This document shows, in pieces, positions 1 through 40,952 of a DNA stretch of 40,952 nt (the first letter of the stretch is position 1; every line of letters starts with the position of its first letter). Origin of the DNA: Bacteroidetes/Chlorobi group bacterium MS-B_bin-24. Its GTDB lineage: Bacteria > Bacteroidota > Ignavibacteria > Kapaibacteriales > UBA2268. The translations under genes and the position numbers were made by a program. The notes beneath the pieces are model-generated. The model made no database searches, was not told where the DNA came from, and saw nothing but the letters and a program-made list of their open reading frames with translations. The stretch covers positions 16,900-57,851 of the forward strand of contig RCNO01000014.1 in assembly GCA_003731685.1 (NCBI GenBank), in the 5' to 3' direction.

Positions 1-30
1 CTAATTTTTTGTAAAAAAGTGTTTCGGAAA

Positions 31-738
31 TTAGAATGCGAAGACGAAACGGAAAATTTCGGACCATTTGGCAAGTTCAAGAACACGGTAGCCGAGAAAT
101 GTGCCGAAGCCAATTAGAGTAAGCCCGGCAAATTTGTGGATTCTTGCGATGAAACTTTCGGACATTCGGCTTTTGAACGAAACGAAAAGTTTAACAAGAA
201 ACATAAGCCACAGGAAGTTCCCAACACCAAACCCAAGGGCAAAGGCAAAGTTGCTTAGGATTCCGCTTTCGACAAAGCCAAACTTTTGCACATTAATTGC
301 TACATACCCAAGGGAAGGCAAAAAGGTAGGATTCACTATATTTGTCAATGCTATTCCAATGCCAACGAAGAACGGACCGCGTTCGTAAAGTCGTTCGATA
401 AATGAATATTTTTGGCTGTCTCCTTCGCTCATATTTACTCGGGTGGATTTCAGATGGAGAAAACCAATGTAAATGATTGCCACAACGAAGGTCATTTGGA
501 CAGAGATTGTAATAAACGGATGCTTATTCGAAAAATTCGATGCCCAATCGATTAAAGCCGATGTTGCAACAATTGCAATAAAACAATAAATAAAATCCAT
601 AACTGCGGTTCCAAGCCCAGAAAGGAAACCGTGACGGGAACTATTGCTGAGTCCAAGCTTGATTGCAGTTAGAGCAGCGGGTCCGGGTGGCAAAGCCATT
701 ACCACCCCGACTATTATCCCCGTTAAAATCGACAGCAT
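31..738 (-). CDS. LysE/RhtB-family amino acid exporter
   Basis: 235 aa integral membrane protein that probably exports amino acids or related metabolites across the inner membrane. The N-terminus (MLSILTGIIVGVVMALPPGPA) has the Pro-Pro-Gly-Pro turn after the first helix that is typical of the LysE family, followed by about five more hydrophobic segments; the length is close to the family norm of about 200-235 aa. The ATG at 738 is preceded by a purine-rich GAGGGA, which supports this start. It is the last gene of a minus-strand group after truA, separated from it by about 50 bases. The substrate cannot be told from sequence. Confidence 0.85.
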   Translation of the reverse strand: MLSILTGIIVGVVMALPPGPAALTAIKLGLSNSSRHGFLSGLGTAVMDFIYCFIAIVATSALIDWASNFSNKHPFITISVQMTFVVAIIYIGFLHLKSTRVNMSEGDSQKYSFIERLYERGPFFVGIGIALTNIVNPTFLPSLGYVAINVQKFGFVESGILSNFAFALGFGVGNFLWLMFLVKLFVSFKSRMSESFIARIHKFAGLTLIGFGTFLGYRVLELAKWSEIFRFVFAF

Positions 739-790
739 AAGTTCCCTCTATTTTGTATAAAATTTTTCACACTGTCAAATAAAATGCACC

Positions 791-1597
791 CTAAATTAAG
801 AATAAATTTTTAAAATCCAAATCTTTTTTAAAAAATTCTTTTTCGGTTGGATAGTAAATTTTTTTTAAAAACAAGCCACGAGCTTGGGCTAATGGCGAAG
901 GAAATGTTTTCTTTCCACTGGCAAGTGAAGCCGAAACTTCCTCGATACTTCGCCTGCCTCTTGCCACATCGAGCATTATTCCAACAAGGGAACGAACAAG
1001 ACCATAAACAAACCTGTTCGATTTTATTGTGTAAACAAAAAGGATATCATCAAATTTTTCCCAGCGGCTTTTTTCGATATTGCAAACGTAATTTTTTGTG
1101 GATGGGTTATTCTTTGCAAAGGAACGAAAATCGTGCTCACCGAGAAAAACCTTGGCACAGTTATTCAAAACATCGAGGTTCAATTCAAATGGGAAAAAAA
1201 GCGAGTAATTACGCAGGAAAACACTTTTTTTCGTTGTTACAAAATATTGATATTCACGGGCAATAGCATCTTTGGTCGAATGGAACTCGCTTTCGATGAT
1301 TTTTGCCTCGAGGATTTGAATATCGGGCGGTAAAACTGAATTGATGGCAGAGCAAAGTTTGCGTTCGGGAATGGGAAAATCTTCGTCGATTCTACTGTGG
1401 GCGACTTGACCGAAAGCGTGGACACCAGCGTCGGTTCGTCCCCCCGCAATGACAAAGACTTTACGACCCGAAACGCTTTCGATAGCTTTTTCGATTGTTT
1501 CTTGAACGGAATTGGCATTCTTTTGTCGCTGCCATCCCGAATAATTTGTGCCATCGTATTCAATTAAGAAGACGATGGTTCGCTTCATTTGTATCAC
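791..1597 (-). CDS. truA: tRNA pseudouridine synthase A
   Basis: 268 aa. Converts uridines 38-40 in the tRNA anticodon arm to pseudouridine. The diagnostic GRTDAGVHA motif is present, with the catalytic aspartate at about residue 56; the N-terminal EYDGTNYSGWQRQ is also typical of TruA. Length is normal. The longest frame begins at a GTG whose GTGA overlaps the thrS stop codon; an in-frame ATG three codons later (1588) is an equally good start. Either way the gene is translationally coupled to thrS, giving a thrS-truA unit of two tRNA genes. Confidence 0.95.
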   Translation of the reverse strand: MIQMKRTIVFLIEYDGTNYSGWQRQKNANSVQETIEKAIESVSGRKVFVIAGGRTDAGVHAFGQVAHSRIDEDFPIPERKLCSAINSVLPPDIQILEAKIIESEFHSTKDAIAREYQYFVTTKKSVFLRNYSLFFPFELNLDVLNNCAKVFLGEHDFRSFAKNNPSTKNYVCNIEKSRWEKFDDILFVYTIKSNRFVYGLVRSLVGIMLDVARGRRSIEEVSASLASGKKTFPSPLAQARGLFLKKIYYPTEKEFFKKDLDFKNLFLI

Positions 1598-3519
1598 TCA
1601 ATAACTCCGGGGCGGTTCAAATCGTTGAATATGACAACGACTTCGTCCAAAGTCTTGCTACCTAAATCGCCTTTTGTATGGCGGCGAACCGAAAGCGTTC
1701 GATTTTCGACCTCTTTGTTTCCAATAATCAAAGCAAAAGGTATTTTCTGGCTTTCGCTTTCCGCAATCTTCTTGTTAATTCTTTCGTTTCGTAAATCCAG
1801 ATTGACACGGAAGCCTGCGGACTCAAGTTTTTCGGCAATTTCTTTGGCATAGGAATAATGTGCTTCCCCAATTGGTAAAATTGAAACTTGAACTGGAGCA
1901 ATCCAAAATGGGAAATTGCCCGCAAAGTGCTCAATCAAAATCGAAAGGAAACGCTCCAAAGAGCCTGCAGGAGCCCGATGGATAATCACAGGTCTATGCG
2001 GCTGATTGTCGCTTCCGATGTATTCCAACTGGAACCGCTCAGGCATTACGTAATCAACTTGAACAGTGCCAAGTTGCCATTTCCGTCCAATTGCATCTTT
2101 CACGATAAAGTCAATTTTGGGTCCATAGAAAGCAGCTTCGCCTTCGGCAATCGTATATTCCAAATTAATCTCGTCGGCAACTTCTTTGATTTCCCGTTGG
2201 GCACGGTCCCAGAGTTCAAGGTTCCCGCCATATTTACTTGTGTCTTCGTCTCGGAACGAAAGCCGCGTTGTAAACTCCAACTTAAAGAGGCCAAAGAAGA
2301 ATTGCATTAAATCGACGACGCCTTTTATTTCGTCTTTCAATTGCTCAACGGTGCAATATATGTGAGCGTCGTCTTGGGTGAAGCCGCGAACACGCGTAAG
2401 CCCTGTCAATTCTCCCGATTGTTCGTAACGGTAAACAGTCCCAAATTCAAACAATCGCAACGGCAAGTCTTTGTAACTTCGTGGCTTGCTAAGATATATC
2501 TGATGATGGTGTGGACAATTCATCGGTTTCAAAATATACTCTTCGTCCTCGACTTTCATCGGTGGATATTGAGAATCTTTGTAATAGGGATAGTGCCCGG
2601 AAGTTTTGTAAAGTTCAAGATTACCGATATGTGGAGTTATAACTTCGACATAACCACGGCGGATTTGTTCCTTTCGCAGGAAATCTTCGAGGATTCTTCG
2701 TATGGTTGCTCCCTTGGGCAACCAAATTGGCAAACCACCACCAACTGCCGGGGTAATAAGGAAAAGTTCAAGTTCCTTGCCCAATTTCCGGTGGTCTCGC
2801 TTCTTAGCTTCTTCGAGCATCTTCAGGTATTCATCCATCATCGATTTCTTGGGGAAGGTAATCCCGTAGATTCTTGTCATCATATTCCTACTGCTATCGC
2901 CACGCCAATAAGCCCCAGCAACATTGAGCAGTTTTACATATTTAATTTTGGATGTATTTGGGATGTGAGTTCCTCGGCAAAGGTCGATAAAGTTCCCCTG
3001 CTTGTAAAATGTAATCTTTTCGCCTTTCAAACCTTCGAGCAATTCAAGTTTATACTCATCGCCAACTTTTTTGAAATGCTCGACTGCATCTTCCCAAGAG
3101 ATTTCAATTCTTTCATAATCGGCTTTGCGTTGGGCAAGTTCAAGCATTTTTTGTTCAATTCGTGGCAAGTCTTCATTTGTTATCTTTTTGCCATCGGGCA
3201 AAGCCACATCGTAATAGAATCCCCATTCAATTGCTGGACCGACGCCAAATTTTACGCCGGGGTATAGTTCCTGAATTGCTTCTGCCATCAAATGGGCAGA
3301 GGAGTGCCAGTATATTTCTTTCCCTTCTGGGTCGTCGAAGGTAACAAATCGAATAGTTCCGTCAGTGAAAATTTGGCGGGAAAGGTCGATTTTTTCACCA
3401 TTGAAGAAGGCGCCAAGAGATTCCTCCGCCAGTCGATTCGAAACCGAACGAGCTATATCGATTGCTCTTGTCCCTTCGGGATACTCCCTTACTTGTCCAT
3501 CTGGAAATGTGATTTTCAT
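1594..3519 (-). CDS. thrS: threonyl-tRNA synthetase
   Basis: 641 aa class II aminoacyl-tRNA synthetase charging tRNA-Thr. Domains in order: TGS domain (about 1-62), the editing/SAD domain with the HSSAHLMAEAI motif (about 70-80), catalytic core with the zinc cysteine in MNCPHHHQIY, motif 2 (RVRGFTQDDAHIYC) and motif 3 near HRAPAGSLERF, then an anticodon-binding domain. Length is that of the bacterial enzyme. The start ATG at 3519 has only a weak upstream AGG. Unlike in enterobacteria it is not followed by infC; its partner here is truA. Confidence 0.97.
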   Translation of the reverse strand: MKITFPDGQVREYPEGTRAIDIARSVSNRLAEESLGAFFNGEKIDLSRQIFTDGTIRFVTFDDPEGKEIYWHSSAHLMAEAIQELYPGVKFGVGPAIEWGFYYDVALPDGKKITNEDLPRIEQKMLELAQRKADYERIEISWEDAVEHFKKVGDEYKLELLEGLKGEKITFYKQGNFIDLCRGTHIPNTSKIKYVKLLNVAGAYWRGDSSRNMMTRIYGITFPKKSMMDEYLKMLEEAKKRDHRKLGKELELFLITPAVGGGLPIWLPKGATIRRILEDFLRKEQIRRGYVEVITPHIGNLELYKTSGHYPYYKDSQYPPMKVEDEEYILKPMNCPHHHQIYLSKPRSYKDLPLRLFEFGTVYRYEQSGELTGLTRVRGFTQDDAHIYCTVEQLKDEIKGVVDLMQFFFGLFKLEFTTRLSFRDEDTSKYGGNLELWDRAQREIKEVADEINLEYTIAEGEAAFYGPKIDFIVKDAIGRKWQLGTVQVDYVMPERFQLEYIGSDNQPHRPVIIHRAPAGSLERFLSILIEHFAGNFPFWIAPVQVSILPIGEAHYSYAKEIAEKLESAGFRVNLDLRNERINKKIAESESQKIPFALIIGNKEVENRTLSVRRHTKGDLGSKTLDEVVVIFNDLNRPGVIE

Positions 3520-3674
3520 CTTTAACCTATCTTACTATTAAAATTTTAAGTAATGCAAAAAAACGATTTAAGTGTTCATTTATTTATATCAAAGTTATTT
3601 GATTTTCACAAAAAAAATAATTATCCAACTCATTCCGCAAGCAATCTGAATCTGCAAAAAGTTGTATCAGTTTG

Positions 3675-4949
3675 TTAAATGTATCTATGAAGTTCGTTTA
3701 CAAATTCCTTAACCTTATCGTTTTCGACAAAGAACTTCGCAATTTTATTTTCTGCAAAACAAAGAAAGAAGATAATTTCCTTGAATTTCTTTTCGGTAAT
3801 TTCGGCAAGTATCTTGGGCTCGAAATTTAAAGCAGTTACGATGTTTATCAACTTTTGATTTGTATCGAAACGCTCGACAAATTCAATTGCAAAAAGGTTG
3901 CTGTCGGCACTTTTCAACTCGAACTTGGTTTTCGCCAAAGTGTTTGTATTTTCGGGTTGTGCATTTTCGAAAAGATAGCAGGGCTCGGAGACCAATATCA
4001 TCTTTGGTTGGGCTGTTGTTGTTTGAACGATATAAGTTTCGCCATTTTCGGGCTTGAACGCACTTCGATAAATGTACGAAGTTTGGGGCTTCATCTTAAA
4101 ATAATCAATCATTGCAGGATGAATCAACTTCAATCCGTTCAGCGAGGCAATTGTTGCATAGTCGAAAGAAAGATATGGAATTAAGCTTGTTGAGTCCACA
4201 ATTTTCGGGTCTGCAGTTCGTATACCTTCGACATCGGTCCAAAAGATAACTTCCTTTGTGTCGAGAATGTTGGCAATCAATAGAGCGGTCAAGCTGGAAC
4301 TTTCGAAGCCCATTGTGGTTATTATATCCTCGGTTGTGCTACCGATAAACCCTTGCGTGAACACCAAATTGGATTTTTCCAGCAAAGGCAAAAGCTTGGA
4401 AACAACCTCGCTACGAGTTTGCTCGTAAATTGGCCTCGCCATACCGTAGTTGCTATCGGTTTTGATAATCTGCTTTGCATCGCAAAATTCCGCATCGATT
4501 TCTTGCGATTTTAGGTAGGACGCAAGAATAGTAGTCGAAAAATACTCCCCGAAAGACAAGACCCTATCTAAAGTTCGCGGAGTCAATTCTTTGGTGACCG
4601 AAATCCCAAACAGAATTTTTTCGAACTCCTCGAACAGGCTGTTCAATTCCGATTTTGACTGAGCGGCAAGATTAGTCGAGCCAAGGCTCGAATCAACGAA
4701 TTGAAGGAGATTTTGCTCGACATTGCTGAACTTTTCCGTTGCCGCGGTAAGTCCCGAGTTTCGAGCCAAAAAAGCGATTTCACGGAGTTGCCGGCTAAGG
4801 TTCGAGAAAGCCGAAAACACAAGGACCGTTGGCTTCGGGCAATAATTCTGCACGATATTTTTCACGAGCGAAAGGTCTCCACTTGTCTTCAAAATCGCCC
4901 CGCCAATTTTCATTACCGCTATTTCCTTTTGCATTTCACCTAAATCCAT
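3675..4949 (-). CDS. lysC: aspartate kinase, divergent
   Basis: 424 aa. Expected to phosphorylate aspartate as the first step toward lysine, threonine and methionine. Visible family motifs are the N-terminal MKIGGAIL (usual K-F-G-G), TPRTLDRVLSFGEYFS and TDVEGIRTADPKIV, with a C-terminal part about the size of an ACT-like regulatory region. Oddity: the loop normally reading G-R-x-G-S-D followed by T/Y-A is G-F-E-S-S-S-L-T-A here (4293-4310), so the conserved Asp is a Ser. Three in-frame ATGs occur within 13 codons; the second (residue 6) keeps the beta-strand before KIGG, so the true start may be 4934. It appears monocistronic, with no other aspartate-pathway genes nearby. Confidence 0.85.
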   Translation of the reverse strand: MDLGEMQKEIAVMKIGGAILKTSGDLSLVKNIVQNYCPKPTVLVFSAFSNLSRQLREIAFLARNSGLTAATEKFSNVEQNLLQFVDSSLGSTNLAAQSKSELNSLFEEFEKILFGISVTKELTPRTLDRVLSFGEYFSTTILASYLKSQEIDAEFCDAKQIIKTDSNYGMARPIYEQTRSEVVSKLLPLLEKSNLVFTQGFIGSTTEDIITTMGFESSSLTALLIANILDTKEVIFWTDVEGIRTADPKIVDSTSLIPYLSFDYATIASLNGLKLIHPAMIDYFKMKPQTSYIYRSAFKPENGETYIVQTTTAQPKMILVSEPCYLFENAQPENTNTLAKTKFELKSADSNLFAIEFVERFDTNQKLINIVTALNFEPKILAEITEKKFKEIIFFLCFAENKIAKFFVENDKVKEFVNELHRYI

Positions 4950-5030
4950 TTGAAGATTATAAAATTAACAATTTAATCGATATTTCCCATCGAATAATTA
5001 TAAAAATTTTGCAAATCAAAAAGTTTAAAA

Positions 5031-5134
5031 AAGACATCGGATGTTTGCGAAACATCCGATGTCTGAATATGCTATGTGAAATTGCCAAAAATTTTACGAA
5101 CTCTATTCGGCTTAATCTTGTTCACATAATTTTA
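5031..5134. repeat. Hairpin-containing long repeat, copy 1
   Basis: About 100 bases that recur at 6931-7033 with a few differences. It starts with a perfect hairpin at 5033-5063 (arms GACATCGGATGTTT / AAACATCCGATGTC, loop GCG on the plus strand) and continues through a shared stretch ending in TTCACATAATTTTA. Read on the minus strand, the hairpin follows the stop of the beta-propeller gene by about 110 bases and is followed by TTTTTT, so it resembles an intrinsic terminator. Confidence 0.85.
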
Positions 5135-5171
5135 CCGAATCATAGGCACAGCGTTACCGATAATTCCAACC

Positions 5172-6488
5172 TTACTCTAACTTCACAAACTTTTGCATTC
5201 GGATGCCATTGAGCCTGACGAAATACAAACCTTGGGCGAGCTTGCTTACATCAATTTGCGAGACCCCTCGCTCTTCCATCAGTTTCACACCTTCGAGCGA
5301 AAACACTTCTACCTTGCCAACTATCTCCCCGAAATGCAAAATATCTCGAACAGGATTTGGATAATAACTGCTTCCCTCTGTTTCCCTTCCCTCGCTTGCC
5401 GACATTGGTTCTTCTTCGTAATACCATATTCTTCCATAAAAATCTGCAAGTAAAGGGTTTTTTACATTACGGTAACAGACATAAACTTTGGGTGTATAAC
5501 CTGGCACAATCCAATCGCGGAACCAAGTCTCTCCACCATCGGTCGTCTTTAAAACGGCTCCATTTACAGCATATCCTAAATACCTGTTGTGAAATGAGAC
5601 ATCTAAAAGATAATCAATAATCGGGGGGATGGTGTCCGAATTTATCTTTAATTCCCAAGTTTTGCCTCCATCTTTTGTTATGCCAATCTTTTTCCTTCGT
5701 TGGTTACCTTTACCCGTAGGCTCGCCGCCAACTGCACATCCGAAAAGTGTATCGTAAAAATAAATCTTTTCGGTATAATATTTCCCAATAATATCATATT
5801 TATAGGCAGACCAAGTTTTTCCCGTATCTGTTGAAACGAAAAATGCTTGTTCATAATCACAAACTCTATTTTGCGTACAATATGCCAAATATCCAATAGC
5901 ATTAGGAGACCAAATAACCACCCCTTGACGTGCACCTATACCATAATTAGTGTCCGCAGGGGGAATAATCTCCCAGTTTTCTCCACCATCCCTTGTGTAG
6001 AGAAGTTCTTTACCACAGAAGGCTACACCATATAAAGAGTCATACATTCGTATTGAGAAAAATTTTTTATAATTGTATGGTAGCTCGTCGTTATGAAAAA
6101 TTGTTTCGATTTTCTTCCAATCTTTCCCCATATTAGTTGTTTTTAAAATAATTCCATCTTCAGCACCAATCAAACATAAGTTTTTGGTAGGGAAGGAAAG
6201 TGAAATGTAAATTGGGTCGGGGACTGCACCCGGAATAGCTGATGTATCCTTTGCAAAGTACCAAGTTCTACCACCGTCAGTAGATTTATAAATAAATCTT
6301 CTATCTAATGCAATACAATTTGCTGAATCGGCACAATCTATGCCCTCGAATCCCACTAAAGAATAAAATGTTGAGTCATCGGGTCCCCACATACCGCCAA
6401 TGTCTTTAATCTCTGCCAATTTCCATTCCGCAGGCAATAAATACACCAATAATAACATCATTGAAACTATAACAGCGAAATTTTTCAT
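5172..6488 (-). CDS. Secreted YCF48-like beta-propeller protein with T9SS sorting domain
   Basis: 438 aa exported protein. Signal peptide at about 1-20 (MKNFAVIVSMMLLLVYLLPA). The middle carries repeated T-x-D-G-G-x-T-W blades (STDGGRTWYF, TRDGGENWEI, STDTGKTWSA, TKDGGKTWEL, TTDGGETWFR), the signature of YCF48/sialidase-like beta-propellers. The C-terminal 70 residues hold a type A T9SS sorting domain (YPNPVRD, then DVSKLAQGLYFVRL). It probably ends up on the cell surface or is released. A strong Shine-Dalgarno AAGGAGGT precedes the ATG at 6488. Monocistronic, between two copies of a long hairpin repeat. Specific function unknown. Confidence 0.85.
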   Translation of the reverse strand: MKNFAVIVSMMLLLVYLLPAEWKLAEIKDIGGMWGPDDSTFYSLVGFEGIDCADSANCIALDRRFIYKSTDGGRTWYFAKDTSAIPGAVPDPIYISLSFPTKNLCLIGAEDGIILKTTNMGKDWKKIETIFHNDELPYNYKKFFSIRMYDSLYGVAFCGKELLYTRDGGENWEIIPPADTNYGIGARQGVVIWSPNAIGYLAYCTQNRVCDYEQAFFVSTDTGKTWSAYKYDIIGKYYTEKIYFYDTLFGCAVGGEPTGKGNQRRKKIGITKDGGKTWELKINSDTIPPIIDYLLDVSFHNRYLGYAVNGAVLKTTDGGETWFRDWIVPGYTPKVYVCYRNVKNPLLADFYGRIWYYEEEPMSASEGRETEGSSYYPNPVRDILHFGEIVGKVEVFSLEGVKLMEERGVSQIDVSKLAQGLYFVRLNGIRMQKFVKLE

Positions 6489-6930
6489 AATAACCTCCTT
6501 GTTAGTTAAACAAGTAATAATTAAAAGCGAACTGGAATTAAGTAAACGCGAATTGTTGTTTTTAGCTCATAGATTCACGCAGGCGGGGGTCGAGCCGAAC
6601 GATTGCAACCAGCAAGTGCACGCTTCTTTCTTGGGCATCTATTTCGGCGTTTGTTTTCCGAAAATTCTCTCTTCTCGGTAAGGTAGCCGTGGTAAAACAT
6701 AAAAGGAGTTTCATTCAACGGAAGACTTCGTTGCTGTTCAAGATTCAAAAACACTTTTCGGCATTTCAGCCAAAACATTTTCAAATCTTCGGTAACCTGT
6801 ATTTCTAAATTATAAATTTAATTGAAAACTTCCAAAAAAAAATAAACTAAGTTCTTTTTGGTGCCTTTTTTTAAAAAACATCAGATGTTTGATAAAACAT
6901 ACAAGGAGAAACAGCATTTGTTCAAACTAA
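6489..6930. other. Intergenic region with no recognisable gene
   Basis: This stretch between the beta-propeller gene and the next long repeat holds no gene I recognise. A 69-codon minus-strand frame (6575-6784) is open but ends in low-complexity Arg/Pro/Ala and has no Shine-Dalgarno sequence; it may be gene debris. A decayed hairpin-repeat copy (ACATCAGATGTTT then AAAACAT) lies at 6879-6901. Confidence 0.5.
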
Positions 6931-7033
6931 AAGACATCGGATGTTTGCGAAACATCCGATGTCTGAATATGCGAAATGAAATTGACAAAAGTTTACGAAC
7001 TCTATTCGGCTTAATCTTGTTCACATAATTTTA
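6931..7033. repeat. Hairpin-containing long repeat, copy 2
   Basis: Second copy of the repeat seen at 5031-5134, with the perfect hairpin at 6933-6963, exactly 1900 bases from the first hairpin. It lies about 110 bases past the cysS stop on the minus strand, in the same relative position as copy 1 to its gene, and is followed on that strand by TTTT, so it may terminate cysS transcription. Confidence 0.85.
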
Positions 7034-7072
7034 TTTATCAGAAAACCGGCATTACCGTCTTCGTCCCGTTTT

Positions 7073-8542
7073 TTACTTGCTCAAAGGTTCTATTTTGTAT
7101 CCTTCCTTTGTGTCGATAACTTGAAAGCCGAGCGATTTTATCTTTTCGCGAATTTCGTCGGCGGTTCGGAAGTCCTTCTTTTGTTTTGCTTGCCAGCGGA
7201 GTCGGGCAAGTTCTTCGACCTCTTGCGGGATTTGTATTTCTTCTTCTTTGCGTGGGCTTATTTCCCAAACATTGAATATTTTGTTGAATTTCTCGAAAAA
7301 CTTAATCAACTTTTGTGCCGTGTCTTGGCTTAAATCGTTTGCAGGGTTTTCGTTGATGAAATCGAAAATCGAGGCAAGTGCTTTCGGTGTTTGTAAATCG
7401 TTTGCAAGAGCAGAGAAAACATCTTTTTCCAGTTCTTTTGCGTCGGGGTTTTTCCCTTGTTTGTTCTGGTTTTGGAATAATTCATAGATATAATTTTGAA
7501 TTCGCAGGCGTGCTTTACGGCTTGCGTTCAAGCCATCGAAAGTAAAGTTGAGTTGAGTTGCATAGTGAGCCGAAAACATTAAGTAGCGGATATCCAGCGG
7601 GTCGATACCTTTTGAAATCAAATCTCGCAGTGTGTAGAAATTGCCGAGCGATTTGCTCATCTTTTTCCCTTCGACCAAAAGGAATTCATTGTGGCACCAG
7701 AAAACGGTTGGCTCCACTCCATAGCCTGCTTTGCTTTGGGCAATTTCGTCCTCGTGGTGCGGGAATTTCAAATCGACGCCACCGGTGTGAATATCGAAAG
7801 GCAAACCAAGGATTTCGCGTTCCATCACGGAGCATTCCAAATGCCATCCGGGGCGTCCGTCGCAATTTACACCATTAAGAGTAAATTCCCAATATGGCTC
7901 GCCTTCTTTTCGAGCCTTCCAAAGGGCAAAATCGCTGAATTCGTCCTTATCGTATGAATCTGCGTCGATTCTTGACCCTTCCTTGAACTTGTCGAAATCG
8001 ATATGATAAAGTTTGCCGTAAATATCGTGTTGACGCCACTTGCTAACATCGAAATAAACCGAGCCATTTACGATGTAGCCAAAACCTTTTTCGACAATTC
8101 TCCGCACAAGGTCTTGCATTTGGGGGATATAGTCGGTCGCCTTTGGCATTTTGTAGAAATCCCGCAAGTTTATGCCTAAAAGTTGAATATCGGCAAGGAA
8201 GGCTTTGCGGTAGTATTCCGTAAATTTTAGCAAATTTTTCAGCGGGTCGTTGGTTTGCTTCCCCATTTCGGGCAACCAAGCAGGACTTCCAATGGCACTG
8301 TCGCGAATGGTCTTATCGTCGATGTTGGTGATATTCATCACCCAGCGGACTTTGTATTTACCAACAACTCGGAGAACTCTTTGCAACAAATCGGCGAATA
8401 GGAAGGAACGCATATTCCCAATATGAGCGAAATTATAGACCGTCGGTCCGCACGAATACATTCGCACAAGTTTATCTTCCAAAGGCGTAAACTTTTCGAT
8501 TTTCCTTGTTAATGAGTTAAAAAGATATATTGTGTATTCCAT
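7073..8542 (-). CDS. cysS: cysteinyl-tRNA synthetase
   Basis: 489 aa class I synthetase charging tRNA-Cys. The N-terminus has MYSCGPTVYNFAHIGNMRS, combining the first zinc-ligand cysteine and the HIGH-type signature; WHLECSVM and GGVDLKFPHHEDE supply the remaining zinc and cysteine-binding residues; KMSKSLGNF is the second signature; the C-terminal helical part ends in the usual small anticodon-binding region. Length is normal for bacteria. Start ATG at 8542. It follows the gene at 8590-9816 after 47 bases and could share its transcript. Confidence 0.97.
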   Translation of the reverse strand: MEYTIYLFNSLTRKIEKFTPLEDKLVRMYSCGPTVYNFAHIGNMRSFLFADLLQRVLRVVGKYKVRWVMNITNIDDKTIRDSAIGSPAWLPEMGKQTNDPLKNLLKFTEYYRKAFLADIQLLGINLRDFYKMPKATDYIPQMQDLVRRIVEKGFGYIVNGSVYFDVSKWRQHDIYGKLYHIDFDKFKEGSRIDADSYDKDEFSDFALWKARKEGEPYWEFTLNGVNCDGRPGWHLECSVMEREILGLPFDIHTGGVDLKFPHHEDEIAQSKAGYGVEPTVFWCHNEFLLVEGKKMSKSLGNFYTLRDLISKGIDPLDIRYLMFSAHYATQLNFTFDGLNASRKARLRIQNYIYELFQNQNKQGKNPDAKELEKDVFSALANDLQTPKALASIFDFINENPANDLSQDTAQKLIKFFEKFNKIFNVWEISPRKEEEIQIPQEVEELARLRWQAKQKKDFRTADEIREKIKSLGFQVIDTKEGYKIEPLSK

Positions 8543-8589
8543 TTTTTGAAAACAAATGACTACAAAGTAACAAAATTACGAAGAGGGAA

Positions 8590-9816
8590 TTAAATAACAA
8601 TTGAAACTTTGCGTGAATTGTCGGTGCCCGAAGGAAGGAGTTTTAGAATGCGAACTTCGGAACTGGGAAGTTTAATCACAATTCGGTTACTTTCCTTACG
8701 CGACTGCCTTTGGTATTCTCTTTGTGAATTGAACAAGTGCTGTGCATTGTCTTCGTTATTGAAAAATTCCTCCATATCCTTTTTCAAAGCCTCGCCGACA
8801 GGCTTTATTGCCTCGTCATCATCAAATTCAACATCGTATTTGTATCGAGTTCCGATTTTTCTTCTTTTGTAGCGAACAATTGTGTAGTTCAGTTTACCAT
8901 CGAACAGAAAGGGAACAAATACAAACATCAGCGATGGATTGGTGTGAACCAACGCTGAGTTCAATATCCAAAATGCTGAAAAACCACTGAGAATTTCATC
9001 GACCAACTGCTTAAGACTTGCTGGCAGGGAGGTATAATCGGGGATGTTACGCAGGTTCAAGAAAGTCGAAAAGATGTTGGCGTCGTTCGTAAATGTGTTT
9101 GGACTGAAAAGGCTGAAAATTGAACTGAAAACGGGACGCTGGAGTGCACTCAAAAAATTACCGAATTTCTCTTTGAGTGAATCTGGTAAGGAATTCCGTT
9201 GCAACAATAAAGAATTGATTATTGAAGGGAGATGCTTCGCAAAATCTAACATTTTAAGATAAGTTTCGAAGAAATCCACAGCAGGTTCGATTTTCAATTG
9301 CATTGCGAAGTAAATAAATTTCAGAATTTGGTCAATGTCGGCTTTGGGGAATTTTTCCAGTATCTTCAAGGCAAACTGAGAAACCAACAAAACATCTTCT
9401 CTTATGATAACATTCGCCTGCTCCTTTTCGTTTTCGATAATTTTTTGGAAAAGAGACGAAGATGGTAAATCCAGCAGACGAATTATCTCATCGACAGGTA
9501 GTTCTTTGTTTTGGACACGCGAGAAGGTGCTATAAATTTTCAAGACCAAAGCTGGGTCGGTCGAGTTAACTTTAAAAAACAGTTCATCGCCGGGGTTGAA
9601 ACGCCCCGAAATTTCAGCAGTAAACGTTCCGTCGGGCAAATCGATTACAGCTTGCTTTGGCGAAAGAACTTCGACAATGCGTCCCCGAACAATTTCGCCA
9701 ACACGGACGGTGATTGATTTCACTCTTGTTTGTGGAACCTTTTGAAAATCCAGATTCTTGCGATAACCTTCGCCCAAAGGGTCGATTTCGCTGGGAAATT
9801 GGAACTCCGCTGCCAT
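8590..9816 (-). CDS. Unrecognised 408 aa protein, faintly FliK-like
   Basis: No signal peptide or membrane segment, so probably cytoplasmic. Residues about 35-85 (GEIVRGRIVEVLSPKQAVIDL, then a turn and GDELFFKV) form a small beta-rich module reminiscent of one seen in FliK-like hook-length control proteins and their relatives; the middle is helical and leucine/phenylalanine-rich; the C-terminal third has a beta segment (LPFLFDG-like, KLNYTIVRYKRR) followed by an acidic/charged helix. No flagellar genes occur in the window, so the FliK resemblance is tentative and I assign no function. Start ATG 9816 with AAGGG upstream. Divergent from the FKBP gene at 9915. Confidence 0.7.
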   Translation of the reverse strand: MAAEFQFPSEIDPLGEGYRKNLDFQKVPQTRVKSITVRVGEIVRGRIVEVLSPKQAVIDLPDGTFTAEISGRFNPGDELFFKVNSTDPALVLKIYSTFSRVQNKELPVDEIIRLLDLPSSSLFQKIIENEKEQANVIIREDVLLVSQFALKILEKFPKADIDQILKFIYFAMQLKIEPAVDFFETYLKMLDFAKHLPSIINSLLLQRNSLPDSLKEKFGNFLSALQRPVFSSIFSLFSPNTFTNDANIFSTFLNLRNIPDYTSLPASLKQLVDEILSGFSAFWILNSALVHTNPSLMFVFVPFLFDGKLNYTIVRYKRRKIGTRYKYDVEFDDDEAIKPVGEALKKDMEEFFNNEDNAQHLFNSQREYQRQSRKESNRIVIKLPSSEVRILKLLPSGTDNSRKVSIVI

Positions 9817-9884
9817 TTGCCCTTTTTATCTTTAAACAAGATAGCAAGTTAATATATTTTAATAAAATATGAAAATTTTATTTG

Positions 9885-9892
9885 TAAATTTG
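9885..9892 (+). promoter_or_regulatory. Possible Bacteroidetes-type -7 element
   Basis: TAAATTTG matches the TAnnTTTG -7 consensus of Bacteroidetes primary sigma factor promoters and lies 22 bases before the FKBP start. No good TTTG -33 element is visible at the expected spacing, so this is tentative. Confidence 0.3.
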
Positions 9893-9914
9893 TTTTTTAT
9901 TCAAAGGATGGATT

Positions 9915-10670
9915 ATGAAAAAGTTTTTGATTCTGTTGCTGCTACCTTTACTTTTTTCTTGTAATCAGGGAGAAAAAATCAAGACTAATTTGCCCAAGCC
10001 AACAAAACCCGACGATAAGGCAAGCTACCTAATGGGCTACGACATTGGACGCCAGATGATGCGCGACTCTTTGAAAGTCAATATGGACTACCTGATTCTC
10101 GGATTTCGCAATGCTTTCAGAGGCGATTCTACATTTGTTACCAACCGAGAACTCGATTCCTTCCGTGTTGAATTCCAAAAAATGCTCCTTGCTAAGCAAG
10201 ACGAAAGGATGAAACAAGAAGAGCAAAGAATTTTGGAACAGGCTCCCAAAAATTTAGCCGCGGGCCAGGCTTTTTTGGATAGCAATAAGAAGAAACCCGG
10301 GGTTATCACAACTCCTTCCGGGCTTCAATATATTGTGCTTCGCGAAGGCAAAGGGAGGATTCCGAAGGAAACCGATTTCGTGAAAATGCACGTCCGAGCC
10401 CAATATCTCGATGGCAAAGAATTCGATAACACTTATCCTCGCGGTCCGGTAACTTTGAGTGTAGCACAGCTTGTGCCCGGTTGGAAAGAAGCAATAACAC
10501 ATATGAAGGAAGGTTCCATCTGGCGTATCTTTGTGCCTCCACATCTTGGGTGGGGCGAAAAAGGGGCACCTCCAACAATTCCCCCAAATGCCACTTTGAT
10601 TTTTGAACTGGAATTGTTATCGATTGAAAAGCCCGACGCCGGGGCTCAGCCGGGACAGGGCCCACAATAA
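9915..10670 (+). CDS. FKBP-type peptidyl-prolyl isomerase lipoprotein (Mip/FkpA-like)
   Basis: 251 aa. Catalyses cis/trans isomerisation of prolyl bonds to help fold envelope proteins. Lipoprotein signal MKKFLILLLLPLLFSC puts the acylated Cys at residue 16. Residues about 30-115 are the helical FKBP N-terminal dimerisation domain (KASYLMGYDIGRQM, then charged helices); residues about 130-240 are the FKBP catalytic domain (TTPSGLQYIVL, VPGWKEAITHMKEGS, FVPPHLGWGEKG, IPPNATLIFELEL). A Gly/Pro/Gln tail follows. AAGGAT lies before the ATG. The Mip-like two-domain form differs from the single-domain FKBP at 23789-24214. The downstream secreted-protein gene starts 19 bases later. Confidence 0.92.
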   Translation: MKKFLILLLLPLLFSCNQGEKIKTNLPKPTKPDDKASYLMGYDIGRQMMRDSLKVNMDYLILGFRNAFRGDSTFVTNRELDSFRVEFQKMLLAKQDERMKQEEQRILEQAPKNLAAGQAFLDSNKKKPGVITTPSGLQYIVLREGKGRIPKETDFVKMHVRAQYLDGKEFDNTYPRGPVTLSVAQLVPGWKEAITHMKEGSIWRIFVPPHLGWGEKGAPPTIPPNATLIFELELLSIEKPDAGAQPGQGPQ

Positions 10671-10689
10671 GCCATAACTTTTTTATGGT

Positions 10690-11472
10690 ATGAAGTTTTA
10701 TATTGGAAAGCAAATAATATTCGATTTACATCGGGAAAAGTTATCATTCCCCCTGCTTCTGTTTTTATTTCTTTCGATTACTCTTTTTGCCCAAGGAGAA
10801 AGAAAAATTCGTTTTGGAATTGACAATAATTACAATTCAATCGTAATAACTTCAATCAATGGTTACGAATATTTTTCCTTTGAAAATCAAAAGCAAAAAT
10901 CCGCTTCCGATGCTCTCGGAAATTTTATCTATTCCTTTGGTGATTATCAGATTCAATGCCTTCCGGGTTCGTTCTTTTTTGTTTTGAAAGGCAAAGACAA
11001 AACTGAAATGATTTTTCAGTTGAATCGCCCCATTCTTTCGTTCAAGGATAAGTTGCTTATTCCATTTCGTTCGTTTCTTTCCTGTTTAAGTTCATCGGGA
11101 AAGTTCGATAGCACGGGGAATAATCTGGCAATTTCGTTTAAAACAAAAAGTCATTTGGAAGTGACCCAAAAGACTGAGTCGTTCGAAGAAAAGCAATCCA
11201 ACAAGAAAAGCAACGAAGAACGCAAAAGCTCAGTCGCCCGTGAATCTTCTATGGACAAACGAAAAACTAAATTTACCGAAGTCGAGGAGTCGGCATTCCC
11301 AAGGGTTTTGCTTACAGAAAAAGAAAGATTTTCGTTGAAGAAGATACCGTTTGCTGTGAAAGAAACAAAACCCCAGCCAAACATTACGCTTCCTCGATCC
11401 GCAAAGGATACAACGAAAGTCCCCCCGAAATTTTACGTTTTACCACCAGAACTTAAAAACAACCCTAAGTAA
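10690..11472 (+). CDS. Secreted protein with possible stalk (copper amine oxidase N-like) domain
   Basis: 260 aa, family not firmly recognised. A signal peptide follows a longer charged lead (hydrophobic FPLLLFLFLSITLFAQG at about 20-36). Residues about 95-155 (PILSFKDKLLIPFRSFLS, then LAISFK) resemble the stalk/copper-amine-oxidase N-like domain often joined to cell-wall amidases, but no amidase domain follows. The C-terminal 100 residues are Lys/Glu/Ser-rich and low complexity, ending in a Pro-rich tail. Probably co-transcribed with the upstream FKBP lipoprotein gene. It may be a periplasmic protein linked to the cell wall; this is inference. Confidence 0.7.
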   Translation: MKFYIGKQIIFDLHREKLSFPLLLFLFLSITLFAQGERKIRFGIDNNYNSIVITSINGYEYFSFENQKQKSASDALGNFIYSFGDYQIQCLPGSFFFVLKGKDKTEMIFQLNRPILSFKDKLLIPFRSFLSCLSSSGKFDSTGNNLAISFKTKSHLEVTQKTESFEEKQSNKKSNEERKSSVARESSMDKRKTKFTEVEESAFPRVLLTEKERFSLKKIPFAVKETKPQPNITLPRSAKDTTKVPPKFYVLPPELKNNPK

Positions 11473-11603
11473 TGCAACCGCTTTACATTTATTGAAGATG
11501 CACTGCTAATATGCATAAATAACAGTAGCTGTTAGGGCGAAACAGTATGTTTACGATGCTGGAAAGGGCGAAGTCAAAGCAGCGGATGCTTTGTAATAAA
11601 AAA

Positions 11604-11632
11604 ACATCGGATGTTTGCGAAACATCCGATGT
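11604..11632. repeat. Hairpin repeat (ACATCGGATGTTT family)
   Basis: Perfect inverted repeat ACATCGGATGTTT / AAACATCCGATGT with loop GCG. It lies between two convergent genes. On the minus strand it is followed by TTTTTTTATT and sits about 80 bases after the DUF1573 stop, so it may act as that gene's terminator. The sequence to its right (TACGAACTCT) is shared with the two long repeats at 5031 and 6931. The rest of the 11473-11710 gap holds nothing else I recognise. Confidence 0.8.
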
Positions 11633-11710
11633 CTAATATAATTCAAGAGGGGCTACGAACTCTTTTAAATTTTCACATCTATTTCGATATTATTTGCAAA
11701 TGCTTCTATA

Positions 11711-12418
11711 CTAATTATTGAATAGCGGAGATTCCTTTACATTTCCGTAGCCGGGTATCACTATTTCCTTCTGGTCGGGATTGGTTGTTTTCATCTTTAC
11801 AGTGCAATTGAAATACCCTTTTTTGTCCGGAACAACTTTTGCAACAACCTCGAAAGACTCGCCAGCTTTAAGAGTAAGTTTCTTGGGCAAATTCACCGAG
11901 AGATTATCTGGGGTAACTTGAATATCGGAAAGAGTTATAGGCTCTTGGGTATTGTTCTTAATTGTTACCTTTGCGGTAGATTCTTTGCCTACTGTCATCT
12001 CGTTGAAAGCAAAGTAGGATGTTGGAGAAATTGAAATAGGATGGAAGATGTTTGCTTTTAAATAAAGGTATTTATTAGGATTTTGAGGGTCATTCGAAGC
12101 AATTCGAATGCTTTTAACAACATTACCAGAGAATCCGGCAATGCGCAAAGTCACGCTTAAAGTGGCTTCCTCGCCGGGATTGAGTTCATTTTTATCCAAT
12201 GGGGCAGTTGTGCAACCACAACCGGGCTTAACCTCGGTAATTTTCAAAACTTCGTTGCCGACATTTTTCAACTTGATTTTCGTATTCAAAGGGTCTTGGG
12301 TCGGTTTAACTGTGCCCCAGTCGTAAGAATCACCACCAACAATTTCCAACTTGGGCTGCGAAAATGCTATCAAAGGAAAGATTAGGACAGAAATTGCTAA
12401 TGCCAGAATTCTTTTCAT
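11711..12418 (-). CDS. DUF1573 secreted protein
   Basis: 235 aa exported protein with a signal peptide (MKRILALAISVLIFPLIAFS). Residues about 28-125 match the DUF1573 pattern: DWGTVKPTQDP, KNVGNEVLKITEVKPGCGCTT, LNPGEEATLSVTL, SIRIASNDPQNP. A second immunoglobulin-like beta domain follows (VTIKNNTQEPITL). DUF1573 proteins are common in Bacteroidota and related phyla; their exact job is unknown. GAGGTG lies five bases before the ATG. It follows the DUF444 gene on the same strand by 52 bases. Confidence 0.88.
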   Translation of the reverse strand: MKRILALAISVLIFPLIAFSQPKLEIVGGDSYDWGTVKPTQDPLNTKIKLKNVGNEVLKITEVKPGCGCTTAPLDKNELNPGEEATLSVTLRIAGFSGNVVKSIRIASNDPQNPNKYLYLKANIFHPISISPTSYFAFNEMTVGKESTAKVTIKNNTQEPITLSDIQVTPDNLSVNLPKKLTLKAGESFEVVAKVVPDKKGYFNCTVKMKTTNPDQKEIVIPGYGNVKESPLFNN

Positions 12419-12470
12419 AATACACCTCTAATAAATGAAAAATATGAAACGAAAATTTAAAATGAATATT

Positions 12471-13802
12471 TTAGCTAACAAGAATTTTGATTCCATCAAT
12501 TATTCTCTTTTCGTCATAAGTATCGGCGTTGAAGCCGTCGATTCGTATCAAATCGGGTTTTTCTTTGAGCAAACCCGAGCGTTCGATGTATCTTTCGACA
12601 GTAGAAACTTTTGCCGTTCCCCAAGGATTGCGCGCAATAGTTATGCCAATTCGATTTATGTAAGGGAACATTTTTCGTATTGCCTCGATTGTTTCCTTTC
12701 CGTCTTCGTCCCAGTCGTCGCCATCGCCGCCATAGAAAACATAAATATTGTTTTCGATATAGAGCCGTTCATCTTCTAAAATTTTGTTGACCAATTGGAA
12801 AGCGGGAGCAACACGAGTGCCACCTGCAACTTGAAGTCGGAAATAGGTCATAAAATCGGGAACTTCGCGGGCAACCGTATCGTGCAAAATAAAACGGGTC
12901 GAAACATTGTTTTGATATTGATACATCAACCAGCTATAAATGAAAAGATGCTGGCGGGTGATTGCTTCGGTGGGTTTCCCTTGCATCGAACCGGAATAAT
13001 CTCGGATAAAGAAGACAACGGCCTGGGCTTCGAAATCCTTTTCCTTCGATAAGATTCTGTAAACATAATCTGTTGGAGCAATTAGGAAATCGGCGGGGTC
13101 AGCTTCTAAAGACTCATCTATTCGACCAAGCAAAAGATTGGTTTTGATTATCGATTTCAAAGTGGCTTTTTTGTCGAGAATTTGACCAAATCCTCGATGT
13201 ATATCGGTTAAATCATACTGAAATTTAGTAAAAGATGGTTTCTTTCCTTTGGGTTTAATATTTGGCAATTCAAATTTTTCGGTTAAAATCTTACCAAGGT
13301 CGAAAGCCTCTTCGCTAATTTCGTGCCGGGAATCGGAGCCTTGCCCTGCACCAAAGCCTTCACCTTCTCCTTCTTGTGGTTGCATTGGGGCTTCGCCAAT
13401 AACTTCCCCTTCCTGTTCTTCGCCAGTTCCACCAGTTTGGGGCTCCTCTTCGGTAACCTGAGTATCGTGGTAAAATTTGGGCTCAACCGTTGTCGGAACA
13501 ATAACAATTTTGGGTTTGCCGCCCGGTTCGGGCTTTATCAACTTTCCAATCCTTATCCTACGGGGAAATCCGTCCTGTTCCCGCTGTTTGTCCCTTTCCA
13601 AAAGGTCTTCCAAAGTCTTCAATTCCAGCGAAGGCTTCTGCACCAGCGGATAGGGATTGTTCAGCACAATTCGGTCTGTCTTGGTGTATATCCCGTTCAA
13701 AATTGCCTCGACTCGACGGGAAATATCATTTACGGTCGAAGGAAACTGGGCAACCTCGTCAGCTTGTTCAAGTTTTTTGCTTTTTTCCAATTCGCCTTTC
13801 AA
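12471..13802 (-). CDS. DUF444 protein (YeaH/YhbH family), PrkA partner
   Basis: 443 aa. YeaH/YhbH proteins work with the PrkA/YeaG serine kinase and usually SpoVR in a conserved stress/nutrient-response module. Here there is an N-terminal basic/acidic region, a Gly/Glu-rich linker at about 135-170 (EEQEGEVIGEAPMQPQEG), and a C-terminal von Willebrand A-like part with the metal-site-like RDYSGSMQGK, then RFILHDTVAREV, GGTRVAPAF and YGGDGDDWDEDG. The frame opens at TTG 13802; an in-frame stop lies just upstream and no ATG is nearby, so a TTG (or ATT) start is likely and no clear Shine-Dalgarno is seen. PrkA is encoded 4.8 kb away on the other strand; SpoVR is not in the window. Confidence 0.88.
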   Translation of the reverse strand: MKGELEKSKKLEQADEVAQFPSTVNDISRRVEAILNGIYTKTDRIVLNNPYPLVQKPSLELKTLEDLLERDKQREQDGFPRRIRIGKLIKPEPGGKPKIVIVPTTVEPKFYHDTQVTEEEPQTGGTGEEQEGEVIGEAPMQPQEGEGEGFGAGQGSDSRHEISEEAFDLGKILTEKFELPNIKPKGKKPSFTKFQYDLTDIHRGFGQILDKKATLKSIIKTNLLLGRIDESLEADPADFLIAPTDYVYRILSKEKDFEAQAVVFFIRDYSGSMQGKPTEAITRQHLFIYSWLMYQYQNNVSTRFILHDTVAREVPDFMTYFRLQVAGGTRVAPAFQLVNKILEDERLYIENNIYVFYGGDGDDWDEDGKETIEAIRKMFPYINRIGITIARNPWGTAKVSTVERYIERSGLLKEKPDLIRIDGFNADTYDEKRIIDGIKILVS

Positions 13803-13924
13803 TTTACCAATGTTTCAAATTTTTACATTGCAAAATAACAAAACTTTTCGATTGAAATAATATTGAATTTGAAAAACGCAGGTAATTGCTCATTGCAATC
13901 CACGCTAAGTTTGAACTATAAAAA

Positions 13925-14193
13925 TTTTGTAGGGACTAATAATTGTTCGCCTCAACAAAATTTCCACAACATCATCAACATCGATAAGGCAAACCAATGT
14001 GTCTACTCAAAAATGATGTTCCAGAGGTTCCAACGATGTAGGGGCGACCGGCTGGTCGCCCCTACAAGTATTTCCCAGACATCGGATGTTTCAAAAAAAC
14101 ATCCAATGTCTTTGTGTAATGAATTCCGTTAGGGTCACAAATCGGTTTTGCGATAATATTATCTTGTTGGGGCGAAAAATTATTCGCTCCTAC
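13925..14193. repeat. Composite hairpin-repeat block A
   Basis: Fills most of the 0.6 kb gap between the divergent DUF444 and barrel-protein genes. Parts in order: decayed TTGTAGGGACTAATAA palindrome (13925-13960); decayed CATCATC/GTGTCTAC unit (about 13971-14010); TGTAGGGGCGACC/GGTCGCCCCTACA hairpin (14037-14066); ACATCGGATGTTT hairpin, right arm mutated (14078-14110); a linker with GAATTCCGTTAGGGTCA; and a GTTGGGGCGAA/TTCGCTCCTAC palindrome (14166-14193). The same units in the same order occur at 22204-22490 and 31109-31525. No gene is seen in this block. Confidence 0.85.
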
Positions 14194-14415
14194 TATTGTT
14201 CGATTTTAAACTGGAACAAGATTTTGCGTTTTGTGAGTCGGAAAAATTGGCATAATTTTTAAGACTTTTAAGATTTTGGATGTGATTTTGGTGTTTGTGT
14301 TTAATATTTGAAGGGTTTAAGAAATTAGAGTGGGATTTGAAATAAAATTTTTCGGGGGTGTAACTTTTTTTCGATAAATGCAATAAATACAATTTTAGGA
14401 TTTAAAATTTTGGGA

Positions 14416-15480
14416 ATGTTAAAGGGAAAACTCAATTTCGCTTTTAAAACCTTTTTTATGATGGCTTCGATTCTCACTCTTGGTTTTTGCTTTTCCTATT
14501 CAAAAGATATAGTCATATCCCGAGATTTTGTGCTTTTCACATCGAAGAACCTCGAAGGTTACATTAAGCCAATCTTTACGACATTGGAACAAAGCTTGAA
14601 TACAACGCTTTTTGGAACAAGCCTACCCGATGGCAAGTTCTGCTTTATTTTGAATTTGTCTGTTAGCGGAATGATAATTCCCGATGCACAAAAGACTTTC
14701 GATGCCGAAGTTCCCGATGGCTTCTTCAACGACTCGGTAACACAAGTCGCACAAATACGCAATGGCGAGGTTCGCCGCTCCGTTGTCAAACCCAATATCC
14801 AACCTACAATTTACGGGAGAAGTTCTACGCCGATATTTTCGGCTCCACAAAGCCACACCTATCCAGATTCAATATACAAAACTATAGCCTACCCCGAAGG
14901 TTTACATATCGATTTTATGGCTGGGCTTCCCGTTTTGCAGGCAATTGTTGAAACACCTTTGAAAAACGAAATTCGCTTCCGTTTCTTTTCCTTGCCAATA
15001 CAGGATGAAACTTTTGTTTATCTTACAATCGGGCTAAATCAAAGAGTTGACGATTGGTTCAATTTGTTTGGATTCGATAAAAACAAGGCTATATCGGTTC
15101 ATTTTGCTTTGCACCGTATGTATTATGGTAACAGTTTCGACCTTACATCCTATGCCATTGGAATAAATGCAATGCAACGATGGGGAAATACCTTAATAGG
15201 TTATGTTGGTTTGCAATATGAAGATTTTGGAGGCAAATTCCGTGCGGTAAAAGACACCACTGGACTGAAAGAAAATGTGATTAACAGCCCATTCCCCGAA
15301 CTTCGCCAAGCCAAGCCTATTGTAATTTCATTCAATTCATACACAAAATTTCAAGCCAAAGGTGGTTTCACTCTTACTTTTTACATTGGTTTCTTGAATT
15401 TCGAACTTTCGTATGCATCCCAACCAATGATTTCGTTAGGGTTCGGTTTATTTATTGGAACAAAGAAAAATGAAAATTAG
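14416..15480 (+). CDS. Outer-membrane/secreted protein, DUF6588-like
   Basis: 354 aa from the ATG at 14416 (a TTG two codons earlier is also open). N-terminal signal peptide (hydrophobic FFMMASILTLGFCFSYS). The body alternates polar/aromatic beta strands; the pattern of an N-terminal KPIFTTLEQSLN segment, a PTIYGRSSTPIF segment, a GLPVLQAIVETPLKNEIRFRF segment and a C-terminal run of amphipathic strands is similar to DUF6588 proteins of Bacteroidota, which look like outer-membrane barrels. Function unknown. It overlaps the next gene, the lipoprotein at 15470, by 11 bases. Confidence 0.75.
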   Translation: MLKGKLNFAFKTFFMMASILTLGFCFSYSKDIVISRDFVLFTSKNLEGYIKPIFTTLEQSLNTTLFGTSLPDGKFCFILNLSVSGMIIPDAQKTFDAEVPDGFFNDSVTQVAQIRNGEVRRSVVKPNIQPTIYGRSSTPIFSAPQSHTYPDSIYKTIAYPEGLHIDFMAGLPVLQAIVETPLKNEIRFRFFSLPIQDETFVYLTIGLNQRVDDWFNLFGFDKNKAISVHFALHRMYYGNSFDLTSYAIGINAMQRWGNTLIGYVGLQYEDFGGKFRAVKDTTGLKENVINSPFPELRQAKPIVISFNSYTKFQAKGGFTLTFYIGFLNFELSYASQPMISLGFGLFIGTKKNEN

Positions 15481-16117
15481 TCGAACGAAATTCGCAGTTG
15501 TTGTTTTTATGTCCCTTCTTCTAACATCTTGTTACACCGATGTGATAAATTCCTTCCAAAACTTTCGCTTTCAAATTCCATTTTATTTCTATCTCAATTA
15601 TATCGATAAATCGATTCCCGATACTTCGAGAATTTTCGTAAACTTGAATAATTACGACGAATTTTTGAAACATCGGGATGAGTTGGCTTCTGCCGAGATT
15701 GTGCAGTTCAATTATTGGGTCGATTCGCTTGTGTTTTCGAACAATGTAGCTTTCGACCCCGAGCGAGATTCTTTAATCATCGAAAACGTTCGTTTTGTTC
15801 TGATTTTTGCTCGACCAAAATCGGGAATTGTTAACCCCAAAGATTCCAGTGACTTCGAAGAAGACACAACATTGCCTCGATTCGTCTTGGGCGAATTCTA
15901 CAATCTTGACATCCGCGATTTCTATCGTCAGCCTCACCATATCAAAATCATCAGCAACGAAATTTCGCAAGTGTTGACCGAAGTGGTTCGCAGTCGTCCA
16001 TATTTTTACCTCTCTTCGGAATATGGAAAAGTTCTTGGGCAAACTACCACAAAGAAATATTTCTCTCTTGTTAATGTTCGAATTGATATTGTTATCCGCT
16101 TCACTATTTCATTGTAA
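15470..16117 (+). CDS. Unrecognised lipoprotein
   Basis: 215 aa. Start taken as ATG 15470, inside the end of the previous gene (11-base overlap). The lipobox LLLTSC gives an acylated Cys at about residue 21. The rest (FQIPFYFYLNYIDKSIPDTS, then VRIDIVIRF at the end) is beta-rich and without a family I recognise. Translational coupling suggests it works with the upstream barrel-like protein at the outer membrane; that is inference. Followed 87 bases later by topA. Confidence 0.75.
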   Translation: MKISRTKFAVVVFMSLLLTSCYTDVINSFQNFRFQIPFYFYLNYIDKSIPDTSRIFVNLNNYDEFLKHRDELASAEIVQFNYWVDSLVFSNNVAFDPERDSLIIENVRFVLIFARPKSGIVNPKDSSDFEEDTTLPRFVLGEFYNLDIRDFYRQPHHIKIISNEISQVLTEVVRSRPYFYLSSEYGKVLGQTTTKKYFSLVNVRIDIVIRFTISL

Positions 16118-16204
16118 AAGCCTTTGGATTTTGCGCTTCAACTCCACAGTGAAATATTATTAAATAATTATCGTTTTTGATTATCTTTTAGGAGTGTAGA
16201 CCAT

Positions 16205-18484
16205 ATGGCAAAAGGAGAAAAAAACTTAGTTGTAGTGGAATCGCCAGCAAAAGCCAAAACTATTGGTAAATACCTCGGTAAAAATTTTGTTGTAAAAGCT
16301 TCCGTGGGCCATATCAAAGATTTGAATAAACACACTTTGAGTGTTGATATAAAAAATGGCTTCATCCCAAAGTACGAAATCATCAAAGGTAAGAAGGAAA
16401 TCATAAAGGAATTGAAAGCGGCGGCAAAACAATGCGACACGGTTTACTTGGCAACCGACCCAGACCGCGAGGGCGAAGCGATTGCTTGGCACATTGCCGA
16501 AGAGATTCGCAACGACAACCAAAACATTAAGCGGATTCTTTTCAACGAAATAACCGAGAAAGGAATCAAACAGGGGATGGCTAACCCACGCGATTTAGAC
16601 GAAAACTTGTTCAATTCGCAACAAGCCCGCCGTGTTTTGGATAGGCTGATTGGTTATAAAATTTCACCGTTCTTGTCGAATACTTTGGTCAAAAAAACCT
16701 CGAAGGCTTTGTCGGCTGGTCGCGTGCAATCGGTTGCCCTTCGTTTGATTTGCGAACGCGAAGAAGATATTGAAAATTTCGTCCCATTCACCTATTGGAA
16801 CATCATTGGGAAATTCCTTGCCCACGGCAAGGTAATTTCTGCCAAACTTATTAAGTTCGATGGTAAACAAATAGTCAATCCCGAAGGCTCGCAAAAACCT
16901 CAACGAAATGAAAGCGAAAAGGAATACAAGAAAAGGATAAGCAAATTCTTATATATCGCATCGGAAGAAGAAGCTAAAGAACTTATTGAGCGAATCAAGA
17001 AAGGTCAATTTCGTGTTAAAGACCTTCGTAAGAAGAAAATCACGGAAAAGCCAAAGCCACCATTTATAACATCGACATTGCAGCAAGCAGCAGCCCGAAA
17101 ACTTGGCTTTTCGAACAAACAAACGATGCAACTCGCTCAAAAACTCTACGAGGGCGTTCCATTAGGCAACGAAGGCAATGTAGGTTTGATTACTTATATG
17201 CGAACTGATTCGGTGCGCGTGAGCCAAGATGCTATCGATTCGGTTAGGGAGTTTATACGCAAGACTTTTGGCGAAAAATATTTGCCCGAAAAGCCAAATA
17301 TTTACCAGAGCAAAAGTGCAAATGTTCAGGATGCTCACGAAGCTATTCGTCCAACATACATTTCTCGAACCCCTGAATCTGTTAAACCATATCTCGACAA
17401 GAACTTATACGCACTTTATGAATTAATTTACAACAGATTTGTAGCCAGCCAGATGCCCCCAGCCGAATTCGAGCAAACAACAATTGACATCTCCGATGGC
17501 AATTTTGTCTTCCGTGCTACAGGAAGAATCCTCTTGTTCGATGGTTTCCTTGCTATTTACAAAGACGAGGAAAAGGAAAACGAAAAGGATTCGGACGAGG
17601 AGAAGGTAATCCTTCCCAATGTTAAAATTGGCGAGGAATTGAAATTATCGAAAGTCGAGGCAAAGATGTCGCAAACCCAGCCACCAGCCCGCTACAACCA
17701 AGCAAGCTTAATAAAAGAACTCGAAGAAAAGGGAATTGGTCGACCGAGCACTTATGCAACAATTGTTTCTACTTTGCTGGAAAGAAATTATGTAACACTG
17801 AAAAATAAAGCATTTTACCCGACCGAACTCGGCAAAGAAGTTAACCAAACTCTTTTGAAATTCTTTTCCGAAATCTTCAACGTTGAGTATACGGCAAAGA
17901 TGGAGGAAGAACTGGACACAATAGCCGAAGGAAAGACCAAATATATTGAAGTGCTTACGAAATTTTATGAGCCATTGGAAAATTTGCTCAAAGAAGCCCA
18001 AAAAGAAGCAGCAAACGGCGTTGTTTGCGAAGTATGCGGAGCCCCAATGGTTGTGCGAGTCGGTAAATACGGAAGATTTCTTGGCTGCTCGAATTATCCA
18101 AAATGCAAAAATGTTAAACCATTGTACGAGGTTTCGAAAGAGGAACCCGAGATTGCCGAGGGACTATTTTGCGACCTCTGTGGCTCACCAATGGTTATTC
18201 GCGAGGGAAGATACGGAAAGTTTTACAGCTGTTCAAATTACCCCGATTGCAAGGGAACAAAACCAATCGAAAATCGAGCCAAGAGCAAGAAATTTACACC
18301 AATACCTGTTCCCGATGAAAAATGTCCAAAGTGTGGAAGCGAAATGGTTTTGCGAACTGGGAAGAATGGATACTTTTTGGCTTGCTCGAAATATCCTAAT
18401 TGCAGAAGCACTAAAAAGGTTACAAAAGACGAGGTGGAAAAGCTTTTGCACTCCCACGCAACAGAAGCCGAAACAGATAATTAA
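16205..18484 (+). CDS. topA: DNA topoisomerase I
   Basis: 759 aa type IA topoisomerase that relaxes negative supercoils. TOPRIM domain at the N-terminus (VVVESPAKAKTIGKYLG with the catalytic Glu; ATDPDREGEAIAWHI with the Asp pair); GYKISPFLSNTL; active-site tyrosine in LITYMRTDSVRVS; DAHEAIRPT; GIGRPSTYATIV. The C-terminus carries three C4 zinc ribbons (starting CEVCGAPMVV, CDLCGSPMVI and CPKCGSEMVL). TTTTAGGAG upstream supports the ATG at 16205. Full length. Confidence 0.97.
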   Translation: MAKGEKNLVVVESPAKAKTIGKYLGKNFVVKASVGHIKDLNKHTLSVDIKNGFIPKYEIIKGKKEIIKELKAAAKQCDTVYLATDPDREGEAIAWHIAEEIRNDNQNIKRILFNEITEKGIKQGMANPRDLDENLFNSQQARRVLDRLIGYKISPFLSNTLVKKTSKALSAGRVQSVALRLICEREEDIENFVPFTYWNIIGKFLAHGKVISAKLIKFDGKQIVNPEGSQKPQRNESEKEYKKRISKFLYIASEEEAKELIERIKKGQFRVKDLRKKKITEKPKPPFITSTLQQAAARKLGFSNKQTMQLAQKLYEGVPLGNEGNVGLITYMRTDSVRVSQDAIDSVREFIRKTFGEKYLPEKPNIYQSKSANVQDAHEAIRPTYISRTPESVKPYLDKNLYALYELIYNRFVASQMPPAEFEQTTIDISDGNFVFRATGRILLFDGFLAIYKDEEKENEKDSDEEKVILPNVKIGEELKLSKVEAKMSQTQPPARYNQASLIKELEEKGIGRPSTYATIVSTLLERNYVTLKNKAFYPTELGKEVNQTLLKFFSEIFNVEYTAKMEEELDTIAEGKTKYIEVLTKFYEPLENLLKEAQKEAANGVVCEVCGAPMVVRVGKYGRFLGCSNYPKCKNVKPLYEVSKEEPEIAEGLFCDLCGSPMVIREGRYGKFYSCSNYPDCKGTKPIENRAKSKKFTPIPVPDEKCPKCGSEMVLRTGKNGYFLACSKYPNCRSTKKVTKDEVEKLLHSHATEAETDN

Positions 18485-18561
18485 TCTGCAAAACTTGATA
18501 ACATTTTAAGAAAAATTATTAATTTGAAATGATTGAATAGAAAATTTTTAGGAAATTGAAA

Positions 18562-20616
18562 ATGGAAACAACAAGCCTCGATTTTCATATTCAAAGCGTT
18601 ATCAAAGGAGAGCGTCGCTTCGAAAATGTTTTCCAGTCGATTTCGCGTATGATACTTGGCGACCCAAGTAAAATTGCAAAAGTTGTTGTCAACGGGCGCC
18701 CTACATACGATTTTCTCGTTTTTCGCGAAGGCAAAAAGCACCTAATCGGAATGTTCGACGAGATTAACAGTCTCGTGTCGTTTGTAAAGGATGCAGCCGA
18801 AGGTGGCTCCTCGGCAGAAATGGCTTTTGTGCTTATTGGTGAACCCGGCAACGGAAAAACTTTTTTTGTTGACTACTTAATGAAACTTTATCGAGATTTC
18901 GTTTCGAGGCCCGAAAACCGCCGCTATTCTTTTAAATTTAAAAATGTTGACAAATTGGGGCGATACGGCAAAATCAAGGAAATAGAATCCCAAACTTTCG
19001 AAGACCCAATGATTCTTGCTTTGAACCTTTTCGACGAAAAGGACAAAAACATAGAATATTTGCAGAAATTTGGTGCCTCGGATTCTCAGATTCGGGATTT
19101 CTATCGTTTGTATAGGCCTTTGGGAGCTTGCACTTACTACATCTGGAATCAAATTCGAGAATTCTGCGATGGCGACTTGTCCAAGATGTTAGAGTTTGTT
19201 GAAGTTTTTCCCGTTCCGGTTTCGGAATCTCGTGGTACTTTGACAGGGAAATATGCTGCAAAGGATAAGATAACTTCTTCTGCTGTCGATTTGATTGGCG
19301 AGGAATCCATTACCCGTTTGTTGAACATAGCCGATACGGACAATCCTTACCGATTTGATTTGCGTCGGGGAGCTTTGGCAAGAGTGGCTGGCGGAGGTAT
19401 CCATTTCGCCGATGAAATTTTCAAAAACAAAAAAGATTTAATTCAAGTTTATCTTGGTGTAATTCAAAATCGAACAATCGAGATTGAAGGACTCAAATGG
19501 CCCTTAGATACATTAATTGTGGCAACAAGCAACAATAATGAATTTGCAAGATTTTTGGAAGAGAAAGAGCAAGCCCCCATTGTCGACCGTTGCAGAATTT
19601 GCTATATGTCGCATAATACAAACTATAAACTTCAGATGGAATTAACCAAATATGCCATTGGAAGTTGGGAAAAAACTACATTTGCTGGCGAGAAATTGCA
19701 TATCGACCCAAATCTTGTTTATACTGCTTCGGTCGCAGTTATTTTGACCCGAATGCCCAAATCCGATAAACTAACGCCAGTGGAGATGATGAAACTTGCC
19801 GCTGGTGAAGTTGCCGGCGAAAAGTCTCTTAAAACATTAAGTGAAGTTATCAACGAGTTGAATGCCGACCCAGACATTACCAAACGATTTGGACAGAAAG
19901 GACTTGGGCACCGCAATCTTGGGCGCGCCATTCAAATCCTTCTCGAACGAACCGAAACTCAGGAAGGCAAATGTATGTATGCGGGCGACTTCTTCCCAGC
20001 TCTCGAAACCGTTATCCTCGATTATGTCCAAGACCCCAACGATAGAATTAAGTATTTCAACGATTTGAAGATTGCTAAGCAACTTTACAGGCAGAATGTT
20101 TTGAAATCCATTTTCAATGCATATATGGACGAGCCCGATGCTATCGAACGCGATGTTATGAATTATGTAAATATGGTCATTGGAATTGATGCAAAGAACC
20201 TCGGCAGCGATAAAATTTGGACTTATCGCGACCCGCGAACTGGGAAATTAGTTTCGCTGAAAATCGACGAATCGTTTATCAACAGCGTCGAAGAGCGTAT
20301 GGGATTGAAGACTCGTGAGCAAAAGCAAAGTTTCCGAACTACAATCATTAAAATCTATGGTCAAAGAATTGTCAAAGACCCGAACTATAACTTTATGGAT
20401 AATGCGGAGCTGGTCAAAGCAGTTACGGATGTTCGATTAAAATCGGATATTTCGGGGGCGGGGAGCCTCGTCGGGGCTCTATCCAACCGAACAAACGAGG
20501 AAAATCAACGGCTTTACAACAGAATGATAGACACTATGATAAACAAACTGGGTTATTGTAAGACTTGTGCCGAAAAGACTATTGAATACTTCTGTACCCA
20601 AGAAGATGCTGCATAG
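18562..20616 (+). CDS. prkA: PrkA-family serine protein kinase (YeaG-like)
   Basis: 684 aa AAA+-type protein kinase. Walker A is GEPGNGKT near residue 95; HFADEIFKNK follows in the AAA core, and a C-terminal region holds the PrkA kinase-like part (GHRNLGRAIQILLERTE and beyond). PrkA/YeaG acts with DUF444 and SpoVR proteins in stress/nutrient responses in other bacteria. The ATG at 18562, preceded by AGGA at 8 bases, is preferred over a TTG two codons earlier. Its DUF444 partner is at 12471-13802 on the opposite strand. The cca gene begins 3 bases after its stop. Confidence 0.93.
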   Translation: METTSLDFHIQSVIKGERRFENVFQSISRMILGDPSKIAKVVVNGRPTYDFLVFREGKKHLIGMFDEINSLVSFVKDAAEGGSSAEMAFVLIGEPGNGKTFFVDYLMKLYRDFVSRPENRRYSFKFKNVDKLGRYGKIKEIESQTFEDPMILALNLFDEKDKNIEYLQKFGASDSQIRDFYRLYRPLGACTYYIWNQIREFCDGDLSKMLEFVEVFPVPVSESRGTLTGKYAAKDKITSSAVDLIGEESITRLLNIADTDNPYRFDLRRGALARVAGGGIHFADEIFKNKKDLIQVYLGVIQNRTIEIEGLKWPLDTLIVATSNNNEFARFLEEKEQAPIVDRCRICYMSHNTNYKLQMELTKYAIGSWEKTTFAGEKLHIDPNLVYTASVAVILTRMPKSDKLTPVEMMKLAAGEVAGEKSLKTLSEVINELNADPDITKRFGQKGLGHRNLGRAIQILLERTETQEGKCMYAGDFFPALETVILDYVQDPNDRIKYFNDLKIAKQLYRQNVLKSIFNAYMDEPDAIERDVMNYVNMVIGIDAKNLGSDKIWTYRDPRTGKLVSLKIDESFINSVEERMGLKTREQKQSFRTTIIKIYGQRIVKDPNYNFMDNAELVKAVTDVRLKSDISGAGSLVGALSNRTNEENQRLYNRMIDTMINKLGYCKTCAEKTIEYFCTQEDAA

Positions 20617-20619
20617 AAT

Positions 20620-22188
20620 ATGAGCGAAGAGAATCAAATTACTAATCCCGAAAGAAAAAGGAAGAGAATCAAAAAATTCGAGACAATTTACCAGACATCG
20701 TTCGATGTTAAAGTCGAAATTCAGGATAAGACTATACTTAAAATCAAGGAACTGGCAAATAAGCATAACTACGAAATTTACCTTGTTGGCGGATATGTAC
20801 GCGATTTGCTTTTAAATCGACCGAAAAAGGATGCCGATTTCACAGTTGTTGGCGATTCCGTTGAGTTTGCCAAAATTGTTGCCGACCACTTCCATTCGAA
20901 AGTCGTAGCTTACCCGCGTTTTTTTACCGCTATGGTGCCAGTCAAAGGTAGTGAATTCGAATTTGTTGGAACACGCAAAGAAACCTACCTTTCCAAAAGC
21001 CGAAAGCCTATTGTTACCGTTGGAACTTTGGAAGACGACCTTCGCCGACGGGATTTTACAATCAATGCACTTGCTGTTTCTTTGCAAGAGGATTCATTCG
21101 GAAAGTTAATCGATTTGTTCGACGGATACAAAGATTTGCAGAATAGGATTATTCGCACACCGCTCGACCCACAGGCTACTTTCAACGACGACCCTTTGCG
21201 AATGCTACGGGCAATCAGATTTTCCGCTCAGCTTGATTTCGAAATAGAAGAACAAACATTTAAAGCACTGACTGAAATGCGGGAGAGAATCAAAATCATC
21301 TCCCAAGAACGAATAACCGCCGAACTTCTTAAAATAATCGATTCGCCACGCCCAAGCAAAGGCTTCCTCTTGCTGTTTCAATCGGGTCTGCTCGAATTAA
21401 TCTTCCCGGAACTTAATGCTATGGCTGGCGTCGAAACAATCGAAGAAAATGGCATTAAATATTCCCATAAAGATGTTTTCCTGCATAGTCTAAAAGTTTT
21501 GGACAAGGTGGCTGAACACTCGGAAAATACATATCTTCGGATTGCCGCATTGATTCACGATATTGGAAAGCCCAAGACCAAAAGGTTTATTCCCGGGGTA
21601 GGTTGGACTTACCACGGACACGAAGAGGTCGGGGCTCGTATGGTTAGCCAGATTTTTAGGAAAATGAAGTTGCCATTGGAAAATGTTGATTATGTTGAAA
21701 AACTTGTGCGATTGCATCAAAGGCCTATGGCTTTGGTAGACGATGGGGTAACCGATTCGGCAATCCGTCGGCTCGCCGCTTATGCCGGCGAGGCTTTGGA
21801 AGACCTTTTCCTGCTTTGCCGTTGCGATATTACCACGAACAATCCAAATTTGAGCAAAAAATACCTGAACAACTACCAAAAAGTTTGGAACAAAGTCCTG
21901 CAAGTTCAAGAAAAAGATAAACTTCGCCAATTTCAATCCCCAGTTCGAGGCGAAGAGATAATGGAAATTTTCAACCTTAAGCCTTCCCCCGAAGTCGGAG
22001 TTATCAAAACAGCAATCGAAGAAGCAATCCTCGATGGTATTATTCCCAACGACTACGACATGGCAAAGGAATTCGTTTTGCAGAACAAAGAACGCTGGGA
22101 AAACATCCTCAAAACCGTCAACGTTAGCGAAATCAAAAAAGACAAAGATTTAATAAAGAAGATTTTTGTGTATTCTACATCGAAATAG
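20620..22188 (+). CDS. cca: CCA tRNA nucleotidyltransferase with HD domain
   Basis: 522 aa. Adds or repairs the 3' CCA end of tRNA; a poly(A) polymerase role cannot be excluded by sequence alone. N-terminal nucleotidyltransferase head has the GG motif and Asp pair (VGGYVRDLLLNRPKKDADFTVVG) and RRDFTINALAV; then the RNA-binding region with DDPLRMLRAIRFSAQL; and a C-terminal HD domain (LIHDIGKPKTK, HGHEEVGA). Starts 3 bases after prkA, so the two are probably co-transcribed. Confidence 0.94.
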   Translation: MSEENQITNPERKRKRIKKFETIYQTSFDVKVEIQDKTILKIKELANKHNYEIYLVGGYVRDLLLNRPKKDADFTVVGDSVEFAKIVADHFHSKVVAYPRFFTAMVPVKGSEFEFVGTRKETYLSKSRKPIVTVGTLEDDLRRRDFTINALAVSLQEDSFGKLIDLFDGYKDLQNRIIRTPLDPQATFNDDPLRMLRAIRFSAQLDFEIEEQTFKALTEMRERIKIISQERITAELLKIIDSPRPSKGFLLLFQSGLLELIFPELNAMAGVETIEENGIKYSHKDVFLHSLKVLDKVAEHSENTYLRIAALIHDIGKPKTKRFIPGVGWTYHGHEEVGARMVSQIFRKMKLPLENVDYVEKLVRLHQRPMALVDDGVTDSAIRRLAAYAGEALEDLFLLCRCDITTNNPNLSKKYLNNYQKVWNKVLQVQEKDKLRQFQSPVRGEEIMEIFNLKPSPEVGVIKTAIEEAILDGIIPNDYDMAKEFVLQNKERWENILKTVNVSEIKKDKDLIKKIFVYSTSK

Positions 22189-22203
22189 GGTGTAATTTTT
22201 TCA

Positions 22204-22490
22204 GACATCGGATGTTTCGCAAACATCCGATGTCTTTCCAAGAATGAATGAAGGATTGAAGGCACTTGTAGATTATCTCAGACATCGGATGTTTCACAAA
22301 CATCCGATGTCTTTCCGTAGCGAATTCCGTTTAGGGTCAGGAACTCGGGGTTATGAATAAAACCTCAACAATGTGCAACCTTTCTTTCGGCATCATCACT
22401 ATTGTAGGGGCAGACCTATTTGTCTACCCTTACATAACCTTCTCTATGCTAAAAAAAATTGTAGGGGCGACCGGCCGGTTGCCCCTACAA
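22204..22490. repeat. Composite hairpin-repeat block B
   Basis: Occupies the gap between the convergent cca and GlmU-like genes. Parts: hairpin 22204-22234 (loop CGC; 15 bases past the cca stop and followed by CTTT, so a plausible cca terminator); hairpin 22281-22311 (loop CAC); linker with GAATTCCGTTTAGGGTCA; CATCATCAC unit followed by TGTAGGGGCAGACC/GTCTACCCTTACA (22403-22434); and TTGTAGGGGCGACCGG/CCGGTTGCCCCTACAA (22459-22490). No gene is seen in this block. Confidence 0.87.
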
Positions 22491-22505
22491 GCCTCAAAGC
22501 TAATG

Positions 22506-23792
22506 TTACCTTTTGTTTTTTTGGACTTGGTATTCCAATTCTAAAATTTTTCGTTCTTCGTCCAAAAGTGTTTTTCCCCTTCTTTCCATCATAATTTCGA
22601 TGGATTGCAAAGTCCTTTCGAAATTGGCCAAAGTGGACTCGGTTAGGCTTCCTCCCCAAGTAAACGAGGGAATGTATTTGGGGAGTAAGCCCGAATGGAA
22701 TATGTTGCAGCAAATTCCTGTTATGGTTCCCGTGTTGAATGTTGTTCCAATAGCTGTGCGGGTGTGGTCGCCGCAAAGTAGCCCGAGGAAGGTTCTACCA
22801 GTGTTAAATGTTTCGTTCTCGATGCGAACGGAAACGCTGTCGTAAGTGTTTTTCAGGTCGGAAGTTGTGGTTCCGGCGCCCAGATTACACCATTGTCCAA
22901 TGTATGAATGGCCCACAAAGCCATAGTGCTGTTTGTTCGAATAGGCGTGGAAGATAGAGTTTTCGATTTCGCCGCCGACTTTCGAGACCTCGCCAAGTGT
23001 GGTTCCAGCGTAAATCATCGAGCCCGATTTGACCAAGGAGTTTTCTCCAATTGACACAGGACCTTCGATATACGAAAATGGCTGAATGGCTACGCCATCG
23101 CCTATGATTATGGAACCTTTTTCGGCATTCAACACGACCGAGGGCATAATCTTGCAGTTCTTTCCTATTTTGATTTTCCGCTCGTCAATTAATACCACTC
23201 CGTCTTTTTTCAGTTCAGCAAAATCGGCGAAATTTTCGAAGAAACGGAAATCGTCCTCGATTGCAAAAGAATTGTATTCGATTGCATCCCAAAGGAAATT
23301 TATCACTCGTGGAATTGGAACTTCTATCTTGGGCAATTTCTCGGAATATTTATCGAGAACTATCGAGAAGAATCTTCGGTCGAATTCCGAGGGGTTCACC
23401 ATTTCTTCGGCAGAAAGGTAAAATGCTATTGGCGTCCCGTTGACGGAAAACACAGCGGAGCGTGTCGGCTGATTCGACTGGATAAAGTTTGAATAAGCCG
23501 TGTCGAGATTTTGCCAGAACTCTTGAGAAGGCAAAATCCCCGAGTTCAAAACCAAGAGATTTCCCTTATCAATTTTAACTTCTTCGAAGCCAAACCATTT
23601 TGCGAAAAGGCGAAGATAAGTTTCTCTCGTAGAATGGAACAACAATTTGGCTTTGGGAAATTGCTTTTGAACCTTTTCGAAAATCCTTAAGGCTCCGCAA
23701 CGAATTTCCCATTGGCTGTGCAAAAGATAAAAGGGATAAAGACTACGAAAGTATTCGTTTTCGAACAGCAGAATAAAATCGGGTTGTATCAT
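22506..23792 (-). CDS. GlmU-like putative sugar nucleotidyltransferase
   Basis: 428 aa. The C-terminal half (about 205-390) is a left-handed beta-helix of hexapeptide repeats (IGKNCKIMPSVVLNAEKGS, GPVSIGENSLVKSGSMIYAG, GHSYIGQWCNLGAGTTTSDL). The N-terminal half resembles the alternative GlmU family of Bacteroidetes (TIGR03991-like) with a diverged GT-A nucleotidyltransferase fold; the classic L-A-A-G-x-G-T-R-M motif is absent. It may make UDP-N-acetylglucosamine or a related sugar nucleotide. Its ATG overlaps the stop of the FKBP gene by four bases (ATGA). Confidence 0.85.
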   Translation of the reverse strand: MIQPDFILLFENEYFRSLYPFYLLHSQWEIRCGALRIFEKVQKQFPKAKLLFHSTRETYLRLFAKWFGFEEVKIDKGNLLVLNSGILPSQEFWQNLDTAYSNFIQSNQPTRSAVFSVNGTPIAFYLSAEEMVNPSEFDRRFFSIVLDKYSEKLPKIEVPIPRVINFLWDAIEYNSFAIEDDFRFFENFADFAELKKDGVVLIDERKIKIGKNCKIMPSVVLNAEKGSIIIGDGVAIQPFSYIEGPVSIGENSLVKSGSMIYAGTTLGEVSKVGGEIENSIFHAYSNKQHYGFVGHSYIGQWCNLGAGTTTSDLKNTYDSVSVRIENETFNTGRTFLGLLCGDHTRTAIGTTFNTGTITGICCNIFHSGLLPKYIPSFTWGGSLTESTLANFERTLQSIEIMMERRGKTLLDEERKILELEYQVQKNKR

Positions 23793-24214
23793 TCAGCCTT
23801 CACAAGTTCAACTTCAATAATTAATTTGGAATTGGGTGGAATGCCACGAACCGAACTGGCGCCAAAACCAAGTTCTGGCGGGACTTTGAGGATTCGTTTT
23901 CCCCCAACTCGCATAGTCGCAACACCTTCCTCGAGCCCTTGAATCGCATCTTTTTTGCCCAAGATAAAAGACATCGGGATTTTGCTTTGGTAAGTATCCT
24001 CGATGACAGTTCCATCCTCGGTTTTCATAATGAAATTAATTGTAACTCTTTGTCCCTGTTTCGGAAAGTTCCCGTAACCAATTTCTTTATCGAGATATTC
24101 CAAACCGCTGGGCGTTGTAATCCATTGCTCTTGGTTTTGGACTTTGGCAGTTCTGCAAGAGAAAACATAAAGAACAGAAAAGGCAACAAAAACAAAGAAC
24201 CAAATCTTCCTCAT
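23789..24214 (-). CDS. FKBP-type peptidyl-prolyl isomerase lipoprotein, single domain
   Basis: 141 aa from the ATG at 24214 with GGAGGTG directly upstream; the GTG two codons earlier is part of that Shine-Dalgarno. Lipobox VLYVFSC puts an acylated Cys near residue 20. Residues about 35-140 form one FKBP catalytic domain (TTPSGLEYLDKEIG, VTINFIMKTEDGTVIEDTY, GLEEGVATMRVGGKR, IPPNSKLIIEVELV). It sits between pyrG (14 bases upstream) and the GlmU-like gene (4-base overlap) in one minus-strand operon. Confidence 0.92.
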   Translation of the reverse strand: MRKIWFFVFVAFSVLYVFSCRTAKVQNQEQWITTPSGLEYLDKEIGYGNFPKQGQRVTINFIMKTEDGTVIEDTYQSKIPMSFILGKKDAIQGLEEGVATMRVGGKRILKVPPELGFGASSVRGIPPNSKLIIEVELVKAE

Positions 24215-24228
24215 TTTCACCTCCCGAT

Positions 24229-25872
24229 TTATGTTTCTTTACTTTTTCGATGTTTCAAAGCAGCCCTGATGAATCCAATAAAAAGCGGAGCCCCTGTTAC
24301 CGCCCGCGATTTCAACTCTGGATGGAATTGAACACCAATAAACCAAGGATGGTCGCGCAATTCAATCATTTCAACCAGATTACCATCGGGCGATAGTCCG
24401 CTCATAACCATTCCGTGCTTTTCAAAAATCTCGCGGTATTCGTTGTTCACTTCGTAGCGATGGCGATGCCGTTCGAAAACCAACTCCTGATTGTATGTTG
24501 AATATGCAAGCGTTCCGGGTATGATTTTGCAGGGATATTGCCCTAAACGCATCGTTCCGCCTTTGTTTGTGATTTTCTTTTGTTCTTCCATCAGGTCAAT
24601 TACATTATACTTGGTCTTCTTGTCGAATTCGGTTGAGTTTGCGTTTTCCAAGCCGCAAACATTTCGGGCAAATTCAATTATTGCACATTGCATTCCTAAA
24701 CATATCCCGAAGAAAGGAATTTTGTTTTCTCTAACGTATTTTATGGCAATAATCTTCCCTTCGATTCCACGACGACCAAATCCGGGACCAACCAAAACAC
24801 CATCGAGGTCTTGGAGAAAACTTTCGCAATTTTCTTCTGTAAGTTCTTCCGAGTCAATTAGTTCGACATCGACAGCGGTATTGTTGATTGAACCAGCGTG
24901 GATAAATGCTTCCAGTATGCTTTTATATGAATCGCGATACTTCACATATTTCCCAACCAAGCCAACTTTGACGCGATGTTGCGGATTCTTTATACGGCGA
25001 ACAAATGTTTTCCATTCCTCTAAATCTAATCCGTTTGATGGAACATTTAATTTCCGCAAAACAATTTCGTCCAAATTGCTTTTGGAAAGAATCAAAGGAA
25101 CTTCGTAAATAGTATCGACATCGTAAAGGTCGATAACGGAATCTTCGTCGACATTACAGAACAAAGCAATTTTCGCTTTGAGTTCCTTGTTCAGTTTAGT
25201 TTCGCTGCGGCAAAGAATTATATCGGGCACAATTCCGTGCTCCATCAAAGCCTTGACAGAGTGCTGGGTTGGTTTGGTCTTCAATTCCCCAGCGCTTTTG
25301 ATGTAAGGGACATAAGTAAGAATGATATTCAATGCATTGTTGAAACCGCGTTCAATAGCAAATTGCCTTGCTGCTTCCAAAAACGGAAGTGATTCAATAT
25401 CGCCAACGGTGCCACCAATTTCGACAATGACGAAATCGTATTCGCCATCGAACACAGCAATGCGTCGTTTGATTTCATCTGTTATGTGGGGGATAACCTG
25501 AACAGTTTTGCCAAGGTATTGACCTTCGCGTTCCTTCAAAATCACAGTGTAGTAGACTTGACCAGCAGTGGTATTATTGGCCTTGCTCAACGAGTAACCA
25601 AGGAAACGCTCGTAATGGCCCAAATCCAAATCTGTTTCGGCGCCATCGTCTGTAACATAAACCTCGCCGTGTTGAAAGGGGTTCATCGTCCCCGGGTCGA
25701 CGTTTATGTATGGGTCAAGCTTCATTATTGTGACCTTGAAATTCCTTTGCTTCAAAAGCAGTCCAAGCGATGCTGCTGCTATTCCTTTCCCCAAAGACGA
25801 TACGACTCCTCCAAATACAAAAATGTACTTGGTTACTCTCGCCTTTTTATCTTTTTCTGTTTCCATAATCAT
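24229..25872 (-). CDS. pyrG: CTP synthase
   Basis: 547 aa, amidates UTP to CTP using glutamine. N-terminal synthetase domain: [39 protein letters not shown] and [10 protein letters not shown]-terminal class I glutamine amidotransferase domain (about 300-540): [18 protein letters not shown] with the nucleophile Cys, and [11 protein letters not shown] with the catalytic His/Glu. Normal length. Two ATGs within the first three codons are both possible starts. First gene of an operon with an FKBP lipoprotein and the GlmU-like protein, the latter also using nucleotide sugars. Confidence 0.97.
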
Positions 25873-26000
25873 TCTAAATTAACAAAATCGAACCAACAAA
25901 CAAACCAAGAAACAGATTAAAACTTCACAAAATTTTGGTATTTTTTAAATTTTTAAAAACTTAAATCGTTTAATAAGTTTTGTAAAATTTGAGGTGTTTA

Positions 26001-26477
26001 ATGGCATTATCGGTTGGAACAAAAGCCCCGGATTTTGTTGGGCAAACAGAGAGCGAAACAACACTAAAACTGAGCGACTTCCGAGGCAAATGGGTCGTCT
26101 TGTATTTTTATCCAAAAGATAATACCTCGGGATGTACACGGGAAGCTTGCGACTTCCGAGACAATTACGAAAGGATAACCCAAATTGGTGCCGAGGTTAT
26201 TGGCGTAAGCCCCGATAGTGTTAAATCGCACAAAAATTTTAAGTCGAAGCACAATTTGAACTTCCATCTTGTTGCCGACCCCGAAAAAGAGATCTGCAAA
26301 CTCTATGATGTGCTCGGCGAAAAGTCGATGTATGGAAAGAAATACCTTGGAGTGATACGTTCCACCTATATTATCGACCCTGATGGCGTGATTCGATATG
26401 TTAATCCCAAAGTTACGGTCGATGGACACGTCCAAGAGATAATCAATGAATTACAGAAATTACAGCAAGGGAAATGA
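26001..26477 (+). CDS. bcp: Thiol peroxidase of the BCP/PrxQ family
   Basis: 158 aa peroxiredoxin that reduces hydrogen peroxide and organic peroxides. Peroxidatic Cys45 and the nearby resolving Cys50 (TSGCTREACDFRD) are both present, the arrangement of the bacterioferritin-comigratory protein subfamily. GAGGTG before ATG 26001 favours it over a TTG four codons earlier. The stop overlaps the tatD start (ATGA), so it heads a bcp-tatD-lnt operon. Confidence 0.95.
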   Translation: MALSVGTKAPDFVGQTESETTLKLSDFRGKWVVLYFYPKDNTSGCTREACDFRDNYERITQIGAEVIGVSPDSVKSHKNFKSKHNLNFHLVADPEKEICKLYDVLGEKSMYGKKYLGVIRSTYIIDPDGVIRYVNPKVTVDGHVQEIINELQKLQQGK

Positions 26478-27922
26478 TAGATACCCATTGCCATCTTGAT
26501 TCAAAAGAATTTAAAGATGATTTGGAAGATGTAATCAAGCGGGCTTGCGAAGCCGGGGTTGAGGCTTTCGTTGTTCCTTCGACTGAACCAGCGAATATCG
26601 CTGCTTGCCGCCAACTTTCGCAAGAGTATGAGAATGTTTACTGGGCTATTGGAATCCATCCACACAATGCTAAAGAATTCACTCCCGAAGTAGCCGACAA
26701 AATTCAAAAGGAATTGGAACAAAAGGACGGGAAACTTGTGGCAATAGGCGAGGTCGGTCTCGATTATTATTACGACTTTTCCCCGCGCGAACTTCAAAAA
26801 GAAGTGTTTCGAACCCAAATTCAGTTTGCCAAAAATTTTAACCTTCCGGTGATTATACATAACCGGGATTCTTCTGCTGATTTGCTTTCCATTTTAGAAG
26901 AAGAGCAGGACGGAAGATTGCGTTTTGTTCTGCATTGCTTTTCGGAAAGCAAGGAATTTATGGAGAAAGCCCTTGAACTTGGTGGCTATGTTTCTTTTAC
27001 GGGAAATATAACTTTTAAGACGAATAAATTGCAGGATGTGGTGGAGTTGGTCCCCGATGACCGATTTTTTCTGGAAACGGATGCTCCTTTTATGGCTCCT
27101 GTGCCATACCGAGGAAAAAGGAACGAGCCTTCCCTTTTGAAGTTGGTTGCCGAAAAAATTTCCGAAATCAAATCCATATCAATAAACAAGGTGATAGAAA
27201 TGACAACAAAAAATGCACGTCAGTTTTTCAAACTTTTAATAATTAGCTTGTTGCTACTGTCCCCATTGATGCTCAAAGCCCAAGAAGATACAACAGACGA
27301 GGAGATTTACGAGAAACCGTACAAAAAATTCATAGGCATAGGCGGCGAGTTTGGATTTAATACGCTGGTAATTTTTCAGAGTTGGAACGAAAATGGAGTT
27401 GTGAAGGAGCGGAGTTCGGCTAACGAAGGCAAATTCCTTGTGGGTGCCAATATCACATTTTCGCCCGTAGATTGGAACATTCTCCGATTGGAATGGACAT
27501 ATACTTTCGACCGAAGGAAGCCCGATACGCTATTCCCCGACCTTGCCTATATTTATCGCACCGTGAATTTCACTTCCTTGTTCTTGATTAATCCATCGAT
27601 GCGGGTCAACTTTTTTGGAGGTGCAGGACTTAGCTATTTATTCAATTCTTTCAATCTTGGAATTCCCGGTCGTAACCCCAAAGAAAGCTTCCGTACATCA
27701 CTTGGTGGAAATTTTACTGCTGGATTTATTGTCAACATTCCTATTAGCAAAGTCGGTTTGATTACTTTAACGGGCGAATGGTTGATGATTTTCGATTTTA
27801 ACAAAACCAAAAATATTTACGACGCTGAACTCAAGAAACAAATTGATAATTCCTATTATTATTACTCTCAACCTCGCTTTAATCTTACATTTTATCCCGA
27901 ATTTTTAAATAAATTGAAATAG
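26474..27922 (+). CDS. tatD: TatD-family metal-dependent hydrolase joined in frame to an outer-membrane barrel protein
   Basis: 482 aa as one open frame. Residues 1-254 are a complete TatD hydrolase (3'-5' DNase family): metal-binding THCHLD, GIHPHNAKEF, GEVGLDYYYD, VIIHNRD, LHCFSES, FLETDAPF, and the normal end NKVIEMTTKNARQFFKL. Instead of a stop codon, the frame continues into a hydrophobic stretch (IISLLLLSPLMLKA) and about 215 residues of beta-rich barrel-like sequence ending in NLTFYPEFLNKLK. A cytoplasmic TatD cannot sensibly carry an internal signal peptide, so an internal start at 27200 is likely to make the second protein. AAGGGA lies before the first ATG, which overlaps the bcp stop. 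Confidence 0.88.
   Translation: MIDTHCHLDSKEFKDDLEDVIKRACEAGVEAFVVPSTEPANIAACRQLSQEYENVYWAIGIHPHNAKEFTPEVADKIQKELEQKDGKLVAIGEVGLDYYYDFSPRELQKEVFRTQIQFAKNFNLPVIIHNRDSSADLLSILEEEQDGRLRFVLHCFSESKEFMEKALELGGYVSFTGNITFKTNKLQDVVELVPDDRFFLETDAPFMAPVPYRGKRNEPSLLKLVAEKISEIKSISINKVIEMTTKNARQFFKLLIISLLLLSPLMLKAQEDTTDEEIYEKPYKKFIGIGGEFGFNTLVIFQSWNENGVVKERSSANEGKFLVGANITFSPVDWNILRLEWTYTFDRRKPDTLFPDLAYIYRTVNFTSLFLINPSMRVNFFGGAGLSYLFNSFNLGIPGRNPKESFRTSLGGNFTAGFIVNIPISKVGLITLTGEWLMIFDFNKTKNIYDAELKKQIDNSYYYYSQPRFNLTFYPEFLNKLK
27188..27195 (+). promoter_or_regulatory. Internal Shine-Dalgarno sequence for an in-frame second start
   Basis: AAGGTGAT matches the end of a strong Shine-Dalgarno consensus and stands six bases (from the GGTG) before an ATG that is in frame with tatD. 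It supports independent initiation of the downstream barrel protein. Confidence 0.6.
27200..27922 (+). CDS. Outer-membrane beta-barrel protein nested in the tatD reading frame
   Basis: 240 aa product predicted from the internal ATG. It begins MTTKNARQFFKLLIIS: basic n-region, hydrophobic core LLIISLLLLSPLML, and a likely cleavage before or after AQED. The mature part has alternating amphipathic strands typical of small outer-membrane barrels (FIGIGGEFGFNTLVIF, FLVGANITFSPVDWNILRLEW, FFGGAGLSYLFN, VGLITLTGEWLMIF, and a final aromatic strand FNLTFYP). Function unknown. The n-region is at the same time the C-terminus of TatD. The lnt gene begins 3 bases after the stop. Confidence 0.65.
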   Translation: MTTKNARQFFKLLIISLLLLSPLMLKAQEDTTDEEIYEKPYKKFIGIGGEFGFNTLVIFQSWNENGVVKERSSANEGKFLVGANITFSPVDWNILRLEWTYTFDRRKPDTLFPDLAYIYRTVNFTSLFLINPSMRVNFFGGAGLSYLFNSFNLGIPGRNPKESFRTSLGGNFTAGFIVNIPISKVGLITLTGEWLMIFDFNKTKNIYDAELKKQIDNSYYYYSQPRFNLTFYPEFLNKLK

Positions 27923-27924
27923 AA

Positions 27925-29562
27925 TTGCAGAGGAAAAAGTTTTTTATTGGTCTTCTTTCGGGCTTTCTTCTTGCATTGTCGTTTCCGCCTTATACCTTTT
28001 TCCCTTTTGCTTTCATTGGCTTAGTTCCTCTTTTATATGTATTCAACTCGGTAAAGCGACGCTGGTTGCTCACCTACCTTGTGTTTTTCGTTTACCACTA
28101 TGCAACGAATTGGTGGATTAGCAGTTGGCAAAAGGACACCGACCCATATCTTTTCGTCTCGGGCTTTGCTGTTGCTCTTGTCCATCCTTTTTTCTTTATG
28201 ATTCCATTTGCCCTCCTGAATTTGATACAAAAGAAATACTCGCGCAGAATTTCCTTGTGGCTTTTCCCTTTCCTTTGGCTTGCATTCGAATGGTTCCATA
28301 GTCTTGGCGACCTTGCCTACCCTTGGTTAACTCTCGGATATACGCAAGCATACAATCACTTCTGGATTCAAATCGCCGATATTGGCGGTGTTTGGCTTTT
28401 GAGTTTCCTTATTGTTCTTGCAAACGTTTTAATTCTTTTCTTTGTCGAAGATGTTCAGGAAAATCGCCTGCGTAAATTTGGCAAAATTGCACTAAATAAA
28501 TACTTAGTTGCCTTTGCTTTGGTTTTAATCGTTCCAAGTGTTTATGGTGTTTTTCGTTCAATGGATTTTGACCCAAGCCAACTTTTAAAGCAGCAGGACG
28601 TTGTCAAAGTAGGGATTGTTCAACCAAACATAAATCCTTGGCGAAAATGGGATACAAGTCCCGAATCGCAAATCGCAATCCATCTGCAAGTTCAGGATTC
28701 CCTGAAAAGGGTAAATTCAGATATCGATTTGTTTGTTTGGAGCGAAACTGCAGTAACTTTTCTTAGCCTCGATGTTAATGCCTTCCACGATTTTTCGGAA
28801 TTCTATCGCTTTTTGGAAGGAAAATCTTCAATCCTAACTGGATTTGCCGATTTTCGATTCCTTAGCTCCGACGAAAAGCCGTCGTTTACAACAAAGTTTT
28901 ATCTTGGCGATTCTTCCCGTCCATACAATACCTACAATTCCATACTTTTGTTGAATCCCGACCATAGCTATCAAGTTTATCACAAGATTCGATTAACATC
29001 ATTTGGCGAACAAATTCCGTATGGTGAAATTTTCGGTTTCGCTCGGTCGTTTCTGGAATGGAATGTTGGTATTTCCAGCTGGGCAAAGGGCAACGAACAA
29101 AATAATCTTCGGGTTAAAACTCAAAGGAAAAATTTTCTGGTCGCTCCAATTATATGCATTGAATCAATTTACCCGGGCTTCTGCCGTGAATTTGTGCATC
29201 GAGGCGCTTCGTTAATGGTCATTATCACAAACGACGGATGGTATGACCATACTTTTGGACCTTTGCAACATTATTTAATCGCAACATTTCGTGCAATTGA
29301 AAACCGCCGGTTTATTGTTCGCTGTGCAAACACTGGGATTTCCGGATTTATCTGCCCAAATGGGGAAAGTTTAGCCCGTGCACCTCAATATCGGCAAATC
29401 GGTATTGCGGAGGATGTTCCCCTGCTTTCAAACCAAACGATTTACACTCTTTATGGAGATTGGATTGCTTACCTTGCCGTTGCTGTTGCTTTGGCTTCAA
29501 TTACTTTCACTTTTTTCCTTCGCCCGAAAGGTGCGATGGCGGAATCACATAAACGGAAATGA
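27925..29562 (+). CDS. lnt: apolipoprotein N-acyltransferase
   Basis: 545 aa inner-membrane enzyme that adds the third acyl chain to lipoproteins. The N-terminal half has about six membrane segments plus a further C-terminal one (WIAYLAVAVALASITFTFF). The periplasmic nitrilase domain has the catalytic triad: Glu274 in WSETA, Lys354 in YHKIRLTSFGEQIPYG, Cys411 in PIICIES. The frame opens with TTG two bases after the preceding stop; no ATG lies nearby, so TTG is the likely start. Several lipoproteins in this window are likely substrates. The last 56 bases overlap the convergent response-regulator gene. Confidence 0.93.
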   Translation: MQRKKFFIGLLSGFLLALSFPPYTFFPFAFIGLVPLLYVFNSVKRRWLLTYLVFFVYHYATNWWISSWQKDTDPYLFVSGFAVALVHPFFFMIPFALLNLIQKKYSRRISLWLFPFLWLAFEWFHSLGDLAYPWLTLGYTQAYNHFWIQIADIGGVWLLSFLIVLANVLILFFVEDVQENRLRKFGKIALNKYLVAFALVLIVPSVYGVFRSMDFDPSQLLKQQDVVKVGIVQPNINPWRKWDTSPESQIAIHLQVQDSLKRVNSDIDLFVWSETAVTFLSLDVNAFHDFSEFYRFLEGKSSILTGFADFRFLSSDEKPSFTTKFYLGDSSRPYNTYNSILLLNPDHSYQVYHKIRLTSFGEQIPYGEIFGFARSFLEWNVGISSWAKGNEQNNLRVKTQRKNFLVAPIICIESIYPGFCREFVHRGASLMVIITNDGWYDHTFGPLQHYLIATFRAIENRRFIVRCANTGISGFICPNGESLARAPQYRQIGIAEDVPLLSNQTIYTLYGDWIAYLAVAVALASITFTFFLRPKGAMAESHKRK

Positions 29563-30985
29563 CTTTGGAAAGTAGTCCTGCCTCGGCAAGATATTTTATG
29601 TTTTCGACCAGAGCCTCGTCCAGCTTGTTATCCTGTCGAACAATCAGCACCCCGGTTTTTGTAACAACATTTTGAGCCACAATCATTCCGGGCTTCAATT
29701 TTTCGACGCGGATTTCCCGTTCGAGCCCTTCGGTTTCTGCTTGTGTTTGCTCGCTTGCTTCGCTTTCGACTTCACTTTCGGGAGCCGAGTCGCGGAATTC
29801 TATCGTTCGTAATGTCCGTAAATCGAAGTTCTGAATCGAAAGGTTAGTCTTGGGAATAATTAGTTCGGGAATAGCCCTTTTCTTGACCATATCTTGAAAA
29901 GTGTTTAAAATATCCGAATCGAACCAATTGGCTTTTCGATAAAAGAATTTGACCGCCTCGTTGTGCCTGTCGAAAGTCTCTTCTTTTGTTTGAACCACCA
30001 AACCTTCTTCTTCGAGCTTGGTAATATGGAATGGTTGTATTCTATAAACTCTGTTGTGATATATATTAGCTATTGCAATAACTTGGGCTTCTCGCAGGAC
30101 GTTTATGCCTTCGAGCTGATTTGGTCCCCCAGTTCCAGTGCGATTCTCCCAAATTTGACCGAGAATTTTAATCGGACCTACGATGGGTTCGATAGTCGAA
30201 AGTGCAGTGATAGTTTCTTTGAATAGATTGAAAAAGAATGATTTGTCTGCCTGTTCTAAATCGTATGGGTCGTATAAAAGAAATCTTTTGGGCATAGGTA
30301 GGTAGGTCAAATTAACCAATGAGGCTGCAATTTCGATTTCTTCTTTAACTTTGTCGGTGAATTTTACTTCTTCGGCAAGGGCACTTGCAATTGAAACAAC
30401 ATATTCTGTATGATTTGTATAATAATATTTTTCGGACATCATCAAAATTTTCTTCAAGCTTGCAACAAACTCTTTTGCGGTCTTTTGGGCAGCAAGTTGT
30501 GGAGGCGATTTAAGCACAAAATCCACAGCAGTAGACGAAGTTATGCCAACTCGACGAAGCATCTCAAGAAGTTGGTTGTTTTGCACAACCAGATTATATG
30601 TGTCGAAAGCATACCGGAGTGTTTGAATCAATTGCAACTGGTCAATAGGCTTCATTAAATACATATAGGCTCGGCTTTGGTTCAACGCTGCGATGATTTC
30701 TTGGGGATTTGCAAAAGCCGAAAGAATTATTCTAATTGCGTTTGGGGCGAGTTTCATCGATTCTTTCAAAAACTCAACTCCGTTCATCACGGGCATATTC
30801 ATATCAGTCAAAATCACACCGGGGTTGAAACCATTCTTTATTATTTCCAAAGCCTCGGGACCACTTTTGGCAGTTGCAATGTTGAAATGCTTCGATAATT
30901 GAACTGAAAGAAGGCGAAGGAAATTGATGTCATCGTCAACAATTAAAAGATTGCCCTTTTTGTTGTTCTTTTGCTCTTCCGCCAT
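29507..30985 (-). CDS. Response regulator with degenerate HD-GYP-like output domain
   Basis: 492 aa. Receiver domain at 10-130 with the acidic pocket (LLIVDDD), phosphoacceptor Asp61 in ILTDMNMP, and the conserved Lys in YLMKPI. Residues about 185-345 follow the HD-GYP phosphodiesterase fold (NHTEYVVSIASALAEEV; ENRTGTGGPNQLEGINV, aligned to the usual HER-W-D-GTGYP-G), but the metal-binding L-HD-I-G-K is replaced by LVNLTYLP (about 30298-30327), so cyclic-di-GMP hydrolysis is unlikely. A Glu-rich linker (SEVESEASEQTQAETEG) leads to a short C-terminal beta domain (VEKLKPGMIVAQNVVTKTG). No histidine kinase is nearby. Its end overlaps lnt tail to tail by 56 bases. Confidence 0.85.
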   Translation of the reverse strand: MAEEQKNNKKGNLLIVDDDINFLRLLSVQLSKHFNIATAKSGPEALEIIKNGFNPGVILTDMNMPVMNGVEFLKESMKLAPNAIRIILSAFANPQEIIAALNQSRAYMYLMKPIDQLQLIQTLRYAFDTYNLVVQNNQLLEMLRRVGITSSTAVDFVLKSPPQLAAQKTAKEFVASLKKILMMSEKYYYTNHTEYVVSIASALAEEVKFTDKVKEEIEIAASLVNLTYLPMPKRFLLYDPYDLEQADKSFFFNLFKETITALSTIEPIVGPIKILGQIWENRTGTGGPNQLEGINVLREAQVIAIANIYHNRVYRIQPFHITKLEEEGLVVQTKEETFDRHNEAVKFFYRKANWFDSDILNTFQDMVKKRAIPELIIPKTNLSIQNFDLRTLRTIEFRDSAPESEVESEASEQTQAETEGLEREIRVEKLKPGMIVAQNVVTKTGVLIVRQDNKLDEALVENIKYLAEAGLLSKVISVYVIPPSHLSGEGKK

Positions 30986-31108
30986 TTCTGTGCTTTTTTA
31001 TTAAATCGCAATTTAATAAATAATTTTGAATGTATTAAGATTTTAAAAATGTTTTTCAAGCAAAAATTTTAAGGCATAAAAAAGTATTAGCCGGGGAATT
31101 AGCAGGTG

Positions 31109-31525
31109 AACAAAGGATTACAAGCCTTTGTTGATTTTCCCAGACATCGGATGTTTCGCAAACAACCGATGTCTTATTGTAGGACAAGCACTGTTTATCC
31201 TAGGCGTATTTAACCAAAGGGGTTTCCCAGACATCGGATGTCTGACAGACATCCGATGTCAAACCGTGATGAATCCCGTTGATGAAACGAAATCGGTTTT
31301 GCGATGTTTTGCGATTATATTATCTTGTAGTGGCGAATAATTATTCGCCCCTACAAAAAAAAACAATTCCCAACCATACACACATCATCATCACCATTGT
31401 TGGGACAGATCTATGAGCCTCCTCCTGATAAAATGTTATCGATGTAAACCACAATGTAGGGGCGACCGGCCGGTCGCCCCTACGAGTATTTTCAGACATC
31501 GGATGTTTCGCAAACATCCGATGTC
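31109..31525. repeat. Composite hairpin-repeat block C
   Basis: Fills the gap between divergent genes (response regulator and T9SS protein). Parts: AACAAAGG/CCTTTGTT (31109-31132); hairpin 31143-31173 (one arm mismatch); decayed TAGGACAA/TTATCCTA unit (about 31179-31202); hairpin 31230-31260 with changed but still complementary arms (GACATCGGATGTCTG / CAGACATCCGATGTC); linker with GAATCCCGTTGATG; GTAGTGGCGAATAA/TTATTCGCCCCTAC (within 31325-31356); CATCATCATCAC unit followed by a decayed GGGACAGATCTAT; perfect GTAGGGGCGACCGG/CCGGTCGCCCCTAC (31456-31483); hairpin 31495-31525. No gene is seen in this block. Confidence 0.88.
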
Positions 31526-31577
31526 TTATTTTTGGCAAGCATCCCATCTTCGTCCTTTATTTTGTTTAATACTTTAT

Positions 31578-31585
31578 TATTTTTG
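31578..31585 (+). promoter_or_regulatory. Possible Bacteroidetes-type -7 element
   Basis: TATTTTTG fits TAnnTTTG and lies 28 bases before the ATG of the T9SS protein. A TTTG lies 13 bases upstream, closer than the usual 17-20, so support is weak. The same octamer lies before murQ at 35280-35287. Confidence 0.25.
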
Positions 31586-31613
31586 AAAATTATACAAAAA
31601 TTTTGGTGGTTCG

Positions 31614-32813
31614 ATGAAAAATGTTGGGTTTTTATTTATGATTTTGGTTTCGTGCTTTGCATTGTCGCAACCCACGATTAAAAATTGCTATGTTTTCCCA
31701 AAAAACAATATTTGGAATACCCCTGTCGACAACTTGCCTGTGCACCCTAAATCGAATGATTATATTAACATAATTGGCGCTGGACTTAGTTTAAGGAATG
31801 ATTTTGGTTCGGGGTTATGGAATGGTGCACCAATTGGAATACCCTATGTTTTAGTGGGTTCCAATCAGAAGAAAGTAAAAGTCCAGTTTGAATATTCCGA
31901 CGAAAGCGATACCGCTGGATATCCAATTCCCGATAATCCACCTATTGAAGGGGGAAACGAAAGCACTGGCGATAGACACATATTGATTATCGACACGAAT
32001 GAATGTGTTTTATACGAATTATACAGTGCCTATCAAAATGAAGATAAAAGTTGGCGTGCTGGTTCGGGGGCTATATTCAATCTGAATTCAAACGAACTTC
32101 GTCCCGAAGGTTGGACTTCGGCGGATGCTGCAGGACTGCCGATATTCCCCGGCTTGGTTAAATTCGAGGAAGTTCAAGCGGGCGAGATTAATCATATGAT
32201 TAGATTTACTGCCCCAAAAACCCAAAGAAAATATCTCTGGCCCGCAAGACATTATGCATCCTCGATAACCAACGAAAATTATCCGCCTATGGGAATTGTT
32301 ATGAGACTTAAAAGTTCGTTTAATACCGATAAATTGGGTCCACAGGCAAAAGTAATAGCCAATGCACTTAAAAAATATGGGATGATACTTGCCGATAATG
32401 GCTCTGCATGGTTCATTAGTGGCGTGCCCGATGAACGATGGGATATGGATGACCTTTACACTTTGAGACAAATAAAAGGCAGCGACTTCGAAGCCGTAGA
32501 TATTTCCAGTCTTATGGTAGATATTAATTCAGGTGAGGCAAGGAATGTTTCAACTTTTGTAAATGATTCGCAAGATTTCGGAAATGTCATTTGCCCAAAC
32601 CCTGCAGCGGAATATATTACCATAAATTTTCCTTTGGAAGAAGTGACAAGTGGGCTCGACATCAAAATCTACAACACCTTGGGCGAATGTGTGATGAACG
32701 TACGGGCAAATAATTATTTGTCCCTACAACGCATTGATATTTCAAATTTGACCGTTGGCTTATATCTCATACAAATTGGAAATTACACCGAAAAATTTGT
32801 GGTGGTGAGGTGA
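31614..32813 (+). CDS. Secreted protein of unknown family with T9SS sorting domain
   Basis: 399 aa. Signal peptide at about 1-19 (MKNVGFLFMILVSCFALS). Residues about 20-290 form one domain rich in conserved-looking Asp/Gly/Trp/His motifs: FPKNNIWNTPVDNLPVH, GDRHILIID, WRAGSGAIFNLNSNELRPEG, TSADAAGLPIFPGL, KYLWPARHYASS, ADNGSAWFISGVPDERW. I know this pattern only as an unnamed family in assorted bacteria; the clustered His/Asp/Arg motifs suggest an enzyme or a metal/sugar-binding fold, but this is a guess. The C-terminal 75 residues are a T9SS type A domain (CPNPAAEYI, then DISNLTVGLYLIQI) with nine residues encoded by a palindromic repeat at 32700-32727. Confidence 0.82.
   Translation: MKNVGFLFMILVSCFALSQPTIKNCYVFPKNNIWNTPVDNLPVHPKSNDYINIIGAGLSLRNDFGSGLWNGAPIGIPYVLVGSNQKKVKVQFEYSDESDTAGYPIPDNPPIEGGNESTGDRHILIIDTNECVLYELYSAYQNEDKSWRAGSGAIFNLNSNELRPEGWTSADAAGLPIFPGLVKFEEVQAGEINHMIRFTAPKTQRKYLWPARHYASSITNENYPPMGIVMRLKSSFNTDKLGPQAKVIANALKKYGMILADNGSAWFISGVPDERWDMDDLYTLRQIKGSDFEAVDISSLMVDINSGEARNVSTFVNDSQDFGNVICPNPAAEYITINFPLEEVTSGLDIKIYNTLGECVMNVRANNYLSLQRIDISNLTVGLYLIQIGNYTEKFVVVR
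32700..32727 (+). repeat. Palindromic repeat embedded in a coding sequence
   Basis: GTACGGGCAAATAA / TTATTTGTCCCTAC, two mismatches over the 14-base arms. It belongs to the family of the intergenic palindrome at 31325-31356 (GTAGTGGCGAATAA/TTATTCGCCCCTAC). It begins on a codon boundary and encodes residues 363-371 (VRANNYLSL) in the linker of a T9SS sorting domain. Confidence 0.75.
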
Positions 32814-32874
32814 AAATTATTTTTTAAACTTTTCCCTTCTCTGATGTGTCTAAATTTTTTTGTATGGGGGAATT

Positions 32875-34161
32875 ATGAAGAAAATTTTTGTTCTCTTTTT
32901 TCTGTTTGCATTTCAACTTTGGGCTGATGAAATTTATTTTCCACCTATTGACGGAAAAAGTTGGGAGACAATTTCCCCCGAAACGCTTGGGTGGAATGTT
33001 ACGAAGGTTAATAATTTATACGACTTTTTAGAAGCAAAAAATACTAAAGCTTTTATTGTTTTGAAGAATGGTAAGATTGTCCTGGAAAAATATTTTGGAA
33101 CATTTACCCAAGACAGTCTTTGGTACTGGGCATCGGCAGGAAAAACAATAACAGCCTTCCTCGTTGGGAAAGCACAGGAAGAAGGCTATCTTAATATTAA
33201 CGACAGAACTTCGAAGTATTTGGGAGAGGGTTGGACGAAATGCACCAAAGAACAAGAAGATAAGATAACAATCCGCCACCAACTTACAATGACAACAGGT
33301 CTCGATGATGGGGTGCCCGATAATCATTGCACAATCGACACTTGTTTGGTTTACAAATCCGACGCAGGAACGAGATGGGCTTACCACAATGCGCCCTACA
33401 CCTTATTGGAGGAAGTTTTGTCAACTGCAACTAAATTACCTATCAATGTTTATACACAGCAAAAACTGGGTTCAAAAACTGGAATAAATGGTTTCTTTTA
33501 CACTATTGGTTACGACAATGTATTTTTTAGCAAAGCAAGGAGTATGGCTCGTTTTGGCTTGCTTTTCTTGAACGATTGTATTTGGGACAAAGATACCTTG
33601 CTCAAAGATAGAAACTATTTCATCGAAATGGTAAATACATCGCAACCACTAAATAAATCCTATGGTTATCTTTGGTGGCTTAATGGAAAATCTTCGTTTA
33701 TGGTGCCCTCGTTGCAAATTGTGTTCCCGGGACCATTGTTTCCCGATGCTCCAATGGTTGTGATTGCAGGGCTTGGGAAAAATGGTCAAATTGTTTGTGT
33801 TTCGAAAAGCTTGGGCTTGGTGGTTGTTCGAATGGGAGAAAAGCCCGACGACGATGGCGAGGTGTCAATTAATTTGTGCAACCAAATATGGGAAAAATTG
33901 AAAGATATTATGGGCAATGCTAATTCCATTAGTGAATACGAGCAGAAAAGAGTTACAGTTTTTCCCAATCCTGCAGCGAGCAGGTTATTCCTAAGTGGGC
34001 GAGCAGATAATTTTTATGAATATGAAATATCAAACATCTTTGGACAAGTAGTGCAAAAAGGAGCCATAGATAATGGAACAATAGATGTTGGAAATCTTCC
34101 TCGTGGTTTATATTTTCTTAAGATTGGCAACTCGTTTCAGAAATTTATTGTGTTGGATTAA
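32875..34161 (+). CDS. Beta-lactamase-family serine hydrolase with T9SS sorting domain
   Basis: 428 aa exported protein (signal peptide KKIFVLFFLFAFQLWA). Its class C beta-lactamase/esterase-like fold shows S-x-x-K in WASAGKTI and Y-x-N in AYHNAPY; later SYGYLWWLNG and VIAGLGKNGQIV are typical of the family. Such proteins are usually esterases or peptidases acting on unknown substrates rather than drug-resistance enzymes. Residues about 358-428 are a T9SS sorting domain (VFPNPAASRLF, then VGNLPRGLYFLKIG). GGGGGA stands before the ATG at 32875, preferred over an in-frame TTG. Follows another T9SS-exported protein by 61 bases. Confidence 0.88.
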   Translation: MKKIFVLFFLFAFQLWADEIYFPPIDGKSWETISPETLGWNVTKVNNLYDFLEAKNTKAFIVLKNGKIVLEKYFGTFTQDSLWYWASAGKTITAFLVGKAQEEGYLNINDRTSKYLGEGWTKCTKEQEDKITIRHQLTMTTGLDDGVPDNHCTIDTCLVYKSDAGTRWAYHNAPYTLLEEVLSTATKLPINVYTQQKLGSKTGINGFFYTIGYDNVFFSKARSMARFGLLFLNDCIWDKDTLLKDRNYFIEMVNTSQPLNKSYGYLWWLNGKSSFMVPSLQIVFPGPLFPDAPMVVIAGLGKNGQIVCVSKSLGLVVVRMGEKPDDDGEVSINLCNQIWEKLKDIMGNANSISEYEQKRVTVFPNPAASRLFLSGRADNFYEYEISNIFGQVVQKGAIDNGTIDVGNLPRGLYFLKIGNSFQKFIVLD

Positions 34162-34166
34162 ACTCA

Positions 34167-34322
34167 ATGATAAAGAGGATTGTCTCGAAATATTTTTACG
34201 AATGGTTGCTTATCAATCAATCCATCCAAGATGAGCAAGTACTCTGGTTAAACTTCTTTCTGCTTGTGTTCTATGGGTTTGGACAAATGTATGCTTCGAA
34301 GAATATGAATACACTTAACTAG
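34167..34322 (+). CDS. Possible small protein, 51 aa
   Basis: Open frame starting 5 bases after the serine-hydrolase stop: begins MIKRIVSKYFYEWLLIN, followed by a hydrophobic stretch (VLWLNFFLLVFYGFGQMYA). No Shine-Dalgarno is obvious and I do not recognise it; it could be a small membrane protein or chance. It ends 5 bases before the stop of the convergent DUF2520 gene. Confidence 0.25.
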   Translation: MIKRIVSKYFYEWLLINQSIQDEQVLWLNFFLLVFYGFGQMYASKNMNTLN

Positions 34323-34327
34323 AATTT

Positions 34328-35194
34328 TCAGATTTTATAAACTTTTAATTTCTCTACAATTTCCTTGAACTCATTTTCTGTTAAAATTTCAATTTCTCTG
34401 CAAAGGAGCAGGGTGATTTTGGCAAATTCCAGATATATTTGTTGCAATTCGGGTTTAGAGTCGAGGGATTTTAAATGCTCTTCAATAGTGGCTAAGTCTT
34501 TGCGAACCAATGGACCTGTGAGAGGCAAAAAATTGGGTTCCGAAAAGTGTACAAAATTGTTTTCGAGAGTTTGTTGGATTAAAGGAATAAAGACTTTTGG
34601 GTCGAATGGGATTTGGGCAATAAGCTTTTTGGCAAACAGAATAAGCGTATTAAGGTAGTTGGAACTAACAACAGCCGAGGCGTGGTAAATTGCCCTCTGC
34701 CTATCGTCGAATTCAACTTGGATTGGTGTCCCCCCAATTTTTCTTAAAACGCCTTCGATTTTTTCAAAACTTTCAGTCTGAACAATCCAAAAGATATTCT
34801 GAAAAATATCTGGCCGATAAAAGTAAAAAGTTTGCAATGGGTGTGCCGATGCAACAAAAGAGCCCGCTCGTTTCAAGTCCTCTAAAATTTTGTCTGAATA
34901 AGACCCCGAGCAATGAATGATTACTTTGCTTTCGAGTGCTTTCCCAAATCTTTGTGCAAGATTTTGGGCGACTTTTGGGATATCTCGGTCAGCAGTGCAA
35001 ATAAAGATTACATCCGATACTCCGGGCAAATCTTCAAGATTTTGGACAACAAGAACATTTTCTTTGCGAAAAGTTTCGCCATCGGTTGTGTTGCCCAGAT
35101 GTTGCGAAACAATGGCATAAAGATTGCCCTGCTTTAAATTTTCGAGGGCAAGAGCCCGTCCCAACTTCCCATATCCAATTATTGTTATGTCCAT
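34328..35194 (-). CDS. Rossmann-like/DUF2520 protein
   Basis: 288 aa from the ATG at 35194 (MDITIIGYGKLGRALA); a longer frame to 35230 adds 12 residues with no motif. N-terminal NAD(P)-binding-like domain has G-x-G-x-x-G (IGYGKLG) and VIFICTADRDIPKVA, VIIHCSGSYSDKIL, ASAHPLQTF; the C-terminal half is the helical DUF2520 domain (RAIYHASAVVSSNYLNTL). Related to 6-phosphogluconate/ketopantoate-type dehydrogenases, substrate unknown. Divergent from murQ. Confidence 0.88.
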   Translation of the reverse strand: MDITIIGYGKLGRALALENLKQGNLYAIVSQHLGNTTDGETFRKENVLVVQNLEDLPGVSDVIFICTADRDIPKVAQNLAQRFGKALESKVIIHCSGSYSDKILEDLKRAGSFVASAHPLQTFYFYRPDIFQNIFWIVQTESFEKIEGVLRKIGGTPIQVEFDDRQRAIYHASAVVSSNYLNTLILFAKKLIAQIPFDPKVFIPLIQQTLENNFVHFSEPNFLPLTGPLVRKDLATIEEHLKSLDSKPELQQIYLEFAKITLLLCREIEILTENEFKEIVEKLKVYKI

Positions 35195-35279
35195 CGAAAA
35201 TTTACATTTTGCAAAACCAAAAATAATCAAAAGAACAAAATCTTGGTGAAGTGCGTTTAGGTGATTTCAACAATTTTGT

Positions 35280-35287
35280 TATTTTTG
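35280..35287 (+). promoter_or_regulatory. Possible -7 element for murQ
   Basis: TATTTTTG (TAnnTTTG type) 15 bases before the murQ ATG. A TTTAG sits about 20 bases upstream where a TTTG -33 would be expected. The leader would be very short. Tentative. Confidence 0.22.
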
Positions 35288-35301
35288 AATTTACATTCAT
35301 A

Positions 35302-36267
35302 ATGGATATGAGTAATAACGATATTTTCGATGAGATTTCAAATCTGGCGACCGAACAGAACAATCCAAGGACCAAAAACATCGACATCATTTCGACGGAA
35401 GAAATCTTGCATTTGATTAACGAAGAGGACAAAACCGTTCCTTTTGCTATAGAGAAAGAGATACCGAACATTGCCCAAGCCGTAGAACTTATCGTTGAGT
35501 CTTTTCGCAAAGGTGGAAGGTTGTTTTATATTGGAGCAGGAACCAGCGGACGTCTGGGAATCGTCGATGCTTCGGAATGCCCGCCAACTTTTGGAACGCC
35601 GCCCGAGATGGTGCAAGGTATCATTTCAGGTGGAAAAGAAGCAGTGTTTCGAGCAAAAGAAGGAGCCGAAGACGACGAAGCCGCCGGTAGCCAAGTCATC
35701 GAAAAATACAAAATCGCCCCTCCTGATATTGTCGTTGGTATTGCAGCCTCGGGGCGGACGCCTTTCGTGAAATCGGCACTGCTCGAAGCAAAGAAGAGAA
35801 ATATCGCAACGGTTCTGGTTGCAACAGCCCCAGTTGAGCAAGTGAAATCGCTTGGTGTTGTTGCCGATGTTTACATTTGCCCCGTTGTCGGGCCCGAAGT
35901 GATTGCAGGCTCAACACGAATGAAAAGCGGAACAGCACAGAAGCTTGTGTTAAATATGCTTACCACAGCGTCGATGATTAAATTGGGGAAAACTTATGGG
36001 AATGTGATGGTCGATTTGCAGCCGGCGAGCAATAAATTGCGTGAACGTGCGAAGAAGATTATTATGGATTTATGCAATGTCGATTACCAAACGGCTGAAA
36101 AAGTTTTGAAAGCAGCCAATGGGAAAGTCAAAGTCGCTCTGGTAATGATTCTTGGGAATGTTAATTCGAGCGAAGCAATTGAACTTCTCGAAAAAGCCAA
36201 CGGTTTCGTCAAAATAGCTTTACAAATGGCAAAAGAACGGTATGGAACCAATAGTTCGAGTGAATAA
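35302..36267 (+). CDS. murQ: N-acetylmuramic acid 6-phosphate etherase
   Basis: 321 aa. Cleaves the lactyl ether of MurNAc-6-phosphate in cell-wall recycling. SIS-fold motifs: EQNNPRTKNID near the N-terminus, GRLFYIGAGTSGRLGIVDAS followed by ECPPTFGTPP with the catalytic Glu, VVGIAASGRTPFV, and the signature GSTRMKSGTAQKLVLNMLTT. Start placed at ATG 35302 (a second ATG is two codons later); the frame is open further upstream but without motifs. It overlaps the ABC ATPase gene by 26 bases. Confidence 0.95.
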   Translation: MDMSNNDIFDEISNLATEQNNPRTKNIDIISTEEILHLINEEDKTVPFAIEKEIPNIAQAVELIVESFRKGGRLFYIGAGTSGRLGIVDASECPPTFGTPPEMVQGIISGGKEAVFRAKEGAEDDEAAGSQVIEKYKIAPPDIVVGIAASGRTPFVKSALLEAKKRNIATVLVATAPVEQVKSLGVVADVYICPVVGPEVIAGSTRMKSGTAQKLVLNMLTTASMIKLGKTYGNVMVDLQPASNKLRERAKKIIMDLCNVDYQTAEKVLKAANGKVKVALVMILGNVNSSEAIELLEKANGFVKIALQMAKERYGTNSSSE

Positions 36268-36988
36268 TCTTTCTGTTGTGTACGATAAAACCGAAATTTT
36301 GCGGGATATTAACTTCGAGATTTATCCCGGCGAGATTTTTGTCATTGTTGGTGGGAGCGGTTGTGGAAAAAGCACACTCCTTCGGCAAATCATTGGATTA
36401 GAAATTCCAACCACAGGGGAAATTTATATCGACGGGGAAGAATTTACAACAGCGAAGGGACGCAAACGCGAGGAAATCCTGCGTAAATTTGGCGTTTTGT
36501 TTCAATCCAGTGGGCTAATTGCTTCGATGACACTGTTCGAAAACATCGCCCTTCCTTTAAAATCATTCACTAAAATTTCGGATGAAAGAATCGAACAAAT
36601 AGTAAGGCTAAAACTCAAGTTGGTTCAGCTCGAAGGCTACGAAAATTACTATCCGTCGCAGTTGAGCGGGGGAATGCGTAAACGCGCCGGCATTGCACGA
36701 GCCCTTGCCCTCGACCCTCCAATCCTTTGCTTCGATGAGCCATCTTCGGGACTCGACCCGCTGACCGCAGCCTCGCTCGACCAACTTATCGTGAACCTTA
36801 ACAATGCTCTTGGTTTAACAATGATTGTTGTTACCCACGACCTCGCAAGCATTCCCCGTATTTCCCACAGAATTATTATGCTCGACAAATCGAAGCGGAC
36901 AATTATCGCTCGGGGAACCCCAAATGAGCTAAAAAATTATAAAGAAAACAAAATCGTTTATAATTTCTTTAATAGAATTGCTGAATGA
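36242..36988 (+). CDS. MlaF-like ABC transporter ATPase
   Basis: 248 aa. Walker A GGSGCGKST, signature LSGGMRKRAGIARALALDP, Walker B ILCFDEPSSGLDP, and H-loop VVTHDL. The form GGMRKRAGIARA is characteristic of MlaF/Ttg2A-type ATPases for phospholipid transport between inner and outer membranes. The usual partners (MlaE permease, MCE-domain MlaD) are not in the window. Its start lies inside murQ (26-base overlap), so it is translationally coupled to cell-wall recycling. Confidence 0.92.
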   Translation: MEPIVRVNNLSVVYDKTEILRDINFEIYPGEIFVIVGGSGCGKSTLLRQIIGLEIPTTGEIYIDGEEFTTAKGRKREEILRKFGVLFQSSGLIASMTLFENIALPLKSFTKISDERIEQIVRLKLKLVQLEGYENYYPSQLSGGMRKRAGIARALALDPPILCFDEPSSGLDPLTAASLDQLIVNLNNALGLTMIVVTHDLASIPRISHRIIMLDKSKRTIIARGTPNELKNYKENKIVYNFFNRIAE

Positions 36989-36989
36989 T

Positions 36990-37328
36990 ATGAAACATTG
37001 GTTAGTATTGGCATTATTTACAATTGTTTTGGGTTACACTTATTGCTCAAAAGAGGGATTTTCTTCCGACGAGAGTAAGTTTATAAAAACATACAAAGAA
37101 ATATTGATTGCCCGTTACTCTATTGGCGATTCCGTCAAAGCAAATCAAGAAGTGATGAACATTTTGAAGCGAAACGGATATTCCTTTCGTGAGTTTTTGG
37201 ATACTTTTTGGGAACTGAGGAACAAGGACTCAAAACGATTTTCGGCAATTATCGATTCCATTCGCAAATCGGCAGTGCAGGATGTAATCGAAGCAAAAAA
37301 GAAGGAATTTCAACGAGCCAATCGGTAA
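36990..37328 (+). CDS. Small secreted or lipoprotein-like protein, family unknown
   Basis: 112 aa from the ATG at 36990, one base after the ABC-ATPase stop (a TTG at 36978 is also in frame). Hydrophobic N-terminus MKHWLVLALFTIVLGYTYC with Cys19 in a weak lipobox; the rest is charged and helical (FIKTYKEILIARYSIGDS, VMNILKRNGYSFREFL). Likely a periplasmic lipoprotein made with the ATPase; function unknown. Its last 19 bases overlap the convergent fmt gene. Confidence 0.7.
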   Translation: MKHWLVLALFTIVLGYTYCSKEGFSSDESKFIKTYKEILIARYSIGDSVKANQEVMNILKRNGYSFREFLDTFWELRNKDSKRFSAIIDSIRKSAVQDVIEAKKKEFQRANR

Positions 37329-38230
37329 CCTCGGAGAAATCCTTCGATGCTCATCTTTTTCCTTCCTTCGAATTGCACTTCTGTTGGGATTATAAATCCA
37401 TCGGAGCAGGAAATCAACATCTGATTTGTTTGAATAATCACCTTTCCCGGCTCGTTCTGGTGGGGTTCGAGTTTATATTTGCAGCGAAAAATTTTAAATC
37501 GCTTTCCATCCAAAATGAACCAAGCCCCGGGCGTTGGAGAAACGCCATAGATGAAATTTCGGATTTCCACAGCGCCCCTTGCCCAATCGATTTCGCATTG
37601 CTCGGGATAAATTTTCGGGGCTCGTGTTGCTAAGCTATCATCTTGTTTGAACAATTGATAGTTACCTGACAAAAGAACTCGGCAGGTCTGGACGGCGATT
37701 TCGCCAGCCTTTGGAGCGAGAAAATCGTGTAAGTCCCCTGCGGTGAAATCTTCGGGTATGGGATACTTCCACTGCAAGATGATATTGCCAGCATCAACTT
37801 CTTCCTGCAATACGAATGTGGTCAATCCGGTTTCTCTTTCGCCGTTGATAATCGTCCAATTTATTGGAGCAGGTCCACGATATTTCGGAAGCAAACTTGG
37901 ATGGACATTGAAGCTGGCGACGCGTGCAACTTTGAATACTTCGGCTGGAAGAATTTTGAATGCAATAACAACAATTATGTCGGGTTCGATTTGCTTCAGT
38001 TCATTTACGAAAGCGGGTTCTTTGAGTTTTTCGGATTGTAGCACAGGAATTCCCAGCTCCATTGCTTTGAGTTTAACAGGGGAAGGCACAAGTTTAAGTC
38101 CTCTGCCTGCGGGCTTGTCGGGATTAGTAACTACGAGTGCAACACCAAACTCCTTTGCCAAAGCCTCTAACGAAGGAACTGCAAATTCTGGAGTCCCCAT
38201 AAAAACAATCTTAACACTTTTTACATTCAT
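37310..38230 (-). CDS. fmt: methionyl-tRNA formyltransferase
   Basis: 306 aa. Formylates initiator Met-tRNA. N-terminal Rossmann-type domain with MGTPEFAVPSLEAL, the NPDKPAGRG loop, and catalytic region FNVHPSLLPKYRGPAPI with the usual Asn/His, plus QEEVDAGNIILQ containing the catalytic Asp. The C-terminal beta-barrel is present (TPGAWFILDGKRFKI). Length normal. def (peptide deformylase) is not adjacent. Its strand-opposite frame is open for hundreds of bases, which is a shadow. Confidence 0.96.
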   Translation of the reverse strand: MNVKSVKIVFMGTPEFAVPSLEALAKEFGVALVVTNPDKPAGRGLKLVPSPVKLKAMELGIPVLQSEKLKEPAFVNELKQIEPDIIVVIAFKILPAEVFKVARVASFNVHPSLLPKYRGPAPINWTIINGERETGLTTFVLQEEVDAGNIILQWKYPIPEDFTAGDLHDFLAPKAGEIAVQTCRVLLSGNYQLFKQDDSLATRAPKIYPEQCEIDWARGAVEIRNFIYGVSPTPGAWFILDGKRFKIFRCKYKLEPHQNEPGKVIIQTNQMLISCSDGFIIPTEVQFEGRKKMSIEGFLRGYRLAR

Positions 38231-38300
38231 AATATTTCTTTCAAAAAAAAATTATATTTTGCAAAACTATGTAAAATTATTGACAAAATTTGAGGAATTA

Positions 38301-40784
38301 ATGGCAAAAAAAGTTACTAAAAGCGTTCCAGCAAGGAAACAACTAATCCCTGCTAAGTATCAGGACATTCTTGCCATACTTGTTCTTGCAGTTCTGCTTT
38401 ATGGTTTTTTCTGGGGACCTATCACTGGTGCTGGCTTTGTTGATTTCGACAACATTTCGTCGTGGGCGTTTCGCCCCTTTATTGAACAAGCGAACCGCAG
38501 TGGAAATTTCCCACTTTGGATTCCATTGATTTTTAGTGGGATGCCCGCCTATGCCTCGTTGCTCGTTACCGGCAATCGTTCTTGGGATATAATATCCCAA
38601 ATCTTCACGAATATTTCCGTTGGCTTCGGTGGTATATTTGGTAGCGATGTTGCCCGAGTTCTCTTCTTCTACTTGCTCTATGGCATTGGTGTGTATTGGC
38701 TTTTGAGATACAAGCAGTTCGATAAGACTGTTGCTCTTTTTGCTGCTTTTGCAGCAGTTTTTTCGACTTATGTCATTACTTGGGTTATGATTGGACACAA
38801 CACTAAGCCGATTGTAGTGGCAATGTTCCCCTATGCTTTCCTTTTCATCGAAAAACTCAAGCAAAAGTTCAATCTGCTCGATTTCAGCCTGCTCGTTGTG
38901 GTTTTTGCAATAATGTTTGTGGGAAACCATTTGCAAATGATTTTCTATGGTGGACTTGCGATTGCAATTTATTTGATATATGACTTTATTGTTGGATTAA
39001 TCAAAAAAGAAAAAGTTTGGGTCAAATTGCGTTCTGCACTGATTGTAGCCATTGCTTTGGGTTTGGCTTTCCTTATGTCTGCCGACAGATACTTTTCCAC
39101 TTTTGAATACGCTCCGTATTCGGTTCGTGGTTCGGCTCCAATTGTCAAACTTCATACCGACAAGACACAAAAAGCCGATAAAAGCGACTACGATTACGCA
39201 ACGATGTGGTCATACCATCCCAAAGAACTTATAACTTTCCTTGTTCCGAGCTACTTCGGCTTTGGCATTCGTGATTACCGCGAGGGCAAAGCCTCGACTT
39301 ACTGGGGAACGAAGGAGTCCGAAGACTCTCCGCCATATATGGGGATTATTGTTCTGGCTCTCGGAATACTCGGGCTTATTTATTTCCGAAAGAATACTTT
39401 TGTTCAAGCTTTATTTATCATTTCTATTTTTGGAATTTTCCTCTCGTTTGGGAAACATTTGCCATTCCTTTACAATCTATTTTACCACTATTTCCCATCT
39501 TTTAGCAAATTCCGTGCACCATCGATGGCTTTGGTTCTTGTCCATTTCGCTGTTCCTTTGCTTTCGGCATACGGATTTTTGGCATTAAAGCATCTTCGAG
39601 AAAATCCCAGCAAAAAAGTAAACACTTGGCTCATTGTTTTGCCAATTTTGTTCCTTGTGATTACATTCTTCTTCTCTGCTTTTATGAAATCGTCTTATAT
39701 AGCAGCAGCTGGAAGTTCAGAAGCTTTTCAACAATATGCCAAAAGTTACGGTGCCGAAGTCGTTTCCGAAATTCAAGACTTCGTGTGGAACAAAACAGTT
39801 CAGGACTTTTACATAAATGCTATATTCCTGCTCGCTTTCGGAATTTTTTCTGTGCTTTATATCAACGGGAAACTGCAATATGTAACTGTTTTAGCCGTGT
39901 TCGGGATTTTAACCATAATCGACCTGTTCCGCATCGATTCCGAGAGAATGGATTATGCCAAAGAAGGCTCACCGACAGAAGTTTTCGAAGCAAGGCGTGA
40001 TGTTTACGATGCAATTAAAAGCGACACAGGTGTTTTCCGTATTGCCGACTTTTCTGTTAATCCTGCAAATCTGACAGCATATTATCTTCGTGAAAACATT
40101 AACGGCTACCACGCAGCAAAACTCCGCGTTTACCAAGACTTGCTCGATGTTGCAAATATGGAGGGGATGGAAGGCTCGACTTCGCAGCTCTACAATCCTT
40201 TCCTGTGGAATTTGCTCAATGTTAAGTACTTAATATTTTCACGAAAACTCGAAGGTGTGGAGCCTATTTACCAAGCCCAAAACGGCTCGGCTTTTGTTTA
40301 TCCGAATTTCTCGTACTTGCCAAGAGCATTTTTTGTAAAAAGTGCTGTGGTCGAGAAGCCACTCGAAATACTTTACCACTTGAAACGAGGCAATTTCAAT
40401 CCATTGGATACGGTATTTGTTGAAAAGCCAATCAAATCGCAGCTTGGCGTTCCCGATTCCACAGCCACTGCTACAATTCATGAAAAAAGAAACGAATACA
40501 TCAAGATTTCTGCCAAAACGAATGCAACGGCTTTGCTTTTCATCTCAGAAATCTACTATCCCTACTGGAAAGCCTATGTCGATGGAAAAGAAACCGAAAT
40601 TATCAAAGCCAACTATGCATTTCGTGCAGTCGTAATTCCAGCAGGAACTCACACATTAGAGATGAAATTCACATCACCGGGCTTCGAACGGGGAAAAACC
40701 ATTTCGCTTTTGGCTAATTTGCTAACACTACTTGGCTTAGCCGCTGGCATTTACCTTAACCTACGCAAAAAGAAACAGGAATAG
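38301..40784 (+). CDS. YfhO-like large membrane protein
   Basis: 827 aa. The start is ATG 38301 with GAGGA five bases before it; the frame is open upstream to 37743 but that is antisense to fmt. The protein has an N-terminal basic tail (KKVTKSVPARKQ), about a dozen membrane segments (first: ILAILVLAVLLYGFFW; the first loop holds GFVDFDNISSWAFRPFIEQ), a soluble segment at about 575-790 and a last helix (LLANLLTLLGLAAGIYL). This is the layout of YfhO-family proteins, predicted polyprenyl-sugar-dependent glycosyltransferase-like membrane proteins. Substrate unknown. Divergent from fmt with 70 bases between. Confidence 0.85.
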   Translation: MAKKVTKSVPARKQLIPAKYQDILAILVLAVLLYGFFWGPITGAGFVDFDNISSWAFRPFIEQANRSGNFPLWIPLIFSGMPAYASLLVTGNRSWDIISQIFTNISVGFGGIFGSDVARVLFFYLLYGIGVYWLLRYKQFDKTVALFAAFAAVFSTYVITWVMIGHNTKPIVVAMFPYAFLFIEKLKQKFNLLDFSLLVVVFAIMFVGNHLQMIFYGGLAIAIYLIYDFIVGLIKKEKVWVKLRSALIVAIALGLAFLMSADRYFSTFEYAPYSVRGSAPIVKLHTDKTQKADKSDYDYATMWSYHPKELITFLVPSYFGFGIRDYREGKASTYWGTKESEDSPPYMGIIVLALGILGLIYFRKNTFVQALFIISIFGIFLSFGKHLPFLYNLFYHYFPSFSKFRAPSMALVLVHFAVPLLSAYGFLALKHLRENPSKKVNTWLIVLPILFLVITFFFSAFMKSSYIAAAGSSEAFQQYAKSYGAEVVSEIQDFVWNKTVQDFYINAIFLLAFGIFSVLYINGKLQYVTVLAVFGILTIIDLFRIDSERMDYAKEGSPTEVFEARRDVYDAIKSDTGVFRIADFSVNPANLTAYYLRENINGYHAAKLRVYQDLLDVANMEGMEGSTSQLYNPFLWNLLNVKYLIFSRKLEGVEPIYQAQNGSAFVYPNFSYLPRAFFVKSAVVEKPLEILYHLKRGNFNPLDTVFVEKPIKSQLGVPDSTATATIHEKRNEYIKISAKTNATALLFISEIYYPYWKAYVDGKETEIIKANYAFRAVVIPAGTHTLEMKFTSPGFERGKTISLLANLLTLLGLAAGIYLNLRKKKQE

Positions 40785-40827
40785 ATAATTTGAAACGATA
40801 CTTCGTTCATCAACATCCTTAAATTGC

Positions 40828-40952
40828 TTGATAGACAGCCAGTTTAATGACTTTAACCCGAATTATGCATTAGAAATATCCAAAGGGGGAGAAAAATTAT
40901 CGATATTTTCAAACAATCCCTTAATCCAAGCTCTTCTTTCTGGCTTAACGGA
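40828..40952 (+). CDS. Possible start of a gene cut by the window edge
   Basis: Open frame from a TTG (next codons ATA GAC AGC) to the window end, with protein-like composition (DFNPNYALEISKGGEK, then NNPLIQALLSGLT). No Shine-Dalgarno is visible and there is no ATG start in this frame, so it may be a real N-terminus starting upstream or chance. A GGGGGAG at about 40884 followed by an ATT in another frame was also seen. No function assigned. Confidence 0.25.
   Translation, partial: MIDSQFNDFNPNYALEISKGGEKLSIFSNNPLIQALLSGLT

Follow-up and report, generated by a model that had tools for sequence, protein, structure and literature searches.

Does a single reading frame that begins as a TatD hydrolase and ends as an outer-membrane barrel give rise to one protein or to two? 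The question is posed by positions 26474-27922 (+ strand) of a 40,952-nucleotide stretch of DNA (the window) from Bacteroidetes/Chlorobi group bacterium MS-B_bin-24. A sequence-only reading of this DNA had proposed that a complete tatD runs here, without a stop, into a signal-peptide core and a barrel-like protein, and that the arrangement is either a permanent fusion or an overlapping in-frame translation in which 12 codons serve both as the TatD tail and as part of a signal peptide.

An enzyme, a signal peptide and a barrel in one frame

The frame is open from the ATG at 26474 to the TAG at 27920-27922 (482 codons, 482 amino acids) and encodes, in succession, a complete TatD hydrolase, a Sec-type signal peptide, and an eight-stranded OmpA-like barrel. 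The TatD domain occupies residues 1-254 (26474-27235, +), and residues 1-253 cover the full length of both PF01026 (E 1.9e-87) and TIGR00010 (E 1.6e-84), with scores above the curated cut-offs (293 bits versus 27 and 283 versus 206, respectively). In addition, the metal ligands H5, H7, E93, H129, H154, and D203 are almost invariant (alignment A5). By domain match and metal ligands, this half would be assigned to the PF01026/TIGR00010 hydrolase family; it is the sole close TatD in its own genome, a genome search having returned one match.

An AlphaFold2 model of the entire frame, built with 13 relatives (mean pLDDT 82, pTM 0.57), shows a TIM barrel for TatD, then a helix of low confidence at residues 255-268, and an eight-stranded barrel at residues 287-475. 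Foldseek matches the TatD part of the model to 2gzx (TM-score to target 0.94). The second half, taken alone, resembles the OmpA transmembrane domain and NspA (VIA-align Z 16-17 for the two), and the mature protein (27281-27922, +, including the TAG stop) is modeled as eight antiparallel strands in an OmpA-like fold. PF13505 (OMP_b-brl) is matched by 19 of 52 relatives at E values up to 0.1, the window's own barrel being without a match, and a PDB sequence search with the barrel profile returned nothing convincing.

Between the two halves lies a predicted signal peptide (27200-27280, +), with a signal peptidase I site, LKA/Q, that was placed by eye and by conservation. Its n-region would be encoded by 12 dual-use codons (27200-27235, +; MTTKNARQFFKL) that also specify the C-terminal tail of TatD, whose models end at residues 253-254. 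A hydrophobic core follows this shared tail in 87 of 89 sequences from the order, compared with 0 of 44 unfused controls, and an [AS]Q motif stands at the predicted cleavage site in 84 of the 89, compared with 1 of the 44. Judged by motif and hydrophobicity, the segment has the features of a Sec signal peptide with a signal peptidase I site. Furthermore, the Q at +1 fits the Q-rule described for signal peptidase I substrates in Bacteroidetes (PMC5837995), a rule that was reported there to be confined to that phylum, with related phyla excluded. Given the position of [AS]Q at residue 270 of the window's protein in those 84 order sequences, this lineage may extend the Q-rule beyond the published limits.

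The fused frame across the order

The two halves were searched for in related genomes, most of which are metagenome-assembled; family names (f1, f2, and so on) are anonymous labels. The barrel is present in 117 of 123 genomes of the order (Kapabacteria/Ignavibacteria-type MAGs), and in 115 of these 117 it shares one uninterrupted frame with TatD, a few of the frames being cut by contig ends. In one of the two remaining genomes (G014), only a short piece of the barrel is seen, at the edge of a contig. The other, G111 (family f7, 70% complete), has a true split: its barrel (L396, on contig C7) has its own ATG and signal, and its TatD (L418, on contig C189) ends normally (...HFFDVK-stop). Thus, the claim of a complete TatD running without a stop into a signal core and a barrel has been borne out by the frame itself, the domain matches, the structural model, and the same frame in relatives.

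These counts also bear on the suspicion that a sequencing or assembly error has deleted a stop between two ordinary genes. The window's own genome is indeed a draft of 109 contigs; however, the same open frame is found in about 115 independent genomes, including four that are single contigs (G002, G037, G045, and G084), and an error, which had been named as a finding that would undo the proposal, is consequently excluded, its probability being negligible. A recoded stop was likewise rejected, as the halves have no stop between them.

A further possibility is that a programmed frameshift at the junction frees TatD alone, in which case the open frame would overstate the fusion. In the window, residues 245-247 do read A AAA AAT in frame, and the -1 frame meets a stop 15 codons past residue 243. 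However, slippery heptamers occur in just 18 of 44 f1 sequences, 1 of 12 in f2, 0 of 7 in f3, and 0 of 6 in f5, and off-frame stops lie at no conserved distance. With neither the slippery site nor the off-frame stop conserved, this explanation was rejected as highly improbable.

In other parts of the class, the same TatD-barrel fusion is found in family f13, and in family f19, TatD is followed by a signal, a coiled-coil-like stretch, and a barrel that is a distant relative (hhalign probability 91%, E 9e-7). In the f19 loci (L282-L291 and L301), the coiled-coil-like stretch is charged and the barrel is longer; an ATG lies two codons ahead of the junction column in 9 of 11, without SD (Shine-Dalgarno) bias, a related layout that lacks the selected SD. 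TatD stands alone in the examples from f11, f26, f27, and f15. In families f18, f28, and f20 (L292, L293, and L294, respectively), TatD is joined instead to a CNxxCxFC domain, which in L292 is TIGR04038, a TatD-associated radical SAM protein; in this class, TatD has acquired C-terminal partners of at least two kinds.

A phylum-wide sample yielded just two further barrel matches, both weak. Among the 80 matches listed from a pattern scan of GTDB contigs, at least 16 lie in TatD frames, of which 15 are fused, and the fused frames are assigned to Ignavibacteria, to Candidatus Kapabacteria/Kapaibacterium, or merely to Bacteroidetes or "bacterium." The one unfused TatD frame among these listed matches (L169, from Modern_marine.mb.176) has the same GAGGT-ATG motif, 15 codons from its stop, possibly by chance. 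The TatD tree places the order together with f13 and f19 in a single group (SH-aLRT 86). Because the TatD halves group in this way and the barrel profile is found almost only there, one old fusion is the simpler account, and many separate fusions are disfavored.

Upstream of the fused frame, the tatD ATG overlaps the stop codon (ATGA) of a bcp-type peroxiredoxin gene (25989-26477, +; AhpC-TSA E 1.3e-44). This neighbor is conserved, being found in 38 of 44 loci in f1, 11 of 12 in f2, 3 of 3 in f4, 6 of 6 in f5, 3 of 3 in f8, 1 of 1 in f10, and 5 of 5 in f13. Within the short flanks examined, lnt lies downstream in 5 f1 loci only. Of the bcp-tatD-lnt operon that had been suggested, the bcp side thus holds in most families tested, but the lnt side is limited to those five loci.

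A candidate start site inside tatD

As had been noted, the ATG at 27200-27202 (+) is in frame at residue 243, and from it the frame encodes MTTKNARQFFKLLIISLLLLSPLMLKA/QEDTT. It is preceded, in tatD codons 239-241, by a putative internal SD site, AAGGTGAT (27188-27195, +). The 6-base spacing given for this pair is correct when counted from AAGGTG, but the whole motif ends 4 nt ahead of the ATG. Because Bacteroidia ribosomes ignore SDs (PMC9976891), it matters that the 16S tail of relatives is GGATCACCTCCTTTCT, a canonical anti-SD, and that within the window, SDs precede 10 of 26 first ATGs versus 21 of 189 internal ATGs. The 16S of the window's own genome is unassembled; a match to GGNTCACCTCC in that genome was rejected, as it is not 16S.

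An ATG occupies the residue-243 column in 38 of 44 f1 sequences, 3 of 3 in f8, 5 of 5 in f9, and 1 of 1 in f10 (47 of 53 in total), compared with 0 of 14 in f11 and 0 of 27 in f15, which are unfused (0 of 41). When the set was enlarged, each of the 48 f1 sequences had an ATG between codons -9 and +6, 47 of them with an SD 4-mer at a suitable spacing; the pair is also found at the junction in 19 of 20 f2, 9 of 12 f9, and 3 of 3 f8 sequences. No unfused control has both elements, f15 having an ATG in 11 of 27 and an SD in 0. In f3, f4, f6, and f7, the junction ATG is mostly without an SD, and the six f5 sequences have no ATG at all within codons -9 to +6, yet retain the fusion, the signal, and the barrel.

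Synonymous shuffles of the SD are individually weak for any one sequence, and consequently, column-wise tests were used, with all other columns as the control. As an xAGGT motif needs a G-ending codon four ahead of ATG243, the third base of codon 239 can be tested. Among the Glu, Lys, and Gln codons at this position in f1, 35 of 40 end in G, whereas codon use in the same genes predicts 10.0 (z 9.3; the next best of 94 columns reaches only 2.5). Counted per genus, the figures are 20.5 of 23 versus 5.1 expected. When all degenerate amino acids are scanned, the SD codon column comes out on top, among 223 columns in f1 and 200 in f9. In addition, the mRNA near ATG243 is more open than the rest of the gene (percentile 0.72, P 1.6e-6).

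Where the ATG is displaced, the SD has moved with it. The f2 ATG is found eight codons upstream of the residue-243 column and is preceded by [GT]CG GAG (GGAG) in 17 of 17 cases, the GGAG column ranking first in the f2 degenerate-codon scan; in the three f2 sequences without this upstream ATG, GGAG is absent as well. The f1 sequences L034, L037, L306, L308, L406, and L068, which lack ATG243, have an SD and an ATG at -6 or -8 instead, and L058 keeps the usual SD, its ATG being shifted upstream by one codon. The relocation in L068 occurred within a genus, as its congener L083 keeps the usual site. SD and ATG co-occur with Fisher P values of 1e-12 at residue 243 and 1e-14 at -8, raw values that are inflated by related sequences and for which other columns of the same alignment are the control.

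Taken together, these features point to a conserved in-frame start with an SD inside the upstream coding sequence and make a strong evolutionary case for additional, independent initiation by ribosomes at the junction, so that one frame yields two proteins. The proposal of in-frame overlapping translation with 12 dual-use codons is supported by the conserved ATGs, by selection on the SD codon, and by the relocation of SD and start, a signature that unfused TatD relatives lack.

It has been proposed, though disputed, that ribosomes are slowed by SD-like motifs within genes, and the motif here could be imagined as a translational pause site ahead of the emerging signal segment, the ATG being incidental. 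This has only a slim chance of being right, as lineages that have an internal signal without the ATG (f3, f5, f7, f13, and f19) are also without SD bias, and SD and ATG relocate jointly. A somewhat better, if still doubtful, alternative is a plain polyprotein: the full-length chain alone would be made, inserted by Sec/SRP, and cut by signal peptidase I, which would free the barrel and leave TatD on a membrane stub. No fused genome has a stop between the halves, the [AS]Q cleavage-site motif is conserved, and all six f5 sequences keep fusion, signal, and barrel without a nearby ATG; indeed, this explanation may well be correct for f5. What it leaves unexplained is the SD-codon bias, the conserved ATG, and the joint relocation in f1, f2, f8, f9, and f10. 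Since f3, f4, f5, f6, and f7 keep the fusion without a recognizable internal initiation site, an internal start would be dispensable across the order. Families without ATG243 nest among families that have it in the TatD tree (many forks of which are weakly supported), and the start has therefore likely been lost or relocated.

Two products and known systems

We thus consider it likely that the one frame gives two functional proteins, through an internal start at ATG 27200 in addition to a full-length TatD-signal-barrel chain. In this model, ribosomes from 26474 would make TatD and then, for want of a stop, continue to the end of the barrel; with TatD lacking a stop of its own and keeping conserved metal ligands, its synthesis must always yield full-length chains. 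Other ribosomes would use AAGGTGAT to start at ATG 27200, and we infer this initiation, at whatever frequency it occurs, from a conserved frame, start, signal core, and cleavage motif, a selected SD, and an SD and start that relocate as a unit, all of which the alignments show. The product would be an ordinary pre-barrel with the last 12 residues of TatD as the n-region of its signal peptide; Sec would export it, with cleavage following LKA. The full-length chain, whose uninterrupted frame carries an internal signal and a predicted cleavage site, would probably be inserted at the same hydrophobic stretch, with TatD inside and the barrel outside, and signal peptidase would probably cut it, so that TatD would remain cytosolic, carrying a short membrane tail. 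TatD and barrel dosage might also be coupled.

The choice that had been offered between fusion and overlap is thus not an either/or: both parts are supported, as no TatD stop exists, and f5 is fused in six of six without an internal ATG. For the order as a whole, we lean toward an ancient fusion in which an enzyme tail doubles as a Sec n-region and the barrel would be reached by two routes, an internal start and the cutting, by signal peptidase, of a read-through polyprotein that cannot be avoided, with their retention depending on the lineage and the ribosome-binding site and start moving as a unit.

Most of the internal in-frame starts known in bacteria come from single experiments; in the present case, about 100 species share an evolutionary signature that renders one of them directly testable, and this one would join two cell compartments. 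Annotation likely misses an outer-membrane protein order-wide, because the domain and family searches run here see TatD and leave the barrel unnamed. Furthermore, f5, with no internal ATG, and G111, with split genes, are natural experiments on a signal placed after a folded 254-residue enzyme, and they pose the question of whether such a signal can still direct export and cleavage.

The elements of this arrangement are already known; their combination appears to be undescribed, a literature search having found no report of a TatD-barrel fusion. FbcH, the cytochrome b/c1 polyprotein of Bradyrhizobium japonicum, likewise holds two proteins in one frame that are separated at an internal signal sequence opening the second. 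However, its products are two membrane proteins of one complex, whereas TatD is a soluble enzyme with, to our knowledge, no link to the barrel, and we know of no reported internal start in FbcH. The TIGR04038 (tatD_link_rSAM) fusions in other families of the same class also join TatD to an in-frame C-terminal partner, but that partner is a cytosolic radical SAM protein without a signal peptide, and the three TatD-CNxxCxFC fusions read (f18, f20, and f28) have no junction ATG.

Cas11, which arises from an internal in-frame start in cas8/cas10 (PMC11899642 and works cited therein), is similar: a large protein and a C-terminal protein with its own initiation share one frame, an SD-like site lies in the upstream coding sequence, and the arrangement is conserved in related genomes. 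There, however, both products belong to one complex in one compartment, whereas the second product here is a predicted exported outer-membrane protein and the shared codons would specify its signal peptide. Finally, the OmpX/PagC N-terminal proteoforms of Salmonella (PMC11005335) also have alternative in-frame starts that set the presence of an N-terminal signal on an eight-stranded outer-membrane protein. In that case, the longer form carries the signal; in the TatD-barrel frame, it is the shorter form whose signal would be N-terminal, a whole enzyme being added in the longer one.
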